From: a virus
Direction: 5' to 3' (one strand)
Virus record (IMG/VR): IMGVR_UViG_3300012936_000006
Span: 1 to 64,000 of that record
DNA: 64,000 bases
Below are positions 1 through 64,000 of this stretch, in pieces. The translations under genes and the position numbers were made by a program. The notes below the pieces were generated by a model. That model was not told the origin of the DNA and did not search any database. It saw only the letters and a program-made list of their open reading frames with translations. How positions within the stretch are numbered: the first letter of the stretch is position 1; every line of letters starts with the position of its first letter.

Positions 1-834
1 CTTGAGTCTACTCTTGCTGATCCTTTTGGTAACGGCGACAGCGACGGCGACGGTATGAACATTCCAGAGATCGACATTAAGGTCGATTCGACTGCGATTA
101 CCGCAACCACTCGCAAGATGAAGGCGAAGTGGAGCCCTGAGCTTGGTCAGGACTTGAATGCTTATCACAACCTTGATGCAGAGGTTGAGCTTACTCAGGT
201 TCTTTCAGAGCAGATTGCTCTTGAAATCGACCAAGAGATCTTAAAGGATCTTATCACTCAGGCAAAGGCTGATACTCGTTATTGGTCGAGAGTTCCCGGT
301 CGTTTCCTTAACGCATCTACGGGTGCAGCTTTAGGTGACGCTGGCGGCGACTTCACCGGTACTGTATCTGAGTGGTATGAGACACTTATTGAGACAATCA
401 ATGATGTTTCTGCTCAGATTCACCGTAAGACGCTCCGTGGCGGTGCTAACTTCTTGGTCTGTGGACCAGAGGTTGCAAACATCCTTGAGTTCACCAGTGG
501 CTTCCGAGCTTCGGTAACTCACGATGACGATAGAGGTTCTGTCGGTGCGGTAAGAGAGGGTTCAATCAATAAGAAGTTTGACCTTTATGTTGATCCTTAC
601 TTCCCACGTCAGATTATTCTTGTCGGTCGTAAGGGTAGTTCATTCTTGGAGAGCGGTTTTGTTTACGCACCATATGTGCCACTTCAGACCACTCCTACCA
701 TTTTTGGACCAGAGGACTTCACCCCACGTAAGGGTGTTATGACTCGCTACGGCAAGAAGATGGTAAGACCAGATATGTACGGTCTTGTCGTTTGTCGTGA
801 CCTTGTGGACTCAACAGTACCACCAGCCGGATAA
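1..834 (+). CDS. 23: Major capsid protein, gp23-like (5' end outside window)
   Basis: This is the C-terminal 277 residues of a T4 gp23-family major capsid protein, the HK97-fold subunit of the head shell. The reading frame is open from base 1 and an internal Met lies at 55, so the true start is upstream of the window. The stretch containing KAKWSPELGQDLNAYHNLDA matches the gp23 signature seen in T4 and its marine relatives, where it is followed by a run like VELTQVLSEQIALEIDQEIL. The protein ends in a TAA stop and is followed by a strong terminator and then a late-promoter motif, so it closes a transcription unit. Portal, prohead protease and scaffold genes would be expected just upstream, outside the window. 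Confidence 0.93.
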   Translation, partial: LESTLADPFGNGDSDGDGMNIPEIDIKVDSTAITATTRKMKAKWSPELGQDLNAYHNLDAEVELTQVLSEQIALEIDQEILKDLITQAKADTRYWSRVPGRFLNASTGAALGDAGGDFTGTVSEWYETLIETINDVSAQIHRKTLRGGANFLVCGPEVANILEFTSGFRASVTHDDDRGSVGAVREGSINKKFDLYVDPYFPRQIILVGRKGSSFLESGFVYAPYVPLQTTPTIFGPEDFTPRKGVMTRYGKKMVRPDMYGLVVCRDLVDSTVPPAG

Positions 835-871
835 TCCAAAAATAGTTGACTAGTTCAACATCTTATAAAGT

Positions 872-910
872 AGCCCCGCTTAGATTTCGATCTTTGTCGG
901 GGCTTTCTTT
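872..910 (+). terminator. Rho-independent terminator after the capsid gene
   Basis: The arms AGCCCCG (872-878) and CGGGGCT (898-904) form a perfect seven-base stem, followed by a T-rich tract (TTCTTTT). It lies 38 bases after the capsid stop codon and just before the late-promoter motif at 920. Confidence 0.85.
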
Positions 911-919
911 TATTTGTTA

Positions 920-931
920 ACTATTTATATT
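920..931 (+). promoter_or_regulatory. Putative late promoter (ACTATTTATATT)
   Basis: This is one of seven copies of the nine-base core ACTATTTAT in the window. All seven lie shortly upstream of + strand genes that are virion or virion-like. This copy is 31 bases from the gp13 start. The role as a phage late -10 element is inferred from position and recurrence. Confidence 0.6.
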
Positions 932-950
932 TACAGGAGGGGTGCATACT

Positions 951-2291
951 ATGTCAAGACCCGATTTAAATCCAAAAAGCCAACAGAGCAAGATTGCTCT
1001 TCCCGAGACTGGCAACGCCGACAATGTAGATTCAGCAGATTACCCCCTTCCGTTGGGAGTGTATACGTCAGATTTTTGGGAAGACTATCAAATTAATTCT
1101 TTTAAAAGAGGTGCAGCAGATCAAGTTTCTTATGTTTATAAAAAGCTTGGCGGTGATGTGCTGGATTTAGAGATGACGGAGGCGCAAGTTTATGCAGCCT
1201 ATGAAGAATCAGTATTAGAATATTCTTATTTAATTAATATCCACCAAGGCAAAAATGTTTTGTCAAATATCCTCGGTGCCTCAACAGGCAGTTTCGATGA
1301 GGATGGAGAAATGCTTAATCCCGGCGAAGACGGACGAGCTTCTAGCGATGTTGCTCCCGGCACAAATGTTAACTTAGCTTATCCTCGATTTGATTTTGCA
1401 TACGCTCGACGTATGGCAGACGGTATCTCCGAAGAAGTAAATGTTGGCGGTGGTGTAAATGTATACTCTGCTTCTTTTGACATTGACGCAGGGACACAAG
1501 ATTACGATTTACAAAGTATTTTAAAAAACAGTAACGAGTTTGGCGACGATCCCGATCACCCAGATTATATTAGAGCGGTTGGAGACAATAAAGTTATTAT
1601 TAAAAAGATTTATTATAAAACACCGAATGCCAGTTGGTTTTATTATGGAGCAGGCGGCGCAAATGTTATTGGAAACTGGCAGACCTACGGAGGCTTTGCC
1701 AACGACTCGTATTATCACGTCGTTCCCGTGTGGGAAACAAAGTTAAAGATGATAGAGTACGAGAGTAAACTTTACAACAGAGTTTCGCATTATTCGTTCG
1801 AGATTAAAAATAATAAACTTAGACTGTTTCCGATCCCTAATAGAAATCACCCACCAAAGATGTGGATGGAGTTCTCTGTAGGTGCGGATAACTGGTCTCA
1901 AGAACCGCTAGCTGATGGCGAGGCAAAAAGAGACATTGGATTATTTGGTATTAATAATTTAAACACCCTACCCTTTTCAAATGTTCCTTTTGATAAAATT
2001 AATTCTATCGGCAAACAGTGGATTAGAAGATTTGCGCTTTCTCTATGTAAAGAGATGCTGGGACATGTTAGAAGTAAGTTTGGCTCTATTCCGATTCCCG
2101 GTAATGATGTTCAGCTAAACGGTGGTGATTTAATTTCTGCTGGCAAAGAAGAACAAGAAGCTTTGCGAACCGAACTAAAAGAAGTTTTAGATGAATTAAC
2201 ATATGGCAAGTTAATTGAAGGAGATGCTGATGCTCTCGAAAACTCGAATAGGGTGATGGCTCAAATCCCAATGCCCATATTCACAGGATGA
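951..2291 (+). CDS. 13: Neck protein gp13-like
   Basis: A 446-residue homologue of the T4 head-completion/neck protein gp13, which forms part of the collar joining head and tail. Near the N-terminus a run like VYKKLGGDVLDLEMTEAQVY matches the gp13 segment with a helix of the form LRRLGxPxxxVELTPDQIY. The C-terminal part (QWIRRFALSLCKEMLGHVR, then GSIPIPGNDVQLNG, then a Glu-rich helix with EEQEALRTEL) matches the gp13 C-terminus almost block for block. The family member in T4 is about 309 residues, so this one carries an insertion in the middle. The ATG at 951 is chosen over the GTG at 942 because AGGAGG (935-940) would leave only one base before the GTG. Confidence 0.82.
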   Translation: MSRPDLNPKSQQSKIALPETGNADNVDSADYPLPLGVYTSDFWEDYQINSFKRGAADQVSYVYKKLGGDVLDLEMTEAQVYAAYEESVLEYSYLINIHQGKNVLSNILGASTGSFDEDGEMLNPGEDGRASSDVAPGTNVNLAYPRFDFAYARRMADGISEEVNVGGGVNVYSASFDIDAGTQDYDLQSILKNSNEFGDDPDHPDYIRAVGDNKVIIKKIYYKTPNASWFYYGAGGANVIGNWQTYGGFANDSYYHVVPVWETKLKMIEYESKLYNRVSHYSFEIKNNKLRLFPIPNRNHPPKMWMEFSVGADNWSQEPLADGEAKRDIGLFGINNLNTLPFSNVPFDKINSIGKQWIRRFALSLCKEMLGHVRSKFGSIPIPGNDVQLNGGDLISAGKEEQEALRTELKEVLDELTYGKLIEGDADALENSNRVMAQIPMPIFTG

Positions 2292-2300
2292 GGAACTTAA

Positions 2301-2792
2301 ATGTCTGATGATAATAAATGGGAACAGCCAGACGCTCCACCACCACCACTTTTTACAGGCAAGAAAGAGAGGGATCTGGTTAAGCAGGTGAACGATGAGC
2401 TTATCGAGCGTGTCATCGGTCAGACAGTTTTATATTACGCTATTTCTCAAGATAAAACAAACTATCATCCTTTATATGGCGAGGCTATACAAAAAACATT
2501 TTTGCCACCGATCAGGGTTCACGCCTTGGTTGAATATCAGGGCTCCGAAACAACGAGCACCAACTTTGGGTTGGACAAGAACAGAACAATAGCGGTCAAT
2601 TTTCACAAAAGAAGGCTTACAGAGGATCAAGATCTTTATGTAAGAGTGGGCGATTTTGTACAGTACGGTCAAAACCTATATGAGATTGTAAAACTCAGCG
2701 AACCAAGAGAGATGTTTGGTCAGGTGAGTAATAAAGTAGAGATCGTGGCGACATGCACGCAGGCAAGAGAGGGGCTATTCGATGGCAAATAA
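2301..2792 (+). CDS. 14: Neck protein gp14-like
   Basis: A 163-residue protein in the position of T4 gp14, the neck protein that works with gp13 to close the filled head. It has the gp14 layout: a segment around YHPLYGEA, a central FGLDKNRTIAVNFHKRR, then VRVGDFVQYGQNLYEIVK and a final part with a conserved Cys in ATCTQAREG. It is shorter than T4 gp14 (256 residues). It begins nine bases after gp13 and overlaps the next gene by eleven bases, so the three are one transcript. The assignment rests on pattern and order rather than high identity. Confidence 0.7.
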   Translation: MSDDNKWEQPDAPPPPLFTGKKERDLVKQVNDELIERVIGQTVLYYAISQDKTNYHPLYGEAIQKTFLPPIRVHALVEYQGSETTSTNFGLDKNRTIAVNFHKRRLTEDQDLYVRVGDFVQYGQNLYEIVKLSEPREMFGQVSNKVEIVATCTQAREGLFDGK

Positions 2793-3627
2793 GACAGAAG
2801 AAAAATTTACGAGCTTAACAATAAATCCTTGTGGTCTACAGACAATGGATGAAGCTATTTATAAATTCGTCAACGAAGATCTTAATATTTTTTGTACAAC
2901 TAATAAGGGATGGAAAAAAGTTTCTTGTCTTTGGTCTACAGCCGAGCGAGCAAGACAATCAAAGGGCGCAAGAGAAGCAAGAGACTCATCGGGTCAGTTG
3001 ATTTTACCGATCATGACAATTGAAAGAATTTCTGTTGTGAAAGATCCTGCTCGAAAAGGACCGTATTTTGCTAATGTTCCACCCACAGACAAAAGAGGTG
3101 GTTCTATTGTGATTGCAAAAAGAATCAATCAAGACAAAACAAAAAATTTCCAAAATGCACACTCTCTTAGAAAAAGAGGGCAAGTTAATTTTAAATTAGA
3201 AAAAAAGAATGACAAAGTTGTTTACCAGTATACAACGATTCCTCAGCCTACCTATGTTAACATTACTTACAAGGTTTCGATACGCACAGAATATCAGCAG
3301 CAGATGAATGAAATAATTCAACCTTTTATGGGTGTTGGAAAAAATATTAATTACCATTCTGTCTCTCACGAAGGTCACAAATTTGAGCTTTTTATTGGCT
3401 CTGACTTCACCCAGAGCAATAACTTGTCCGACATGGGTGAAGAAGAAAGAAAATTTCAAACCGATGTTGAGATAAAACTTATGGGCATGCTGATTGGCGA
3501 TGGACCTAATCAAGAGACACCAAAAGTCGTTATCACAGAAAACGCTGTAGAGGTTAAAATTCCTAGAGAAAGAGTAATGACCGACGAAAAACCCGGAGAA
3601 TGGGATAAATCTAAATTTAGGGGATAA
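2782..3627 (+). CDS. 15: Tail sheath terminator gp15-like
   Basis: A 281-residue protein matching T4 gp15 (272 residues), the ring that caps the contracted or extended sheath at its head end. The segment PTYVNITYKVSIRTEY, followed by QQQMNEIIQPF, corresponds to the T4 region with the pattern IxMIYELSIFTRYEDD and then a QILPYF helix. The later FELFIGSDFTQSNNLSDMG, then a run of charged residues and EIKLMGML, matches the T4 C-terminal domain. It lies directly upstream of the sheath gene, as in T4. Confidence 0.75.
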   Translation: MANKTEEKFTSLTINPCGLQTMDEAIYKFVNEDLNIFCTTNKGWKKVSCLWSTAERARQSKGAREARDSSGQLILPIMTIERISVVKDPARKGPYFANVPPTDKRGGSIVIAKRINQDKTKNFQNAHSLRKRGQVNFKLEKKNDKVVYQYTTIPQPTYVNITYKVSIRTEYQQQMNEIIQPFMGVGKNINYHSVSHEGHKFELFIGSDFTQSNNLSDMGEEERKFQTDVEIKLMGMLIGDGPNQETPKVVITENAVEVKIPRERVMTDEKPGEWDKSKFRG

Positions 3628-3652
3628 TTTAGTTCCTTTGGGGTTTTATCAT

Positions 3653-3664
3653 ACTATTTATTAG
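3653..3664 (+). promoter_or_regulatory. Putative late promoter (ACTATTTATTAG)
   Basis: A copy of the ACTATTTAT core in the 111-base gap between the gp15-like gene and the sheath gene, 86 bases before the sheath start. Position 10 is T rather than A, as in the copy at 55494. Confidence 0.55.
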
Positions 3665-3738
3665 AGAAATGGGTTTCAGGGAATTGTTCTGTTTAGCTCA
3701 TTGATTCATTAATCGAGAAATTAAGGAGAGATTTAAAA

Positions 3739-6700
3739 ATGTCAGTAAAGAAATTTAGATTTGTTTCACCCGGTGTTTTTATCAATGAGATTGATAACTC
3801 CCAGCTTCCCGCAAGAGCGGCAGGCATTGGACCAGTAGTTATTGGTCGATCTGAAAGAGGACCGTCGATGAGACCAGTAACTATAACTTCATTCTCAGAG
3901 TTCGTGGAAATGTTTGGTAACCCAATTCCCGGTGGCGAAGGTGGAGATATTTGGAGAGATGGTAACAGAACGGCACCCACCTATGGTGCGTATGCTGCTC
4001 AGGCTTACCTTCGAAGCAGTTCGCCGCTTACCTTTATCAGACTCTTAGGACACGAGCACGAAGACGCAACCGCAGCCGGTGCTGCTGGTTGGGCGATGGC
4101 AGACGGCGCATATGGTCTGTTTGTCGGATCGATGGTTAACGCAGCCGATGATTCTGAGGGAGGTGTAGCAGAAGTTCCAGCCGTTCCCGCCACAGCTTCT
4201 ATTTTGAGTGACGATATTTTACTTACAGCAGACGTTGCTGGCACAGCAGTAAACGGAAGAACCGTTACAGCTAGTGTTGTAGAAGAAGACCTTGGAGCCG
4301 GTAACCCTGCGACAGCCACTGTTACTATCGATGGCGATAGCAATATTACAATTGTCGTAAGAAACAATACAGATGCTGCGTCCGCTCCACCTTCCCCTGC
4401 TGCTCTTACAAAGACAGAGTTGGTGGACGCTATCAATGCGGCTCCCGGCATGTTTGCCGAGGCTTCATTAGCTGGCGCAGCCGGTGAACTTGCGCCTGCC
4501 GCACCTGCCGTTGTTCCTTTTGGTGGCGGTGCAGACGTTGTACCAGCAGTCGATGCAGTTGCAGACGGACCAGATGAGAATTTTGATATGCACCTTGCAG
4601 CAGTTGTTTACTCTGTTGATGGTGGTCTTGGTCTTTCTGGCAAGAATCTTGCAGGTGCCGATGTAAGTCAAAGCCTTGGCGAGTTTGTAAAGTGTCAGGG
4701 TACCGATGGTGAAGTTAAGATTTCTGTTGACAATAGCGACGGCGACCTTGTTAACTATAGTGTCAACTTTAACACAGGCTCCAAGAAATATATCAGAAAA
4801 GTCCTTAATACGAATCCAACACTCACAAACGAGAGTCACACTCGTCCAGAAGGCGTCGAGATGCACTTTTTGGGTGAGACATTTGATTCGTTTATTGCTG
4901 CCCAAGGTGACGATCTTCCGGGTGCTGACGACGGTGTAGCTATGCTAGTGAAACTTAACGGTGCTAGCGGCAAGCTTGATAAGGGTGATCACGCTCAAGG
5001 TGCTCAAGGACCAAAGTCAGGGTGGATTATCAGCCAACATAAGGGTTCTTTTGGAGATCACGAAGTTAATGCAGCAACAGGTCACTACAGGTCTGGTGTT
5101 ACAAAGTTGTTTAGAATTGAAGGTCTAGATGATGGTGCATGGGCTAGTCAAAACCTGAAGGTTGAGATTTCAAACATTAAAGCTTCTGACGATGACTTTA
5201 ATGCCTACGGTTCTTTTACCGTTACTCTTAGAAAAGCTGGCGACAGTGATCAAGCTCCACAGTATGTTGAGAGATACACTTCTGTAAACTTAAACCCAGC
5301 ATCAACAGATTATATTGCAAGAAGAATTGGTGATATGCGATCTGAGTGGAGTTATTCAGAGGGTCGATACAGAATGCTGGGTCAGTATCCAAGCCTTTCA
5401 CGGTTCATTCGTGTTGTTATGAATGAAGATGTGGACGCTGGTGTTGCAGATCCTGACTTGGTGCCGTTTGGTTTCATGGGACCACCAGCCCCTAGAACAG
5501 TTCAGATTAGTGTCGTAAAGGGTGGAGGTATTTCAGCTTCTGCAATCGCAGGTGCTGGTGATGGTACCCTTGGACAACATGCAATTGATAGTGCTGCTGC
5601 TGATCTTGTACATCCCGGTACAAACAGCTTCACTGCAAACCTTATTTTCCCATCTCAGGCATGCCGACAGGACTCGGAGCAGGGTAGATTATCATCGGGC
5701 GACTTGGCATCTTTTGGTGCATCAGCGAACGATGAGGGTGCAATTAGAGCAGATAAGTCTTTTGGCGAGCTTCTACATCCATACGGTGCTGGAATTTCCA
5801 ACCATGACGGAGAGAGCTTGCAGGATGGCACGATGTTGACGAGATCAGCATTAAGGTGTGCAAGCACTTTTGATGTTACTTCAAACCTTGTTCAACTTGA
5901 TGCCGGTGTGACTCAGGCTGTTATCAACGGTGCTGCTGGTGTCATTGAGCATGACTCTGCTGGTGCAGTTGCCGTAGTTCCTTGCTTTACGCTTGATGAC
6001 TTGGTTATGAAGCCTGTAGCGTCGGGTGCCGGTGTAACAAAGCCAAGCAGACAGCACGTACAATGGAGACCGGGCGCACGCCGTGCAGGTGCTTCGATTT
6101 CAGTTCTCGGTGACACATTCACATTGGCAGACGGTGAGACAGACTGGACCAGCACAGACCCGAAGGATCTTAGAGATGCTGAGGCTTCTGCCGAGGCTTC
6201 AGGTGACTACAAGGATGTTCTTCAGCACGGGTTCGACTCTTTCTGCTTACCACTTGTCGGTGGTTGTGATGGTGTTGATATTACGCAAAAAGAACCATTC
6301 TCAGAAGCTGAATTGGCTGATGGGTCACCAGAAACAAGCTATGCTTATAACTCGGTAAAGCGTGCAATCGACACAATTCGAGACCCAGAGGTCGTCGAGT
6401 GTAACATTGCTGCCGTTCCGGGTGTTTGTAATGAGAGTTTGACAAATCACTTGCTGACAGTTTGTGAAGCAAGAGCAGACGCACTAGCGGTTATCGACAT
6501 TAAAGGCGACTATCAGCCTAGTACCGATAATACATCGCCAGAAAGATTGCGCCTACCTAACGTCCGTGATGCTGTTAGAAGCATGAAGGACAGAAGACTT
6601 AATTCTTCTTACGGTTGTGCTTACTTCCCATGGGTTCAGATTAGAGATCAAATCAGTGATGCTGTTCTTTGGGCTCCACCATCGGTTGTAGCACTAGGTA

Positions 6701-7251
6701 CAATGTCTAGTTCTCAGAAGAAGACTGAGGTTTGGTTTGCTCCTGCTGGTTTCAACAGAGGTGGACTAACCGAGGGTTCTGCGGGACTTCCAGTACCACA
6801 GGTTCGATATAGACTTACTTCGAAGGAGCGTGATTCTCTTTACGAAGCAAATATTAACCCGATTGCTACGTTCCCATCAGAGGGTATTGTAATTTTCGGT
6901 CAGAAGACTCTTCAGGTGACTCCATCTGCATTGGATAGAATTAATGTTCGACGCTTGATGATTTTCTTGAAGAAAGAAGTTTCTCGAATTGCTTCAACGA
7001 TTCTGTTTGATCCAAACGTAGAGACAACGTGGCAGAGATTTACTGCCCAAGTTGAGCCATTCTTGGCTTCTGTTAAATCAAGATTTGGTCTAACGGAGTT
7101 CCGAGTAATTCTTGACGAGACAACGACAACTCCTGACCTTGTAGACAGAAACATTCTTTATGCAAAGATTATGTTGAAGCCTGCGAGAGCAATCGAGTTT
7201 ATTGCACTTGATTTCGTAATCACACGTTCTGGTGCATCATTTGATGATTAA
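3739..7251 (+). CDS. 18: Tail sheath protein gp18-like, oversized
   Basis: The contractile tail sheath subunit. The N-terminus (FVSPGVFINEIDNSQLP, then GPVVIGRSERGP) is typical of gp18. The conserved C-terminal domain starts near residue 957, with YGCAYFPWVQIRD, PPSVVALG, FAPAGFNRGGL and a final domain around RRLMIFLKKEVSRIASTILF. At 1170 residues it is far longer than T4 gp18 (659). The extra length lies between the two conserved ends, roughly residues 115-900, and is rich in Ala, Gly and Asp. This suggests extra surface domains on the outside of the sheath. A clear AAGGAG ribosome site precedes the ATG. Confidence 0.92.
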   Translation: MSVKKFRFVSPGVFINEIDNSQLPARAAGIGPVVIGRSERGPSMRPVTITSFSEFVEMFGNPIPGGEGGDIWRDGNRTAPTYGAYAAQAYLRSSSPLTFIRLLGHEHEDATAAGAAGWAMADGAYGLFVGSMVNAADDSEGGVAEVPAVPATASILSDDILLTADVAGTAVNGRTVTASVVEEDLGAGNPATATVTIDGDSNITIVVRNNTDAASAPPSPAALTKTELVDAINAAPGMFAEASLAGAAGELAPAAPAVVPFGGGADVVPAVDAVADGPDENFDMHLAAVVYSVDGGLGLSGKNLAGADVSQSLGEFVKCQGTDGEVKISVDNSDGDLVNYSVNFNTGSKKYIRKVLNTNPTLTNESHTRPEGVEMHFLGETFDSFIAAQGDDLPGADDGVAMLVKLNGASGKLDKGDHAQGAQGPKSGWIISQHKGSFGDHEVNAATGHYRSGVTKLFRIEGLDDGAWASQNLKVEISNIKASDDDFNAYGSFTVTLRKAGDSDQAPQYVERYTSVNLNPASTDYIARRIGDMRSEWSYSEGRYRMLGQYPSLSRFIRVVMNEDVDAGVADPDLVPFGFMGPPAPRTVQISVVKGGGISASAIAGAGDGTLGQHAIDSAAADLVHPGTNSFTANLIFPSQACRQDSEQGRLSSGDLASFGASANDEGAIRADKSFGELLHPYGAGISNHDGESLQDGTMLTRSALRCASTFDVTSNLVQLDAGVTQAVINGAAGVIEHDSAGAVAVVPCFTLDDLVMKPVASGAGVTKPSRQHVQWRPGARRAGASISVLGDTFTLADGETDWTSTDPKDLRDAEASAEASGDYKDVLQHGFDSFCLPLVGGCDGVDITQKEPFSEAELADGSPETSYAYNSVKRAIDTIRDPEVVECNIAAVPGVCNESLTNHLLTVCEARADALAVIDIKGDYQPSTDNTSPERLRLPNVRDAVRSMKDRRLNSSYGCAYFPWVQIRDQISDAVLWAPPSVVALGTMSSSQKKTEVWFAPAGFNRGGLTEGSAGLPVPQVRYRLTSKERDSLYEANINPIATFPSEGIVIFGQKTLQVTPSALDRINVRRLMIFLKKEVSRIASTILFDPNVETTWQRFTAQVEPFLASVKSRFGLTEFRVILDETTTTPDLVDRNILYAKIMLKPARAIEFIALDFVITRSGASFDD

Positions 7252-7261
7252 AAATAAATAT

Positions 7262-7288
7262 GTGGGGGGGATTTAGTTTCCCCCCCAC
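7262..7288 (+). terminator. G/C hairpin after sheath gene
   Basis: GTGGGGGGG (7262-7270) and CCCCCCCAC (7280-7288) form a perfect nine-base stem with a nine-base loop. The following sequence is TATTTATATT rather than a pure T tract, and it overlaps the late-promoter motif, so the site probably both ends the sheath message and starts the next one. Confidence 0.65.
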
Positions 7289-7298
7289 TATTTATATT
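7287..7298 (+). promoter_or_regulatory. Putative late promoter (ACTATTTATATT)
   Basis: A copy of the late motif that begins inside the right arm of the preceding hairpin and lies 63 bases before the tail tube start. Confidence 0.6.
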
Positions 7299-7349
7299 AG
7301 TGAACGCTATTAAGCGACAACGAATTAACTTTTAAGAGAGGATATAAAA

Positions 7350-7955
7350 ATGGGTTTTTGGTCAGATTCACAGCAAGTAGATCCAAAGAGAGCATATCGA
7401 TGGGTATTAAGAGTAGGTACAATTCCAACCTACACATTAAAAAAGGTTACGAAGCCTTCGTTTACGGTTACCGAGACGGGACATAAGTATTTAAATCATA
7501 CTTACTACTATCCCGGTAGAGTCGAATGGCAGACAGTTTCTTTTACTATTGCAGACCCTGTAAACCCGGACATGGCTATCAGTGTAGCTAACATTATCAA
7601 GAATTCTGGTTATTCACCCGCTCAAGCAGACGGCGACCTAAAGACAATGAGTAAGAAGAAAGCCGTAGGCGCATTGGGTAATAAGATTGACATTGTTCAA
7701 CTTGACGCCGAAGGAGAAGCTATTGAAACTTGGACCCTCATTAATCCTTGGATTAAAGATGTTAAGTACGGTGAGCTAGACTATGAATCAGATGATATTA
7801 CAAACATTGAAGTAGAAGTTCGGTACGACTGGGCAAGCTGCAAAACTAGAAACAATCCTTATTCTGGAGCCGGTGGAACCAATCAGGTTTGGACTGACGG
7901 GTCTGCCGGTGACGAAGCCCGAGATGTAGCAGATCTTAATACATCGGATACATAA
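7350..7955 (+). CDS. 19: Tail tube protein gp19-like
   Basis: A 201-residue inner tail tube subunit. It follows the sheath gene, has the usual tube length (T4 gp19 is 163), and shows the beta-rich tube pattern: AYRWVLRV near the N-terminus, KPSFTVTETGHKYLNHTYYY, then WQTVSFTIADPV, and a late WTLINPWIKDVKYGELDY typical of phage tube proteins. An AGAGAGGAT ribosome site precedes the ATG. It has its own late-promoter copy upstream and a terminator downstream, which fits high expression. Confidence 0.88.
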   Translation: MGFWSDSQQVDPKRAYRWVLRVGTIPTYTLKKVTKPSFTVTETGHKYLNHTYYYPGRVEWQTVSFTIADPVNPDMAISVANIIKNSGYSPAQADGDLKTMSKKKAVGALGNKIDIVQLDAEGEAIETWTLINPWIKDVKYGELDYESDDITNIEVEVRYDWASCKTRNNPYSGAGGTNQVWTDGSAGDEARDVADLNTSDT

Positions 7956-7999
7956 TAATAAGTTTAACAAAAGTAACAATTTTTGCTAAAATTAAAGAA

Positions 8000-8042
8000 A
8001 ATCCCCGTTTATACTATTTATATGTAGACGGGGATTTTTTAT
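8000..8042 (+). terminator. Terminator enclosing a late promoter in its loop
   Basis: AATCCCCGT (8000-8008) and ACGGGGATT (8028-8036) form a perfect nine-base stem followed by a T tract. The 19-base loop holds the late motif at 8013-8023. Transcripts from the tube gene would fold and stop here. Transcripts started from the loop promoter lack the left arm and would pass. Confidence 0.8.
8013..8023 (+). promoter_or_regulatory. Putative late promoter inside a terminator loop
   Basis: ACTATTTATAT lies in the loop of the preceding terminator, 51 bases before the start of the gp26-like gene. Confidence 0.6.
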
Positions 8043-8063
8043 TCTTAACAATACGAGGTAGAT

Positions 8064-8963
8064 ATGAGTCAAAGAAAAAACGAAGACAGGATTGGTTCTC
8101 CAAACCTAGATTCAAATGTTCCACCCACTCCTGAGACAATGGGCTTGCCGCCCGTACCTGAGCATTTAGCACAAAATCAGACTACAAACTCTTTAACATT
8201 CGTTGCCCCGACCGAATTTGTAGAGCTTCCGTCTGGTGGAAGGTTTTATCAAGAGGGTCACCCACTTTATAAGCAAGAAGTTATTGAAGTGAGGCACATG
8301 ACGGCAAAAGAAGAAGATATTTTAACTTCTCAATCCCTGTTGAAAAAGGGAGTTGCTTTAGATAGATTTTTACAAAGCTTAATTGTAGACAAGCGCATTC
8401 GAACGGATGATCTTCTGGTGGGAGATAAAAACGCTGTCTTGATTAACGCAAGGGTAAACGGTTATGGAGAAGATTACAACACCAGTGTTACTTGTCCGAA
8501 CTGTGGAACCAAGTCCAGATTTAATTTCGACCTAGAAAACAAGACTGTACAGACAGGTCGAGAACATCTGGAAGAACTAGAGGGTGTTCAAGTCAACGAT
8601 ACGACTGTTAACATTATTCTTCCCACAACGGGTTGGAATTTTGAATGTCGTCCAATGACAGGGGCAGACGAAAAGGCTTTACAGAAGTCTGTAGAAACTC
8701 GTCGTAAAAGAAAGCTTTCAGAAGATATGCTGACCCAGCAAATCACAATGTTTACTGTATCAATTTCTGGCGTAACTGATCGTGTGCAAATTATTCAAGC
8801 TGTTAATAGTTTGCCAGCACGAGACTCCCGGCATCTACGTCAGACATACCAGAAGCTAATGCCAAACCTTGATTTAACTCAATCGTTTGACTGTAGCGAA
8901 TGTGGGCATGCTGGGGATATGGAGGTTCCGTTTACGACGGACTTTTTTTGGCCTAAGCAGTAA
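8064..8963 (+). CDS. 26: Baseplate hub protein gp26-like with zinc-binding cysteines
   Basis: A 299-residue member of the T4 gp26 baseplate family. The diagnostic part runs from residue 51: EFVELPSGGRFY, then EVRHMTAKEEDIL, then DRFLQSLIVDKRI, LLVGDKNAVLINARVNGYG. Two CxxC pairs, CPNC at residues 144-147 and CSEC at 277-280, probably bind one zinc ion together. T4 gp26 is about 208 residues, so the C-terminal half with the second CxxC is an extension. Gp26 acts in assembly of the baseplate hub. The gene sits directly after the tube gene and before the tape measure. Confidence 0.78.
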   Translation: MSQRKNEDRIGSPNLDSNVPPTPETMGLPPVPEHLAQNQTTNSLTFVAPTEFVELPSGGRFYQEGHPLYKQEVIEVRHMTAKEEDILTSQSLLKKGVALDRFLQSLIVDKRIRTDDLLVGDKNAVLINARVNGYGEDYNTSVTCPNCGTKSRFNFDLENKTVQTGREHLEELEGVQVNDTTVNIILPTTGWNFECRPMTGADEKALQKSVETRRKRKLSEDMLTQQITMFTVSISGVTDRVQIIQAVNSLPARDSRHLRQTYQKLMPNLDLTQSFDCSECGHAGDMEVPFTTDFFWPKQ

Positions 8964-8967
8964 CTAT

Positions 8968-9141
8968 ATGGAAGGCGTCTATGAGCAATTCTTTTTCTTA
9001 AAATATTATGGTGGTTGGAGCTTTATCGAGGCTTATAATCTCCCCGTTGGTTTGCGTAAGTGGTTTGTAAAAAGATTATCTGACCAAATGGAAAAAGAAA
9101 AAGAAGCTATGGAAAAAGCTAACCGAAAAGGCAGGAGATAA
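8968..9141 (+). CDS. Small conserved tail-assembly-region protein
   Basis: A 57-residue protein starting four bases after the gp26-like stop, which suggests translational coupling. It is aromatic-rich in its first half (EQFFFLKYYGGWSF, then EAYNLPVGLRKWF) and ends in a charged helix. A protein of this kind commonly follows gp26 in marine T4-like phages as I remember them; its role is unknown, and a small assembly factor comparable to T4 gp51 is one possibility. The longer open frame beginning at 8887 overlaps gp26 and is not a plausible start. Confidence 0.65.
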   Translation: MEGVYEQFFFLKYYGGWSFIEAYNLPVGLRKWFVKRLSDQMEKEKEAMEKANRKGRR

Positions 9142-9156
9142 TCTCCTTAAAAAATT

Positions 9157-9199
9157 AAAAAGGGGGGGTAGGCTGTTTTGTGTCTATTCTCCCTTTTTT
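9157..9199 (+). terminator. Terminator before the tape-measure operon
   Basis: AAAAAGGG (9157-9164) pairs with CCCTTTTT (9191-9198), with further weaker pairing between GGTAG and CTATT inside, and ends in a T tract. A late-promoter copy follows at 9211. Confidence 0.7.
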
Positions 9200-9210
9200 A
9201 TATTAACAAG

Positions 9211-9222
9211 ACTATTTATATT
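9211..9222 (+). promoter_or_regulatory. Putative late promoter (ACTATTTATATT)
   Basis: A late motif copy 40 bases before the start of the 112-residue gene at 9251, and the likely start of the tape-measure and baseplate message. Confidence 0.6.
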
Positions 9223-9250
9223 AGAATTAACTTTGTTTGGAGGATACCAG

Positions 9251-9589
9251 ATGAATCAGCATGACGGTGATTTACAACCAATTGAAATTGACCTTGACAT
9301 TATGAACAAGGGAGAACTCAACGAAAGTTGGCTTTCTATGTTCGGAGGGGCAATTTCTGCAATTATGTCTAGAATGTTCGGAGGTGCTGCAATCCCAGTT
9401 AAGATTCGTGGCAATAAAGATCAGGTCAGGGATTTTGCTAAGACAATCGGTAGAGAAAAAAAATATATTAGAAGTGCTGCAAAATATGGTTTAAACGATC
9501 CTAAGACATATAAGGATAAGTTTAATCTTCGACAGTCAATTAAAAAGTTTGAGAGATCTACGGGGCTTAAATGGCCATTTAAAAACTAA
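9251..9589 (+). CDS. Conserved hypothetical protein upstream of tape measure
   Basis: A 112-residue protein of unknown function. It has a hydrophobic, Gly- and Met-rich segment (LSMFGGAISAIMSRMFGGAA), then VKIRGNKDQVRDFAK, and ends in FERSTGLKWPFKN. The start at 9251 is chosen because GGAGG (9239-9243) lies seven bases upstream, while the frame's earlier ATG at 9233 would precede that ribosome site. Its place just before the tape measure suggests a tail or virion role. Confidence 0.65.
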   Translation: MNQHDGDLQPIEIDLDIMNKGELNESWLSMFGGAISAIMSRMFGGAAIPVKIRGNKDQVRDFAKTIGREKKYIRSAAKYGLNDPKTYKDKFNLRQSIKKFERSTGLKWPFKN

Positions 9590-9608
9590 TATGTGAGGTG
9601 CGCTTTGA

Positions 9609-12600
9609 ATGTCAGATGAACAAACAACGAAATCGCTGCAAGAGCAAGCCCGTCTTCTGAAAGAACAAGAAGAGTCTCTCAAAAGAATAGCAGATCTTTA
9701 CAAAGAGCAGGGGTCACAAGCAGAGTCTGTTGCCGACGCCGTTGCTCATGCCGAGCGTGCAGAAAAAAATCAACTAAAGCATCTCACAACGAAAAGAGAC
9801 CTAGCTCAAAAGAACCTAGAGATAATCGAGGAACAAATTGGTGCAGGTGCTTTACAAGGTGACGAGGCTGCTCAGGCTATCGAAGCTGCAAACAAAAAAT
9901 TAGCTATTGAAGAAGATATTTTAAAAAATTTAGAAGATCAGATAGCAGCAGCTCAAAAACTTGCAGATGAATACCAGCGAGGCATAGATTCCGCTGAGAA
10001 CTCAGGGGCAAGAATTGCAAGCACATTGTTTGGTGTCGATGAGGGCTGGAAAAACACTTGGTGGGGAAATCTAGCTAGCGGAGATTTTTCTGCTAAAATT
10101 AGTGCGATGGGTAAAGGTTTTAAAACCGCCATGGCACCTGCAAATGTTCTTGGTGGGCTAATGATGAAGGTGCAAGAGTCCACGTTTGTCGCCGCCCTCG
10201 CATTTGATAACGCATCATCACAACTAGCAGCAGCAACGGGTCAAGGTACTCGCTACAACGACATGATCATGAGCGTGGCAGAGGAAACCAGATCCTTTGG
10301 TGTGGGTATTCAAGGAGCAGCAGCAGCAATTCAAGGCTTAAATGAGAGCATGTCTGGCTTTTCTCAGGTGTCCTCAGAAACACAAACAGCTTTAGTAAAA
10401 CAAGCCGCTACGCTTGAAAGACTCGGTGTGTCTGCTCAAACCACTGGTAAAATCACCGACCAGCTTACAAAGGGTATGGGTATGTCTGCCGAACAAGCGA
10501 TGCAGACAAATAATGAATTAGCAAGGGCTGCTATGGGCATTGGTGTTCCTGTTGGAAAGATGGCTCAGGAGTTTGAAAACGCTATGCCAGCACTTGCTCA
10601 CTACGGCAAAGAAGCACCAAAGATTTTCAAGAAAGTGATGGCTGCTGCCAAGGGGCTTGGTGTCGAGATGAACACCCTCTTGGGCTTTACCAGTCAGTTT
10701 GATACTTTTGAAGGTGCTGCAACCGCAGTAGGTAAATTAAATAATATTTTGGGTGGTGATCTTTTTAATTCTTATGAAATGATCAACGCTACAGAAGAAG
10801 AGCGAATTGAGTTGATGCTCAGGAACCTAGAGCTTTCTGGTAAGTCGTTTGACTCGATGGACAGATTCGAAAAGAAAGCCTTAGCAAACGCTGCCGGTAT
10901 CACAGATATGGCAGAGGCAAACAAACTTTTCAGCGGTGGTTTATCAGCTTATCAAAAAGCTCAGGCAGATGTTGAAGCTAATGCCGTATCTCAAAAAGAA
11001 TTAGAAAAAAGAACACAGGCTGCGGTATCGGTACAAGAAAAAATGAATCAGGTGTTCGAATCTTTTGCTATCTTAGTTCAGCCTATTGTCGAAGGATTAC
11101 ACAGTCTTTTTAATATTTTACTTAAAGTAAATGATATGACTGGTGGCATGCTGATGCCAATTCTTTTTGGTCTTGCGGGTGCATATTATGTTGTGGCGAA
11201 AGCAGCGGGTTTTAATGTAGCGGCAAAAAAAGCAGACATTGGTGCAACTTTAACCGAAACCGCTGTCACAAATGCAGATACTATTGCTAAGGGCGCACAT
11301 GCCGGTGCTACCGCAGCAGATACCGCCGCCACCGCTGGTGATACAATAGCAACCAACGCAAACAATGTTTCTAAAAACATGGGAATTGTAGCAACTTTGA
11401 GACAGGCAGCAGTAACAGCCATGTCAACTGCTAGAACAATCTTTAGCACCATCGCAGAAAAAGCCGCAGCAGCAGCAAGATTTCTTTTAGCTAAGGCTTC
11501 TGCTTTTGCTGCTGTCGCAATGGGTAAACAAGCCGTCGCTCAAAGTGCTGTGACCGCAACAGCGGCACCTGCGGGTGGAATGCTCGCTGCTTTAGCTGCT
11601 GGAATGGCTGCGCTTGGAACACCACCAGCACTGCTTGGTATTCTCGCAATGGCGGCACTTGCTGCTGGTATTGGACTCGTTGTAATCGGCATAGCTCTTG
11701 CAGTTAAGTCGATTGTAGGTATGGTTCAGACTTTTGCAGAAATGCCAGAACTTATTGTGCCTGCCACAATAGCTTTATTTGGATTCTTGGCTGGATTAAC
11801 TGCCGTCGTCTTGGGCGTCTCAGCACTTGCTCCTTTTGCCGCCGTCTTTATAGCAGCCGCTGCAAATATTAGTGCTGGTCTTATTGCGTTGAGCCCCGGA
11901 CTACTTATATTTTCTGTTGCTTTGGCAACCTTCGGAGCTGCACTAAAATTAATTGGTGGTAGAGAAATTGCTACAATGCTTGGTTTATCTTTGGCGATCT
12001 TCCCGTTTGCCATAGCCATGAATCTCGCTTCCGGGCTTATTGCTTCCGCTGCCATTGTGATGGCTCCGGGCATGATGATGCTTGGTGTCGGCTTTATGAT
12101 GCTTGGTGCAGGTCTAACAATCATGACACTTGCATTGCCAGCCATGGCATTATTAATTCCAATCTTGCCGATGTTTGCAGCAGCTTTATCAGCCTCGGCT
12201 GTACCTTTTGCTATTGGAGCAACATTGATTGGTGCAACTGCTGGATTGCTTGGTTTAGGGCTGGCACAGCTAGGATTAGGCTTACTTGTGGCTACGTTAG
12301 GAATCCCAGCGATGTTCTTACTAGCTTCTGCCCTACCTATTTTTGGAGCAGGATTAATTGCTGCCGCTCCTTCACTTGCACTGGGTGCAGCTTTGATTGC
12401 CCCTGTAGCCGGTGCTCTGGGTGCAGCATTTGCAATGCTGGGTGCTGGTGTCGCTTTAGCCACACTAGGAATACCGGGAATGTTTCTCTTAGCTGCCGCC
12501 TTGCCATTGTTTGCCTTGGGGCTTACTTATGCTGCACCAATGATGGTCGCAGCCGCTGTAGGTTTTGCACCCGCTGCTCTAATGCTGGGTCTCGGAATTG

Positions 12601-14489
12601 GCGCATTGGGTCTATCTCTTTTATTGTTCGATGAAGATACTTTAGAAATTATGACGGCAATGGTGATTGCCCTGCCGATCTTCGCTCTTGGCTTATTAGC
12701 GGGCTCAGCAATATTGGCGTTAGCTTCAATGGCTTTCTTGCTACCTGCCCTCGGTCTTGCTTTGGCATTGGGAGCTTTTGGTGTTGCTCTTAAACTTTTC
12801 GACGGTAAAACCCTAGAGATCATGACGGTGATGCCCTTGGCGTTGATACCTTTTTCAATTGGCTTATTGGCAGCGTCTTTTATTTTAAGCCTTGCCGCTG
12901 CTGCGTTTTTGACACCCGCTATTACTTTAGCCACCGCACTGGGTGCTTTTGGTCTTGCTCTGAAACTTTTTGGAGAAGAAGAAATTGCTGCAATGGGCTT
13001 CATAGCTTTAACTATTGTTCCGTTTGCTCTTGCGATGGGATTCGCAGGGAGGCTTCTTGCTTTTGCTGGTAAGTATACGGTCATCGGTGCAGCTTTTACA
13101 GCCGCAGCCCTTGCTATACTTGGACTAGGGGTAAGAGCGTTACCTAATAACTTTGCTGACATGCTTCTTGCAATCTCCATAGCACTTGTCCCGTTCGCTA
13201 CAGCACTTGCTTATGCTGCCCTACCGATGTTTATTGGTGGTATTCTGTTTGGAATAGGAGCACTCTCCATTTCACCGGGCTTGACCACTCTAGGTGATGC
13301 ATTCAGGACGCTACCAGAAAATATGGCGACCATGATGATGGGGCTGTCACAAGCGTTGGTGCCTTTTGCGACAGCAGTCAGAGAATCGGGTCTCAAAATG
13401 TTAATCGGAGGCGTACTCTTCGGTGCTGGTGCCTCGATACTTGCACCGGGTCTTATTACTCTTGGTGATGCATTTAAACAGCTTCCCGCAAACATGCCAG
13501 ATCTTATGGGTCAGTTGGCTCCAATATTGGTGCCTTTTGCGACAGCAGTAGCTGAGTCTGCTACTCCGATGTTCTTTGGCGCACCGCTCTTCGCTGTCGG
13601 TGCAATGATACTTTATCCGGGCTTGGTTGCTTTGGGTCGAGGATTCAAAGAGTTGACAGACAACATGCCAGATCTTATGGCTCAGTTGACAGAGGTGATG
13701 CCGCCGTTTGCAAGTGCATTGTTAGGCTCAGGGTTTGCTTTTATTCTTGGTGCAATGATGTGGTCAACTGGTGCATTAATTTTAGCACCGGGAATGTATG
13801 CACTATCTGGTTCGTTCATGGAGTTCGCTTTAGCACTCGTAATGATCGCTCCACATATAGAAATGATGACGCCATTAGCGCACGCTCTTCAAGAAATGGG
13901 CAAAGCTATGTTGTCTTTTGGGTTGGATATTGTTAGTTTTGGATTAATGTCGATTGGGTTATTCCCAGTGTTTAAGATTGGACTGGGTATGATGATTAGT
14001 ACCATTAAAGACTTATCAGCCGCACTAGAGACAGTTCCATTCGAGAAAACAAGAGCAATTGCAGATTTCCTTAACGGCTTGGTTTCGCTCACTGGATTAG
14101 AAAACATTGCAGACACAATGTTTACAGTCGCTCAGGGTGTGGGTGTAGTTTCTGATGCGCTGAGAGATTTGCCAGCAGAGCAGACGATTGCGATGAGTCA
14201 GCTTATGACTTCTGTTGCAGAGGCATCAGTTAAAGTCACGCCGGAAGGGGTTGAAAATGTTAAGAACTTGGTAGAGCAAGCATCAGTTTATGCTAGCGTG
14301 CAGGCTGAGTTTAAAGCACCATCAGTAGACGCTTTTGTTCAGGCGTTGAAACAGGTGAATTCGGACAATGCTTCTTCAGGTTCTGGTTCGGGATCTGGTA
14401 AAGATATTATCTTAGAGTTGAATGGTCGAGAGCTTGGAAAAGCTATTGATGTTCATTTAGAAGATAAACACAACCTCAGAACTAATTAA
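9609..14489 (+). CDS. 29: Tail tape measure protein
   Basis: A 1626-residue tail tape measure protein, the extended molecule that sets tail length during assembly. The first 130 residues are coiled-coil (Glu, Lys and Ala rich). Residues of about 500-1400 are a long run of hydrophobic Ala/Gly/Leu/Ile segments with recurring patterns such as MLGAGL and LALGAFGVALKLF. The C-terminus is hydrophilic and Ser/Gly rich. T4 gp29 has 590 residues, so the tail should be much longer than T4's. It is the longest gene in the window and lies between tube and baseplate genes as expected. Several reverse-strand open frames inside it are by-products of its composition. Confidence 0.88.
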   Translation: MSDEQTTKSLQEQARLLKEQEESLKRIADLYKEQGSQAESVADAVAHAERAEKNQLKHLTTKRDLAQKNLEIIEEQIGAGALQGDEAAQAIEAANKKLAIEEDILKNLEDQIAAAQKLADEYQRGIDSAENSGARIASTLFGVDEGWKNTWWGNLASGDFSAKISAMGKGFKTAMAPANVLGGLMMKVQESTFVAALAFDNASSQLAAATGQGTRYNDMIMSVAEETRSFGVGIQGAAAAIQGLNESMSGFSQVSSETQTALVKQAATLERLGVSAQTTGKITDQLTKGMGMSAEQAMQTNNELARAAMGIGVPVGKMAQEFENAMPALAHYGKEAPKIFKKVMAAAKGLGVEMNTLLGFTSQFDTFEGAATAVGKLNNILGGDLFNSYEMINATEEERIELMLRNLELSGKSFDSMDRFEKKALANAAGITDMAEANKLFSGGLSAYQKAQADVEANAVSQKELEKRTQAAVSVQEKMNQVFESFAILVQPIVEGLHSLFNILLKVNDMTGGMLMPILFGLAGAYYVVAKAAGFNVAAKKADIGATLTETAVTNADTIAKGAHAGATAADTAATAGDTIATNANNVSKNMGIVATLRQAAVTAMSTARTIFSTIAEKAAAAARFLLAKASAFAAVAMGKQAVAQSAVTATAAPAGGMLAALAAGMAALGTPPALLGILAMAALAAGIGLVVIGIALAVKSIVGMVQTFAEMPELIVPATIALFGFLAGLTAVVLGVSALAPFAAVFIAAAANISAGLIALSPGLLIFSVALATFGAALKLIGGREIATMLGLSLAIFPFAIAMNLASGLIASAAIVMAPGMMMLGVGFMMLGAGLTIMTLALPAMALLIPILPMFAAALSASAVPFAIGATLIGATAGLLGLGLAQLGLGLLVATLGIPAMFLLASALPIFGAGLIAAAPSLALGAALIAPVAGALGAAFAMLGAGVALATLGIPGMFLLAAALPLFALGLTYAAPMMVAAAVGFAPAALMLGLGIGALGLSLLLFDEDTLEIMTAMVIALPIFALGLLAGSAILALASMAFLLPALGLALALGAFGVALKLFDGKTLEIMTVMPLALIPFSIGLLAASFILSLAAAAFLTPAITLATALGAFGLALKLFGEEEIAAMGFIALTIVPFALAMGFAGRLLAFAGKYTVIGAAFTAAALAILGLGVRALPNNFADMLLAISIALVPFATALAYAALPMFIGGILFGIGALSISPGLTTLGDAFRTLPENMATMMMGLSQALVPFATAVRESGLKMLIGGVLFGAGASILAPGLITLGDAFKQLPANMPDLMGQLAPILVPFATAVAESATPMFFGAPLFAVGAMILYPGLVALGRGFKELTDNMPDLMAQLTEVMPPFASALLGSGFAFILGAMMWSTGALILAPGMYALSGSFMEFALALVMIAPHIEMMTPLAHALQEMGKAMLSFGLDIVSFGLMSIGLFPVFKIGLGMMISTIKDLSAALETVPFEKTRAIADFLNGLVSLTGLENIADTMFTVAQGVGVVSDALRDLPAEQTIAMSQLMTSVAEASVKVTPEGVENVKNLVEQASVYASVQAEFKAPSVDAFVQALKQVNSDNASSGSGSGSGKDIILELNGRELGKAIDVHLEDKHNLRTN

Positions 14490-14507
14490 AAAAGCGGAGG
14501 ATAAAAA

Positions 14508-15245
14508 ATGGCAATGCCACCCCTTACACCGGGATCATATTATGATGGACCCGAAGCACAAATTGGAAGAGGGCAGACAGTTGAGTTTATGTCTGTTCTT
14601 ACGGGAGAGATTATCTCATTCCCAGCTTTTATTACTGACTTTCAAGATAGTTACGAGTCTAATTGGAACACAGAAGATGTTTATGGTCGAATGGACCCTA
14701 TTCAAACATTCAAGGGAACTACTAGAACAATTTCTATTGCGTGGGATTGCGTAGCTGCCGACGGCGCAGAGGCTGAAGCGAACATGGATAAGTGTACGAA
14801 GTTGTTTAGAATGTTGTACCCGTCTTACGAGGGCTCTACGATGCGTGGCGCACCAATTTTAAAACTAAAGTTTGTTAATTTAGTTAATAATGCTTCAGCG
14901 GGTGCTCACACGGCTGGCGTCAAAGAGTCGGGATTGGTTGGCTCCGTTGCTGGGTTCACATATTCACCAGATTTAGACTCTGGTTTTTTCGAGGGAGATA
15001 AGGGATATGCTGTGTACCCACAAACTCTTAATCTAGAGTGTACTTTTACGGTAATGCACACTCACGATCTGGGAGAAAATGCAGCCGGTGGCACAAGGTT
15101 TCCAGAGAACTGGCCTTATAACAAGAAACAGCCGGGACCAAAACCCCCTGCATCTAAAAACACCAAGGCTAAGCCAGAAAAAAGCGCACCTGTCGGCTCT
15201 GATGGTCGTAAGGCAGAAGAAGCAATAAAGAAGCAAGGAGGGTAG
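14508..15245 (+). CDS. Baseplate/tail-tube junction protein
   Basis: A 245-residue virion protein. The key segment is EIISFPAFITDFQDSYESNW, followed by EDVYGRMDPIQTFKGTTR and TISIAWDC. This pattern is frequent in marine myoviruses downstream of the tape measure and resembles tube-fold baseplate proteins such as T4 gp48 and gp54, which start the tail tube. The C-terminal 45 residues are a Lys/Pro-rich tail. GGAGG lies seven bases before the ATG. I am confident it is a tail component but not which T4 counterpart it matches. Confidence 0.6.
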   Translation: MAMPPLTPGSYYDGPEAQIGRGQTVEFMSVLTGEIISFPAFITDFQDSYESNWNTEDVYGRMDPIQTFKGTTRTISIAWDCVAADGAEAEANMDKCTKLFRMLYPSYEGSTMRGAPILKLKFVNLVNNASAGAHTAGVKESGLVGSVAGFTYSPDLDSGFFEGDKGYAVYPQTLNLECTFTVMHTHDLGENAAGGTRFPENWPYNKKQPGPKPPASKNTKAKPEKSAPVGSDGRKAEEAIKKQGG

Positions 15246-15251
15246 TTGGCA

Positions 15252-15584
15252 ATGGCACGAAAAGATCAAGCAACGGTTGTAAACAGGGATGAGTTATACG
15301 ATGAGGTTTTTCGCAAGAGAGGCGTGAAATTTATTAGACACTATCCAACGCCACAAATGAGAGAAATGTCTATCGATCTTACTTCTCAGGTAGAGCAAAT
15401 CTCTCATGTTTGGTCTGTTGGTGATCGATTCTTTAAGCTGGCATTCAAGCACTATGGAGACCCTTCGCTTTGGTGGATTATTGCCAGATTCAATTCTAAG
15501 CCCACAGAATCTCACTTAGAGATAGGAGACATTGTTCAAATACCAGTTCCTTTAACCGATGCTTTGAGAATCATGAGGGCGTAA
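15252..15584 (+). CDS. Baseplate wedge gp53/LysM-like protein
   Basis: A 110-residue protein with the segment FKHYGDPSLWWIIARFN followed by EIGDIVQIPVPL. This is the short motif shared by gp53-type baseplate wedge proteins and LysM-like phage baseplate proteins. The ATG at 15252 is preferred to the TTG at 15246 because AAGGAGGG (15235-15242) gives nine bases of spacing to the ATG. It starts six bases after the preceding stop and ends one base before the next gene. Confidence 0.6.
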   Translation: MARKDQATVVNRDELYDEVFRKRGVKFIRHYPTPQMREMSIDLTSQVEQISHVWSVGDRFFKLAFKHYGDPSLWWIIARFNSKPTESHLEIGDIVQIPVPLTDALRIMRA

Positions 15585-15585
15585 A

Positions 15586-18102
15586 ATGTCTAAGAAAGAA
15601 GTCAATGATGAACAGAAAGCTCATGAGCGTAGACTCAATGAGCAGTGTTTTATGCTAGCCAACCTCGATGTGTTTCAGGGGTGGGGAGAGCCAACGGGCT
15701 ACGGCACTATGCTAAAGCTCAAGGGCGGCGATCCAGTAAAGTTTATTACTAGATTGGTAGCTAGAAAAAACCTCCAAAACATCATGGATCTCAAACCGGT
15801 GGAGGTTTCAAAGCTTGTTCCTTACATAAAGATATTCAAAGTGTTCTATGAGACCGAAGATTCAAAAGGTGATGAGTACGAGATGATTTTTGAAAACTCA
15901 TTACAGAATTCTACAGTAGATGCGATGCTAACAAATCGAAAAGGTCGTGGCACTGGCGTGGGCATTAAAAGTTTTGAATTTAATTTGCTGGGTGGTAATC
16001 CGGTCGAAGCAGATAGGATGGTTGAGGCTAAGCTAGTATTATATTTTCAATCGATGGACGATCTTTTAAAAAGTGTAGAATCAAAACCATCCGTAGGATC
16101 GGGCAAATCAAAGAAAGTTAAATATATTGATTTGATTTATCAAAATAAACAATTTAATAAAGCTCCGTGTACAGGGGACAGCACTTATAATAATAAATAT
16201 TTTAGAATTAAAACAACAGTTGGGTGGTCAGCACCACCGGGGGCAGATGAAAGTACGAAAGCAGCCGCAAAAACTTTAGATCAGGCGTCTCAAACATTGT
16301 TTCTAACAATGACAAAACATGAGATTGCTTTTGATGAATATGGCACTGCAACTCTGACAATTGATTATATGGCAGCTCCTGAAGGTGTGATGGCAAACCC
16401 CAAAGCAGACATTTTATCTGATTTTGGAATGGCTCATGTTGGTGGCTTTCTTGGCTTGGGTGGTGACAATAAAACATTCTCAAGAGAGGCACTACAAAAG
16501 AAGCTTAATGCTGCTCGTCATTCAAAAAAGAATGCTTGCAAGGATGATAAAGAAGATCGTCAAGAAGACATTGATAAACTTGAAGACTTAATAGCAGAGG
16601 TTGATGCATCTAGATATGCAAAGTTTCTCGAAGGGCTAGAAGATTTAGGCGGGATTTATTTTATTGATGTTCCTCATGATCAGGTCGATGCCTACACAGA
16701 TAGTTCTTTTTTTGGTCTTATCGGTGGTAATGTAGCTTCTAGACAAGAGCAAATTAAGCAGAGAGTTAAAAAGATGCGTGAAGCTAGGGACTCAAATCCA
16801 TCGTGGGTAAAGGACGGAAAACGAGAGTCACCAAGAGGTCAGTTTGGCGACGTAGCAAAGGCAGCAAAAGAGCTAGCCAAAGATAGAAATGATAAGGATG
16901 CAAAAAAAGATGCTGTCAAGGAACTTTCAGAGGACACACAGACCAGTGAAGGTGGCACCGGGTTTTGGGGTTCTCTTGCAAATGCTCTACCCGGAGAAGA
17001 TAGCTACCCACCCCATAATCATGTTAGAATTAATTATATTTTTCTGGGAACAATTCTTCACTTGGCTTTTACTGCTGCTGCAAAAGGCACATCCTTGAAA
17101 GAGATTAGAAATATTGTAGGTCCGTTTGACTATAGAGATCCTATCTCTGGCAGCAGAAAAAACATTTGTCTGGCAGACGTTCCAATCGCACTCAACATGT
17201 TCAAGATGTGGTTTTTTGAAAACTGCGTGATCCCACAAAGACAGTCTTGGGTACTCAAGGATTTTTTACAAAACCTTATAGCCTCACTAGTCCAGCCAGC
17301 CATGGGCGAAGATTGCTTTGGTGCCTGCGCTACCGGATTTAAGTCTAGGTTGAACTCTAGAATTCTTGAATTACCACTAACAGATAACAAAGAATGTAGA
17401 ATTACTGGAACTAAAAGTGTCTCATCCTTCGGCGGCGGTGGTACGCAGTCAATGGAAGGTAAAAAGATAAAAGACTATCCATCTGGGGTCAACGCAACAG
17501 GATTAGAATCTGGGAGTTATTTATTTTTATATTCTTCGGGGGCATCGACTAATCTAGGACCACCAAAGTCTGGAACGAGAAAAGATCGTGATGCAAAAGA
17601 GGGAGTTTATCATTTCGTTATTGGTGCCGACAGAGGTTTGGTTAAAAAGATTAATTTCAGCAGAATGGATGCTCCGCACATTCAGGCGTCACGAATTGCT
17701 GGGCAAACTTCTGGTTATAGAAGAGAGGCTTATAACGCTGACGTTGATCTTGTAGGAAACTGCATGTTTGTTCCGGGCTCATTAGTTTTTATTGATCCCG
17801 GTGCGTTTACTTCAGGCGGGGATTCAGGAACTGAAGGATCGGCAGCAAACGTATTAGGTATCGGCGGGTATTATTTAGTCGTGAAAGCCGAAAACTTTAT
17901 AGAAGCTGGAAAATTTGAAACAAAACTAACCTGCAAACACCAGTCTTTTGGCACTGGGTTCAAAGCAAAGATTGATCAATATTGCCAACCAGAGAAGAGA
18001 GGCAAGGAATCATGCCCCGATGCATGCAAAGAAGAAGAAGAAGAAGCACCAACGGCACCAACGAAAAAGCCGGAAGGTGAAAAACCAGCAGGTGTTGTAT
18101 AA
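15586..18102 (+). CDS. Large baseplate hub-like structural protein
   Basis: An 838-residue virion protein. The N-terminal half contains GVGIKSFEFNLLGGNPVEAD followed by KLVLYFQSMDDLL, a pattern recurrent in marine myovirus baseplate proteins. The C-terminal part (DVDLVGNCMFVPGSLVFIDP, then GIGGYYLVVKAENF and TKLTCKHQSFGTG) resembles the last domain of gp27/gp44-type baseplate hub proteins. The middle has a charged coiled-coil around residues 300-460. It ends in a Lys/Glu/Pro-rich tail. The hub assignment is inference from context and pattern. Confidence 0.55.
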   Translation: MSKKEVNDEQKAHERRLNEQCFMLANLDVFQGWGEPTGYGTMLKLKGGDPVKFITRLVARKNLQNIMDLKPVEVSKLVPYIKIFKVFYETEDSKGDEYEMIFENSLQNSTVDAMLTNRKGRGTGVGIKSFEFNLLGGNPVEADRMVEAKLVLYFQSMDDLLKSVESKPSVGSGKSKKVKYIDLIYQNKQFNKAPCTGDSTYNNKYFRIKTTVGWSAPPGADESTKAAAKTLDQASQTLFLTMTKHEIAFDEYGTATLTIDYMAAPEGVMANPKADILSDFGMAHVGGFLGLGGDNKTFSREALQKKLNAARHSKKNACKDDKEDRQEDIDKLEDLIAEVDASRYAKFLEGLEDLGGIYFIDVPHDQVDAYTDSSFFGLIGGNVASRQEQIKQRVKKMREARDSNPSWVKDGKRESPRGQFGDVAKAAKELAKDRNDKDAKKDAVKELSEDTQTSEGGTGFWGSLANALPGEDSYPPHNHVRINYIFLGTILHLAFTAAAKGTSLKEIRNIVGPFDYRDPISGSRKNICLADVPIALNMFKMWFFENCVIPQRQSWVLKDFLQNLIASLVQPAMGEDCFGACATGFKSRLNSRILELPLTDNKECRITGTKSVSSFGGGGTQSMEGKKIKDYPSGVNATGLESGSYLFLYSSGASTNLGPPKSGTRKDRDAKEGVYHFVIGADRGLVKKINFSRMDAPHIQASRIAGQTSGYRREAYNADVDLVGNCMFVPGSLVFIDPGAFTSGGDSGTEGSAANVLGIGGYYLVVKAENFIEAGKFETKLTCKHQSFGTGFKAKIDQYCQPEKRGKESCPDACKEEEEEAPTAPTKKPEGEKPAGVV

Positions 18103-19364
18103 TGAAAAATCAATTTCTTTTCGACAATGAAGACATTACATATCCAAAGGGCAGCAATAGATTGCGAGCTTATGGGTCTTTTTATTTTAGGGACATATAC
18201 GACTGCTACATCTTTAGAGATGCCAAGGCAGATTTGTGGTATAATAAAGAGTTTCAGTTTTTTGGCAGAGTTAACGATCAAAAGCAAGTCGTTGTGGTGT
18301 CCGAGGCGGATCTGAGGCAGCTTCCGAACACCAAAGAGACAATCTTAGTATTGCCGCCGGTTGCTGAAGCGTTTAGGCAGATGAGTGAGTATATAAACAG
18401 GGCTGTTTTTAGGGGTGATATAGAAAAAAAGGGATCTTTACTGGCAGAGCTAAAGGCTAAGCGGGGTTTTAAGAGTGCTCACAAGTCGTACAAAGATTAC
18501 AACTCAGCACTGTACGCAACATTTACAGGTGAGTTTATGAACTCGTCCAGAGATCGAAAGTTTCGAGATTTTGAATCTTTTATTGAAATATATCTTGACT
18601 TTTTTCTTAGAACTGGTAACTTTATTCCTTGGACTAGGGAGGGTTTTTTGTTATCAAAAAATTCATCACCGCTATACAGTGGAATGTGTATAGAGATTGA
18701 CAAGGCAGATCATTCAGATGATAAATTAAAAGCAAAGTATGTTAATGACAAGAATTTTAATTTTTTCAAAAAGGTGGCTAATCGATATGGTTTTATACTT
18801 GACAAAAATGCACCATGGAGACTGATACCTGACTTGAATTCTAGAGGCATGATAAGGGCTATGAAGAAAACAGGCACAAGCCCAGAAAAGTTTTATGATG
18901 ATTATTTCGTAAAGACTCATGAGTGGGAATTACAAAATTTTAAACATGTTCTGTGGGGATGGTATAATAGCTATGTTAGTGCAAACCCATATGTTCAAGT
19001 TATAGATCTTGACAGAGAATCGACAGAGCCAGAGTTAGAGAAAAGAGAAGCCTATACGGAAGAGCAGCTTTTTGCTCGATACTCTGATCACTACTTTATT
19101 AAGCTTTATATTTACATGAGGGCGATAGAGACAAACCAAGGATGGGAGCAGGGTACTTTTGATAGAGTCGTGCATCGAGCCCGAGAGATCTTGAGGTATC
19201 AGGGCTTGAAAAGAGCAATGCTCTATGTACACAAAAACATCGATCCCTGTAGCGAGAAGATGACCAGAGAACTTTTTGATCAAAAGTCCTTGACAAGAAA
19301 AGCATTGAATGCTATATTATTGGAAGGAAATAAAAAATACCAAAACCCTTTCAGTTATTACTAG
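18102..19364 (+). CDS. Conserved virion-region protein, function unknown
   Basis: A 420-residue protein whose ATG overlaps the preceding stop codon (TAATG). A central block reads FFLRTGNFIPWTREGFLLSK, then SPLYSGMCIEI, then KNAPWRLIPDLNS. I recall similar uncharacterised proteins in the structural regions of marine T4-like phages. No catalytic motif is visible. Position and tight coupling to the hub-like gene suggest a baseplate or tail-fibre attachment role, but this is inference. Confidence 0.55.
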   Translation: MKNQFLFDNEDITYPKGSNRLRAYGSFYFRDIYDCYIFRDAKADLWYNKEFQFFGRVNDQKQVVVVSEADLRQLPNTKETILVLPPVAEAFRQMSEYINRAVFRGDIEKKGSLLAELKAKRGFKSAHKSYKDYNSALYATFTGEFMNSSRDRKFRDFESFIEIYLDFFLRTGNFIPWTREGFLLSKNSSPLYSGMCIEIDKADHSDDKLKAKYVNDKNFNFFKKVANRYGFILDKNAPWRLIPDLNSRGMIRAMKKTGTSPEKFYDDYFVKTHEWELQNFKHVLWGWYNSYVSANPYVQVIDLDRESTEPELEKREAYTEEQLFARYSDHYFIKLYIYMRAIETNQGWEQGTFDRVVHRAREILRYQGLKRAMLYVHKNIDPCSEKMTRELFDQKSLTRKALNAILLEGNKKYQNPFSYY

Positions 19365-19371
19365 GCGATAA

Positions 19372-20571
19372 ATGATTTTTCAAACTTTAGATGACAAGAG
19401 ACATTGTGCGGGATATTATGCAGATGGAAAGCTTCACTATGATGCTGTGCCTTCGGCAGAAAATCTTACCGGGACTTGGGGATTTAACCCTCATATTCTT
19501 AGCGGCGTTCGATACGCTCAAGTGTATGCAAATGGCAAGAGTTTAGATCAGGTATGTCCAGATTCCGCAAAGAAAGATTGGCAGCAAGCATCAGCAAAGA
19601 TGAAGGCGTTTTTGCGATCTTTTCAGGAGAGCGGCGTGTCTCTCGCAGAGCATTGTTTCTACGACTTGGTGCCTGAGCGTCCACTGATGGATTATTGCGA
19701 GGTTAAAAATATAATTTGTCAGCATGTTTTTGACAACTACGAAAAGCCTAAGAATTATAATTTTTTATCTGAGGTGGGTAAGGTAATTTCGCAGATTGAA
19801 AGACGACCGTTGAACATAAATTTAGATAATGTTTCAAAAGATCTTTCTAAGCCCTCCGTTTTAAACTACTGGAAAAAAGTTAGAGGCACAGAACAGACGA
19901 TTAAGTATAACTTGTTTGGCACAAAAACTGGTCGCCTATCCACCTTCAAGAACAGCTTTCCGATTCACACTCTCGGACGAGAGGCAAGAAGAACTATCGA
20001 ACCTACAAACGATTTTCTCGTAGAGCTAGATTTTAATGCTGCCGAGCTTCGAACACTTCTCGCACTGTCAGAACAGCCCCAACCAGCCGGAGATATTCAC
20101 GAGTGGAACATTAAAAACATTTTTAAAGGACCACACACTAGAGAAGAAGCAAAGAAAAAGATTTTTGCTTGGCTATACAACCCGAAAAGAAAAAATGCGG
20201 CACTAGAGAGCATCTACAATCGTGAGGATGTGGCACAAAGGTACTTCAACGGGAGTCAAGTGAACACTGTTTTTCACAGGACGATTCCAGCAGACCACAA
20301 GCACGCATTAAACTATATTATTCAGAGCACAACCAGTGATTTGTTATTAGATCGCCTTGTAGCTGTCAGTAAAATGATCGAAGACAAAAAATCTTTTGTG
20401 GCTTTTTGTATTCATGACAATTTAGTTCTTGACATGAAGGCAGATGAGTGTTATATTGTACCTGAACTTGCAAACTTGTTCTCTAAAACCTTGCTGGGCG
20501 AGTATAAAGTGAACATGCGAGTTGGAAAGAATTTTGGAGAAATGAAGGAGATTGATTTATGGACGCAGTAA
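19372..20571 (+). CDS. Family A DNA polymerase catalytic domain, exonuclease-less
   Basis: A 399-residue protein with family A polymerase motifs. Motif A is VELDFNAAELRTLLAL near residue 217, including the catalytic Asp. The region around residue 300 (HALNYIIQSTTSDLLLDRL) matches the conserved Q and downstream helix of Pol I. Motif C is FCIHDNLVLDM near residue 344, equivalent to the HDE of Pol I. The fingers O-helix is poorly conserved, and there is no room for a 3'-5' or 5'-3' exonuclease domain. It is oddly placed between virion genes and a tubulin-like gene. The window also encodes a DnaE-type polymerase, so this one may serve repair or a special replication step. Confidence 0.72.
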   Translation: MIFQTLDDKRHCAGYYADGKLHYDAVPSAENLTGTWGFNPHILSGVRYAQVYANGKSLDQVCPDSAKKDWQQASAKMKAFLRSFQESGVSLAEHCFYDLVPERPLMDYCEVKNIICQHVFDNYEKPKNYNFLSEVGKVISQIERRPLNINLDNVSKDLSKPSVLNYWKKVRGTEQTIKYNLFGTKTGRLSTFKNSFPIHTLGREARRTIEPTNDFLVELDFNAAELRTLLALSEQPQPAGDIHEWNIKNIFKGPHTREEAKKKIFAWLYNPKRKNAALESIYNREDVAQRYFNGSQVNTVFHRTIPADHKHALNYIIQSTTSDLLLDRLVAVSKMIEDKKSFVAFCIHDNLVLDMKADECYIVPELANLFSKTLLGEYKVNMRVGKNFGEMKEIDLWTQ

Positions 20572-21434
20572 TAGGATTAGGCTCAGCAGGGTGCGCTATT
20601 GCCGATTGTTTTTCTCAGTATCCGCAGTACGAGATCTATAAGATTGATACGGAGATTGAAGCTGGAAAAAATAATTTTGCTATGCCTCATCAAATCTCAT
20701 CGGAGTTGTACGAGAGAGAATGCCCAGACATGACTAAGTTTTTTAAAAACTTTGACGAGAACACGAATGTTACCTTTGTTATGTCTGGTGGCGGGAAGAT
20801 TGCAGGTGCATCTTTAAGAGTTCTTGAGGCTATTAAAAACTGTAATATAAACATTCTCTATATCACGCCAGATATTTCTCTGATGGGTGGTCGAAAATAT
20901 ATTTTAAACAGGATCTCTTTTCATGTGTTGCAAGAATATGCTCGTTCGGGATTGTTTGAAAAAATATCCTTGATATATAATCCTGCAATAGAGAGCATTA
21001 TCGGTGATGTTCCGGTGAAGGGTTACTACGATAATCTTAATGAGGTGCTGGCTAGCACTGTTCACATGGTAAATGTGTTTTCAAATACAGAGCCGGTGTT
21101 CGACAACGTGGGTGAAACAGAAGAACATCATCGCATTTGTTCGTATGGAATTATTAATCCAGAAACTGGTGAAGAAAATTTACTTTTTCCTCTTGACAAC
21201 GTGAGAGAAAAGGTGTATTATATAGGCATATCAAAAAATGCATTGAGCGACGGCTCTTATTTCAAAGAGTTGAAGAGCAGCATGCGAAAGAAAGCGGAGG
21301 ATGAAGATGTAAAGATTTCATTTCAAATCAATGAAACGAAGTATGATGAAAATTATGCATATTATATTGCATACGCAGATGAAACACAAAGTGAAAAAAA
21401 CTTAAAAAACTTCTTGACAAAACCTAAAGATTAG
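20559..21434 (+). CDS. Tubulin/FtsZ-like GTPase candidate
   Basis: A 291-residue protein overlapping the polymerase gene by 13 bases. The N-terminus VIGLGSAGCAIADCF resembles the first nucleotide-binding loop of FtsZ and tubulin. VMSGGGKIAGASLRVLEAIK at about residues 72-91 resembles the Gly-rich tubulin signature. A later helix, YYDNLNEVLASTVHMVNVF, resembles helix H7, followed by a second domain. The signature departs from GGGTGSG, so nucleotide binding needs checking. Phage tubulins (PhuZ) position replicating DNA or a phage nucleus in other large phages; whether this one does is unknown. It ends just before a strong promoter. Confidence 0.55.
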   Translation: MDAVIGLGSAGCAIADCFSQYPQYEIYKIDTEIEAGKNNFAMPHQISSELYERECPDMTKFFKNFDENTNVTFVMSGGGKIAGASLRVLEAIKNCNINILYITPDISLMGGRKYILNRISFHVLQEYARSGLFEKISLIYNPAIESIIGDVPVKGYYDNLNEVLASTVHMVNVFSNTEPVFDNVGETEEHHRICSYGIINPETGEENLLFPLDNVREKVYYIGISKNALSDGSYFKELKSSMRKKAEDEDVKISFQINETKYDENYAYYIAYADETQSEKNLKNFLTKPKD

Positions 21435-21442
21435 GTTATATT
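21414..21442 (+). promoter_or_regulatory. Sigma-70-like promoter with palindromic spacer
   Basis: TTGACA (21414-21419) and TATATT (21437-21442) are separated by 17 bases. The spacer is an inverted repeat, AACCTAA-AGA-TTAGGTT (21421-21437). It overlaps the 3' end of the tubulin-like gene and reads into the gene at 21471. Confidence 0.75.
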
Positions 21443-21470
21443 ATAGACTCAATAAAATGAAAGAAAGATT

Positions 21471-21773
21471 ATGTTTGAAGTAAATGGAAAAAAAAGAGAA
21501 GTCGGGGAATACTTTAGCGAGCGCAAGCACAAGCCAAAGAAAGATGTTCGAGGCAAAGTGGATCGTGCTCAATGGGAGGTGATAAAAGAGTTCGCTTTGT
21601 TTCAGGGCTGTCCACAAACTGCGGTTGAGGATGCTCTGGTGCAATTTGCGGCAGATCACGCTTACATCCATGCCAAGCGTGTAATGCAAACAGGAGAATT
21701 TAGGCACTGGAAAGAACTTAAAGAGCGAAAGCAATCAACCCGTCGCCCAAGCGACAACACAGAAAGTCAATAA
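21471..21773 (+). CDS. Hypothetical protein, first gene of the replication region
   Basis: A 100-residue basic protein I do not recognise. It is mostly charged helix, with a middle part (WEVIKEFALFQGCPQTAVEDAL) that could be a small globular domain and a Lys/Arg-rich C-terminus. It is the first gene after the strong promoter at 21414 and precedes the SSB and recombinase genes, so early or middle expression is likely. Confidence 0.55.
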   Translation: MFEVNGKKREVGEYFSERKHKPKKDVRGKVDRAQWEVIKEFALFQGCPQTAVEDALVQFAADHAYIHAKRVMQTGEFRHWKELKERKQSTRRPSDNTESQ

Positions 21774-21788
21774 ACAACAGGAGAAAAA

Positions 21789-22094
21789 ATGACTACTATT
21801 GATACTACAACCACAACTGTAACAGCACACAACGCTACCTTCACGAAGAAGAGTGGAGAAAGTCGGACGATGAACTTCGTCAAGATTAATCAGCTTCCAG
21901 AATCATTTGTAAATACTCAAATCTCTGGCACTGGCACTGCTCGAACCTTGGCTGAGGGACAGGAATTGGTTTGGGATCTTGACAATAACGGTTTCCGAAT
22001 TTTTAATTGGAATACTGTCGTTGGCGAAGTCACATCAAATGAAGTTTCTTTTGAAACTTCATTTAACAACACCACAAACACTGTGGTACAATAA
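21789..22094 (+). CDS. Sm-like beta-barrel (DUF2693/WYL_2-type) protein
   Basis: A 101-residue protein with a Thr-rich start and a core EGQELVWDLDNNGFRIFNWN followed by TVVGEV. This matches the small phage family described as DUF2693 or WYL_2, thought to fold as an SH3/Sm-like barrel, often found beside SSB and replication genes. Its function is not established. A GGAG site precedes the ATG. The gene is separated from the SSB gene by a hairpin that may lower read-through. Confidence 0.55.
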   Translation: MTTIDTTTTTVTAHNATFTKKSGESRTMNFVKINQLPESFVNTQISGTGTARTLAEGQELVWDLDNNGFRIFNWNTVVGEVTSNEVSFETSFNNTTNTVVQ

Positions 22095-22103
22095 CTAAAG
22101 AAG

Positions 22104-22127
22104 ATGCTTGGGATATTTGCCAAGCAT
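22104..22127 (+). other. Intergenic hairpin before the SSB gene
   Basis: ATGCTTGG (22104-22111) pairs with CCAAGCAT (22120-22127) around an eight-base loop. It is not followed by a T tract, so it may be an RNA-processing or message-stability element rather than a terminator. A second small stem GGGT/ACCC follows just before the SSB ribosome site. Confidence 0.5.
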
Positions 22128-22172
22128 ACTTTAGGGTAATTAACCCAAAACTTAACTATAGGAGAAAAAAAC

Positions 22173-22937
22173 ATGGGTATTGATCTAAAAAAGATGCGAG
22201 ATAAGTTGAACCGACTTCAAAACGGTGGACGTGGAGGTAATCGAAAGAGTAACTTCTGGCGTCCGAGCGATGGGGAACAAACAATTCGTATTGTTCCTAC
22301 CGCAGACGGAGATCCCTTTAAGGAATATTGGTTTCATTATAACTTGGGGCAGAACGCTGGGTTTCTTTCACCAAAGAGGAACTTCGGGGAAGAAGATCCG
22401 TTGAATGATTTCGTTCGTTCCCTATATAACGAGGGTACGGAAGAGAGCATTAAGATGGCAAAGTCCCTGTCCGCACGCCAGCGATTTTTCGCACCAGTGA
22501 TTGTTCGTGGTGAAGAAAACCAAGGTGTCCGTGTCTGGGGTTTCGGTAAGACTGTTTATGAGCAGCTTTTGAACTTGGTGCTCAATCCAGAGTATGGAGA
22601 CATTACCGATCCACAGGAGGGTACTGACCTAACCCTTCAATACGGTAAGCCTGCTGGGGCAGCATTCCCAGTGACTCGCCTGACTCCACACCGCCGAGCT
22701 TCTGCAATCTGTCCAGACATTTCACCAGAGGAATGTGCAGAACTGCTGGAGACCGTACCAGACTTTGACTCTCTCTTCGAGCGAAAGTCGCCAGATCAGG
22801 TACAAACGATGCTTGACGAATATCTGGCTTCAGACAACGCCGAAGAGGTCTCTTCCGAGACCACAAAGTATGGTGGCGATACTTCAGCCACTTCTACTAA
22901 TTCTGTAGAGGCTGCGTTTAATGAACTTCTAAGTTAA
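22173..22937 (+). CDS. 32: Single-stranded DNA-binding protein, gp32-like
   Basis: A 254-residue gp32-type single-stranded DNA-binding protein. The N-terminal basic region is Arg/Gly-rich (NRLQNGGRGGNRKSNFW). The core has RIVPTADGDPFKEYWFHYN and VWGFGKTVYEQLLNLVLNPE, as in T4-like gp32. The C-terminal 45 residues are acidic and Ser/Thr-rich, the usual tail for contacting other replication proteins. An AGGAG site precedes the ATG. A clear terminator follows, giving this abundant protein its own message end. Confidence 0.87.
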   Translation: MGIDLKKMRDKLNRLQNGGRGGNRKSNFWRPSDGEQTIRIVPTADGDPFKEYWFHYNLGQNAGFLSPKRNFGEEDPLNDFVRSLYNEGTEESIKMAKSLSARQRFFAPVIVRGEENQGVRVWGFGKTVYEQLLNLVLNPEYGDITDPQEGTDLTLQYGKPAGAAFPVTRLTPHRRASAICPDISPEECAELLETVPDFDSLFERKSPDQVQTMLDEYLASDNAEEVSSETTKYGGDTSATSTNSVEAAFNELLS

Positions 22938-22954
22938 GTTCTTCCACCCACAGG

Positions 22955-22987
22955 GAGGCACAGGGTTATCAGGTGCCTCACTTTTTT
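22955..22987 (+). terminator. Rho-independent terminator after SSB
   Basis: GAGGCAC (22955-22961) pairs with GTGCCTC (22973-22979), followed by ACTTTTTT. It lies between the SSB and recombinase genes. Confidence 0.85.
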
Positions 22988-23007
22988 ATATTTTATAAGG
23001 TGGTGTA

Positions 23008-24147
23008 ATGGCGAAAAATAATAAAAGCGCAGGCAAAATGTCTATTGCCGATATGCGTAGGATGATTAATAAGAAACATGGTCAAAATGTAGCTTACAGC
23101 CTTGCCGAAGAAAACCCAACAGACGTTACAGATTTCATTCCCACCGGATCAAGGTGGCTAGATTCTATTATCTGTAGGGGTAAATTGGGTGGTATTCCTG
23201 TAGGCAAGGTTAGTGAGATCGCTGGCTTGGAGGCAACAGGCAAGTCTTACATGGCAGCGCAGATTGCAGCGAACGCACAGAAGATGGGAATCGACGTTGT
23301 TTACTTTGATGCAGAATCAGCAATTTCTTCAGAGTTTCTGACAGCGGCTGGTTGCAACGCAGAAGATATTTTATATGTTCAGGCTAGCTCAGTGGAATTT
23401 GTGTTGGAGACAATTGAAGATATTCTTTCGCAAGCAGAAAACAGAGTTCTTTTTGTATGGGATAGTTTAGCACTCACACCCAGCGAGACAGATATTGCGG
23501 GTGACTTTAACCCACTTTCATCGATGGCGGTTAAGCCACGAATCTTATCAAAGGGAATGTCTAAACTGGTTCAGCCTATTGCTAATGCAGGGGCAACACT
23601 CCTAGTGTTAAATCAGTTGAAGACAAACATTACAAGCAATGTAGCTGAGGCAATGACAACTCCATACTTCACGCCGGGAGGCAAGGCAATGCACTATACT
23701 TATAGTTTACGTGTCTGGCTAACTGGTCGTAAGGCTAAGGCTTCGTTCATCATGGATGATCGTGGTTTTCGAATTGGCTCAGAGGTAAAGGTCAAGCTAG
23801 AGAAATCTCGTTTTGGCACTGCTGGTCGTCAGTGCGCCTTTAAGATTCTATGGGGTGGAGAAGTCGGAATCCAAGACGAAGAGAGTTGGTTCGAAGCGGT
23901 TAAAAGCTCAACGCACCTAACATCTGCTGGTTCATGGTACACTCTAACACATGAAGACGGAACAACTGAAAAGTTTCAGCCTGCTAAGTGGATGGATAAA
24001 ATGTCTTCAGAGAAATTTAGAAATAGGATTCTTCAACTTATGGACGAAGAGGTTGTTTTAAAATTTGATCAGCGTCAGGGCGATGCTTTGACATATTATG
24101 ATATTGATGGCGATGTAGAAAGTGAGCCCGAAGTTTCAGATAAATAA
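23008..24147 (+). CDS. uvsX: UvsX/RecA-type recombinase
   Basis: A 379-residue strand-exchange ATPase of the UvsX/RecA family. Walker A is GLEATGKS, in place of the bacterial GPESSGKT. The Walker B strand is VLFVWDSLAL, and LLVLNQLKTNI matches the LxNQxR region that contacts ATP. It acts in recombination-dependent replication and repair with the SSB, helicase and exonuclease encoded around it. A GGTGGTG site precedes the ATG. It ends just before a promoter nested in a terminator. Confidence 0.9.
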   Translation: MAKNNKSAGKMSIADMRRMINKKHGQNVAYSLAEENPTDVTDFIPTGSRWLDSIICRGKLGGIPVGKVSEIAGLEATGKSYMAAQIAANAQKMGIDVVYFDAESAISSEFLTAAGCNAEDILYVQASSVEFVLETIEDILSQAENRVLFVWDSLALTPSETDIAGDFNPLSSMAVKPRILSKGMSKLVQPIANAGATLLVLNQLKTNITSNVAEAMTTPYFTPGGKAMHYTYSLRVWLTGRKAKASFIMDDRGFRIGSEVKVKLEKSRFGTAGRQCAFKILWGGEVGIQDEESWFEAVKSSTHLTSAGSWYTLTHEDGTTEKFQPAKWMDKMSSEKFRNRILQLMDEEVVLKFDQRQGDALTYYDIDGDVESEPEVSDK

Positions 24148-24156
24148 ATTTTATGC

Positions 24157-24185
24157 TTGACAACTAGCCTTTAGTTGTGTATATT
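24157..24185 (+). promoter_or_regulatory. Sigma-70-like promoter with palindromic spacer
   Basis: TTGACA (24157-24162) and TATATT (24180-24185) are 17 bases apart. The spacer region contains CAACTA-GCCTT-TAGTTG (24161-24177). The -10 lies in the loop of a larger terminator-like hairpin (24166-24206). Confidence 0.75.
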
Positions 24186-24213
24186 GTATATACATAGCTA
24201 AAGGCTTTATTTT
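24166..24213 (+). terminator. Terminator hairpin with a promoter -10 box in its loop
   Basis: AGCCTTTAG (24166-24174) pairs with CTAAAGGCT (24198-24206), followed by TTATTTTT. The loop contains the TATATT box of the promoter at 24157. Upstream transcripts would carry both arms; transcripts from the internal promoter would begin past the left arm. Confidence 0.7.
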
Positions 24214-24237
24214 TAAACAAGACCGTGGAGATCGGAT

Positions 24238-25221
24238 ATGACGAGCAAGGGCGACAAAAAGAGAGTGTTGGTTATTGACGCACTGAATATGTATTTCAGG
24301 GCTTATATAGTTGATCCATCTTTGTCTACAAATGGACAGCCAATCGGAGGTATGAAAGGTTTTTTAAAAATCCTTCAGAAGCTATGCAGAGATACAGACC
24401 CAGATCAGGTTGTTATCTGTTGGGACGGGGCAGGCGGCTCATCTCGTAGAAAGAGTACGGTTAAGGAGTATAAGGCAGGTAGAAAACCTATTCGACTAAA
24501 CCGCAGCATTCGAAACTTATCGGAGAGCGAAGAGGTAGAAAATAAAATTTGGCAGCAAACACGATTGTTCGAGTATTTAAATTGCATGCCGATCATTCAA
24601 CTCATGATAGATAATGTGGAAGCAGATGATATTATCTCTGCCGTAGTCCAACACCACACTCTCAAAGACTGTCAAAAGGTAATCGTATCTAGTGACAAAG
24701 ATTTCTTTCAGTTGTGTGATGACACGACAATTCTTTTTAGACCGGTTCAGAAAGAGGTCTTAAATAAAATTAATATTATAGAAAAACACGGCATCCATCC
24801 TTTGAATTTTGCTCTTGCTCGGGCGATTGCTGGCGACAAGTCTGACAACTTGCCGGGAGTGCAAGGTGTAGGTCTGCCAACCGTGGCGAAAAGAATCCCT
24901 TTTCTATCTGATGAACGATCTGTGACAATTGATGAGGTCATAGAACACTGCAAGACAATGAGTGAAGAGACTGGACTGAAAGTTTTTTCAAATATAGTTG
25001 AACAAGAAGACATAGTTAGGTTAAACTATAAAATGATGCAGCTTTATATGCCCTCAATCCCGGTACAAGGAAATCAGAAGATAGACAGTGCTTTGACTAG
25101 CTTTGAATATCACCTCAATAAGACAGAAGTACACAAAATGATGGTGTTCGATGGTTTCGGTGAGTGGAATTGGAGCGATCTGTTTCAAAAGCTAAAGAGA
25201 ATTTCAGTAGAAAATAAATAG
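24238..25221 (+). CDS. 5'-3' exonuclease / RNase H (FEN family)
   Basis: A 327-residue flap endonuclease/5'-3' exonuclease, the counterpart of T4 RNase H, which removes RNA primers and flaps. Visible metal-binding motifs are VLVIDALNMYFRAY at the N-terminus, VEADDIISAVV and VSSDKDFFQL in the middle, then AGDKSDNLPGVQGVG, the helix-hairpin-helix entry of the family. It lies between the recombinase and helicase genes, eleven bases before the latter. A GTGGAG site precedes the ATG. Confidence 0.85.
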   Translation: MTSKGDKKRVLVIDALNMYFRAYIVDPSLSTNGQPIGGMKGFLKILQKLCRDTDPDQVVICWDGAGGSSRRKSTVKEYKAGRKPIRLNRSIRNLSESEEVENKIWQQTRLFEYLNCMPIIQLMIDNVEADDIISAVVQHHTLKDCQKVIVSSDKDFFQLCDDTTILFRPVQKEVLNKINIIEKHGIHPLNFALARAIAGDKSDNLPGVQGVGLPTVAKRIPFLSDERSVTIDEVIEHCKTMSEETGLKVFSNIVEQEDIVRLNYKMMQLYMPSIPVQGNQKIDSALTSFEYHLNKTEVHKMMVFDGFGEWNWSDLFQKLKRISVENK

Positions 25222-25231
25222 GAGATACAAC

Positions 25232-26638
25232 ATGACACCACCAGAAACTAGTTTTGCCAAATATGGCACAAGCTTTCAAGAAAATTTAGTTCATCTTATT
25301 TTTGAAGATCGAGCTTTCTCTGATCAGATTAGGGAAGTCTTGGACGTAGAATTTCTAGAAGTAAAATATCTTCGTCTGTTTCTGGACAGGATGTTTACAC
25401 ACAGGGACAAGTATGGGGTTCACCCTTCAAGAGATGCAATGACTACCATGCTCAGGACCGAGCTTGACGGAGAAAACGAAGTCGTTGTGAAGCAGACAAG
25501 GGAGTTCTACGCCAGAATTTTATCGGCAAAATCTAAAGTCAACGATGAGGAATATATTAAAAGTGTTTCTCTAGACTTTTGCAGAAAACAAAAATTAAAA
25601 GAAGCACTTCTTGAGTCAGCAGATCTTATTAATCGAGTTAGTGCAACGTCATACGATGAGGTCAGAAAAAAGATTGACTGTGCGCTCAAGCTGGGCAGTG
25701 AAAATAATTTTGGATATGATTACTTGGCAGACTTTGAAAAGCGGTTCGAGCTAAAGTGCAGAAACCCTATTTCTACTGGCTGGAAAAAGATTGACTCCAT
25801 CACTCAAGGTGGCTTGGGGATCGGAGAGCTAGGTGTTGTTATCGCTCCTACTGGCGTTGGTAAATCTATGGTACTTGTTCATTTGGGAGCGGAAGCTCTA
25901 AAGGCTGGTAAGACTGTAGTTCACTACACGCTAGAACTCGGAGATACAGTAGTCGCATCTAGATATGATAGCTGTATCACTGGCATCGGCTTGTCTGATC
26001 TTTTTACACACAAGGATGATATTTATGATCAAGTTAAAGATGTAACAGGTCGGCTAATCGTAAAAGAGTATCCTACAAAAACAGCCACAACAGCCACTTT
26101 GACTAACCACTTGGAAAAATTGATAGCCAGAGGAATTAAGCCTGATATGGTGTTGGTAGATTATGGTGATCTTCTTCGACCAATCGACAAAAGAAAAGAA
26201 AAAAGAAACGAGCTTGAGTCTATTTATGAAGAGATGCGAGCCATGGCACAGACTTACGAGTGTCCGGTCTGGACAGCATCTCAAACGAACAGGACAGGGT
26301 TAAATGCTGAGGTCATTACAATGGAATCTATTTCAGAGGCTTTTAATAAGTGCTTTGTGTCTGATTTCATCTGCACCATTTCCCGCACAATCGAAGACAA
26401 AAACACAAATGAGGGTCGAATGTTCGTAGCCAAGAACAGAAACGGACCAGATGGCATTGTGTTTCCTATTTTTATGGAGACTAGAAATGTTAATATCAAG
26501 GTGCTAGATCAATCTTCGGAGACACCTGCGTCGTTGGCGGCGAATGCCGCAAAAAGGCAAGCCGAAAGTTTAAAAGAAAAATATAAAAATTTCCGTACAG
26601 GGAGAAAGGATTTAAAAGGGGAGACAGATGTTCAATAG
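25232..26638 (+). CDS. 41: Replicative DNA helicase, gp41/DnaB-like
   Basis: A 468-residue hexameric replicative helicase. The N-terminal 170 residues are the helical domain. The RecA-like domain begins near residue 180 with ISTGWKKIDSITQGGLGIGE, Walker A APTGVGKS at about residues 205-212, and Walker B VLVDYGDLLRP. WTASQTNRTG is the sensor strand, and FVAKNRNGPDG is the Arg-finger region. The C-terminus is basic. It overlaps the ribonucleotide reductase gene by eleven bases. No primase gene is visible in the window. Confidence 0.9.
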   Translation: MTPPETSFAKYGTSFQENLVHLIFEDRAFSDQIREVLDVEFLEVKYLRLFLDRMFTHRDKYGVHPSRDAMTTMLRTELDGENEVVVKQTREFYARILSAKSKVNDEEYIKSVSLDFCRKQKLKEALLESADLINRVSATSYDEVRKKIDCALKLGSENNFGYDYLADFEKRFELKCRNPISTGWKKIDSITQGGLGIGELGVVIAPTGVGKSMVLVHLGAEALKAGKTVVHYTLELGDTVVASRYDSCITGIGLSDLFTHKDDIYDQVKDVTGRLIVKEYPTKTATTATLTNHLEKLIARGIKPDMVLVDYGDLLRPIDKRKEKRNELESIYEEMRAMAQTYECPVWTASQTNRTGLNAEVITMESISEAFNKCFVSDFICTISRTIEDKNTNEGRMFVAKNRNGPDGIVFPIFMETRNVNIKVLDQSSETPASLAANAAKRQAESLKEKYKNFRTGRKDLKGETDVQ

Positions 26639-29045
26639 AGAAGAGGTTTATAATTCCACACTGGAATACTTTGGTGGAGATGAGTTAGCTACAAATGTCT
26701 GGATGACAAAGTATGCTTTGAAAGATAAAGAGGGGCAGTTTCAAGAAAAGACGCCTGCCGACATGCACAAGAGGCTTGCCTCTGAGTTTGCAAGGGTCGA
26801 GAAGTTTCATAATTCTGGTCACGAGTTGTCAGAGGAACAAATTTATAATTACCTGAAGGACTTTAAATATATTGTTCCGCAGGGTTCGCCAATGATGGGG
26901 ATCGGAAACAATTATGTAAACGTGTCACTTTCTAACTGTGTGGTAGTGGCATCACCAGAAGATAATATTTCTTCTATTATTGATTCAGGAAAAGAGTTAG
27001 CAAATTTATTTAAGAGGCGTTGTGGAGTGGGCTTAGATATTTCTAACCTGCGACCAGACGGGGCGAGTGTTAATAATTCTGCTGGAACTACGACAGGTGC
27101 GTGGTCCTTTGCAGATTTTTATTCTTATGTCTGTCGAATGATCGGGCAGAACGGTCGCCGGGGTGCTCTAATGATTACCATGGATGTTCGCCACCCAGAC
27201 ATTGAGCAGTTTGTCACCATGAAGCATGACTTGACGAAGGTCACAGGTGCAAATGTCTCTATCAAAATGAGCGATGATTTCATGGAAGCTGTTCGAGACA
27301 ATCGAACTTTCACTTTGCAATTCCCAATCGGCTCCGACGCTCCGACACACACGAAAGAAATTGATGCATCTGCCCTGTGGGATACAATCGTAGAGTCTGC
27401 GACTAAGACAGCCGAACCCGGATTGCTGATGTGGGGTAATATTGAAAAGACCCTACCGGCAGAATGTTATGCAGACGTTGGTTTTAAAACTATCTGCACC
27501 AACCCGTGTGCTGAGATTCCTTTATCGGCTTATGATAGTTGCCGCCTCATTTCTATCAATTTAAAAAACCTAGTTACTAATCCATTTACAGAATCTGCTG
27601 CTTTTGATTATAAAAAGTTTTCCGAAGTTGTAAAGGCTGGTATGAGACTGTCAGATGACTTGGTGACTCTTGAGTCTGAAAAGTTGGATGGCATCATTGA
27701 TGCATGTGACACAGAAGACGAAGTAGTTCTTTGGAAGAAATTAAAAACTGCTGCGCTTGATGGTCGTCGAACCGGACTAGGAACTCATGGGTTGGCAGAT
27801 GCGCTATCAAGGCTTACGTTAGCGTATGATTCTGACGAGGCGATCCAAACAGTCACCCAAATTTACAGCACTCTCAGGAATGAGGCATATAGAGAAAGTG
27901 TAATTCTGGCAAGGGAGCGTGGAGCCTTCCCAGTGTTCGACTCTAGCAAGGAAATGTCAAATGAATTTTTGAGAGAATTGCCTGACGATATTCGGATGAT
28001 GATGCACGAGTATGGGCGTAGAAATATCTCTATCCTAACAAACGCTCCGACGGGCTCTGTGTCTATTATGTCTCAGACTAGTTCAGGTCTAGAGCCTGTA
28101 TTCAGAAACTCTTATATTCGCCGCAGAAAACTAGAAACGGCTGAATACTCAGATACAGATTTTGTAGATGAGCTTGGGGATCACTGGAAAGAGTTCGAGG
28201 TATTTCATCATAATGTTCAGGAGTATTTTGATCTCAATGATGATGCTACCGAGCTACCCGCTTTCTTCACTGAGAGCGATCAAATTGATTGGCTGAAAAG
28301 AATCGAGATTCAGTCAGCTATTCAAAAGAATATTGATCACGCAATTAGTTCTACAATTAATTTGCCAAAAGAAACCCCCACGTCTGTAGTGTCTGAATTG
28401 TATTTAGAAGCTTGGAAGCAGGGCTTGAAGGGTGTTACTATTTATGTTGACGGTAGTCGCAGCGGTGTTCTTGTTACTAATGATGAGACCACAGAAGATT
28501 TCCCACAGCACAGCGCACCCAAGAGACCAGAGCTTTTAGACTGTGACATTCACCACACAACCATTCAAGGCGAGAAGTGGCTAGTTTTAGTTGGGCTGAT
28601 GGATGATAAACCCTACGAAGTTTTGGCTGGTCAGGCTAGTCTTATTGAGATTCCAAAGCGGTACACGAAGGGTAGTTTGACAAAAACTATTTTTAAGACA
28701 AAAAACAACAGATATGACTTGACTTTTGGATACAATGGTGATAGTATTACAGTGAAAGATGTGGTTAAGGCATTTGACAATCCGACAGATGCAGCGTTTA
28801 CCCGCATGATTTCACTAGGTTTGCGTCACGGTGCGGAGGTGAGGTTTATGGTTGAGCAATTGCAGAAAGATAAAGAAAGCGACATGTTTTCTTTTTCAAA
28901 ATGCATTGCAAGGATTTTAAAAAATTATATTAAGGATGGAGAGGTTCCTAGCGACAAGGTTTGTTCCGAGTGTGGATCAGAATCTCTTATATATCAGGAT
29001 GGCTGTGTGACTTGCAGTTCTTGTGGTTACGCAAAGTGTGGATAA
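26628..29045 (+). CDS. nrdJ: Ribonucleotide reductase, class II (adenosylcobalamin-dependent)
   Basis: An 805-residue ribonucleotide reductase supplying dNTPs for phage replication. Conserved parts are the N-terminal active-site Cys in LSNCVVV near residue 104, NPCAEIPL near residue 293, and the barrel end AWKQGLKGVTIYVDGSRSGVL. The C-terminal 25 residues contain CSECGS and CSSCGYAKCG, the Cys-rich tail that re-reduces the active site in class II enzymes. No small subunit gene is present, which fits class II. The enzyme would need cobalamin from the host or environment. A separate promoter follows. Confidence 0.87.
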   Translation: MFNREEVYNSTLEYFGGDELATNVWMTKYALKDKEGQFQEKTPADMHKRLASEFARVEKFHNSGHELSEEQIYNYLKDFKYIVPQGSPMMGIGNNYVNVSLSNCVVVASPEDNISSIIDSGKELANLFKRRCGVGLDISNLRPDGASVNNSAGTTTGAWSFADFYSYVCRMIGQNGRRGALMITMDVRHPDIEQFVTMKHDLTKVTGANVSIKMSDDFMEAVRDNRTFTLQFPIGSDAPTHTKEIDASALWDTIVESATKTAEPGLLMWGNIEKTLPAECYADVGFKTICTNPCAEIPLSAYDSCRLISINLKNLVTNPFTESAAFDYKKFSEVVKAGMRLSDDLVTLESEKLDGIIDACDTEDEVVLWKKLKTAALDGRRTGLGTHGLADALSRLTLAYDSDEAIQTVTQIYSTLRNEAYRESVILARERGAFPVFDSSKEMSNEFLRELPDDIRMMMHEYGRRNISILTNAPTGSVSIMSQTSSGLEPVFRNSYIRRRKLETAEYSDTDFVDELGDHWKEFEVFHHNVQEYFDLNDDATELPAFFTESDQIDWLKRIEIQSAIQKNIDHAISSTINLPKETPTSVVSELYLEAWKQGLKGVTIYVDGSRSGVLVTNDETTEDFPQHSAPKRPELLDCDIHHTTIQGEKWLVLVGLMDDKPYEVLAGQASLIEIPKRYTKGSLTKTIFKTKNNRYDLTFGYNGDSITVKDVVKAFDNPTDAAFTRMISLGLRHGAEVRFMVEQLQKDKESDMFSFSKCIARILKNYIKDGEVPSDKVCSECGSESLIYQDGCVTCSSCGYAKCG

Positions 29046-29059
29046 ATTTAAAAAAACTA

Positions 29060-29088
29060 TTGACAAGCACCAACTAAGGTGCTATAAT
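29060..29088 (+). promoter_or_regulatory. Sigma-70-like promoter with palindromic spacer
   Basis: TTGACA (29060-29065) and TATAAT (29083-29088) are 17 bases apart. The spacer is AGCACC-AACTAA-GGTGCT (29066-29083), a perfect inverted repeat ending on the first base of the -10 box. Confidence 0.8.
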
Positions 29089-29116
29089 AATATCACAACC
29101 AAAAAGGAGAACTCTT

Positions 29117-29368
29117 ATGAGTGATAACAATAAGAAAACTACAGACGAGTACATCGAGTCTTATATTAAATCAGTTGCTGCGCTTGAAGAAGCACAGGAG
29201 CCTTTTAAGGAGCAGCGTCGTGATCTCCGTAAGGAGTATGAAGACAACGGTTGGTTGTCTAAGGATGAGCAACGTCTTGCTGTGAAGGCTTGGAGGCTTA
29301 TTAAGAACGAAGAAGACATGGAACAGCTTCTAGACTTCTATGAGAAAGTTGCATCGATTCGTCGATAA
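29117..29368 (+). CDS. Small charged protein, possibly GapR-like
   Basis: An 83-residue charged helical protein with its own strong promoter. The pattern ALEEAQEPFKEQRRDLRKEY, then NGWLSKDEQRLAVKAWRL, then MEQLLDFYEKV, resembles DUF2312/GapR, a small nucleoid protein that binds overtwisted DNA (LEEEK..., then G-F-D, then a charged helix ending LLDLYxxAL). The resemblance is in pattern and length only. AAGGAG precedes the ATG. Confidence 0.4.
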   Translation: MSDNNKKTTDEYIESYIKSVAALEEAQEPFKEQRRDLRKEYEDNGWLSKDEQRLAVKAWRLIKNEEDMEQLLDFYEKVASIRR

Positions 29369-29378
29369 GGAGTTGATT

Positions 29379-29663
29379 ATGTTTGTACCTTTGAATAGAC
29401 GAATACTGATCGAGCCAGTATCAGAAGAGAGAGAAGAGTCTTTCGTACTAGTGCCAGAGACTGCCAAGGTGCAACCCGCCCACTCACTTGTAAAGGTGGT
29501 GGGCGTTGCCTTTGACTGTGAAAAGTTTAATGGTGAGGTGGGTTCTACCCTCGTTGTCGATGCTTCAATGATTGAAGAGATTAATGTCGGTAAAAGAGTT
29601 TACAATGTCATCCTAGAAAACCATGTAATTGGTCTCGTTTATGAAGAGAAGACGGAGGAATAA
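29379..29663 (+). CDS. groES: GroES-like cochaperonin (gp31-type)
   Basis: A 94-residue protein with the GroES pattern: FVPLNRRILIEPVSEE at the N-terminus, FVLVPE where GroES has GIVLP, VGSTLVVDASMIEEI in the barrel, and ILENHVIGLVYEE at the end. T4 gp31 replaces GroES so that GroEL can fold the large capsid protein. The window also encodes a GroEL at 44897, so a complete phage chaperonin pair is present. The ATG at 29379 follows AAGGAG; the frame's earlier ATG at 29340 lies inside the previous gene. Confidence 0.75.
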   Translation: MFVPLNRRILIEPVSEEREESFVLVPETAKVQPAHSLVKVVGVAFDCEKFNGEVGSTLVVDASMIEEINVGKRVYNVILENHVIGLVYEEKTEE

Positions 29664-29669
29664 TGTTTA

Positions 29670-30206
29670 ATGAATTTATCGGAATTAATTTGTGCGGCGG
29701 TAATGTCGCTTGGAATCCCAAACTCTGATTTTGCTTGCGAGAAGATGGATCTAGTTGTACAGGAGTCTGAAAAAAACAACGTAGAGCCAGAAGTCATGGT
29801 TGCCCTGATTCAAACAGAGAGTAACTGGACACCAAGAGCGGTTAGTCATGCCTATGCATGTGGTCTGACTCAAGTCATTCCAAAGTATACTGGCAGTCGA
29901 GCTTCTGGTGGTGTCAAATATACTTGCAGCCAGTTAAAGGTTGCTGACACATCCATCATCGCAGGCACTAAAATTTTTAGTTATTGGTTGCACAATTATG
30001 GCAAATGTAAGACTGGCGAGTGTCGTATAAAGCATTACAGAATCGGTCTCTGTGGTTACAATGCGGGATACAGATGTAAGGGTGATAACCCAAACAGAAG
30101 TGGAAGGCATTATGCCAGCAAGGTTTTAAAGAGAGCCGATAGAATAAAAAAAAGAATGAGAAAGATAAAAGCTGATGCCGAGCGGAAGAGTATTGATGAA
30201 CGATGA
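29670..30206 (+). CDS. Lytic transglycosylase (SLT family)
   Basis: A 178-residue soluble lytic transglycosylase that cuts the glycan strands of peptidoglycan. The catalytic Glu is in ALIQTESNW, followed by ACGLTQVIPKYTG and GLCGYNAGYRC, the three family motifs. No clear signal peptide is visible, although the N-terminus is mildly hydrophobic. The C-terminus is strongly basic. It could be a lysis enzyme or a virion enzyme; its neighbours do not decide this. Four Cys pairs could form disulfides. Confidence 0.8.
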   Translation: MNLSELICAAVMSLGIPNSDFACEKMDLVVQESEKNNVEPEVMVALIQTESNWTPRAVSHAYACGLTQVIPKYTGSRASGGVKYTCSQLKVADTSIIAGTKIFSYWLHNYGKCKTGECRIKHYRIGLCGYNAGYRCKGDNPNRSGRHYASKVLKRADRIKKRMRKIKADAERKSIDER

Positions 30207-30903
30207 AGGTCAGTTATTTGCTGACGAGATCGTGGTGGGTTGCAACATTGCATCTCTAAGGTTTGCCGAGGAAAATAACATTCCAGTTATTTACACGGGT
30301 CAGGATTTCCCAAACTTTTTTGAAGAAGATTCGATTGAAGATTTTACAGAGCTTTGTTTTAATCTTTCGCTTACCGGTCTCCTTCCCTTTGGGGATATGG
30401 CTGACTCGATGAGGGTTGATGTGGACTTGCAAGTTTTATCAGTCTTTTGCGGAGCAAAGAGATATAATGTTTTTTATGAAAAGATTTTTATATTTTCTGA
30501 CAAGAACATTGAGGGTTTGCCCGAACCAAAAAAGAAGAACAAGCAGTACAAGGTTTTAGATTGGTTGGATTTGACCAGTTCGACAGAGCACAACGAAGCT
30601 ATCTACACCGACTCCGAGTTTGTTAAGAATATTTATTTCTACCCAAGCTTGAGAACTTCTCGAAAAGGTTTTGCTGATGCGGTCGCTGTCTCATTTTTAT
30701 CAGAAGAGCAGTTGAATGATCCCAACCTATGTGATTCTTATGCTCGTTTAAAGTCGATTAGTTTAATGTCTAGTGCTGGTATTCTTGGCACAAAGATGGG
30801 TAGCGGTAGGCACAGACCGCTGAAGGTAAGCCACTCTCACAGGGAGGTGATCGCTGTGGGTAAAAACGAGTACGAAGAACTTCCAAACATAGAGTTCAGA
30901 TGA
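30196..30903 (+). CDS. Hypothetical protein, pairs with nucleotidyltransferase-like gene
   Basis: A 235-residue protein I do not recognise. It opens with EIVVGCNIASLRFAEENNIP, followed by VIYTGQDFPNFF, which looks like an alpha/beta nucleotide- or ligand-binding start. The rest shows no family motif. The ATG at 30196 is preferred because GGAAGAG (30184-30190) lies just upstream. It overlaps the next gene by four bases (ATGA), so the two are translationally coupled and may work together. Confidence 0.5.
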   Translation: MNDEGQLFADEIVVGCNIASLRFAEENNIPVIYTGQDFPNFFEEDSIEDFTELCFNLSLTGLLPFGDMADSMRVDVDLQVLSVFCGAKRYNVFYEKIFIFSDKNIEGLPEPKKKNKQYKVLDWLDLTSSTEHNEAIYTDSEFVKNIYFYPSLRTSRKGFADAVAVSFLSEEQLNDPNLCDSYARLKSISLMSSAGILGTKMGSGRHRPLKVSHSHREVIAVGKNEYEELPNIEFR

Positions 30904-31805
30904 TTGAAGCCGTTAACAAGGGACCAAACCTGTTTCATCTAGCCGGGATAATACCAGTCGCTGGTCAGCAATTGGAATTTAATTTCCCTTGGCACCCGAG
31001 TTTGAATCCAATAAATAAAGATTATCTAGCATTACAGAGGGCAGCTTACGAGTGTGCTATGGCTGGGTGTGAAACGATTTGGGTTGTCTGCCACATGGAA
31101 ACACAACCCTTGGTTAGAAATGTTTTGGGAGAGTGGGTTACAGACCCCGTATCCATTGGTCGAGGCTTTTATCAGTCTGATAACGTGCGAAGAGTGCCAA
31201 TCTACTATGTCCCAGTCCACCCGAAGGATCGCCAAAAGCGTGACAGCTTGGGTTGGTCTGTTTTATATGGAGCACTTTCAGCTTATTGGGTAAGTAGAAA
31301 GATGAGCAAGTGGTTGACCCCGGACATGTATTATGCGTGTTTTCCTTACGGGGTGTATCCTGTAGAGGTTTTAAAACAGGAGCGAAAAAAAATTTCCAGC
31401 AGAAAAAAATTTTTATTAAATTATAAAGGTCAGACCATCAAAGACGGGTTGCCCATAGGATTTACGTTTGATGGTGAGGATTTTAAAAATTGTCGCAGAT
31501 TTGTTAGGCAAGAAAGCACATCTCTTTTTAATTCGGAGGGCAACCGATTGTCGATGAAAGAAAGATACAGTGCTAGAAACTTTTCCCTTGACAAAGTTTT
31601 TGAATGTGTTAATATAGAGGACGCAAATAAAGTTGAGGTGCCTTGGTATCATGACATTTCGACTTGGCAAGGTTATGCGGAGTGCATTGCTTCAGATAAA
31701 AAACTAGTAAAACCGAAGGAGTTAAAATATAATGAGTGGAACACAATTCGATCTGATTGGAATAGATCCGAAGGCGAAGGGTCGGACGACGGAAACGAAG
31801 ATTGA
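30900..31805 (+). CDS. Nucleotidyltransferase-like protein
   Basis: A 301-residue protein whose first 90 residues resemble sugar-phosphate nucleotidyltransferases: LAGIIPVAGQQLEFNFPWHP, then DYLALQRAAYECAMAGCETIW and VVCHMETQPLVRNVLGEWV. The usual GxGTRLxP loop is replaced by the shorter PVAGQ, so activity is uncertain. I recall similar proteins in marine T4-like phages, also without known function. The C-terminal third is basic and charged. It is coupled to the gene upstream by an ATGA overlap and overlaps the next gene by 74 bases. Confidence 0.5.
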   Translation: MIEAVNKGPNLFHLAGIIPVAGQQLEFNFPWHPSLNPINKDYLALQRAAYECAMAGCETIWVVCHMETQPLVRNVLGEWVTDPVSIGRGFYQSDNVRRVPIYYVPVHPKDRQKRDSLGWSVLYGALSAYWVSRKMSKWLTPDMYYACFPYGVYPVEVLKQERKKISSRKKFLLNYKGQTIKDGLPIGFTFDGEDFKNCRRFVRQESTSLFNSEGNRLSMKERYSARNFSLDKVFECVNIEDANKVEVPWYHDISTWQGYAECIASDKKLVKPKELKYNEWNTIRSDWNRSEGEGSDDGNED

Positions 31806-32040
31806 GCATTATTATAATCAAGTACCTTATCATCACAAGGAGCATGTAAGCTTTCCCTATAGATATGATAATTTATCAGTAGATCAAAAGTTTTTTGTTG
31901 ACAGTTTGTTTGAAACCTGTTATATTAGTTTTGATGAAGATGAGATACAGACAGTTGAAGAAGAGGTAACCAGCCTCACAGAGTATGTAGACGAAATCAA
32001 AACATCAGTTAACAATTTACTAAACGTACTATCCAAATAG
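31732..32040 (+). CDS. Hypothetical acidic protein before dnaE
   Basis: A 102-residue protein I do not recognise. It has a polar N-terminal half with HHKEHVSFPYRYDN and an acidic coiled-coil C-terminus (EEEVTSLTEYVDEIKTSVNN). An AAGGAG site about ten bases before the ATG supports translation despite the 74-base overlap with the gene upstream. It ends nine bases before the DnaE-type polymerase and may be a partner of it, though nothing in the sequence proves that. Confidence 0.5.
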   Translation: MSGTQFDLIGIDPKAKGRTTETKIEHYYNQVPYHHKEHVSFPYRYDNLSVDQKFFVDSLFETCYISFDEDEIQTVEEEVTSLTEYVDEIKTSVNNLLNVLSK

Positions 32041-32048
32041 GAGAACAC

Positions 32049-35000
32049 ATGACAGACCGACAGACACCGAGCATTCCATTCGTAGGATTGCATGCACACT
32101 CAGTGGCAGGATCACCCTTTGATGGTCTCGGGTATCCACCAGAACACATGGAGTTTGCTTATCAGAATGGCATGAACGCCTTGGCACTTACCGATCACGG
32201 CAATGCTAACGGTTTGTCTTATCAGGTTCTGCACGCTAAGAAGATGCTTGCCGACGGTAAAGACTTCAAGCCTATCTTTGGCGTTGAGGCTTACTTCGTA
32301 CCTTCGATTTCAGAGTGGAAAGAAGAATATGACAAGCAGATGGCACAGAAGAAAGGTCGAGGCTCCAAGAAGAAAGGCGAGAGCCAAGGTACTGTATTTG
32401 AGACAGAAGAGCGAAAGAGCAGCGACATTCTTCGTCGTCGCCGTCACTTGATCTTGCTTGCCCAAAACCAGCAGGGCTTGAATAATATTTTTAATCTTAT
32501 CTCCAAGTCGTTCAAGCCAGAAAACTTTTATCGTTTTCCGAGGGTAGACTATGCTATGTTACGTGAGCACTCCGAAGGCGTGATCGCTGCTTCGGCTTGC
32601 CTCGGTGGAGTTTACGCAGGAGACATGTGGGAGAACAAGGATGATGGTCCTGATGCGGTTCTTAGTGCCATGCGTAAAACCACAGACAATATGTTGTCTA
32701 TCTTTGGCGACAGGTGGTACCCAGAACTACAGTGGAACAACATTCCAGAACAGCACGAGTTAAACAAGTATATTATTCAGGTTGCAGAGGAAAAAGGCTT
32801 GGAGCTTATCTCCACGGCAGACAGCCATTACCCCAACCCGGATGCGTGGAAGTCGAGGCTTCTATATAAGAAGCTAGGCTGGCTTGGCAAGGGTGGCGAG
32901 ATTGACACTGAGTTGCCAGTTGATGTTGATGAAGTTGGCTACGAGCTTTACCCAAAGAATGGCGATCAGATGTGGGAGTCCTACAAGGCTTACTCACAGG
33001 GTCACGACTACAACGATGATCTTGTGATGAGTTCGATTACCAACACACACCACATCGCTTTCGATAGGATTGAGAACTTCTTGCCGGACAACACGGTGCG
33101 CTTGCCATCGTTTGTGGTACCAGCAGGGATGACAGACACTGAGGCATTGAAGCGGTTCTGTGCAGATAGTTTGCGCTCCCTTGTCAATCGAGATTCACAG
33201 GCGTGGTCCGAAGAGAAGAGTCTTAGGTATATTGATCGCCTAAAGTATGAGCTTGAGGTTATTTCAGAGCGTGGCTTTTGTAAATACTTTTTGACAATGA
33301 AAGCTATCTCTGATATGGCGCAAGAGCGACAACTGGTAGGTCCGGGTCGTGGTTCAGCCGCTGGTTCTCTGGTGTCTTATGTGCTAGGGATCACTCAGGT
33401 TGACCCAATCAAGTACGGACTTCAGTTTGAAAGGTTCCTTACCAAGTCGGGCAAGGGTTACCCAGATATTGACTATGACGTTGCATCGCCAATGGAGCTT
33501 AAAGAAGAGTTGGTTGAACAGTGGGGTGAGAGCACTGTTGTTCCCATCTCTAATTGGAATACGTTGAAGCTACGTTCTCTAATCAAGGACATTTCAAAGT
33601 TTTATAATATTCCTTTTACTGAGGTCAACTCTGTGACCAGCAAGATGATTCACGAGGCAACACCCCTAGCTAAAAAGAAGCATGGTATCACGGCAGGAGT
33701 GTATGATCCGACTTGGGAAGAGGTACTTGAATACAGCAGAAGTTTGAAAACATTTTTGTCCAACTATCCGCAGGTCGAGCCTCACGTCAAGCGTCTGGTT
33801 GGGCAGGTACGATCTTGCTCTAGACATGCCGGAGGTGTTGTGGTTGCCGAAGATCTAGACAAACATATGCCACTAATCTATAGTGGGGGTGTTCGTCAGA
33901 CTCCGTGGTCCGAGGGGCAGAATGTTCGTCACCTTGAACCCATGGGTTTTATTAAGTTTGATATTCTAGGTCTTGCATCTCTGAGGATGATGGAGGGTGC
34001 AATCTCTCATATTCTCAAGCGGCATCATGGAGTCGAAGATCCAACTTTTAAAGACGTTCGTGATTATTATAATGAGCACCTGCACCCTGACGTAATTAAT
34101 TTTAGTGACGCCGACGTATACAAAAATATTTTTTGTGATGGTCGGTGGGCTGGAATCTTTCAGTTTACTGAGAGCGGTGCTCAGAATTTTTGTAAGAGAG
34201 CGCAGCCTGACAACATTATTGACTTAGCAGCTATCACGTCCATCTTTCGTCCGGGTCCGTTGTCTGCCAAGGTGGACAGAAACTATGTGTCGTCTAAGAG
34301 GAATCCTGATGCGGTCGATTACCCATGTCAGGAATTCAAGGACGTTACAGAAGAGACCTATGGCTTTCTAATCTTTCAAGAACAGATCGCATCTTTGGCA
34401 CACAAGCTTGGCAAAGACTTGTCACTCGATGAGGGTAACCTACTTCGAAAGCTGTTGACTAAGAAAGGTACAGGAAAGGGTCACGAGGTCAAGGATGGAA
34501 TCTATAAAAAGTTTTTGACAGGCTGTGTAGAGAAAGGGCTAGAAGAGTCACAAGCGGTTCGGCTTTGGGAGACTTTCGAATACTTCTCTGGTTATGGTTT
34601 TAACAAGTCTCATGCGGTGTCGTACTCGATCCTGTCTTATCAGTGTGCTTGGCTCCTGAACTATTACCCAGCAGAATGGATGGCTGCTTTCTTGGATAAG
34701 GAGCCTGAAAGTCGAAAAGAAAAGGCACTGAACATTGCGAAATCTATGGGCTTCAGGATTAAGCCACTGGATGTAAATACATCTGGTTCTGTGTGGGAGA
34801 TTTCTGAAGATGGTCAAGACTTGGTTCAGCCGCTGACTTCTATCAAGGGCTTGGGTGACTCTGCGATGCAGCAGATCATGCAGCACCGCCCTTTTAATAC
34901 TGTCGAAGACTTTCTTTTCAACGAAGAGATTGTCTACTCCAAGCTAAATAAAAAAGCCTTGGATGTTCTTGCTCGCAGTCAAGCTTTGAACTGCTTAGTT

Positions 35001-35489
35001 GATGATAGGTTCACGGGGCTGAAGCATTTTTGGTCGTCAGTAGCCGTCGATAGACCTAAGAGTAAGAAGAAGTTGCTTGAAAATATCGAGGCATACTCAC
35101 CAGAAGGAGACTTTACAGATCAGGAGAAGATTGAATATCTTGTTCGCCTGACAGGTTCTTTTCCCATGAGTTTGGTTCTGAGCGACGATGTGATGGCTAG
35201 CCTTGAGAGGTATTGTGTCCCTCCGCTTGGTGAGTTTGATCCTGAGATTGGGGTAGCTTGGTTTATCCCCAGAGAGGTCATTTCTAAAAAGACTAAGAAC
35301 GGCAAGACATATTGGATTGTTAACACGATTGACATTAGTGGAGGTTCTAATAAAATTAAATGTTGGGGTGTTAATCCCGATAAAGATCTTCTGCACATTA
35401 ACAGACCATATATGGCAAAATTAGACTATGACGAGCAGTGGGGATTTAGTGCGAGAGGGATTAAGCACAGTTTTAAGCTACTCGCATAA
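32049..35489 (+). CDS. dnaE: DNA polymerase III alpha subunit (DnaE type)
   Basis: A 1146-residue family C DNA polymerase, probably the main replicative polymerase of this phage. The N-terminal PHP domain retains its metal ligands (FVGLHAHSVAGS, ALTDHGNANG, STADSHYPN). The palm has GPGRGSAAGSLVSYVLG and the catalytic Asp pair in YPDIDYD near residue 472, with KFDILGL near residue 635 giving the third Asp. GYGFNKSHAVSYSILSYQ is the conserved fingers segment. It lacks the long C-terminal tau-binding part of bacterial DnaE. T4 relatives normally use a family B enzyme, so this is a replacement. No clamp or clamp loader is visible in the window. Confidence 0.93.
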   Translation: MTDRQTPSIPFVGLHAHSVAGSPFDGLGYPPEHMEFAYQNGMNALALTDHGNANGLSYQVLHAKKMLADGKDFKPIFGVEAYFVPSISEWKEEYDKQMAQKKGRGSKKKGESQGTVFETEERKSSDILRRRRHLILLAQNQQGLNNIFNLISKSFKPENFYRFPRVDYAMLREHSEGVIAASACLGGVYAGDMWENKDDGPDAVLSAMRKTTDNMLSIFGDRWYPELQWNNIPEQHELNKYIIQVAEEKGLELISTADSHYPNPDAWKSRLLYKKLGWLGKGGEIDTELPVDVDEVGYELYPKNGDQMWESYKAYSQGHDYNDDLVMSSITNTHHIAFDRIENFLPDNTVRLPSFVVPAGMTDTEALKRFCADSLRSLVNRDSQAWSEEKSLRYIDRLKYELEVISERGFCKYFLTMKAISDMAQERQLVGPGRGSAAGSLVSYVLGITQVDPIKYGLQFERFLTKSGKGYPDIDYDVASPMELKEELVEQWGESTVVPISNWNTLKLRSLIKDISKFYNIPFTEVNSVTSKMIHEATPLAKKKHGITAGVYDPTWEEVLEYSRSLKTFLSNYPQVEPHVKRLVGQVRSCSRHAGGVVVAEDLDKHMPLIYSGGVRQTPWSEGQNVRHLEPMGFIKFDILGLASLRMMEGAISHILKRHHGVEDPTFKDVRDYYNEHLHPDVINFSDADVYKNIFCDGRWAGIFQFTESGAQNFCKRAQPDNIIDLAAITSIFRPGPLSAKVDRNYVSSKRNPDAVDYPCQEFKDVTEETYGFLIFQEQIASLAHKLGKDLSLDEGNLLRKLLTKKGTGKGHEVKDGIYKKFLTGCVEKGLEESQAVRLWETFEYFSGYGFNKSHAVSYSILSYQCAWLLNYYPAEWMAAFLDKEPESRKEKALNIAKSMGFRIKPLDVNTSGSVWEISEDGQDLVQPLTSIKGLGDSAMQQIMQHRPFNTVEDFLFNEEIVYSKLNKKALDVLARSQALNCLVDDRFTGLKHFWSSVAVDRPKSKKKLLENIEAYSPEGDFTDQEKIEYLVRLTGSFPMSLVLSDDVMASLERYCVPPLGEFDPEIGVAWFIPREVISKKTKNGKTYWIVNTIDISGGSNKIKCWGVNPDKDLLHINRPYMAKLDYDEQWGFSARGIKHSFKLLA

Positions 35490-35536
35490 TTGCAATTTGT
35501 AAAATTTTTTTGCCGGTAAATTTTTGAGATTTTAGC

Positions 35537-35565
35537 TTTACATACAAAATAGTTTATTGTATACT
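35537..35565 (+). promoter_or_regulatory. Sigma-70-like promoter before dUTPase
   Basis: TTTACA (35537-35542) and TATACT (35560-35565) are 17 bases apart, in the 94-base gap after dnaE, and lead into the dUTPase gene. No strong terminator is visible in this gap. Confidence 0.6.
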
Positions 35566-35583
35566 AATAAAAAGGAGAAACTT

Positions 35584-36042
35584 ATGATTATTGAATATTA
35601 CAGAACTCACCAGCACGTTGTGCCGCCTACACGATCTAATCCGTCGGATGCAGGACTTGATGTTTACTATTGCCCAGCCTCTCCAGAGCCATTGGCAATT
35701 AAGCCGGGGCAAAACGCTAAGCTGCCAACTGGCTTGAAGTTTGGCATTCCACACGGATATATGATTCAAGTGATGAACCGTTCATCGGTGGCGTCCAAGA
35801 GAAACCTTGTAGTCGGGGCTCATTGTGTTGATAGTGGTTATGACGGTGAGGTGTTTATCGACATGCATAACATCGGGACCGAAGAACAGTTTATCGAACC
35901 AATGGATAAGATTGCACAGTTGGTGCTAGTGCCGGTTGTCAGCTTTAGAGCCCTAGAAACCTCAGACCCGGATCTGTACGGCTGGGAAGCAATTACGATA
36001 AGTGAACGGGGGCAAGGCGGTTTCGGATCGACGGGGGTATAG
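35584..36042 (+). CDS. dut: dUTPase
   Basis: A 152-residue trimeric dUTP pyrophosphatase, which lowers dUTP and supplies dUMP. All main motifs are visible: PSDAGLDVYY (motif 1), VMNRSSVASKRNLVV (motif 2), GAHCVDSGYDGEVFI (motif 3, with the catalytic Asp and Tyr), IAQLVLVPV (motif 4) and the Gly-rich C-terminal RGQGGFGSTGV (motif 5). The ATG at 35584 follows AAAGGAG; an earlier in-frame ATG at 35557 lies in the promoter and is unlikely. Confidence 0.92.
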   Translation: MIIEYYRTHQHVVPPTRSNPSDAGLDVYYCPASPEPLAIKPGQNAKLPTGLKFGIPHGYMIQVMNRSSVASKRNLVVGAHCVDSGYDGEVFIDMHNIGTEEQFIEPMDKIAQLVLVPVVSFRALETSDPDLYGWEAITISERGQGGFGSTGV

Positions 36043-36043
36043 T

Positions 36044-36310
36044 GTGGGCGGTATAAAAAGAAAGCTAGAGCGACTAAAAGAAAAAAATGCCGAAAAAGAG
36101 ATGAAGCAGAAATTGTCGATGTTTGATCGACTACCTGAAGAGTGCTTGAGTTGTGAAAAGGTGTTTGACAAAAAAGATCGTTCGATGGTAGAATCTTGGC
36201 GAGTCGTTGTAAGAGAGAAAGAAAAGAAAGTAAATCTTTATTGCCCAGAATGTTGGGATTTTGCTCAAAAAATAGTTTTGGAGGCACTTGGAAATGAAAA
36301 AGAAGAGTAG
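36044..36310 (+). CDS. Small zinc-ribbon-like protein
   Basis: An 88-residue basic protein with a GTG start at 36044, two bases after the dUTPase stop. It contains CLSC and, about 35 residues later, CPEC, so it can form a zinc ribbon. The N-terminal 35 residues are a Lys/Glu-rich helix. I do not recognise a named family. The longer frame starting at 36002 overlaps dUTPase and is not needed. It overlaps the methyltransferase gene by 17 bases. Confidence 0.5.
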   Translation: MGGIKRKLERLKEKNAEKEMKQKLSMFDRLPEECLSCEKVFDKKDRSMVESWRVVVREKEKKVNLYCPECWDFAQKIVLEALGNEKEE

Positions 36311-36815
36311 TATGGATGTTCACTTTAGCTCAAAAACAAACGAGTGGGACACCCCGCAGGCGTTTTATGATATTTTGGACAGAATGTTTAATTTTACACT
36401 AGATCCGTGTGCCACAGAGCAATCTAAGAAGTGTGAAAAATATTTCACAGTTCAAGATGACGGATTAAGTAAAAGTTGGGCAAATGAGACTGTCTTCATG
36501 AACCCCCCATACGGAAGGCAAATATCAAAGTGGATCAAGAAAGCATACGATGAGAGTGTGAACAATTCTGCAACTGTTGTTTGTTTAATTCCATCTAGGA
36601 CTGACACAAAATACTGGCATGATTATGTTATGAAATCTAGCGAGCTTTACTTTATTAAAGGGCGTTTGAAGTTTGGAAATTCCCAGTCAAAGCCTAACTC
36701 GGCACCATTCCCCTCAGCGGTGGTGGTGTTTAAGCCCCGCCATGGTGAAGTCATGGGTGGTGGCAACCCAACCGTTTATGGTATGACAAATGGGGGTGTA
36801 AAATGCCAGAACTAA
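36294..36815 (+). CDS. Phage DNA N6-adenine methyltransferase
   Basis: A 173-residue Dam-like phage methyltransferase. The pattern FSSKTNEWDTPQAFYDILD, then FTLDPCAT, then the catalytic VFMNPPYG motif and VCLIPSRTDTKYWHDYV, is the phage N6-adenine methyltransferase family. It transfers methyl groups to adenine in DNA, commonly as protection against host restriction. GGAGG (36280-36284) lies nine bases before the ATG at 36294. The last 25 residues form a short extra tail. It overlaps the next gene by 13 bases. Confidence 0.87.
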   Translation: MKKKSSMDVHFSSKTNEWDTPQAFYDILDRMFNFTLDPCATEQSKKCEKYFTVQDDGLSKSWANETVFMNPPYGRQISKWIKKAYDESVNNSATVVCLIPSRTDTKYWHDYVMKSSELYFIKGRLKFGNSQSKPNSAPFPSAVVVFKPRHGEVMGGGNPTVYGMTNGGVKCQN

Positions 36816-37813
36816 AAGAAACTTTGACATATCAAGATGTTTTGCTGGTTCCTCAGTATAGTGATATTCGTAGTCGCAGCGAGGTAGACATTTCTAACAG
36901 CTTGAGCGAGAATATAAAGCTCGATGCTCCAATTATTGCTAGTCCGATGGATACAGTGTCTGAAGACGGTATGGCTAATGCTATGTCTAATGCCGGTGGT
37001 ATGGCTATTGTCCATCGATACAACACTATCGAAGAACAATCTTGGATTGTTAGCAATTCAGATGGTTTAGTTGGCGCAGCCGTTGGCATGACTGGTGATT
37101 ATAAAAATAGAACGGCGTCAGCTATCACAGCAGGCGCAAAAGTTATTTGTATTGATGTTGCACACGGTCATCATATAGCTATGAAGGATGCTTTGCGGTG
37201 GATAAAAGATAATTTTAAAAATGTCCATATTATTGCTGGCAATATCGCCACTTTAGATGGTTTTAATGCATTGTCAGACTGGGGGGCAGATTCAGTTCGC
37301 TGCAACATTGGAGGTGGCAGTATTTGCACCACCCGTATCCAGACTGGTCATGGAGTGCCGGGACTGCACACTATTTTTGAGTGCTCCAATTCAGTAAACG
37401 CAGGCACTGTAAATATTATTGCAGACGGTGGAATTAAAAACTCTGGCGATATTGTGAAGGCTGTTGCGGCAGGAGCAGACTTTGTAATGCTTGGATCGCT
37501 TTTAGCAGGTACGGCAGAATCTCCGGGTCGAGTCTTTGAAAAGGATGGAATAAAATATAAAGCCTATAGGGGCATGGCTAGCCGAGAAGCGCAATCTGAT
37601 TGGCGTGGTCATTGTGGTACCCCTGAAGGTGTTGCGAGCATGGTGCCATATCGAGGCGAGGTTTCATCTATTATGAAGCAGTTGTGTGGAGGTATTCGAA
37701 GCGGCTTTTCTTATTCAGGTGCAAGAACTATTGCAGAGTTACAATCACGAGCGATATTCACACGTCAGACGGGTGCGGGACAAGTAGAGTCATCGGCACA
37801 TATTGGAGTTTGA
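36803..37813 (+). CDS. IMP dehydrogenase / GMP reductase family enzyme
   Basis: A 336-residue purine-nucleotide TIM-barrel enzyme. [31 protein letters not shown], and the catalytic loop GGGSICTTR with its Cys are clear. [18 protein letters not shown] and ESSAHIGV at the C-terminus look more like IMPDH, while the length without CBS domains is closer to GMP reductase. It could steer purine supply toward or away from GTP. The direction cannot be decided from sequence alone. It starts 13 bases inside the methyltransferase gene. Confidence 0.82.
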
Positions 37814-37815
37814 TT

Positions 37816-38142
37816 GTGTCGGAGTATGGAGAGGAAAATAAAAAAATTATATTTTCTGACACTGGGAAAACACATGCTGAATTTAAAATAAAACTTCAAT
37901 ATGATGGAATTTCTCAGGGAGATTTTTTTAGACAGGTTGTTTCGGCATACTTAGACGAAGATACTGATTTTATGAACTTTATGCATTCATTAAAGGATCG
38001 GCTAGAGTCTCAGTCTAAACGGCAGAGAGATATTGTGAAGAAAGAAAGAAAATTAGCTAAAAAGACTGAAAAAGATTTTACGCTTACAGATAGTGAGGTC
38101 GAAAGTATTTTTGACCTATTAGAAAGAGAGACAGGAATATGA
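37816..38142 (+). CDS. Hypothetical protein, possible ribbon-helix-helix regulator
   Basis: A 108-residue protein with a GTG start at 37816, seven bases after GGAG (37805-37808) and just past the IMPDH/GMPR stop. The segment AEFKIKLQYDGISQGDFFRQ followed by VVSAYLDED looks like a strand-helix-helix DNA-binding unit of the ribbon-helix-helix type, followed by a basic helix and an acidic end. It overlaps the sigma-like gene by four bases, which would suit a pair of transcription regulators. This reading is tentative. Confidence 0.45.
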   Translation: MSEYGEENKKIIFSDTGKTHAEFKIKLQYDGISQGDFFRQVVSAYLDEDTDFMNFMHSLKDRLESQSKRQRDIVKKERKLAKKTEKDFTLTDSEVESIFDLLERETGI

Positions 38143-38390
38143 GAGAATGTAGTAAGACATGCATGAAGCTTGACGTATCATGCCCAGTTCAAGATTGTAG
38201 AATGTGGATTGATTACGAGCAAGATCTTAATTGTACTTTGATTGCTATTGATAATAATGAAGAGAAGCCTATGACGCTTCGAGAGGTTGCTCCAAGGATT
38301 GGTGTAAGCTTTCCGAGAGTTAAGCAGATTGAGGATGAAATTTTCAAAAAGCTCAAAAAGAAGCTTCCAGACTACAAAAACAATTTTTAG
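38139..38390 (+). CDS. Sigma region-4-like transcription factor
   Basis: An 83-residue protein. The C-terminal half, MTLREVAPRIGVSFPRVKQI followed by EDEIFKKLKKKL, closely follows sigma-70 region 4 (TLREIAxRLGISxERVRQIE), the helix-turn-helix that reads -35 elements. The N-terminal half has four Cys (CSKTC, then CPVQDC) that may bind zinc. No region 2 is present, so it cannot act alone as a full sigma factor. It may serve as a late-transcription adaptor, and it lies directly upstream of a late-promoter copy. ATGA overlap couples it to the previous gene. Confidence 0.65.
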   Translation: MRECSKTCMKLDVSCPVQDCRMWIDYEQDLNCTLIAIDNNEEKPMTLREVAPRIGVSFPRVKQIEDEIFKKLKKKLPDYKNNF

Positions 38391-38422
38391 TCAAAGCAAC
38401 ACGGACTTTTTGCTTATTAACG

Positions 38423-38434
38423 ACTATTTATACA
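38423..38434 (+). promoter_or_regulatory. Putative late promoter (ACTATTTATACA)
   Basis: A late motif copy 70 bases before the acidic protein at 38493. It probably starts the second late operon, running to about 44846 with a terminator-like hairpin at 39131. Confidence 0.6.
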
Positions 38435-38492
38435 TTGAAAGGCACTTCTGAAACTTGTGCTTTTATAAACTAACTTTAGGAGAGAGTAGAAA

Positions 38493-39113
38493 ATGAAAAA
38501 AAATGAAAAGGGAACTATCCTTAACGAGACAACTATCCGAAGATTTATGAAGCTGGCAAATATTGCGCCTCTTGCAGAAAATTACTTGGGGCAGTTTACT
38601 GAAGAAGACGAAGAGCCAGAAATGGAGGCGGGAGTCGAGTCCGAGATGGGTGGTGAACCCGATGCAGCCATGGGAGACATGGGAGACATGGGAGACATGG
38701 ACGCTGCACCCGCCGAAGGTGGAGCATCAGGCGTCTCACAAGAGGCAGTTGAAGAAATCGTACAAGCTATCGCCTCAGCAGTAGAAGAGGTTACCGGCAC
38801 ATCTGTTAGTGCTGAGCCAGCAGCCGATGCCGAAGCACCGGTAGATATGGGTGGCGAACCTGAAATGGACATGGGCGGTGATGAGCCTGATCCCGCTACC
38901 AGATATGAAGCTAAGCAATCTGATGACGAAGAAGAAGTCGAAGAGGGTAAAATGGCTTACAAGCGTGAAAAAGACGAAGAAGTCGAAGAGGGCAAGAAAG
39001 CTTACAAGCGTGAAGAAGACGAAGAAGACGACGAAGATAAGATGAAGAGCGAGCAGCTTATTAATCGTATCGCTAAAAAGGTTGTCGAACGACTTCAAAG
39101 AGAACTGAAGTAA
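38493..39113 (+). CDS. Acidic repeat-containing virion-type protein
   Basis: A 206-residue strongly acidic protein with a late promoter and AGGAG site. The N-terminus ILNETTIRRFMKLANIAPLA is a pattern I recall from several marine myovirus virion proteins. The middle is Met/Gly/Asp/Glu-rich, with GDM repeated. Two 15-residue repeats (EVEEGKMAYKREKDE and EVEEGKKAYKREEDE) follow, then a basic C-terminal helix RIAKKVVERLQREL. The composition suits a scaffold-like or internal head protein, but no function is proven. Confidence 0.5.
   Translation: MKKNEKGTILNETTIRRFMKLANIAPLAENYLGQFTEEDEEPEMEAGVESEMGGEPDAAMGDMGDMGDMDAAPAEGGASGVSQEAVEEIVQAIASAVEEVTGTSVSAEPAADAEAPVDMGGEPEMDMGGDEPDPATRYEAKQSDDEEEVEEGKMAYKREKDEEVEEGKKAYKREEDEEDDEDKMKSEQLINRIAKKVVERLQRELK
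38934..39023 (+). repeat. Two tandem 45-base repeats within the acidic gene
   Basis: Two adjacent 45-base units (38934-38978 and 38979-39023) begin GAAGTCGAAGAGGG and encode the repeated 15-residue segment EVEEGKxAYKREx. A shorter nine-base repeat (GGAGACATG, three copies) lies upstream near 38670-38700. Confidence 0.8.
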
Positions 39114-39130
39114 TTGCTTTACTCTCTCTG

Positions 39131-39181
39131 AGTATAGGGGCATCGTTTCGATTTTCTATACGGGACGGTGCCTTATTTTTT
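39131..39181 (+). terminator. Terminator after the acidic protein gene
   Basis: GGCATCGT (39139-39146) pairs with ACGGTGCC (39165-39172) with one G-U pair, followed by TTATTTTTT. An alternative stem GTATAG/CTATAC (39132-39137, 39156-39161) overlaps it. It would end most messages from the acidic gene and lower expression of the genes downstream. Confidence 0.7.
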
Positions 39182-39195
39182 GAAAGGCGGCAATT

Positions 39196-39687
39196 TTGGA
39201 AATATTTTTAGGATTTATTTTTGGCTACGTGGTCGGCAACATCTATTCCAGACTAGTTACCATGAAGCGAGAGAGGATGGCAGTAACCATGGCTCAAATT
39301 CAGGCTTTAAGGTTGTTTTCGCAAAGCGTGCTCCACTATGGGCATCTAAGACAGTGGCATGATAATGTCGCAATTGGTCTCGATGACATTAAGACAAGCG
39401 CACTTGAAAAAGCTGCTGAATCAGAATCATTATCCCTAAAAGAACTAGATGAACTGTCCCAGTTTTGGAACAGCAGCTATGAACAGGATCTAAAGTCGCT
39501 TTGGAACAACTTTGAGTACGATATGCGGGGGTTTAAAGAAACCTCAGTTTCGTTGATTCGAGAGTCGTTCACGGGTTATGGCGACCCACCTTATGAAACT
39601 TGGCAGCAGGCTATGCATTGGCTGGCAATGTTTGAGATGAAACTAAAACAGCAACAGAAATTGGAGGATGTAAAAGATGCAGAATGA
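39196..39687 (+). CDS. Membrane-anchored hypothetical protein
   Basis: A 163-residue protein with a TTG start six bases after AAAGGCGG. The first 20 residues (EIFLGFIFGYVVGNIYSRLV) form one membrane segment with the rest probably inside the cell. The remaining sequence is helical and charged, with a Trp-rich stretch (WQQAMHWLAMFEMKLKQQ). I do not recognise the family. It overlaps the next gene by eleven bases. Confidence 0.5.
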   Translation: MEIFLGFIFGYVVGNIYSRLVTMKRERMAVTMAQIQALRLFSQSVLHYGHLRQWHDNVAIGLDDIKTSALEKAAESESLSLKELDELSQFWNSSYEQDLKSLWNNFEYDMRGFKETSVSLIRESFTGYGDPPYETWQQAMHWLAMFEMKLKQQQKLEDVKDAE

Positions 39688-41038
39688 TGTTTTAATGCTT
39701 GAAGAGTTGAGAAAACTCGTCAGAAGTGAAATGGAGGCTGCGGAAAGACTGCGCCCTAGTTTCTTGCTAGAGAGCCCCGAGGCACTCGACGAAATCGGTG
39801 CAAAGAAAAATAAATATGCCATGAAAGCGGTGTTTCTTTTCGGTCCAGCAGGTGCAGGTAAGGGTTTTATTTCAAATGACTTTTTGGGGATTCCGACTCA
39901 AGAAAAGGGGGTCAAGAACGGTTTTTATACTTACAACCCAGACAACTTCATCGAAGATATTTTCCCAGCGTTTGGAATTCCACTGAAATTTGCTAATGCG
40001 GCAGAGGGTGATGATGCCTCTCTAGAAGATTTTCAGCAAAAGGTTCGTGAGCAAATTCAACAGTGGGCAAAGAACGAAGGTGTAATGAAGCTGATGGGAG
40101 CACAGCCGATTCTTTTTGACACTACTGGTGAAAAAGTAAAAAAGATGGTCGGGAGAATTAAAAAACTTACCAAGATGGGATACAAAGTAGGGGTTGCCCA
40201 GATCTATGTACCTAGAGAGATTTCAGTCTCTAGAGATCAAGGTCGAGAAAGGACAGTCGGCGCAAGTCGCACAGCAGACATTAACGACAAATATCGTGAT
40301 CAGGTGGTAAAAGCCAGAGGGTACTTTGAGTCACTGGGTGGTCTTGATGGTGTAGAAATTTTTGGCTCAGGTGTTTATCCCAACTTGTTTGAACTAGATC
40401 CAGAGTCAGGAACCGTTGGTCAGCCTCTCCCCGGCGTTACACAGGACATGTTAGATTCACTTGATATAGATCAGCAAAAGGCTCAGGCACTTTTGGATGA
40501 AATGAAAACTGATGCCGAGGCGTTTCTTAATTCACCCAGAACAAAAACAGGCGAGATGCTATATCAGGCACAGCGAAGAATGATTAAGCTGACAGGTAGC
40601 AAGGGCGGTCGTCACTTTGGTAGCCACAGTTTGGCAGATTTGGAAATGATTTATGCAGAAGCTTTTCAAGAAGAGTTCCCAGAAGCAGCTAGTGATCCAC
40701 TAATTAATCAGGCAGCTAAATATTTAGCATCTCTTGGTGGCGTGGAGAATGCGGCATCAACTAGTGGTGCTCTCCCCGGCGACAAGCCCGAGCTTGATGG
40801 CACCCTGCGCTCACAAGATTCTAAACATATGATTGATACAGACAAGACAAACCCTATCAAGGTTGGTCAAGAGTTTCCTAAGAATGTAAAAAAGGGCGAA
40901 TTTGGTCCCAATCCCCGTCAGGGACGAAACCCTGATAGCAAGGGTCGTGCCAAGGTCAGGGTCAGAGAGAGCTTCGAGGACAGCATCCGAGAGATTGTTA
41001 GAGAATCTGTCTTGAGAATAAAAAAGAATAATCTGTGA
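39677..41038 (+). CDS. P-loop kinase / zeta-toxin-like protein
   Basis: A 453-residue protein. A P-loop, FLFGPAGAGKGF, near residues 52-63 is followed by YNPDNFIEDIFPAFG and PILFDTTG, the arrangement seen in zeta-toxin and polynucleotide-kinase-like P-loop proteins. A later IYVPREISVSRDQGRERTVG could be the lid region. The C-terminus is disordered and ends in a helix, DSIREIVRESVLRIKK. It lies in the late operon, so it may be a virion protein. The exact substrate cannot be told from sequence. Confidence 0.55.
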   Translation: MQNDVLMLEELRKLVRSEMEAAERLRPSFLLESPEALDEIGAKKNKYAMKAVFLFGPAGAGKGFISNDFLGIPTQEKGVKNGFYTYNPDNFIEDIFPAFGIPLKFANAAEGDDASLEDFQQKVREQIQQWAKNEGVMKLMGAQPILFDTTGEKVKKMVGRIKKLTKMGYKVGVAQIYVPREISVSRDQGRERTVGASRTADINDKYRDQVVKARGYFESLGGLDGVEIFGSGVYPNLFELDPESGTVGQPLPGVTQDMLDSLDIDQQKAQALLDEMKTDAEAFLNSPRTKTGEMLYQAQRRMIKLTGSKGGRHFGSHSLADLEMIYAEAFQEEFPEAASDPLINQAAKYLASLGGVENAASTSGALPGDKPELDGTLRSQDSKHMIDTDKTNPIKVGQEFPKNVKKGEFGPNPRQGRNPDSKGRAKVRVRESFEDSIREIVRESVLRIKKNNL

Positions 41039-41409
41039 GCTTCGCCATGAACGAAGATACTGAATACATCATTAAAAGGGTGTTCGATAGCCTCGTAGAG
41101 AGATTCTTAGAACAAGAAGAGAATGTCGTTATTGTAGATCGCTTGTTTATGGCGAAGTCTATCGTGCGAGATGTTGTCGAAAAGAAATTTAGTGGCGAGT
41201 ATACTTCAGAAGCAGCCGCAAGAATATTAAAAATAGTTGAAAAATATTTAAGTGGAGATATTGATTTAATTCGTGAAGATGGCGAGATTAAAGTCAAATT
41301 GAACACTAATTATGATGAGGAGAGGCAAAAAGCCTTAGACTCGTTAAGGAAAGCTTACAGTAAAATGCTTGGGGAAATGATGCCACCGAGCGATAAAAAC
41401 AATGAATGA
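41035..41409 (+). CDS. Hypothetical helical protein
   Basis: A 124-residue protein starting at a GTG that overlaps the previous stop (GTGA); an ATG at 41047 is an alternative and neither has a strong ribosome site. It is almost wholly helical and charged, with IIKRVFDSLVERFLEQEENV and a late YSKMLGEMMPP. No family is recognised. It lies between the P-loop gene and the ClpP-like gene. Confidence 0.5.
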   Translation: MSFAMNEDTEYIIKRVFDSLVERFLEQEENVVIVDRLFMAKSIVRDVVEKKFSGEYTSEAAARILKIVEKYLSGDIDLIREDGEIKVKLNTNYDEERQKALDSLRKAYSKMLGEMMPPSDKNNE

Positions 41410-41418
41410 GGTGTAAAA

Positions 41419-42156
41419 TTGGTTTTTGTAATTAATAGCGGCGATGAAGAGAAGAGTGAGTTGATTCCCGAGACTGGGGAAGAAAAGGAACCTGAAGGGG
41501 AAGAGCTGCCGCTCTCCGAAGAAGAGCTTGATAAGGTTCCACAAGTAATAGTGCTGTCGCCGCCATCATCGAGTGGTAGTGACGAAGACAAACCAAAAGT
41601 TAGAGCAATTGGGTTGATTGGCAATGTTGACGAAGATAGAGCTTCGGAGGTCATTTATGGCATGATGATCATGAAAAAGACCGCACAGAAGAAAGTTTTA
41701 GTTGACGAAGAAGATCCGTCTAAAGGTACCGAACTCACCTGCCAGCCTTTTGAACTGATTATTTCGACCTTTGGTGGCAGTGCGTTTGAAATGCTTGGCA
41801 TCTACGACATGATGAAGCAGGTTCGAGAAGACTGTGATATTAAAACATTGGGTATCGGCAAGGTGATGAGTGCCGGAGTTTTGCTTCTAGCTGCCGGAAC
41901 AAAAGGTCAACGCAGAATCGGTGCAAACTGTCGAGTAATGATTCATAGTGTTATCGGTGGTTCTCATGGTGCAATTCACGATCTTGAAAATGAAATGGAA
42001 GAAATTAAGTGGATGCAGGAAAGGTACATTAAGATTTTAGCGCAAGAAACTAAAATGACCGAAAGATATATCAAGGGTCTTTTGAAGAAAAAGATTAATG
42101 TTTATCTTGATGCAGAAAAGGCGGTCGAGTTAGGTATTGCTGATATTATTGTTTAA
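41419..42156 (+). CDS. ClpP-like serine protease
   Basis: A 245-residue protein of the ClpP/crotonase-fold protease family. Residues 1-60 are an acidic, Glu/Pro-rich extension not found in ClpP. The protease core has FELIISTFGGSAFEMLGIYD, GIGKVMSAGVLLLAAGTKG with the expected catalytic Ser, MIHSVIGG with the catalytic His, and YLDAEKAVELGIAD near the end. ClpP-like proteases serve as head-maturation proteases in several phage groups; the late operon setting suits this, but T4 relatives use gp21, which would lie outside the window. TTG start, five bases after GAGGTG. Confidence 0.78.
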   Translation: MVFVINSGDEEKSELIPETGEEKEPEGEELPLSEEELDKVPQVIVLSPPSSSGSDEDKPKVRAIGLIGNVDEDRASEVIYGMMIMKKTAQKKVLVDEEDPSKGTELTCQPFELIISTFGGSAFEMLGIYDMMKQVREDCDIKTLGIGKVMSAGVLLLAAGTKGQRRIGANCRVMIHSVIGGSHGAIHDLENEMEEIKWMQERYIKILAQETKMTERYIKGLLKKKINVYLDAEKAVELGIADIIV

Positions 42157-42171
42157 GTTTGGAGAGAGAAG

Positions 42172-43080
42172 ATGAGTGTAGTCGATAAATATTTTTACAA
42201 CCAAGCAAGCGCACAGAAGCTGGGCTGGGAGCCGTCTTGGTTTGGAGCAGAGAATTTTGAAGACGATTTAATTAAAAAGATCAGAGCATTCCAGAGAAAG
42301 TTGGGAGTTACTCCTGACGGTCTTTGCGGTCCAGCAACATTTAGAAGAATTTTTACTGAAAGACAGTCAAACACTTCTTTAATTATTCCGAAGGTACAGT
42401 CAAAAACTAATAATTATATTATTTGCAACAGCAAGAAGATTCCAATCAACTGGGATAAAGTTGTTCTTTGGGATGAGCCCGGTGGTTTGATTTGTGAAGA
42501 TGATACATATTCATCCTATGCGGGGAAGCCAGAGCGAAAGGTTACAATGTTTGTTAATCACTGGGATGTTTGTTTATCATCCGAGTCTTGCGCTCGTGTA
42601 ATTAAAAATCGTGGCATCAGCGTTCACTTTATGGTTGACAACGACGGCACAATCTATCAGGCTATGGATACACAACATGCGGCTTGGCAAGCTGGAAATA
42701 GAACTGTCAACCATACGTCAGTTGGTGTTGAGATTGCCAACGCTTACTACCAGAAGTATCAGAACTGGTACAAGAAAAATGGTTTTGGTCCACGACCATT
42801 GTGGAAAGACGTGGAGGTTCACGGCAGAAAACTTAAACCGTTTCTCGGATTTTATGATGTTCAGATGGAAGCAACAGCGGCAATCTGGAAAGCCATTCAT
42901 GATGCATACGGTATGCCGCTCGAATGCCCCAGAGGTTCCGATGGTAAGATGCTTACAACAGTAGATCCAAAAGTCCCATCGGGCGACTTCGAGGGTGTTG
43001 TACACCACTTTCATGTAACCAAAAGAAAGATAGATGCAGGTGGGTTTCCTATTGATGAATACTTGGAGAAGATAAAGTGA
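42172..43080 (+). CDS. N-acetylmuramoyl-L-alanine amidase with peptidoglycan-binding domain
   Basis: A 302-residue cell-wall hydrolase. Residues 30-65 form a PG_binding_1 domain (IRAFQRKLGVTPDGLCGPAT). The amidase_2 domain follows, with metal ligands in FVNHWDVC and VVHHFHVTKRKIDAGGF, and MDTQHAAWQAG, TSVGVEIAN as family motifs. It cuts the bond between N-acetylmuramic acid and the stem peptide. There is no signal peptide. It could be the endolysin, needing a holin, or a virion enzyme; its place in the late operon fits either. Confidence 0.85.
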   Translation: MSVVDKYFYNQASAQKLGWEPSWFGAENFEDDLIKKIRAFQRKLGVTPDGLCGPATFRRIFTERQSNTSLIIPKVQSKTNNYIICNSKKIPINWDKVVLWDEPGGLICEDDTYSSYAGKPERKVTMFVNHWDVCLSSESCARVIKNRGISVHFMVDNDGTIYQAMDTQHAAWQAGNRTVNHTSVGVEIANAYYQKYQNWYKKNGFGPRPLWKDVEVHGRKLKPFLGFYDVQMEATAAIWKAIHDAYGMPLECPRGSDGKMLTTVDPKVPSGDFEGVVHHFHVTKRKIDAGGFPIDEYLEKIK

Positions 43081-44846
43081 GTTTAGAGGAACAAGTGGCA
43101 AAACACTTCGAACAAAGACTTGAGTGGTCTGAGCTGAAAAGCATGATCGCTGAAGCTCTCCAAGAGGAAAAAGAGAAAGTAATCGCAGAGGGGAGCAAGC
43201 CCGGTGGAGTTGATCTTGAGCAAGCGGTCGTTGATGCGATCAATGGAAAACAGCCAAAGCACTTTCTTCAATTCGTGAGCAACCTTAAATATTCAAAACA
43301 TCAGTTTACAAGCGCAGACAAGTTAGATGTTGGCACACCTTCCGAAGACTGGCTTTCGTGGGGCGGTAGAGACAACACCTCAAAAGCCGATATTGTAATC
43401 GACGGCAACGGTGTCTCAATGAAGATGGGCGCATCGGCTATGCTATTTGGTTTTGGTCCCGGTGATGCCGGGGCGTGCATGGCTGCTGCTCTTAGTTCGC
43501 TACCCAATGAGCAGTTCACCCAGAGTGGCGAAGTAAAGCAACTTCTGTCGGCATTGCGCTCAATGGGCTCTGCTATCGGTAGAGCACCTCTGTCAACATT
43601 GAAGAAAGCACGAGAGCTTTCTAGAACTGATGACCAATTCAGTTCAGCAGGAACAGCCGATGACGCCTTAACACAGGCGGCGGGTAATGTTGGCTATGAT
43701 TACAGTCCTGAAGCTAGGGCTGAATTATCTAAACAGGTTCAAAAGGCAAAAGATGCAGATAAGAAAGCTCTCGATAAGATCAGAGGATACATCAAAAAAG
43801 GTGTTTTTTCTGTCGATGGAGAAACGGGGGAGCAGGCAGCAAACAACTACAAACTCGGTGATGAGCTTGAGGCAACCGGGGAACTTACAAAAGATCAGGA
43901 AAAATTTCAAAAATATAAAGTAAAGCACGATTCGATCAAGTCACAAGGCAAAGAAAATATGAGCAAAATTCAGACAATTGAGCAACTAATTGAACATGCA
44001 GAAGAGATCGAAAAATTAGAGCAAGCGGTACAAAATATTGAAGAATTGTCGATGAAGGTGATGAGTGTTCAGACCAACCCAGAACTACGACTTGCTTACT
44101 TTACTGAGGCTTTGACCGGTCGTAGAAAGTTTGGTGAAGGCTCGAAAAATGTCGCTACTCACGCATTTATTACACAAGAAGATTCTTATTTTTCAAACAT
44201 CGTACAGGGCGAAGGCAGCAATATTGACAACTTTTTTGTTTATCAGCCCCTCGATGATGCTAATATTAAAAAGATTATGAACGCTGCAAATTTTCGTGGA
44301 AAGTTTCGTTCAGATGGAATTAAGAAAAAGGTCAGAGGATCGAATAAGAGGACAGGCTTTAACCTATTCAGATCTAGTATCATTGCGGAGATTAAATCTT
44401 CTACAGAGGGTGGCAAGAAATACCTAGATCAGTTTCGAGGAATGATGAAAGAGGCGTTATCCGAAGGGATTATTACTCACGATCAGCACGACAACCTTAT
44501 CACTGAAGGTTTTTTTGGCGATATGGCATCATCTGCGATTGACGGTATCAAAAATATAGCCAGTTCTGCCGCAGAAAAAGGCGGTGAAGTATTGTCCAAG
44601 TGGACTAAGAAAATTAAAGAAGCCTTTTCGGGCATGGTTGACTGGTTTCAGGAAATGTATAAGCGGGTTTCAGATGCTGTCAAAAAAATGTTGCTTGGTT
44701 TTAAAGAGGCGATTAGCGGAGGTATGGAATCTTTCGTCGAGTTCATGGGGCTAACAACCCCAGAGTTGCTAGAAGAGTTTGATCCGGGCGGTGATGCCAA
44801 CGGTGATGAGCGTTCAGGCGCATTTTTAACTTTATTTTCTTCTTAA
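43077..44846 (+). CDS. Large late-operon protein with nuclease-like patch
   Basis: A 589-residue protein starting at a GTG that overlaps the amidase stop. Residues of about 90-130 contain TSKADIVIDGNGVSMKMG, followed by SAMLFGFGPG, a D...SxK pattern like phage PD-(D/E)XK-type domains in which the Glu is replaced. A coiled-coil lies near residues 215-330. The C-terminal 120 residues are amphipathic helices with ITEGFFGDMASSAIDGIKNI and MVDWFQEMYKRVSDAVKKML. Such proteins occur among virion genes of marine myoviruses as I recall. No activity can be claimed. Confidence 0.45.
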   Translation: MSLEEQVAKHFEQRLEWSELKSMIAEALQEEKEKVIAEGSKPGGVDLEQAVVDAINGKQPKHFLQFVSNLKYSKHQFTSADKLDVGTPSEDWLSWGGRDNTSKADIVIDGNGVSMKMGASAMLFGFGPGDAGACMAAALSSLPNEQFTQSGEVKQLLSALRSMGSAIGRAPLSTLKKARELSRTDDQFSSAGTADDALTQAAGNVGYDYSPEARAELSKQVQKAKDADKKALDKIRGYIKKGVFSVDGETGEQAANNYKLGDELEATGELTKDQEKFQKYKVKHDSIKSQGKENMSKIQTIEQLIEHAEEIEKLEQAVQNIEELSMKVMSVQTNPELRLAYFTEALTGRRKFGEGSKNVATHAFITQEDSYFSNIVQGEGSNIDNFFVYQPLDDANIKKIMNAANFRGKFRSDGIKKKVRGSNKRTGFNLFRSSIIAEIKSSTEGGKKYLDQFRGMMKEALSEGIITHDQHDNLITEGFFGDMASSAIDGIKNIASSAAEKGGEVLSKWTKKIKEAFSGMVDWFQEMYKRVSDAVKKMLLGFKEAISGGMESFVEFMGLTTPELLEEFDPGGDANGDERSGAFLTLFSS

Positions 44847-44871
44847 CAAAATATATAAACAAAGCTATAAT
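44843..44871 (+). promoter_or_regulatory. Sigma-70-like promoter before groEL
   Basis: TTAACA (44843-44848) and TATAAT (44866-44871) are 17 bases apart and lead into groEL, which has a TGGAGG ribosome site. The -35 box overlaps the stop of the gene upstream. Confidence 0.7.
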
Positions 44872-44896
44872 AATAAATAACCATATTGGAGGTAAC

Positions 44897-46471
44897 GTGA
44901 GCAAGGTTTATAATAGTCACTCATCACTGAATGAGAAAATCCTAACAGGTGTTAACACACTAGCCGACAACGTAGCGGCAACCCTTGGACCCAAGGGCAG
45001 AAACGTAATTTTAAAAACTAAAGACGGCAATCCGGTCATTACCAAGGACGGTGTGACAGTTGCAAAGTTTGTAGAGCTATCTGATCCTTTTGAAAATCTT
45101 GGAGCGCAGGTAATTAAGCAGGCTTCTCAGGTCACTAATACCAATGCTGGCGACGGCACTACCACTGCGACCGTATTGGCAAGGGAGATCGTTACACAGG
45201 CACAAAAATATATTGCTGCTGGCTCATCCCCGGTAGAGATTAAGAGAGGTATGGATGAGGCAACAGAGGTTGTCATCGATACACTAGCTGAAATGGCAAC
45301 ACCCATTAGGAGCGAGGCAGAGGTGGCTAATGTGGCTACCATTTCAGCTAATGGCGACGAGAAGATTGGAAAGTTAATTGCAATGGCTATCGATCAGGCA
45401 GGAAAAGATGGAGGGATCTCCATCGAGTCTGGTAAGTCCATGCACACTACTCTAGATTTGGTAGAGGGTTTTCGATTTGACTCTGGATACATTTCATCCT
45501 CCTTTGTGACAGACCAGCGACTAGCAAAGATGAGATACAGCGATCCTTATATCTTGGTTGCTGACACAAATATTTCTGCCGTAGAGCAGTTGCTGCCCAC
45601 ACTAGAGCAGGTAGCCAGAGAGGGCAAACCACTGGTTATCGTAGCTGAGAACGTGGAGGGACAGGCACTAGCGGCACTAATCATGAACACTGTCCGTGGA
45701 AACATGAAGGTTGCAGCGGTCAAGGCTCCGATGTATGGAGAAGAGCGAAGAAATATTCTCCGTGACTTGGCACTCAGCACAGGCGCAACTTTCGTATCAA
45801 GAGAGACCGGCTTAGCACTTGAAGATGTGAAGCTAGAACACTTGGGTATTGCAAAAACTATTGAAAGCACACGAGGCTCCACAGTTGTTATTGATGGTGC
45901 TGGCACTGCGAGCGAGGTTGATGAGAAGATTGAACTTCTAAAGGCAGAAGTCCAGACAATTAAAGATCTTCATGAGGCAGAGAAGATTCAAGAAAGAATT
46001 ACGAGGCTCGCAAGTGGTGTCGCCATCATTCGAGTAGGCGGTACAACTGAGGTAGAGATGATCGAAACAAAGCACAGAATTGAAGATGCCTTATCCGCAG
46101 TTAAGTCTGCACAGGAGCAAGGCGTTGTAGCTGGTGGAGGTGTCGCACTACTGAGGGCATCTGTCGCACTTGCAGACTGCCAGTGTTCAAATCCTGATAG
46201 GCAAGCTGGAATTGAAATTATTAAACAGGCTCTTTGTGGTCCGATCAAACAGATGTGTTTGAACTCAGGAGAATCACCAGATCTTGTTATCGCTAGCGTC
46301 TGCGAGGCTGATACTGATGTGGGTTTTAATTTTGCAACAGGTCAGTTAGAGAATCTAATAAGCTCGGGAGTAATCGATCCAGCTAAGGTTACAAAAAATG
46401 CATTGCAAAATGCTGTTTCTGCTGCTGGAACTCTGTTGACGACAAATCATGCAATTGTGGAAGTGGATTAA
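44897..46471 (+). CDS. groEL: GroEL-type chaperonin
   Basis: A 524-residue group I chaperonin. The ATP site is intact: TLGPKGRNVILKT, KDGVTVAKFVEL and GDGTTTATVLAREI. The conserved GTTEVEMIETKHRIEDAL and GVVAGGGVALLRA are present. The bacterial Gly-Met tail is missing. The GTG start at 44897 follows TGGAGG. Together with the GroES-like gene at 29379 the phage encodes a whole folding machine, probably for its own capsid or tail proteins. Phage GroELs are uncommon; most T4 relatives supply only the cochaperonin. Confidence 0.95.
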   Translation: MSKVYNSHSSLNEKILTGVNTLADNVAATLGPKGRNVILKTKDGNPVITKDGVTVAKFVELSDPFENLGAQVIKQASQVTNTNAGDGTTTATVLAREIVTQAQKYIAAGSSPVEIKRGMDEATEVVIDTLAEMATPIRSEAEVANVATISANGDEKIGKLIAMAIDQAGKDGGISIESGKSMHTTLDLVEGFRFDSGYISSSFVTDQRLAKMRYSDPYILVADTNISAVEQLLPTLEQVAREGKPLVIVAENVEGQALAALIMNTVRGNMKVAAVKAPMYGEERRNILRDLALSTGATFVSRETGLALEDVKLEHLGIAKTIESTRGSTVVIDGAGTASEVDEKIELLKAEVQTIKDLHEAEKIQERITRLASGVAIIRVGGTTEVEMIETKHRIEDALSAVKSAQEQGVVAGGGVALLRASVALADCQCSNPDRQAGIEIIKQALCGPIKQMCLNSGESPDLVIASVCEADTDVGFNFATGQLENLISSGVIDPAKVTKNALQNAVSAAGTLLTTNHAIVEVD

Positions 46472-46514
46472 GCATCTCAGCAACTACTTATAAGTGACTC
46501 GGGAGGGCTTCATC

Positions 46515-46913
46515 ATGTCTGAACAACTAGAAAAAGCATTAGAAAATATAATTTCTCAGATGGAAACGATTGAGAAAAAGTTTGATGAGAAACATAAACT
46601 GGTGGCAGAGCATCCATCACAAAATGGTGGATGGAAGCGACTAGAGAATGCGCTACAAAGAATCGAAGCGCAAGTTACGGCTATCGATATTTCTCTCAAC
46701 GATCCAAACACAGGTGCTATCGCAAAATTAAATGATCAGATTGCATGGAGAGGTCGAGTTGACCCAATCTTAGATGCCAACAGAAAGCAAGATGAAAGAA
46801 TTTTAAAACTAGAAATGCAGCTTGCTCTGTATAATAAGTTGACATGGGCTCTTGGTCTTGGTACAATAGGCTTGATAGTAAAATCCCTAATGGGTTTGAT
46901 CATCACGCCATAA
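46515..46913 (+). CDS. Coiled-coil protein with C-terminal membrane segment
   Basis: A 132-residue protein with a long coiled-coil (EKALENIISQMETIEKKFDE) and a single C-terminal membrane helix (WALGLGTIGLIVKSLMGLI). The plan resembles XhlA-type holin helpers and spanin-like proteins, but other membrane roles are possible. The ATG at 46515 has GGAGGG eight bases upstream; the GTG at 46494 precedes that site and is unlikely. It lies alone after groEL and before two strong promoters. Confidence 0.5.
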   Translation: MSEQLEKALENIISQMETIEKKFDEKHKLVAEHPSQNGGWKRLENALQRIEAQVTAIDISLNDPNTGAIAKLNDQIAWRGRVDPILDANRKQDERILKLEMQLALYNKLTWALGLGTIGLIVKSLMGLIITP

Positions 46914-46942
46914 AAAAAATCAAAAAAACTTTAAAGAAATGC

Positions 46943-46971
46943 TTGACATTACCATCACTCTTTGCTATATT
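46943..46971 (+). promoter_or_regulatory. Sigma-70-like promoter of the non-coding region
   Basis: TTGACA (46943-46948) and TATATT (46966-46971) are 17 bases apart. Transcription would start near 46978, into a region with no convincing gene. Confidence 0.75.
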
Positions 46972-46977
46972 GTATAT

Positions 46978-47155
46978 GTGATTGAGAGAGAGGATATTTC
47001 GCCCGTGGGGGCTGTAGACCAGAGCGAACAGTTGGTAAGTCTTACGAGCAATAAAGCTGTTCCGTGGTTGCGTAAGCGTGAGTGTGATACTCAGGGCAGG
47101 CTACAGCCAGTTGAGGGAAGTTGGGAACCCTTGGCATTTATTTTAAAACTTTTTA
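46978..47155 (+). ncRNA. Putative structured non-coding RNA
   Basis: About 180 bases lie between two strong promoters without a convincing gene. GGCTGTAG (47010-47017) pairs perfectly with CTACAGCC (47101-47108), closing a three-arm structure. Arm one is ACCA/TGGT (47018-47021, 47033-47036). Arm two is CTTACG..CAA/TTGCGTAAG (47041-47051, 47068-47076), nine pairs with a two-base bulge. Arm three is TGAGT/ACTCA (47079-47083, 47089-47093). A weak AGGG/CCCT hairpin and a T-rich tract follow near 47145. An alternative pairing GAACAG/CTGTTC (47026-47031, 47057-47062) competes with arm two. The shape recalls a cloverleaf but is not a tRNA. A 64-codon frame from GTG 46978 exists, with no ribosome site. 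Confidence 0.5.
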
Positions 47156-47165
47156 AAGAAATACC

Positions 47166-47194
47166 TTGACAAACTGTTGCGACAGTGCTATATT
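47166..47194 (+). promoter_or_regulatory. Sigma-70-like promoter with palindromic spacer
   Basis: TTGACA (47166-47171) and TATATT (47189-47194) are 17 bases apart. The spacer contains ACTGT-TGCG-ACAGT (47173-47186). It leads into the gene at 47225. Confidence 0.78.
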
Positions 47195-47224
47195 ATATAT
47201 GTACTGATGATGAGAGGTTACTAA

Positions 47225-48010
47225 ATGGGTTTGCGTCAACGTCTTGAAAATCTGGTTTCCAACCCCTTGGTGGTTGATTCACCTGATTATAACTTTGCCA
47301 AAAGTTTGCTTGAACACTACAACAGGAAAGGTAGCCTAACAACAGGTCGCCGCCCTTGGCTAGATCGTCTGGAAGAAAAATACAACCCAGAGACTTATGT
47401 AAACCCGCTCGCTGGCAACCCGACTGCTGAAAAACTCACAGCATTGCTTGGTCGTGTCGATGTTTCTGAGCGTGATAAGAACTTTCTTACCTCTCTTAAA
47501 AGCAACTTGGCTCGATACGGTTCGCTCACAGAGCGTCAACTGAATGCCCTTGAACGCATAGCTGAGCGTTATTCTGATGAGGGTCAGGCTCGTATTGCTG
47601 AGTGGGCTGAGACTTACCGCAGTCGTCGTGATGAGGCTGTCATTGCTGCCAACTATTACTTGAGCAATCCACCTTACTACGGTGAATTGGCTTTGAAGAT
47701 TACTAGCGATCCTGACTTTGTTCCCACTGAGCGTCAGTTCAATGCCATTACTCAGAACAAGTATGCTCAAAAGGTTATTGCTGCTACCTTGTCTGAGCCG
47801 CTATACCCAGAGGGTATGTTGATTGAGGGGCGTGCTTCGGGTAGGCTCATGATTCGTGGCAAGAAAGCTTTCGTCATGAAAGTAAATCATGGTCATGTTG
47901 TCAACGCTGCAAAAGGCACTAAGCGTTACTTGGTGCTTCCAATCGGTGCGCCTACTCCGATTGTGGTTGAAGAGCGTGAAATCAAGAAAGTTAAGAAGTT
48001 AAAAAAGTAG
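47225..48010 (+). CDS. Hypothetical protein with three helical repeats
   Basis: A 261-residue protein I do not recognise. Its first two-thirds hold three related units: FAKSLLEHYNRKGSLTTGRR, then LDRLEEKY; FLTSLKSNLARYGSLTERQL, then LERIAERY; and a weaker third with DPDFVPTERQFNAITQNKY. Each looks like a pair of helices. The C-terminal part (MIRGKKAFVMKVNHGHVV and onward) is a separate beta-like domain, ending in a Lys-rich tail. It has a strong promoter of its own and codon use closer to highly expressed genes (many CGT and CTT codons). Confidence 0.55.
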   Translation: MGLRQRLENLVSNPLVVDSPDYNFAKSLLEHYNRKGSLTTGRRPWLDRLEEKYNPETYVNPLAGNPTAEKLTALLGRVDVSERDKNFLTSLKSNLARYGSLTERQLNALERIAERYSDEGQARIAEWAETYRSRRDEAVIAANYYLSNPPYYGELALKITSDPDFVPTERQFNAITQNKYAQKVIAATLSEPLYPEGMLIEGRASGRLMIRGKKAFVMKVNHGHVVNAAKGTKRYLVLPIGAPTPIVVEEREIKKVKKLKK

Positions 48011-48067
48011 GTTTTTAAAATGCGGAGGGCTTGCGCTCTCTGCATATTTGTATATGGAGTAATAATA

Positions 48068-48448
48068 ATGGATAGGGTAAAAGTTAGTTATGCGGTGGAT
48101 CTAGATGATGTACCGAGGGTAGCCGATCAGATATACGAAGAGGCGATTGGCGATCTTCAAAAAGTATTATCTATGATGCAGGGGGTTATATTTTCAGAGC
48201 AGTCGATTCCTGTTTTGTCAGAAAAAGTAAGACAGATCAGAACCAGTCTTGCTCGAATTGATCAGAGGATCGATGATTGTTATGCAATCACCGCAGGCTA
48301 TCATAGTTCTATCATCGAGCCTGAAGGCACAGTTGCATCTACTGTACAAGGACTACCAGAAGAGCAGCACGAGCAAGTTATGAACCTGTCAGGCAAGATT
48401 GCAGCATTGCAAAGAGCAATGGCAGGTAGTGAAGATGACGGGCAATAA
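48068..48448 (+). CDS. Hypothetical protein
   Basis: A 126-residue acidic helical protein, not recognised. It runs VSYAVDLDDVPRVADQIYEE, then a helix region with LQKVLSMMQGV and LARIDQRIDDCY. The ATG at 48068 follows GGAG by eight bases; the longer frame from 48020 has a hydrophobic start but no ribosome site. It overlaps the next gene by 14 bases. Confidence 0.5.
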   Translation: MDRVKVSYAVDLDDVPRVADQIYEEAIGDLQKVLSMMQGVIFSEQSIPVLSEKVRQIRTSLARIDQRIDDCYAITAGYHSSIIEPEGTVASTVQGLPEEQHEQVMNLSGKIAALQRAMAGSEDDGQ

Positions 48449-48650
48449 GGGAGACTTAGTTTATATCCCTGCTAGTGCCACTCTGATAAAGAGACGGTCG
48501 AGTGATGCAGCGGTAGTAGCCTATGCTCATCCTGACAAGCCAATAAACGTCCTTTGCATTGGCGAGACGGATGGGTACAAGAAAATTATTTATAAGTCAG
48601 AAGTCTGGCTGGTAAGTAAAGAGCATGTTTATTTAGCAAAAAGGAGTTAA
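48435..48650 (+). CDS. Small hypothetical protein
   Basis: A 71-residue protein, not recognised, with beta-strand patterns (GDLVYIPASATLIKRR, then KPINVLCIGETDGY and VWLVSKEHVYLA) that suggest a small SH3-like barrel. The start at 48435 overlaps the preceding gene; no strong ribosome site is visible, so coupling is likely. Confidence 0.5.
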   Translation: MTGNKGDLVYIPASATLIKRRSSDAAVVAYAHPDKPINVLCIGETDGYKKIIYKSEVWLVSKEHVYLAKRS

Positions 48651-48651
48651 T

Positions 48652-48963
48652 ATGTTTGTTACGTTGACAGAGGTTGTAGAAAATACTACAACTACAAATA
48701 TCACTAGTGGTTCAAACACTAGGTTTACATTGCGAGAAGTTACAATTAATCCAGAATATGTTGTCTGCGTTCGAGAAGACTCTGGAATGAAGCAGATGTT
48801 AACGGAGGGTATGTTGCCGCCGCAACTGAATGGTGGGCTGCGGTTTACTCGTGTTTATCTTGATCGTGGTCAGTCGGGGATTGATATTGTGGTGGTGGGA
48901 AACCCGCAGGCAATCGAAGAAAAGCTTTTGCCGAATAAAGCCAAGGGTGTTTTGAATGGCTAG
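48652..48963 (+). CDS. Hypothetical protein
   Basis: A 103-residue protein of beta-rich character, not recognised. It has a Thr-rich stretch near residue 13-25 and a central TLREVTINPEYVVCVRED that resembles small phage proteins with a single sheet. AAGGAG precedes the ATG. It overlaps the glutaredoxin gene by eight bases. Confidence 0.5.
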   Translation: MFVTLTEVVENTTTTNITSGSNTRFTLREVTINPEYVVCVREDSGMKQMLTEGMLPPQLNGGLRFTRVYLDRGQSGIDIVVVGNPQAIEEKLLPNKAKGVLNG

Positions 48964-49204
48964 TCAGATAAAGATCATAACTGTACCCGGTTGCCCTTGG
49001 TGTAAAAAGGCGATTGATCTTGCTCTGGAAATAAGAGAGCAGGGGTACGACCTAGAGGTTGTTAAAATGTCTTGGGGTCAAGAACTACGTGAGGTCCAAT
49101 CAAAACACGAGGGGTGGAAGACTGTGCCGATGGTCTATGTTGACGAATCTTTTATTGGCGGCTTCACTGATTTTAAGGAGTATGTAGATGCTAGACAAAA
49201 ATAA
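48956..49204 (+). CDS. Glutaredoxin
   Basis: An 82-residue glutaredoxin. The redox motif CPWC lies near residues 13-16 after IKIITVPG; KTVPMVYVDESFIGGFTDF contains the cis-Pro and the Gly-Gly glutathione-site segment. It transfers electrons to proteins such as ribonucleotide reductase; class II NrdJ, encoded by this phage, has C-terminal cysteines that need such a donor. It is embedded in a run of overlapping small genes. Confidence 0.85.
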   Translation: MASQIKIITVPGCPWCKKAIDLALEIREQGYDLEVVKMSWGQELREVQSKHEGWKTVPMVYVDESFIGGFTDFKEYVDARQK

Positions 49205-49700
49205 GTTAAAGAAGCTTAAAGAGCGAGCAGCAAAACTTCACGCCACCACAGAGGAACCAACAGGTATCCCATGTCAGTTCTTAAAGCAGCATCAGTATGC
49301 AGATTTTGTTACGATGGAAGATGCCCCTGAAAGATGTGGAAGTTATCACGGTTCTGTCTGGCATGAGGTTGAAGGCTTCGGCGTCAAGAAATGGGTTGTC
49401 GGTGGTCATGTAGTGATCGACTACGATAAATATCGACAGCAGGGCATGGCAGACGAAGAAATTCTTCGTGGCTGTGTTGAATATTTAAATTGTCCTCCGA
49501 AGAGAAAAAAGTATGCTAAGCGTACACCGAAGCCACTATACGGGACTCTTGATGATATGCCGATTCGACATAAGTTTATGGAGAAGAACGGGCAAAAATG
49601 CATTATGATGATACTGGTAACAGATCAGAGAAAGAATAAAAATTTTCACGGCGAGGGACAGTTCATTGGCAAAAAATTCCGAAGAAAACGACTGGATTGA
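49188..49700 (+). CDS. Hypothetical protein
   Basis: A 170-residue basic protein, not recognised. It has IPCQFLKQHQYADFVTMED in the first half, a central VKKWVVGGHVVIDYDKYRQQ, and a Lys/Arg-rich C-terminus with many basic residues, suggesting nucleic-acid contact. Five Cys are spread through the protein. It overlaps the glutaredoxin gene by 17 bases and the next gene by 35. Confidence 0.45.
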   Translation: MLDKNKLKKLKERAAKLHATTEEPTGIPCQFLKQHQYADFVTMEDAPERCGSYHGSVWHEVEGFGVKKWVVGGHVVIDYDKYRQQGMADEEILRGCVEYLNCPPKRKKYAKRTPKPLYGTLDDMPIRHKFMEKNGQKCIMMILVTDQRKNKNFHGEGQFIGKKFRRKRLD

Positions 49701-50139
49701 AGCTCAGATTGACTTGATCGTAGAGTATCTAGACACCTTAGATGTTGTAGTTGAGTTTGGTGGTCACATCAATGCCTATTTCTTTGAAGATGGGCTAATA
49801 ACCATAACCAAAAAACAATCACTCAGGTCTAGATTGTATAGCTTGCTGCACGAAGCGGGTCATGTACGACTCAGAAAGCGTGAGCCGCTGCGATTTGTAG
49901 GAGACTTAAACGTCGGAGTTAAAAACCGTCAAGAGCGTATTGATATACTTCATGAAGAGTTTTTAGCGTGGGATGAGGGTTATCAAGTTTCAGAAGAGTT
50001 GAATTTGAACATTAGTCGATCAAACTGGAAGAGGTTCTCACAAAAGAATTTATATGACTATATCGCATGGGCATATAGTCCAAAGCTGTTTAGGGAAAGA
50101 AATGAACGAAGAGTTAAAACTACCAATAAAAGCTCTTGA
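49666..50139 (+). CDS. HExxH metalloprotease-like protein (ImmA/IrrE type)
   Basis: A 157-residue protein with LLHEAGHVRLR, a zinc-binding HExxH motif in a helix, and a downstream LHEEFLAWDEGYQV that could supply the third ligand (Glu). The layout recalls ImmA/IrrE and DUF955 proteins, which cut or sense repressors, but no helix-turn-helix is fused. The TTG start at 49666 lies eight bases after GAGGGA, inside the previous gene. It could cut a host regulator; this is inference. Confidence 0.55.
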   Translation: MAKNSEENDWIEAQIDLIVEYLDTLDVVVEFGGHINAYFFEDGLITITKKQSLRSRLYSLLHEAGHVRLRKREPLRFVGDLNVGVKNRQERIDILHEEFLAWDEGYQVSEELNLNISRSNWKRFSQKNLYDYIAWAYSPKLFRERNERRVKTTNKSS

Positions 50140-50437
50140 CGTGGTGCTTCACGAGTCGAAGATAAATTTATCTATATTGTCGATGCATCTCGAACACCTG
50201 ATTGGTAAGTATTCATCTGAGAGTTGGGATCATACGGCTATACCTTTAATTTGTAACCTATACGCATGCTACACAAGTATGGTAAAATATATTGAAGTTG
50301 ATGGTCAATATAAAATTGAAGGCGATTACGTTATTATTGATGCGATTGAGTTGGATGTTTTATCTACCCTTCTAACCGAATCTAGAAAAATGTCAAAAGA
50401 CATTGAAGAGCATGGTTTGTCGATGAGGATTCATTAA
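50102..50437 (+). CDS. Hypothetical protein
   Basis: A 111-residue protein, not recognised, mostly helical (LDVVLHESKINLSILSMHLE). The ATG at 50102 follows AGGGAAAG and overlaps the protease-like gene by 38 bases. It ends directly at the GTG of the next gene. Confidence 0.45.
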   Translation: MNEELKLPIKALDVVLHESKINLSILSMHLEHLIGKYSSESWDHTAIPLICNLYACYTSMVKYIEVDGQYKIEGDYVIIDAIELDVLSTLLTESRKMSKDIEEHGLSMRIH

Positions 50438-51358
50438 GTGCAGAAGTCAGTATACGATAGGTTTAAAGATTATGAAAAAGATCACTGTTGGCAGTATGAT
50501 GTTAGGGTGCAAAACCTAGAAGAAGATCTAATTAATGCTAATCTTACAAAAGAGTTTGCTGACGGTCTCCGTATTTCTGATTTTGAGTTTGAGTATGTTG
50601 AGAAGACCGATAAAATTAAATGTGAAGAGATTAAATTATTTATTGAAAGGCATGAATGGCTGGGTAAGCTTCCAAAGATGCCCACTCATCGCTTTACAGC
50701 GAGGTTAAAAACAAATGGAATATTGGCAGGTGTGGTGGTTATGTCAACCCCGAATGCATTTTCGCACATTCTGGGAAAAGAAAACCGAGACAAAGAAAAA
50801 TTAGTAGCTAGAGGTGCCAGCATTAGTTGGTCGCCAAAGAACTTAGGCTCATGGCTTGTTTCTAGTTCAGTCAAGTGGATGGTGAGCAACACAGATTTTA
50901 GAGTGTTTACGGCTTATTCAGATCCCGAGGCAAAAGAGTTAGGTACAATATATCAAGCTATGAACTGGTATTATCTTGGTCAGACTAGTGGCACACAAAA
51001 ACAATACTTTGACCCGAATAGACCATCGGCTGGCTGGTTCAGTGATCGAGAGTTTAGAAAGAGATCAAAGTATAGAACCTATGCTAGAAACATCGGACTG
51101 TCTGATGAGCAGTGGAAGTCTATGATGAAAAAATATTCTCCAAATTGGGAGATCATACCTACGCATATAAAACAAGCAATAAAAAAAGAAGAATCTAAAT
51201 ATCGAGACTCCTGTTTGTCACGCCCAGTTCCAAGGAAACATAAATACTGTTATATTCTTGGCAGAGACAAGAGAGAAACAAGAGAGTTGCAAAAATTATT
51301 TACAGAATTAAATCCCCGCAAGGTCAATCTGCCTTACCCAAAAAAACGGGGAAAATAG
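50438..51358 (+). CDS. Mom-like DNA modification / acyltransferase-fold protein
   Basis: A 306-residue protein with a GTG start directly after the previous stop. Its centre reads WMVSNTDFRVFTAYSDPEAK, then ELGTIYQAMNWYYLGQT. This matches the region of phage Mu Mom and related GNAT-fold proteins in which a D-P-E/R segment precedes GTIYQAxNWxYxG. Mom modifies adenine to protect DNA from restriction. The N-terminal 70 residues and the Lys/Arg-rich C-terminus are not in Mom. With the adenine methyltransferase it suggests modified DNA, but the chemistry is unknown. Confidence 0.5.
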   Translation: MQKSVYDRFKDYEKDHCWQYDVRVQNLEEDLINANLTKEFADGLRISDFEFEYVEKTDKIKCEEIKLFIERHEWLGKLPKMPTHRFTARLKTNGILAGVVVMSTPNAFSHILGKENRDKEKLVARGASISWSPKNLGSWLVSSSVKWMVSNTDFRVFTAYSDPEAKELGTIYQAMNWYYLGQTSGTQKQYFDPNRPSAGWFSDREFRKRSKYRTYARNIGLSDEQWKSMMKKYSPNWEIIPTHIKQAIKKEESKYRDSCLSRPVPRKHKYCYILGRDKRETRELQKLFTELNPRKVNLPYPKKRGK

Positions 51359-51367
51359 AAAAATTTC

Positions 51368-51395
51368 TTGACAAATTTCTAATATAGTGTATACT
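51368..51395 (+). promoter_or_regulatory. Sigma-70-like promoter before small secreted peptide
   Basis: TTGACA (51368-51373) and TATACT (51390-51395) are 16 bases apart, leading into the 58-residue gene at 51430. Confidence 0.65.
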
Positions 51396-51429
51396 TATGT
51401 CTTCACAAATTTGATTATGGAGGTGAAAA

Positions 51430-51606
51430 ATGAAAGTTTTATTTGGTGCTTTGATGTTGGCTTTCCTTGCAACTGGTGCTGCTTCTTTTAACAGTGAAGA
51501 GGCGAAGCCGAAAGTAGAGGAACCTGTGTTGGTTGAGTATATCGACTTCCAGCCGATGATTATTATTGCAGAGCCAAGAAAAACCTTAACAAATTTTAAT
51601 TTTTAG
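51430..51606 (+). CDS. Small secreted or membrane-anchored peptide
   Basis: A 58-residue protein with its own promoter and a strong GGAGGTG site. The first 19 residues (MKVLFGALMLAFLATGAAS) form a signal peptide, with possible cleavage after AAS or ATG-AA. The remainder is Glu/Pro-rich (EEAKPKVEEPVLVEYID) and ends in TLTNFNF. It is likely to act in the periplasm or at the inner membrane. Small exported phage proteins often block superinfection or disturb the envelope, but no family is recognised. It is too short for many gene callers. Confidence 0.65.
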   Translation: MKVLFGALMLAFLATGAASFNSEEAKPKVEEPVLVEYIDFQPMIIIAEPRKTLTNFNF

Positions 51607-51666
51607 GGTATATTTATATTGATGGGGGTAAAAACCCACGCTCTTTGAAAAAAATATAAAAAACAC

Positions 51667-51694
51667 TTGACAAATTTCTGTAAGTGATTATATT
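51667..51694 (+). promoter_or_regulatory. Sigma-70-like promoter of hsp20
   Basis: TTGACA (51667-51672) and TATATT (51689-51694) are 16 bases apart. An inverted repeat CACTT/AAGTG (51664-51668, 51682-51686) overlaps the -35 box. The message would carry a leader of about 80 bases. Confidence 0.7.
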
Positions 51695-51701
51695 ATAATT
51701 A

Positions 51702-51739
51702 TTGAAGCATAAGCTTCAAGTGTTGCCGAAAAGGAACAC
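51702..51739 (+). promoter_or_regulatory. Two-hairpin 5' leader of hsp20 mRNA
   Basis: TTGAAGC-ATAA-GCTTCAA (51702-51719) is a perfect seven-base stem placed at the likely transcript start. It is followed directly by GTGTT..CC-GAAAA-GG-AACAC (51720-51739), a seven-pair stem with one bulged base. The ribosome site lies about 35 bases further on. Possible roles are message stability or temperature sensing, not shown by the sequence. Confidence 0.5.
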
Positions 51740-51781
51740 AAATTAGTTACAGCATTATTGCTTAAATAGGAGGATACTAAA

Positions 51782-52219
51782 ATGAGTAACTTACAACTTT
51801 ATAGACCATCATTGAGTTCGTCGCTTTTAGGGCGTTCTATTTTTGATGAGATTTTCAACGGGGAATTGTTTGACTTTCCAGCAGTTGCGAGAAAGACAAC
51901 GCAAGGTTATCCCGTGGCAGACATTTTCAACACAGAGGCAGGAACAGTCTTAGAATTTGCTTTGGCTGGTTTCTCAAGGGATGAACTTTCCATCGACGTT
52001 CAGCCTGACAAGTCCAGCCTTACTGTGCGAGCAGAAACTTCTAGTGAGGATAATTCAGAAAGCCGACGTATTGCACGCCGTAGTTTTCAGAAGACCTATG
52101 TCAATTATGATAACAATCTTGATCTCAGTAGTGTGAGTGCCGAGTTTGTTAATGGGCTTCTTACGATTACAATCCCACGGAAAGAAGAACTCTGTCCGGT
52201 ATCGGTTGAGATTAAATAA
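51782..52219 (+). CDS. Hsp20 small heat-shock protein
   Basis: A 145-residue alpha-crystallin-domain chaperone. The N-terminus has the typical SIFDEIFNGELFDFP. The crystallin domain begins with PVADIFNTEAGTVLEFALAG, and ends with the family motif in VSAEFVNGLLTITIPRKEE (A-x-x-x-n-G-L-L-x-I-x-x-P). It holds unfolded proteins for later refolding and is also found in many cyanophages. AGGAG precedes the ATG. It is flanked by its own promoter and a strong terminator, a single-gene unit. Confidence 0.9.
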   Translation: MSNLQLYRPSLSSSLLGRSIFDEIFNGELFDFPAVARKTTQGYPVADIFNTEAGTVLEFALAGFSRDELSIDVQPDKSSLTVRAETSSEDNSESRRIARRSFQKTYVNYDNNLDLSSVSAEFVNGLLTITIPRKEELCPVSVEIK

Positions 52220-52253
52220 CGAAGAACAAAACTCCCGTACCTTTTGCACAGTC

Positions 52254-52287
52254 GGGGCTCCCGCAATGGGAGCCCCATTTTTTTATT
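52254..52287 (+). terminator. Strong terminator after hsp20
   Basis: GGGGCTCCC (52254-52262) and GGGAGCCCC (52268-52276) form a perfect nine-base stem with a five-base loop and a T tract. A weak -10-like TATAAT (52307-52312) follows and may start the patatin-like message. Confidence 0.88.
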
Positions 52288-52330
52288 TTTTGTATTTTTT
52301 CTACTATATAATATTACTAGGAGACATAAC

Positions 52331-53506
52331 ATGGCTGAGGTTAAAAGACTACACGACGAGAAGAAAGTAAAGATGTTTCGTCATCAAATTGTTTCTTTCT
52401 TGGGTGATGTAGGACCGGGCTCAAAAGATTCTCTTACGGTAGAAGGAATGCCTAACCCAATGATAGGGTGTCTTTGCAAGAGAGTTGTCGGTGTTTTTAA
52501 AATGGCATACAATCTATTTAAACACAAAGCTCTGTGGCAAAGTGAGAAAGTATTCAAACCAGTCATTGAGGCTGAAATAGTCCATGAAGATGGTAGACCG
52601 AAGAAGTTTCATGAGCTTGGGCGAGATCTGGATGGCAACATCGTGTGTAGCGTCTGTGTTTCGGTTACGGATCTAGGAAACACTAGATCGATGGCTTTCG
52701 TTAATGAAGTTGCAGTAGAAGAGAGACACCACTTTATCGAAGCCCCACACCGCAAGATCCTAAACAGGGATGCAGAAGTCTCGGCAGAGTTGCCCATGAG
52801 GGCATCAGCTTGTATACCGATTGCGTTCAGCCCAGCGTATTATCCAGAACATGACCCTACCTGCTTGCAAACACCGTTGTCAGATGGAGGTGCTGTATCT
52901 AATCTCTCTGCCCAACTATTGAGAGCAAAATATGACGAAGGAGAGGCACCCGTTAGGTTTGTTATAAGCTGTAATGAGTTTGAGTACAAAAGAGACGCAG
53001 CTTATAATCATGGGGCTGCTCCTACCACACCCACTTCTAGCTGGTTTGAATTTTTAAATGCAGTGTTTGCCGTCATCATTGAGGATGGAATGGCTGACGA
53101 TGTTGATATATTTTTAAAAGCCAAGGGCGACATGGAGCATATTTTTGTGACAAAGGTCGGAGAGATAACAAAATATCCAACCCTAGACTCACCTTTCCTG
53201 AAGGAAACACCATCTCAGATTAACTTTTTTGCTCTAGATAGGCACACGTCAACACAAATGTTCGAATTTGGGCGGCATCTTGCGACCCACAAACTAATTA
53301 ATAAGATAAAACCATCAGAGGTTAAGCGTGCCAAAAAGAATGGTGTAACTCTAGCTTTATCAGGTGGAGGTGCATTGTACCCCGTGTTGTTTGGGGTGGT
53401 TTTTGCCATGTGGGAACACTTTGAGGTTAAAGCAATCGCAGGTACCTCCGCAGGTGCCATTACTGCCAGTTATATGGCTGAGAAGATTGCAAGACAAGAA
53501 GACTAG
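52331..53506 (+). CDS. Patatin-like phospholipase, apparently circularly permuted
   Basis: A 391-residue protein with all patatin hallmarks in an exchanged order. The part that normally ends a patatin comes first: CSVCVSVTDLGN, PMRASACIPIAFSP, then LSDGGAVSNLSAQLL with the catalytic Asp at residue 185. The part that normally begins a patatin comes last: VTLALSGGGALYPVLFG (oxyanion GGG at 345-347), then IAGTSAGAITASYMAE with the nucleophile Ser at 373. The protein ends 18 residues after that Ser. Patatins hydrolyse phospholipid acyl chains. The ATG at 52331 follows AGGAG by seven bases. No second copy of either half lies nearby, so this is not a fused duplicate. Confidence 0.72.
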   Translation: MAEVKRLHDEKKVKMFRHQIVSFLGDVGPGSKDSLTVEGMPNPMIGCLCKRVVGVFKMAYNLFKHKALWQSEKVFKPVIEAEIVHEDGRPKKFHELGRDLDGNIVCSVCVSVTDLGNTRSMAFVNEVAVEERHHFIEAPHRKILNRDAEVSAELPMRASACIPIAFSPAYYPEHDPTCLQTPLSDGGAVSNLSAQLLRAKYDEGEAPVRFVISCNEFEYKRDAAYNHGAAPTTPTSSWFEFLNAVFAVIIEDGMADDVDIFLKAKGDMEHIFVTKVGEITKYPTLDSPFLKETPSQINFFALDRHTSTQMFEFGRHLATHKLINKIKPSEVKRAKKNGVTLALSGGGALYPVLFGVVFAMWEHFEVKAIAGTSAGAITASYMAEKIARQED

Positions 53507-53518
53507 GGGAGATATACT

Positions 53519-53863
53519 ATGTCTGACGAACACAATAGCGAAAATGAGCGTGATGCTCTACAAACAGAAGAGTCTAACGAAGAATTATTACCAAAACCAC
53601 CACCAAAGCTTGCAGCCCGAGGGATCAGAGCTTTCACTGTCTGTAGGCAAAGTGATGAAACTGGCGTATCTGGTGAAGGAGTAGTTATTGAAGGTGTTGT
53701 TCTTGCAACGGGTCAGTGTATTGTACATTGGCTTTATCCACCACCAAGGGGCGGCATTGCGATCTTCGATAGCATGGGTGATTTTGTGAAAGTACACATC
53801 CAGCCTCACCCAACTAACAAAACAATTATTACTTATCAAGATGGTGAGCAAATTAATTATTAA
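53519..53863 (+). CDS. Conserved small phage protein
   Basis: A 114-residue protein with an acidic N-terminus and the segment FTVCRQSDETGVSGEGVVIE followed by GVVLATGQCIVHWLYPP. This is a widespread small phage and bacterial family with the pattern R-x-x-D-x-(S/T)-G-V-S-G-x-G-V-V-x-E-G and a later H-x-x-P-T-N-K-T. I recall no established function. It follows the patatin-like gene by 12 bases. Confidence 0.6.
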   Translation: MSDEHNSENERDALQTEESNEELLPKPPPKLAARGIRAFTVCRQSDETGVSGEGVVIEGVVLATGQCIVHWLYPPPRGGIAIFDSMGDFVKVHIQPHPTNKTIITYQDGEQINY

Positions 53864-53870
53864 AAAAAGC

Positions 53871-53899
53871 TTGACAAACGAGTCAATATTAGTTATATT
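53871..53899 (+). promoter_or_regulatory. Sigma-70-like promoter of the tagged HAD gene
   Basis: TTGACA (53871-53876) and TATATT (53894-53899) are 17 bases apart. TTGAC-AAACGA-GTCAA (53871-53886) is an inverted repeat that includes the -35 box. Confidence 0.75.
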
Positions 53900-53921
53900 A
53901 TTAACGTACTGAGGGAGTGGA

Positions 53922-54584
53922 ATGAAAGAAGAACTAGAAACGTGGAGAAAGTTTTTGAAAGAAAACGAGGGCGCAACGGGAATGCAAAAATATAAGTTGT
54001 TCTGTGATATGGACGGCGTGCTAGTAGACTTCGAAAAGGGAGTCCTTGGCTATATGAACCAACGCATGGAGGCTTTAGCCGGTGGTGGCGAGCCTGTGAG
54101 CAGAGAAGAATTGAAAGACGCTGCTTTGGCTGTAGAAGCCATGGGCGGTTGGTTCGAGGTCAAGCCAGAGCACATCAAGCGACCCAGCGAAGGCGGTGTT
54201 GCTGAGGTTCGAGACCTGATGTACACGATGGTCGAAAACAACTATGAGGTGTGGGCAAACTTGCCTTGGATTCCGGGTGGCAAAGAGCTTTGGAATCACA
54301 TCAAGCAATACAACCCTGAGATCTTGACGGCTCCGATGGGACCAGAGAGTGAGCGGGGGAAAGAAACGTGGTGTGCTCGTGAGTTAGGTTCGGATATTCC
54401 TGTTAACATCACGGACAATAAGACTCCGTGGGGTCAGGGAGATGGCAAGCGACAAGGTTTGTTAATCGACGACCGTGAGAAGTACCGTGCTCAGTTTAAA
54501 AAGGGCGGCGGTGAAGTAGTGCCTCATACGCCGGGTGATGCCGGTCCTTCGATTGAGCGATTAAAAACGCTCGGCTTTCAATAG
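53922..54584 (+). CDS. Tagged HAD-family nucleotidase-like phosphatase
   Basis: A 220-residue protein. Residues 1-14 (MKEELETWRKFLKE) match the recurrent tag described in the findings, with a likely cut after Glu14. The HAD core follows: LFCDMDGVLVDFEKG, with nucleophile Asp29 and acid Asp31. GLLIDDREKY near residue 185 supplies the last acidic motif. The D-x-D-G-V-L-V-D-F pattern is that of 5'(3')-deoxyribonucleotidases and related phage phosphatases. If packaged and injected, it could act on host nucleotides at once. It has a host-type promoter, unlike the other tagged genes. Confidence 0.75.
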   Translation: MKEELETWRKFLKENEGATGMQKYKLFCDMDGVLVDFEKGVLGYMNQRMEALAGGGEPVSREELKDAALAVEAMGGWFEVKPEHIKRPSEGGVAEVRDLMYTMVENNYEVWANLPWIPGGKELWNHIKQYNPEILTAPMGPESERGKETWCARELGSDIPVNITDNKTPWGQGDGKRQGLLIDDREKYRAQFKKGGGEVVPHTPGDAGPSIERLKTLGFQ

Positions 54585-54616
54585 TCGCCTCTACTTATTA
54601 TAAGGAGGGTTGAATA

Positions 54617-54685
54617 ATGAGTGAATCAAACAAGTGTAAGTGTTGTCCGTGTTGCAAGTGCGATTGCGAAAATTGCTGCGAATAA
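54617..54685 (+). CDS. 22-residue cysteine-rich microprotein
   Basis: A 22-codon gene with a strong AAGGAGGG site (54602-54609) eight bases before its ATG. Nine of its 22 residues are Cys, in the pattern CKCCPCCKCDCENCC, with no other codons between them but Lys, Pro, Asp, Glu and Asn. The pattern of CxC and CC pairs is that of metallothioneins, which bind zinc, copper or cadmium through thiolate clusters. It is too small for usual gene callers. It may scavenge metal or act as a redox buffer. Real expression is likely from the ribosome site but not proven. Confidence 0.55.
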   Translation: MSESNKCKCCPCCKCDCENCCE

Positions 54686-54747
54686 ATTACTAAAAAGTTT
54701 CGTTTTCGCTCATTATGCCCTAATTATATTATAAAGAGGGTTGATTG

Positions 54748-55161
54748 GTGAAATTAGAAAATAATTTTAGTTTGTCGGAATTTAGATGTAGAGATGGTTC
54801 AGATGTTCCAGAAGAACTGATGGACAACGTGCGTCTTTTGGCTGAAAACCTACAGGTCTTGAGAGACTATATTGGAAGACCCGTTAAAATAATTTCCGGG
54901 TATAGATCGCCAGATTATAATAAAAAGATCGGCGGTGCAAAGCGCAGTCAGCACATGCTTGCAAAAGCGGCTGATATTAAGATTGAAGGCATGGAGCCTT
55001 GGATGGTTCATAAGATAATCGAGCATCTTATCTATGAAGGGCATATGATGAAAGGAGGTCTCGGGATATACGAGACATTTGTACATTATGATGTGCGAGG
55101 TAGAAACGCCAGATGGAAAGGCAAAGGTGTGAAGGATGATAGACCAGCGACAAAATATTAG
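54748..55161 (+). CDS. Peptidase M15-like (D-Ala-D-Ala carboxypeptidase type)
   Basis: A 137-residue peptidase of the M15 family. The zinc-site residues are visible in SGYRSPDYNKKIGG, SQHMLAKAADIKI (His and Asp) and TFVHYDVRG (last His). The family cuts peptide cross-links or D-Ala-D-Ala ends in peptidoglycan, and phages use it as an endolysin or virion enzyme. The GTG at 54748 is preferred to the TTG at 54745 for spacing to AGAGGG. No signal peptide is present. It is the third peptidoglycan-active gene in the window. Confidence 0.8.
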   Translation: MKLENNFSLSEFRCRDGSDVPEELMDNVRLLAENLQVLRDYIGRPVKIISGYRSPDYNKKIGGAKRSQHMLAKAADIKIEGMEPWMVHKIIEHLIYEGHMMKGGLGIYETFVHYDVRGRNARWKGKGVKDDRPATKY

Positions 55162-55163
55162 TT

Positions 55164-55481
55164 ATGATAGACTTGACAGACTCAGCAGCAAATAAAATAA
55201 AAGAAGTATTAAAAGATACTGAAAATACCGGAGTTCGTGCCGCCATTCAAGGCGGCGGGTGCTCCGGTTTTACTTATAAACTAACAATGGAAAAAGAGCC
55301 AGATCCTGATGACAAGGTTATCGAGATTAAGGGTGTGAAGTTGTTCGTAGATAAGAAGAGCTACTTATTCCTCATCGGAACCACTATAGATTTCGTCACC
55401 GAGATGATGCAAATGGGTTTTAAATTTATTAATCCGAATGCTAAAAGAACTTGCGGTTGTGGCGAAAGTTTTGGGATTTAA
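55164..55481 (+). CDS. A-type iron-sulfur cluster carrier (IscA/ErpA-like)
   Basis: A 105-residue protein with the A-type carrier pattern: LTDSAANKIKEVL at the start, GVRAAIQGGGCSGFTYKL with the first ligand Cys, and NPNAKRTCGCGESFGI at the C-terminus with the CxCG pair. It carries iron-sulfur clusters to target proteins. Such genes are known as auxiliary genes in marine phages. Its message probably ends before the late promoter at 55494. It starts three bases after the M15 gene with a weak ribosome site. Confidence 0.88.
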   Translation: MIDLTDSAANKIKEVLKDTENTGVRAAIQGGGCSGFTYKLTMEKEPDPDDKVIEIKGVKLFVDKKSYLFLIGTTIDFVTEMMQMGFKFINPNAKRTCGCGESFGI

Positions 55482-55493
55482 ACGCTTAAACAG

Positions 55494-55505
55494 ACTATTT
55501 ATTAA
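55494..55505 (+). promoter_or_regulatory. Putative late promoter of the tagged gene cluster
   Basis: ACTATTTATTAA, the seventh copy of the late motif, lies 36 bases before the tagged gene at 55530. The shared motif suggests the tagged genes are made together with virion proteins. Confidence 0.55.
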
Positions 55506-55529
55506 AGATGCCGAAGAGAGGATATTTTT

Positions 55530-55775
55530 ATGCAGAATTTGTTTGAAAATTGGAGAAAGTTTCTCGAAGAAATTGAAGCAGAAGAACTGCAAGAAAAGTC
55601 TAAATCAAAGAATCAGCAAAAATTTATGGGCATGGTCAAGAAGTGTCAAGAAACTGGCGATTGTGCCTCAGATGAGGTAGAGAAAACAGCCGACAGTATG
55701 GAGAAATCTGATGTAGACGACTTTGCCAAAACAAAACACAAAGGATTACCAGATAAAGTAGAGGATAAAAAATGA
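55530..55775 (+). CDS. Small tagged internal-head protein candidate
   Basis: An 81-residue protein whose first 14 residues, MQNLFENWRKFLEE, are the recurrent tag. The rest is short, charged and probably disordered: Lys/Ser-rich, then FMGMVKKCQETGDCASDEV and an acidic end. The small size, low complexity and tag resemble the T4 internal proteins IPI-IPIII. GAGAGGA precedes the ATG. Its stop overlaps the next tagged gene (ATGA). Confidence 0.6.
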   Translation: MQNLFENWRKFLEEIEAEELQEKSKSKNQQKFMGMVKKCQETGDCASDEVEKTADSMEKSDVDDFAKTKHKGLPDKVEDKK

Positions 55776-57637
55776 AACTATTAATGGAAAACTGGCGAAA
55801 CTTTCTCGCAGAAGAAGAAAAGAATTGTGGTTGTGGTCAAGATCCTTGCATCACTTACGGAGTACAGAACGAAGCCAAAGAAGATGAAGGATATGAGCCC
55901 CACATGATGTACAATCCTAAAACTGGCGAAAAGAAAAAAGCCAAGACTAAAGAAGAGCATGAATCACTGGGTGCATCAGGTTGGCAGCACGTCAACCCTG
56001 ATGAGATCCGCAAAGCTTTAGAGGATGAGGGCGGTGCTGCTGACACCGATGCTATCGTAGACAGAACAGATGCAAGTGGCAAAGAAGTAAAAAAAGCTAT
56101 GAAAGACATGCCTGACGTTGCTCAACATGATAAAGGTGACTACATTCTTGGCGATAAAGATAAGATAAAAATTGAAGAAGATTGCTGGGATGGTTACGAG
56201 AGAGTTCCGGGCTCTAAAGAGGGAGAGCCGGGATCTTGTCGAAAGAAAACAAATGAAGGTGCTGGTCACGCCGAATCCATTCTTCAAGCACAAAACCAAG
56301 GCGTTGCTTTTATTCGTGGTCAAGACGATAAAGCAGCAGGTAAGGAAAAGGATCCTAACTATTCTGAAGAAAGTGGACGTAATCCTTTAGAAGTTCTTTT
56401 TTATAATGCTGGTTATGACAAAGGGATGGATGAAAATTTTTCGTCGAAGACTGAAGCCTCTTTTGGTGATAAAAGCGCAACAACATTTACGACCCAGCAG
56501 ATGAATGACGAAGAAGAAACTGCTGCCGAAATAGAAAGTGCTATTGTCTCGCTTGCAAAAGAAAAAGGTATGAGTGCTGAAGAGCTAAAAGCAGCGATTC
56601 TGGGAAATATAAAAAATAAGAAAGGCATTTCCGTTGAGCAAGCAGCAATTGATGAAGCAGAAATCTGCAAAGCAGGAAAAGATTGGGTCGATGGCAAGGA
56701 GATCGGAGGACAAGTTGTTAAACGAGGCGAAGACGGCAAGTTTAATAATTGGTCTGCTCGTGCAGCACAGATTGCTTCCAACTATTGCAAAAATCCTAAC
56801 TACGGTAGAGGGAAGAAGAAAAAGAAGAACGAATCGATGAGTGAGGGCGATCTTGGCGATTGGGAAAAAGAAAACTGGACACACTCAGACGGCACACCCT
56901 GCGGCGGTGGCGACAAGGACGGTTCACAGAGCCGATGCAAGCCAGCTTCCAAGTGGAAAGGCATGAGCAAGGGTGAGAAAGCAGCCGACAATGCAAAGAA
57001 AAAAGCTGGCACAGATGCAGGCAAGCAATATGTTTCAGCTACCAAGAAAGGAAAGGTTACTAAAGCTCACACAAAAGAAGCCCAAGTTGCCGATATTTTA
57101 GCAAGAGTGTTTGAGGGGTGTGGTGAACCTGCTCCTGTAAATTATGATCACGGTCCAGAGGCATCAATGCATAGAAGCTCCCTTCACACAATTAAGGGCG
57201 AAGTCGAACAGCTTCTATATATGATTGGTGAACAAGATGATTTACCTGAATGGCTAGAAGCAAAGATTACGAAAGCAAAAGCATATTTGTCTGCTGCAAA
57301 AGATTACTTGTCAGGTGAACAGGCTGAGATGGCAGGCGCACTTGAAGAGCAGCTTGCAGATGCGATTGTGGTAGAGTATCTTGAAGAAGATAATATGGAC
57401 GAAGGCGGCAGATGCACAAAGGCAACTGAGAAAACTACCTCTACTCGCAAGGGCAAGAAGTACATGAAGTGTATCAAGAATCCAGACGGTGAAGGTTATA
57501 TTAGAAAACACTGGGGTCAGAAAGGTGCTAGAGCAGCACCAAAGGGATCTAAAAGAAACAAGAGCTTTAACAAGCGACATAAGTGCTCAACCGCAAAAGC
57601 GGGTACAGCAAGAAAATTAGCATGTGATGATTGGTAG
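55772..57637 (+). CDS. Tagged mosaic Lys/Cys-rich protein
   Basis: A 621-residue protein starting with the tag MKLLMENWRNFLAEE. After it come several short Lys- and Cys-rich modules in series: MMYNPKTGEKKKAKTKEEH, CWDGYERVPGSKEG, GEDGKFNNWSARAAQIASNY, WEKENWTHSDGTPCGG, a helical SLHTIKGEVEQLLYMIGEQD part, and a basic C-terminal KSFNKRHKCSTAKAGTARKL. Modules of these types are scattered in marine phage virion proteins as I remember them. The overall charge suits DNA contact inside the head. No enzyme domain is visible. Confidence 0.6.
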   Translation: MKLLMENWRNFLAEEEKNCGCGQDPCITYGVQNEAKEDEGYEPHMMYNPKTGEKKKAKTKEEHESLGASGWQHVNPDEIRKALEDEGGAADTDAIVDRTDASGKEVKKAMKDMPDVAQHDKGDYILGDKDKIKIEEDCWDGYERVPGSKEGEPGSCRKKTNEGAGHAESILQAQNQGVAFIRGQDDKAAGKEKDPNYSEESGRNPLEVLFYNAGYDKGMDENFSSKTEASFGDKSATTFTTQQMNDEEETAAEIESAIVSLAKEKGMSAEELKAAILGNIKNKKGISVEQAAIDEAEICKAGKDWVDGKEIGGQVVKRGEDGKFNNWSARAAQIASNYCKNPNYGRGKKKKKNESMSEGDLGDWEKENWTHSDGTPCGGGDKDGSQSRCKPASKWKGMSKGEKAADNAKKKAGTDAGKQYVSATKKGKVTKAHTKEAQVADILARVFEGCGEPAPVNYDHGPEASMHRSSLHTIKGEVEQLLYMIGEQDDLPEWLEAKITKAKAYLSAAKDYLSGEQAEMAGALEEQLADAIVVEYLEEDNMDEGGRCTKATEKTTSTRKGKKYMKCIKNPDGEGYIRKHWGQKGARAAPKGSKRNKSFNKRHKCSTAKAGTARKLACDDW

Positions 57638-57649
57638 GAGGAGCCAAAA

Positions 57650-57811
57650 ATGAAAAGTTTATTAACATTATTAACAATTATTATGCTTGCGCTTGCAGGC
57701 TGCGGAGATGATTGCACATCTGCACCAGACACTGGTGTTGATGCGGGTGGCACTGATGCAGCTATCGATGCAGGCGGTGATGCAGGCGACGTTGGCGGCG
57801 ATAGTCAATGA
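57650..57811 (+). CDS. Small lipoprotein of deltaproteobacterial style
   Basis: A 53-residue lipoprotein. The signal peptide ends in the lipobox LALAGC, giving a lipid-anchored Cys at residue 18. The mature part is CGDDCTSAPDTGVDAGGTD followed by more Asp/Ala/Gly. That low-complexity D-T-G-V-D-A-G style is characteristic of lipoproteins from Myxococcota and related deltaproteobacteria (family knowledge). AGGAGGAG precedes the ATG. The stop overlaps the next start (ATGA). It may be an envelope protein for superinfection immunity. Confidence 0.72.
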   Translation: MKSLLTLLTIIMLALAGCGDDCTSAPDTGVDAGGTDAAIDAGGDAGDVGGDSQ

Positions 57812-58179
57812 TCAACTGGCTGAGATCACGCAGACCGTGGATGATTGAGAATTCAAAGATTCCAGTCTTTTTGTCTCACTTTGCGCCAATTAATATTTGG
57901 GCAATATCGTTTGGTCCGTTTGTTTGGTGTCGTGGCGTTATGTCGGAGACAACCAAGAGACACGAAATTATCCACTATCACCAGCAACTAGAACTAGCTT
58001 TCATAGGCCAATGGACCTTATACCTCATTTTTTACCTACGTGGTCTGATTAGAGGCGGTGCTGGTTCTGGCGAAGAAGCTTATAGGGCTAATGCATTCGA
58101 AGTGGAGGCATACACGCATGAGGCAGAAATTGATTACTTAGAGAAGAGACCACTTTATAATTGGAGAAATTACTTATGA
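57808..58179 (+). CDS. Membrane protein with HExxH motif
   Basis: A 123-residue protein with two probable membrane segments (VFLSHFAPINIWAISFGPFV and LAFIGQWTLYLIFYLRGLI). Between them is KRHEIIHYHQQLEL, an HExxH zinc motif. A similar small family, found in bacteria and phages, has this arrangement and no known function. A C-terminal acidic helix contains FEVEAYTHEAEIDY, which could give a third ligand. It is coupled by ATGA to the lipoprotein gene, so the two may form an envelope unit. Confidence 0.55.
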   Translation: MINWLRSRRPWMIENSKIPVFLSHFAPINIWAISFGPFVWCRGVMSETTKRHEIIHYHQQLELAFIGQWTLYLIFYLRGLIRGGAGSGEEAYRANAFEVEAYTHEAEIDYLEKRPLYNWRNYL

Positions 58180-58421
58180 GATTAAAATCTAGAGCACGAC
58201 AGATTATCATTGAAGAGATCTTGAGGGAGAATGACGAAAGGGCAGCATCGGGTGCCGAGTCATTAGGTAGTTCATTGGGTGGACGCCCAGATGTAGCTAT
58301 GGCTATCGAAGCAGTTCTTAAAGAAAAGGGTCTTCCAAAATCCGCAGCAGCATTGATGAAGGCGTATAAGTCTGCACAAGCTGAAATGGATATGGAATAT
58401 TCTTTACATTACCCGGAATAG
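58176..58421 (+). CDS. Hypothetical protein within the tagged cluster
   Basis: An 81-residue helical protein, not recognised, starting at an ATG that overlaps the previous stop (ATGA). Its N-terminus (LKSRARQIIIEEILREN) is a positively charged amphipathic helix but not the tag. A Gly/Ser-rich turn follows, then a helical LPKSAAALMKAYKSAQAEM. Confidence 0.5.
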   Translation: MRLKSRARQIIIEEILRENDERAASGAESLGSSLGGRPDVAMAIEAVLKEKGLPKSAAALMKAYKSAQAEMDMEYSLHYPE

Positions 58422-58429
58422 GTGATATA

Positions 58430-58624
58430 TTGTTTGAAGGTGCAAAAAAACATTTGGAAGAGAGAGGTGAGACATACTTTGAGCATATGCAAGCAGCGGC
58501 AAGTTTAGCTTTGATGTTAGCTGTTGTTAGTTTGAAGTGTGTTGTTCACTCGGTGTTTCCAAATTATTATAAAACTTGTGTATCAGATAAATTATCAGAT
58601 ATTCAAAAAATGGTAAAGAGGTAA
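58430..58624 (+). CDS. DUF6356-like membrane protein
   Basis: A 64-residue protein with a TTG start after AGGTGAT. Its pattern, GETYFEHMQAAASLALMLAV, then KCVVHSVFPNYYKTCVSDKL, matches the small DUF6356-type family (GESYxEHM, a membrane segment, ALVHxxxPFxFxxTxS). It spans the membrane once. Function is unknown. Such small membrane proteins occur in bacteria and their phages. Confidence 0.55.
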   Translation: MFEGAKKHLEERGETYFEHMQAAASLALMLAVVSLKCVVHSVFPNYYKTCVSDKLSDIQKMVKR

Positions 58625-58629
58625 TTTCG

Positions 58630-59445
58630 ATGAAACAATTAATGGAAAGCTGGCGAAACTTTATGAAAGAGCAGAGCCAGATCGAAGAAACTGGTGCCGG
58701 TGGTTATCAATACGAAGAGTATGTCATTAATGCACTGAAGACGGCAGGAGCCGTTGGTAATATTACCTCCGGTGCGGGGGCTTCAGCAGCAGCGGCTGAC
58801 GCTGACATTAGAGTAAATGGCAAGGTTTATAATATTGAAGTAAAGATGGACGGCAAAGCCCAGATGGGCGGCACATCTCTCAGGTACTTTCCGCAGGGTG
58901 TGCCATCTGATGACCCTTCAGCACCCGAGGGTAAACTACAGAAGTTTGTCATTGTCTCAAACTCTGTTGAGCCTGACACTGTTACAATGATGGAAGAGGC
59001 TCTGACACCCCTAGAGCAAGATTTAAATAACTTCTTAGAGGCGATTGGTGCAACTAAGATGCCTGCAACGGTCGAGAAAGATCTTTGGGCGGCAGCGGTA
59101 GCAGAGGGTTTGCTTAGACCACTCAACGTAAAACTAAAAAGAACAACCAAGTTTATTATTAACCACTACGCTAAAAAAGGTGTAGACTATATACAGATCG
59201 GCGGGGCAGGGCTATTTTATTTAGCGAACAATCCAGCAAACTTGCCGGTTCCTCAGCTTGACGGAGAGATCAATATTGAGCTTAGACCCGGAAGAAGTGG
59301 GAGTAAGAAAAGAAAAGACGGCACTGTGGTTGTCGGCGGCTTGATTCGTGTACAGGGTCGATTGCAGTTTAGGGGTCAGTCACCTTACACACTTGACGAT
59401 CCTCAAAGCATTGCAGAGATGCTAAAAGAGGCAAACTCGGCATGA
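58630..59445 (+). CDS. Tagged PD-(D/E)XK nuclease-like protein
   Basis: A 271-residue protein with the tag MKQLMESWRNFMKEQ at residues 1-15. It is followed by YQYEEYVINALKTAG, then ADADIRVNGKVYNIEVKMDG: Asp57/Asp59, Glu70 and Lys72 fit the D-(X)n-E-x-K active site of the PD-(D/E)XK superfamily, with an upstream helix carrying Glu29/Glu30. The C-terminal half, with KGVDYIQIGGAGLFYLANN, is common in phage nucleases of this fold. If packaged, it could cut host DNA or act on concatemers in the new cell. Its stop overlaps the next tagged gene (ATGA). Confidence 0.65.
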   Translation: MKQLMESWRNFMKEQSQIEETGAGGYQYEEYVINALKTAGAVGNITSGAGASAAAADADIRVNGKVYNIEVKMDGKAQMGGTSLRYFPQGVPSDDPSAPEGKLQKFVIVSNSVEPDTVTMMEEALTPLEQDLNNFLEAIGATKMPATVEKDLWAAAVAEGLLRPLNVKLKRTTKFIINHYAKKGVDYIQIGGAGLFYLANNPANLPVPQLDGEINIELRPGRSGSKKRKDGTVVVGGLIRVQGRLQFRGQSPYTLDDPQSIAEMLKEANSA

Positions 59446-59711
59446 AACAGTTAATGGAAAATTGGCGACGATATAAGCGCATGTCCGAGGTATCTTATGA
59501 TGGAAACATTGGGTTCGAAGAGACTGTAAGGTTTTATCAATCTGCACCCAAAGAAAAAATAGCTGAGTTTGAGGCTATGCTGGACAGTGGAGATGAAAAG
59601 AGTGCTATGGGTATTATCCTTGATTTTCTTGGCACTTCACTGCAAGGTGACCAATTCCCGCAGATGAAAGCTGTTGCTGAAGCCATAGAAGTGGAGAGGG
59701 ACCAAGAATGA
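59442..59711 (+). CDS. Small tagged protein
   Basis: An 89-residue protein starting MKQLMENWRRYKRMSE, a variant of the tag in which FL is replaced by a longer basic stretch ending in MSE. It has NIGFEETVRFYQSAPKEKIA and a second helix that looks like a small helical domain I recall from other phage proteins. ATGA overlaps link it to the genes on both sides. Confidence 0.55.
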   Translation: MKQLMENWRRYKRMSEVSYDGNIGFEETVRFYQSAPKEKIAEFEAMLDSGDEKSAMGIILDFLGTSLQGDQFPQMKAVAEAIEVERDQE

Positions 59712-60391
59712 AACAATTAATGGAAAATTGGCGCAAGTTTCTAAACGAGGGAATAGACTCCCGCATTCAGAAACAGATTGATATGGTGATTCAGCTTCCC
59801 GACGTAGGCATTACCATCTCTCGGGGTGGTTTCGGCAGGAGTATTAGATATGTTCTCATCGAAGACGCTGAAACTCAGCAATACTCCGAACTAACTTATA
59901 ATGATGCACTCGGTGACAAGAAAGATTATCCTCACGGAGAAGTTGATATTATGAAAACGTCTGAAGATTCCGAAGGACCATGTTTGGATGGCTGGACCGT
60001 CACGGCTGCTGAAGCTAGAAAGGGGTGGGGTCCACTTCTTTATGAGGTGGCGATTGAATATGCTTCACAGAATGGTGGAGGTCTCACGCCAGACAGGTTC
60101 TCAGTATCACGACACGCAATGGCTGTGTGGGACAAGTATGCCACCCGAGATGGTGTTGATGCTCAGCAGATGGACACCAATCATGACCCCAGCGCAATGG
60201 GCGCAAGGGTGAATACAACAGTTCCGCAGTTGACGCCCGATGACAAGTCAGATGACTGTGATCAGTCGAGAGCTATTTCTAAAGACGGAGAAAACTGGCA
60301 CAAGAACTCAACGACGAAAATGTATAAGAAAGACAATCCAGAAGTAATGCAGGCACTTAAATCTGCGGGGAGGCTAATTATAGCGGTATGA
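59708..60391 (+). CDS. Tagged acetyltransferase-like protein
   Basis: A 227-residue protein beginning MKQLMENWRKFLNEG, the most typical form of the tag. The middle segment, AARKGWG-type (EARKGWGPLLYEVAIEYAS) followed by LTPDRFSVSRHAMAVWDKYA, resembles the last part of GNAT acetyltransferases, where R/Q-G-x-G binds acetyl-CoA and a late V-S-x-x-A-x-x-x-W/Y follows. The rest of the GNAT fold is less clear. The C-terminus is polar. ATGA overlaps connect it to both neighbours. Confidence 0.5.
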   Translation: MKQLMENWRKFLNEGIDSRIQKQIDMVIQLPDVGITISRGGFGRSIRYVLIEDAETQQYSELTYNDALGDKKDYPHGEVDIMKTSEDSEGPCLDGWTVTAAEARKGWGPLLYEVAIEYASQNGGGLTPDRFSVSRHAMAVWDKYATRDGVDAQQMDTNHDPSAMGARVNTTVPQLTPDDKSDDCDQSRAISKDGENWHKNSTTKMYKKDNPEVMQALKSAGRLIIAV

Positions 60392-60951
60392 AAGAATTAA
60401 TGGAAAATTGGCGAGGCTACATTAATGAGCAAGAAAGAATTGCTTTAGAAGAGGGCGTCTTTCAAGATGCCATGACTTGGTTGAAGGACAAGGGACGGCA
60501 AGCTCAGGAGAAAGCAAAAAAGTTTCTTGAAAGTTTAAGAGAAGAGCTTGCTGAGACTAAAGTTGGTATTATGCTCTTGCAGAAGATTGCCGCAGGAAAA
60601 GAACTAAGTGATGACGAATCTCAATTCTTAAAAGATCAGGCAAAAGATATAGCTAGTGGCACTGCGCTGCTTGGGCTCTTTGCTCTGCCCGGTGGTGGTA
60701 TCGCATCGGCAGCGTTGCTAAAGATGGCTCGAAAGTTTGGGGTTGAGCTTATGCCAAGTTCTTTTCTTGACGAGCCAGAGCTAGCAGAACGTGACTGGCA
60801 AAAAGAATCTGAAAAGCTAAAAGATCATCCGAACAAGAAAGCTAGGATTTTAGACACAGGTGCCAATAAGGAAACTGGCGGCGGCACTGGGCATCGGAAG
60901 CTCGATAAACGCCGAGGTAAAAGCGCACCACCCGGAGCAGGCGGGGTATAA
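60388..60951 (+). CDS. Tagged LETM1-like protein
   Basis: A 187-residue protein with the tag MKELMENWRGYINEQ. A long charged helix follows, then DESQFLKDQAKDIASGTALL, LFALPGGGIASAALLKMA and LMPSSFL. This last part resembles the ribosome-binding-type domain of LETM1, seen in small phage proteins as the run F-A-L-P-G-G-x-x-x-x-x-L-L with L-P-S-x-F. The C-terminus is basic and Gly-rich. ATGA couples it to the gene upstream. If packaged, one guess is an action on host ribosomes or membranes. Confidence 0.5.
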   Translation: MKELMENWRGYINEQERIALEEGVFQDAMTWLKDKGRQAQEKAKKFLESLREELAETKVGIMLLQKIAAGKELSDDESQFLKDQAKDIASGTALLGLFALPGGGIASAALLKMARKFGVELMPSSFLDEPELAERDWQKESEKLKDHPNKKARILDTGANKETGGGTGHRKLDKRRGKSAPPGAGGV

Positions 60952-60968
60952 AATTATAAATAAACAGC

Positions 60969-60997
60969 TTAACAATCGAAAGAAACCTACTTATAAT
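60969..60997 (+). promoter_or_regulatory. Sigma-70-like promoter before 61016
   Basis: TTAACA (60969-60974) and TATAAT (60992-60997) are 17 bases apart. A T4-type late sequence, TATAAATA (60955-60962), lies just upstream on the same strand and is the only + strand copy I noticed. Confidence 0.65.
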
Positions 60998-61015
60998 ATA
61001 GGGGGGTCTGTATAA

Positions 61016-61234
61016 ATGGCGATTGACAAGCTTTACTTTCACGGCTCGTGTCTTGCATGCAGAGGAACTAGTAAAACTTGGTATAATCGTCCTTGTCCGT
61101 ATTGTTATCGAGGCACAGCTTATCACGAGGCATCGGACAAGCTAGTCCAGAAATATGTTCTTGAAGAAATGGATGAAAACGCCCAAAAAGAACTATTTAA
61201 TGAGATGAAAGAGAAATACGAAAAGGAAAGTTAA
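61016..61234 (+). CDS. Small DnaJ-type zinc-finger protein
   Basis: A 72-residue protein with CLAC and CPYC about 16 residues apart (CLACRGTSKTWYNRP, then CPYCYRGTAYHEAS), the Cys-x-x-Cys-x-Gly arrangement of half a DnaJ zinc finger. The rest is an acidic helix. A G-rich ribosome site precedes the ATG. It directly abuts the next gene. Confidence 0.55.
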   Translation: MAIDKLYFHGSCLACRGTSKTWYNRPCPYCYRGTAYHEASDKLVQKYVLEEMDENAQKELFNEMKEKYEKES

Positions 61235-61417
61235 ATGTGTTTAATTTGTGTTGAATATAACTTGAAGAGACTAACAATCAATGAAGCCTACAGAAACTTA
61301 CAAGAGATGAAAGAGATTCTCCCAGAAGAACACGTAGAAGAAATTGAAAAGATGTTAGAACACGACACTCTTCAGGAGATTCATGAGCTTGAAGGAGATG
61401 ATAATAATGAGCTTTAA
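61235..61417 (+). CDS. Small MCLIC-type protein
   Basis: A 60-residue protein beginning MCLICVEYNLKRLTINEAYR, then NLQEMKEIL and an acidic helix. Proteins opening with MCLIC are frequent short genes of phages and bacteria, with no known role. It overlaps the tagged ADP-ribosyltransferase-like gene by eleven bases. Confidence 0.55.
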   Translation: MCLICVEYNLKRLTINEAYRNLQEMKEILPEEHVEEIEKMLEHDTLQEIHELEGDDNNEL

Positions 61418-62033
61418 AGATTTGTGGAAAAACTACATTCGAACCGGTGAATCGCAAGCTAGCATTCAGCCTACATCTTGGAAAAGTTTTTTGATCGAAG
61501 AGTTAGAGACAGTTCACAGCCCAGAAGAACAGCAACAGCCAGCGGCACTACAGCCGTCAGAAATTCCAGCGGAACTGTTTCATGCAACTCGACCACCGTT
61601 GCTGTCTGCGATAGCCGAACAAGGCTTGCGTGATTATTCTGATTTTTCCCGGCATGGAGCTGGTCAGATAGGCGTCTCGTTTGCTACCGAATTGACACCG
61701 CTTGAGGATGGCAGCTTTGGTAATCTAGTGCTTGTATTTGACGGAAAAGAGCTAGCTGCATCAAACCAATATATTTTTAAAAATCATCAAGATCCCACCA
61801 TTGATACTAAAGAAGCAGAAGTTCGTGTTACCATGTCAGACTCAGCCGGTGATTCTGGCTCAGGTATTGATTCAAAGGTTGATGCGCTCGGAACATCTAT
61901 CCCTTTTCACTTTTGCAAGAAAATGATTTTTCTCTATCCCGTGCCAAAGTTCGAATTAAAGTGGTTAAAAGAAAACTACCCATCGGTAGAAATTCAGGTA
62001 TTAAAACAAGAAAAAGAAGAAAATAAAGAATAA
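61407..62033 (+). CDS. ADP-ribosyltransferase/KptA-like protein with tag-like N-terminus
   Basis: A 208-residue protein. The start at 61407 follows AAGGAG; upstream starts in frame lie in the previous gene. Its first part holds two tag-like pieces, FKDLWKNYI and SWKSFLIEE (residues 24-32). The catalytic part opens with LFHATRPPLLSAIAEQGL (His59), then GVSFATELTP (Ser91), and TKEAEVRV (Glu136/Glu138). H...S...E with an ExE pair is what ADP-ribosyltransferases and the related RNA 2'-phosphotransferases show. T4 packages an ADP-ribosyltransferase (Alt) to modify host RNA polymerase, so the comparison is direct. The exact family remains uncertain. Confidence 0.6.
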   Translation: MSFKDLWKNYIRTGESQASIQPTSWKSFLIEELETVHSPEEQQQPAALQPSEIPAELFHATRPPLLSAIAEQGLRDYSDFSRHGAGQIGVSFATELTPLEDGSFGNLVLVFDGKELAASNQYIFKNHQDPTIDTKEAEVRVTMSDSAGDSGSGIDSKVDALGTSIPFHFCKKMIFLYPVPKFELKWLKENYPSVEIQVLKQEKEENKE

Positions 62034-62061
62034 ACACTTTCTGACCACTACCTAATATAGA

Positions 62062-62090
62062 GGGGTAATTTTTACCCCGGAAATTCGGGT
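62062..62090 (+). other. Hairpins between the ADP-ribosyltransferase-like gene and the lipoprotein gene
   Basis: GGGGTAA-TTT-TTACCCC (62062-62078) is a perfect seven-base stem followed by a second small stem CCCG/CGGG. No T tract follows, so it may be a weak terminator or a leader structure of the lipoprotein message. Confidence 0.5.
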
Positions 62091-62101
62091 GGACTTATGG
62101 G

Positions 62102-64000
62102 GTGAAGAAACTAGGAATGATGCTCCTAGCGAGCACGGCTTTTATATTATCTTGTTCGTGTCAAGACAGAATTAAGCTAATACAGGCTTGTTCGCACCAC
62201 TCCGAAAAAAACTCACCTTGCGTTGGTTCCGAAGAATCCTTTTCACTTTTAAACCCAGAAAATAAAAACACTGGTGAATGCTCTATTGGCAGAATTACGT
62301 GCAGGCAACACGAGTACACCATGGAAGAGTATTGTGGTGACGATGAGGGCTGTAAAGCAGAGTGGGAAACAACCAGAACTGATGATATATGTGTTGGTCA
62401 TGTTGGTCCAAAGGGTGAATTATGCGATGGTCTCGACAATGACTGCGATGGCGAGATTGATGAAAATTATGATGTGGACGGCGATGGCTTCAAAAGTGCG
62501 GCGGCATTGAAACCAGACGGTCAGCTTTGCGGCTATGACTGTGATGACTTTAACCCAGCAGTCCACCCAAGTTCAACTGAGATTTGCGATGGAATCGACA
62601 ATGATTGTGACTGTAGGGTGCTAGATTCTTCGTTGCAAGATTCTAATGGAGATGGCGTTTTTTGTGGCTGTGGACCTGCTGGGTGTGATGATGGCGTTGA
62701 TGAAGGCTTGGTTGGAAACACAATTGGCATATGCTATCCCGAAGGTGTTACCGAGCAAGAATGGAGCACCCTCTCTGTTGAGAATAGCCCATGTTCTATT
62801 GGAAAGCTTCGGTGTGAGTCTGGCGAGATTTTATGTGTTGGAGCGCAAGGACCAAAAGAAGAGGTATGCGACGGTGTAGATAATAATTGCAATGGTGCAG
62901 CCGATGAGAACGAATTAGTTGTCGGTGCTGGCGATGCTTGCGGGTCTGATGTTGGGGTATGCCAAGAGGGTCATTTAATTTGCGACCCAGTGACAAAAGA
63001 TATGATTTGTGTTGGTCAGGTCACAGGACAAAGCCCCGATTTCTGCGACGGTCTCGATAATGATTGTGACGGACAATCTGATGAAGATGCTGGCTCTGTG
63101 CTCTGTTCTAATGGATGCCCACAAACGGGGTATCAATATTGTGTTGAGGGGGAATATAGCACTTGTGATGCACCGCTTCCCGAATCTGAGGATGACGATC
63201 CCTGCAACGGAGAGGACGACGATTGTGACGGTCAGGTAGATGAGGGTCAAGAGTGTCAGTGTGATGCCGATGAAGTCGGTCCATTTGCTCCTGACTGCAC
63301 AGTAGATGAAATGGTTGCTTCTGGCTTGTCTTGCGGAAAAGGAAAGAAAGATTGTATTTGTGAAAATGGAGACTGTCAGTATGGAGAGTGCTATTTGACT
63401 TGCGACCCATGGGTAGACGGAGCACCGAATCCAAATGTCTTTTGGGGTCCATGCGACCCGGAAACTTGTGACGATTGGGATCACAATTGCTGGGCTGGAC
63501 CAGCAGATGTAGAACCGCAACCTTGTCCATGTGATCCAACACACCCTGATCCATCTATTGCTCTCTTATCACTTGAGGGCAACGGCTGTGAAGCGGGAGA
63601 GTGTACAGCAGGCAGTCGCTCTTGCGTGCTAGATCCCCAAACAAACACTCATGGCTGGCACCCTGCCGACTGTGATGCGATAGGTCCAGTTGAAGAAGTT
63701 TGTGACGAGCTAGATAATGACTGTGATACATTAGTTGATGAAGAGTTGAACAGTTTTGAGAGAGTCGATATGGTTTTTGCTATCGACATAACGGGTTCAA
63801 TGGATTCTGTTATTGAAGATGTTCACAACGCCATCAACGCTTATGCTCAGGACTTTCAGCAAACAGAGCACCAGTTTGCGTTAATCTTATTCCCGGCTCC
63901 TTATTGTGATCCAAACAACCCGACAACTAATCCGGGCTGTGATTGGGCATCGGCTGGCTCGCCTGCTACTATGTGTGGCGATGGAAGTAATGAAGGGGAT
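62102..64000 (+). CDS. Large surface lipoprotein with CDGxDNDCDG repeats and VWA domain (3' end outside window)
   Basis: The frame is open from GTG 62102 to the window end (633 codons). The N-terminus KKLGMMLLASTAFILSC is a signal peptide with a lipobox-like end. The body repeats a calcium-binding-like motif of the type C-D-G-x-D-N-D-C-D-G-x-x-D-E at least five times (for example LCDGLDNDCDGEIDE and VCDELDNDCDTLVDE), with many Cys between. Near residue 555 a VWA domain starts: DMVFAIDITGSMDSV, with a MIDAS site. This build, as in MopE-like proteins, is typical of Myxococcota and related bacteria. It is a predicted exported adhesin-like protein, odd for a phage. Confidence 0.75.
   Translation, partial: MKKLGMMLLASTAFILSCSCQDRIKLIQACSHHSEKNSPCVGSEESFSLLNPENKNTGECSIGRITCRQHEYTMEEYCGDDEGCKAEWETTRTDDICVGHVGPKGELCDGLDNDCDGEIDENYDVDGDGFKSAAALKPDGQLCGYDCDDFNPAVHPSSTEICDGIDNDCDCRVLDSSLQDSNGDGVFCGCGPAGCDDGVDEGLVGNTIGICYPEGVTEQEWSTLSVENSPCSIGKLRCESGEILCVGAQGPKEEVCDGVDNNCNGAADENELVVGAGDACGSDVGVCQEGHLICDPVTKDMICVGQVTGQSPDFCDGLDNDCDGQSDEDAGSVLCSNGCPQTGYQYCVEGEYSTCDAPLPESEDDDPCNGEDDDCDGQVDEGQECQCDADEVGPFAPDCTVDEMVASGLSCGKGKKDCICENGDCQYGECYLTCDPWVDGAPNPNVFWGPCDPETCDDWDHNCWAGPADVEPQPCPCDPTHPDPSIALLSLEGNGCEAGECTAGSRSCVLDPQTNTHGWHPADCDAIGPVEEVCDELDNDCDTLVDEELNSFERVDMVFAIDITGSMDSVIEDVHNAINAYAQDFQQTEHQFALILFPAPYCDPNNPTTNPGCDWASAGSPATMCGDGSNEGD

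What the first reader, a model, noticed from the sequence alone, without database searches (positions are those of the whole stretch)
53922..62033. A cluster of proteins sharing an N-terminal tag that looks like a capsid targeting sequence
Six genes at 55530, 55772, 58630, 59442, 59708 and 60388 begin M-(K/Q)-x-L-(M/F)-E-(N/S)-W-R, four of them continuing x-F-(L/M)-x-E and one x-Y-I-x-E. The HAD gene at 53922 has a variant and the gene at 61407 a weaker one. The DNA is nearly identical over the first 26 bases in several copies. T4 internal head proteins begin M-K-T-Y-Q-E-F-I-x-E and are cut after that Glu by the prohead protease (known). Aromatic-hydrophobic-x-Glu at the same distance from the start suggests the same job: load unrelated effectors into the head, cut the tag, inject them with the DNA. 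The bodies differ widely (HAD, nuclease-like, ADP-ribosyltransferase-like, acetyltransferase-like, LETM1-like), as for a cargo system. A late-promoter copy heads the group at 55494.
Basis: partly seen in the sequence, partly recalled or inferred. Interest (0 to 1): 0.9.

Follow-up and report, generated by a model that had tools for sequence, protein, structure and literature searches.

The report
Head-loading address tag on phage cargo
A family of uncultured, mostly marine T4-like phages puts the same 14-residue removable label on many otherwise unrelated proteins, almost certainly so that they are packed into the virus head, trimmed and injected into the host with the DNA, which would let a phage's injected cargo be read from its genome alone.

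Summary
Six window genes start M(K/Q)xL(M/F)E(N/S)WR. The HAD gene is a seventh. An eighth (ORF 61383) carries the core W-x-x-F-L-x-E at residues 33-39, not at 61407. IMG/VR holds 117 further stretches (99 distinct tagged proteins); with the window's eight, 107 proteins fall into 66 sequence-distinct body groups. In 84,980 cellular genomes the pattern occurs twice, both out-of-frame chance. Positions not constrained by the search are still conserved: F/Y/H11 99/99, L/I/V/M/F12 93/99, E14 86/99. T4's capsid targeting sequence has the same spacing (Y4-x-x-F7-I8-x-E10). All 12 tag-bearing records of at least 150 kb encode the T4-type (S77) prohead protease. A late-promoter-like motif (CTATTTAT) heads the tag operon. 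One cargo body occurs behind different leaders in seven phage groups, joined at a hydrophobic-x-Glu: tag A in some, the T4-type MKTFKEFLEE in a cyanophage. Its S-CREM2 relative was found in purified virions by published mass spectrometry. Verdict: a new variant of the T4 capsid-targeting tag.

The parts
55495..55502 (+). late-promoter-like motif CTATTTAT heading the tag operon
   Evidence: same motif before the gene at 942 that follows gp23, before the sheath gene and three following genes (921, 3654, 7288, 8014, 9212) and the gene at 38493; lies on the coding strand 75 against 3 times in five phages
53922..53963 (+). variant tag MKEELETWRKFLKE on the HAD / 5'-3' deoxyribonucleotidase-like gene 53922-54584
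   Evidence: W8, F11, L12, E14 kept; homologs in G004 and G024 carry full tags; body PHROG 2643 E 2e-16
55530..55571 (+). tag MQNLFENWRKFLEE on gene 55530-55775 (DUF3008-like body)
55772..55813 (+). tag MKLLMENWRNFLAE on gene 55772-57637 (621 aa, unknown)
58630..58671 (+). tag MKQLMESWRNFMKE on gene 58630-59445
   Evidence: body homologous to untagged PSSM2_192 of cyanophage P-SSM2
59442..59483 (+). tag MKQLMENWRRYKRM on gene 59442-59711; targeting residues kept, E14 missing (next hydrophobic-x-E is MSE16)
59708..59749 (+). tag MKQLMENWRKFLNE on gene 59708-60391 (body family of at least 10 tagged members)
   Evidence: alignment A1: M1, L4, E6, W8, R9, E14 invariant among members 21-52% identical to it
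60388..60429 (+). tag MKELMENWRGYINE on gene 60388-60951 (weak LETM1-related body)
   Evidence: NF040639 E 4.5e-7 but far below cut-off
61479..61499 (+). tag core W33KSFLIE39 inside ORF 61383-62033
   Evidence: aligns with MKLIIENWRKFLTE of the tagged homolog in G007, 49% identity
46..834 (+). C-terminal part of T4-type major capsid protein gp23; the record begins inside it, so the protease region is missing
   Evidence: PF07068 E 1e-62

Best explanation
The 14-residue leader MK(L)LMENWRx(F/Y)(L)xE is a capsid targeting sequence of a T4-like (gp23/S77 protease) phage group. Late in infection the tagged proteins are made from late promoters; the N-terminal part (W8 and F/Y11, corresponding to Y4 and F7 of the T4 CTS) docks them to the prohead core; the gp21-type protease then cuts after E14 of the L-x-E motif, freeing the bodies inside the head; they leave with the DNA and act in the new host. 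Shown here: the conserved unit, its spacing, its restriction to phage contigs, protease co-occurrence, late-promoter-like motif, diverse bodies, leader swapping at the Glu. Inferred: docking, cleavage, injection and effector action.
For: Tag logo ends at E14. Register equals T4 ipIII MKTYQEFIAE translated from NC_000866, where residues 4 and 7 target and 8 and 10 process, and gp21 cuts after L/I-x-E (PMC9026906). S77 protease in 12/12 tag-bearing records of at least 150 kb; gp23 of the same phages has LL(R/K)E near residue 60, close to the T4 cut, in 8/8. Tagged genes sit between protease and scaffold genes in G018 and flank the protease gene in G004. Late-promoter-like motif heads the tag clusters in G000 and G007. 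66 body groups among 107 proteins, including NUDIX, GNAT, kinase, zeta-toxin-like and 2H phosphodiesterase domains. Same bodies occur untagged elsewhere: HAD in G007, PSSM2_192. Eleven homologs with different leaders share the junction: ten end in hydrophobic-x-E directly before (S/K)(S/G)(L/F/I)(S/N/A)R, one (G024) has one extra residue after the Glu; one leader is MKTFKEFLEE. The S-CREM2 homolog (MKDFDSFLEE..., T4 register) was detected in CsCl-purified virions with 19 peptides, and the kinase, cytidylyltransferase and Cas9-like proteins detected there also carry such cores (PMC10665884).
Against: No virion of a tag-A phage has been analysed and none was found among cultured phages. The window's own record is a fragment that starts inside gp23, so its protease is not seen. 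S77 phages are common among large marine phages and no random baseline was measured. 59442 has no E at 14. Many bodies have no recognised domain, and some tagged proteins beside the scaffold gene may be core components rather than effectors. The S-CREM2 authors themselves note that co-purification cannot be excluded.
Confidence: 0.88

Rival explanations
1. The tag is a true head-core docking signal, but the tagged proteins are mainly scaffold or core components that help build the head and are degraded or left behind, not injected effectors.
For: Two tagged proteins lie between protease and scaffold genes in G018 and one family recurs near head genes.
Against: Most tagged genes lie in separate clusters far from head genes, with bodies that differ from phage to phage, many with enzyme domains; core proteins should be conserved.
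Confidence: 0.09
2. The tag is a localisation or degradation signal for something else inside the infected cell, such as the membrane or a replication compartment.
For: Such a signal would also sit at the N-terminus of unrelated proteins (one search shows the N-terminal position).
Against: Does not explain the end at L-x-E, the T4 register, the late-promoter-like motif, replacement by a T4-type CTS on the same body, or virion detection of the S-CREM2 relatives.
Confidence: 0.02
3. The conserved unit is a DNA or mRNA element, such as a recombination site or translation enhancer, and the peptide is incidental.
For: Window copies share codons beyond codon usage; such identity could help cassette exchange.
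Against: Across phages N7 uses AAT/AAC 53/46, R9 six codons, E14 GAA/GAG 55/31, while the amino acids are fixed; selection is on the peptide.
Confidence: 0.01

Closest known systems
T4 internal proteins IPI/IPII/IPIII and Alt with the 10-residue capsid targeting sequence, cut by gp21 (Mullaney and Black 1996; reviewed in PMC9026906)
   Same: N-terminal leader on unrelated bodies, aromatic-x-x-aromatic-hydrophobic-x-Glu, T4-type protease, diverse and variable cargo
   Different: Four residues longer at the front (MKLLMENW against MKTY), Trp in the first aromatic place, nearly invariant sequence over many phages, 7-9 tagged genes per phage, mostly in clusters
Virion-associated enzymes of cyanophage S-CREM2 (PMC10665884)
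   Same: Cargo enzymes found by mass spectrometry in virions; one is homologous to the cargo at 70589 of this record; leaders MK(D/R/N)(F/L)xxFL(E/T)E end in the same core
   Different: T4-length leader; the authors did not describe a targeting sequence (term absent from the text)
phiKZ/SPN3US inner-body and ejection proteins with propeptides cut by a diverged gp21
   Same: Propeptides removed C-terminal to Glu by a prohead protease; large ejected cargo
   Different: According to PMC9026906 their proteases are diverged from T4 gp21; the phages here carry S77 proteases of the T4 type

Membership tests
T4-type capsid-targeted, gp21-processed internal proteins | Short N-terminal leader shared by unrelated bodies | tested here: met
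   107 proteins, 66 body groups; 42 N-terminal against 1 internal hit
T4-type capsid-targeted, gp21-processed internal proteins | Targeting residues at T4 spacing (4 and 7) | tested here: met
   W8 (fixed by the search pattern) and F/Y/H 11 in 99/99, same spacing
T4-type capsid-targeted, gp21-processed internal proteins | Hydrophobic-x-Glu cleavage site closing the leader | tested here: met
   LIVMF12 93/99, E14 86/99; any such site in residues 10-18 92/99 against 11% background
T4-type capsid-targeted, gp21-processed internal proteins | Gp21-type (S77) protease in the same phage | tested here: met
   12/12 tag-bearing records of at least 150 kb; not observable in the truncated window record
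T4-type capsid-targeted, gp21-processed internal proteins | Late expression with head proteins | tested here: met
   sequence evidence only: late-promoter-like motif at the cluster head in G000 and G007
T4-type capsid-targeted, gp21-processed internal proteins | Cleavage after the Glu | tested here: inconclusive
   indirect: leaders are exchanged at this bond in ten of eleven homologs, one residue later in the eleventh; no peptide data
T4-type capsid-targeted, gp21-processed internal proteins | Presence inside the virion and injection | not testable with these tools
   only a relative in S-CREM2 was seen in virions (published)
phiKZ-type inner-body proteins | phiKZ-type diverged protease rather than T4-type S77 | tested here: not met
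   proteases here score far above the S77 cut-off

The most novel reading that the evidence does not exclude
Head loading by a genome-readable N-terminal address is general across T4-like phages: several leader classes (MKLLMENWRKFLNE, MKITKxQLRxIIKEE, FDLKKFLVENKLT, MKxFxxFLxE) are interchangeable labels with one core, h-x-x-(F/I)-(L/I)-x-E, and mark hundreds of unknown proteins, up to 14 in a single 240-290 kb phage, as injected cargo.
Probability: 0.55. Interest if true: 0.9.

Novelty: new variant of a known kind. Interest (0 to 1): 0.78.

Why it matters
T4 internal proteins inhibit host restriction enzymes (PMC12373910), so phage cargo is a rich source of anti-defence and takeover proteins, but it is usually found only by virion proteomics of cultured phages. 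A label that can be read from sequence turns uncultured T4-like phages into a searchable catalogue of candidate injected proteins and offers another removable tag for loading proteins into phage heads. No open-access paper held here mentions the tag sequence.

Tried and rejected
T4 late promoter TATAAATA as the late signal: rejected, not above expectation in most of the phages; CTATTTAT replaces it. tblastn of the bare tag against cultured phages: only meaningless hits, and none for the MKITK class. AlphaFold of 58630 from one sequence: pLDDT 34, unusable. AlphaFold of 59708 with ten homologs: pTM 0.73, tag region under 50, but no PDB fold match, so 'acetyltransferase-like' is not supported. 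Profiles of 59708 and 61383, and 53922, 58630 and 61383 singly, found no convincing relative in the PDB. The search for related loci with 58630 gave nothing. One pattern search was mis-spelled by one base and returned zero; repeated correctly. Virion proteomics of Flavobacterium phage immuto was looked for and not found.

Full report
1. What is there. The window is part of a 76,766-base virus record (G000) that starts inside a T4-type major capsid gene (gp23 C-terminus at 46-780) and continues with tail genes. The HAD gene at 53922 has a variant with all core residues. The gene called at 61407 is better read from 61383: aligned with a cleanly tagged homolog in phage G007 (49% identity) its core W33-x-x-F36-L37-x-E39 lies at 61479-61499. 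Two further tagged genes lie outside the window at 70332 and 70589; the latter carries a second tag-like stretch at about residue 114, where a cargo that is separate elsewhere (L091) has been fused behind another tagged piece.

2. Is it more than chance. The DNA pattern occurs six times forward, never reverse, and never in its backwards control in G000. In IMG/VR, 117 stretches carry ATG-AAR-NNN-YTN-ATG-GAR-AAY-TGG-MG, with 128 matches. In 84,980 bacterial and archaeal genomes (257 Gb) there are two, both dead ten-residue frames. Although the pattern stops at codon 9, residue 11 is F/Y/H in 99/99 distinct proteins, residue 12 is L/I/V/M/F in 93, residue 14 is E in 86 (background 8%); information then falls off. 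In five phages (1,106 ORFs) the core [WFY]xx[FYH][LIVMF]xE with E at residue 14 occurs 26 times against 0.16 expected. A tag profile scores 42 N-terminal and 1 internal hit in these phages, with 3 hits in reversed proteins. Synonymous codons vary across phages while the peptide is fixed, so selection is on the peptide; within the window the copies are nearly identical in DNA, as if recently copied.

3. Bodies. 107 tagged proteins form 66 groups with no detectable similarity between them, 52 of them single. Recognised domains: NUDIX, GNAT, protein kinase, zeta-toxin/AAA_33, 2H phosphodiesterase, DUF192. In the window: 53922 is a 5'-3' deoxyribonucleotidase-like HAD (PHROG 2643); 55530 is DUF3008-like, below cut-off; 60388 has a weak LETM1-related hit far below cut-off; 58630 belongs to a family with cyanophage P-SSM2 gene 192. 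'Acetyltransferase-like' for 59708 was not supported, and the ADP-ribosyltransferase and nuclease labels are unconfirmed.

4. The tag is an add-on. The HAD is tagged in G000, G004 and G024 but untagged in G007. The 58630 body is untagged in P-SSM2, where it lies among replication and purine genes. The 55530 body has a different leader in G007.

5. Why capsid targeting. (a) Register: T4 ipII and ipIII start MKTYQEFIAE; residues 4 and 7 direct targeting, 8 and 10 processing, and gp21 cuts after L/I-x-E (PMC9026906). Tag A has W8-x-x-(F/Y)11-(L)12-x-E14: the same spacing behind four extra residues. T4 ipI keeps F4 and F7 but not the E at 10, as 59442 keeps W8 and Y11 but not E14. (b) Protease: all 12 tag-bearing records of at least 150 kb have an S77 protease; records without one are shorter than 130 kb and may be fragments. 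Their gp23 carries LL(R/K)E near residue 60 in 8/8, and gp21 itself carries LLTE-like sites. (c) Place: in G018 two tagged genes lie between protease and scaffold genes; in G004 core-bearing genes flank the protease gene. (d) Timing: CTATTTAT lies on the coding strand 75:3 in five phages and before tail or head genes; it heads the tag cluster here (55495) and in G007 (19530). This is sequence evidence only.

6. Leader swapping. The body in the second half of gene 70589 was aligned in eleven homologs from seven groups: tag-A phages (G000, G024, L091), Microcystis phage Mel-JY01, Lak phages, Alishewanella phage Slicko01, Campylobacter phages CP220 and CC_R7, Synechococcus phage S-CREM2 and single-cell virus AG-345-L05. 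Leaders differ in sequence and length, but ten end in hydrophobic-x-E directly before (S/K)(S/G)(L/F/I)(S/N/A)R; in G024 one residue (M) intervenes. Examples: MKLLMENWRKFINE|SGFSR (L091), MQFKQYILGE|SSLSR (Mel-JY01), MSYKMKTFKEFLEE|SSLSR (AG-345-L05). MKTFKEFLEE is a T4-type targeting sequence, so tag A and the T4-type leader stand in for each other at the predicted cut.

7. Virion evidence from a relative. S-CREM2 gp6, the homolog of this body, begins MKDFDSFLEE and was found in CsCl-purified virions with 19 unique peptides, together with an APH-like kinase (MKRFDAFLTE), a cytidylyltransferase (MKNFSSFLTE) and a Cas9-like protein with F-A-S-F-M-A-E at residues 19-25 (PMC10665884). Of 178 S-CREM2 proteins checked here, 5 have the core within residues 1-14 and 4 of them are in the virion list (Fisher P 0.01; two wider settings 0.002-0.003). 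The authors name no targeting sequence and caution that co-purification is possible.

8. Verdict. Working like a T4 capsid targeting sequence: very likely. Membership: five defining features met, one indirect, one not testable here. Injection and effector roles follow from the T4 precedent and are inferred. The tag sequence is not mentioned in the open-access papers held, which does not exclude subscription papers.

Noticed in passing
L231-L309; L170:2813-3157 and 3594-3950: A second N-terminal label, MKITKxQLRxIIKEE, also with E at 14, fills a capped viral scan, occurs at over 100 places in 21 of 22 searched records with up to 14 per 240-290 kb phage, and 19 of 20 such records have the S77 protease.
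   Followed up: partly
L187:13806, 27631, 28632 (Flavobacterium phage immuto): A third leader class, M..(F)(D/N)L(K/R)xFL(V/T)ENKLT, on several genes of a cultured phage, plus MKKSQLRQIIKEA-like leaders.
   Followed up: partly
70589-71557 of the record (L125:10589-11557): One ORF with two tag-like stretches, as if two cargo genes had fused; the second part is homologous to a protein annotated as SAM hydrolase in S-CREM2.
   Followed up: yes
38493-39113: Late-promoter-headed gene starting with LNETTIRRFMKLANI, with relatives in G007, G024 and G004; the motif resembles the C-terminal RM(Q/R)(K/R)LAGI of the scaffold protein gp22.
   Followed up: partly
44897-46471 and 51782-52219: ORFs that read like phage-encoded GroEL and Hsp20 chaperones (from sequence only).
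   Followed up: no
57650-57811: Small lipoprotein-like ORF (signal ending LAGC) inside the tag cluster, without tag.
   Followed up: no
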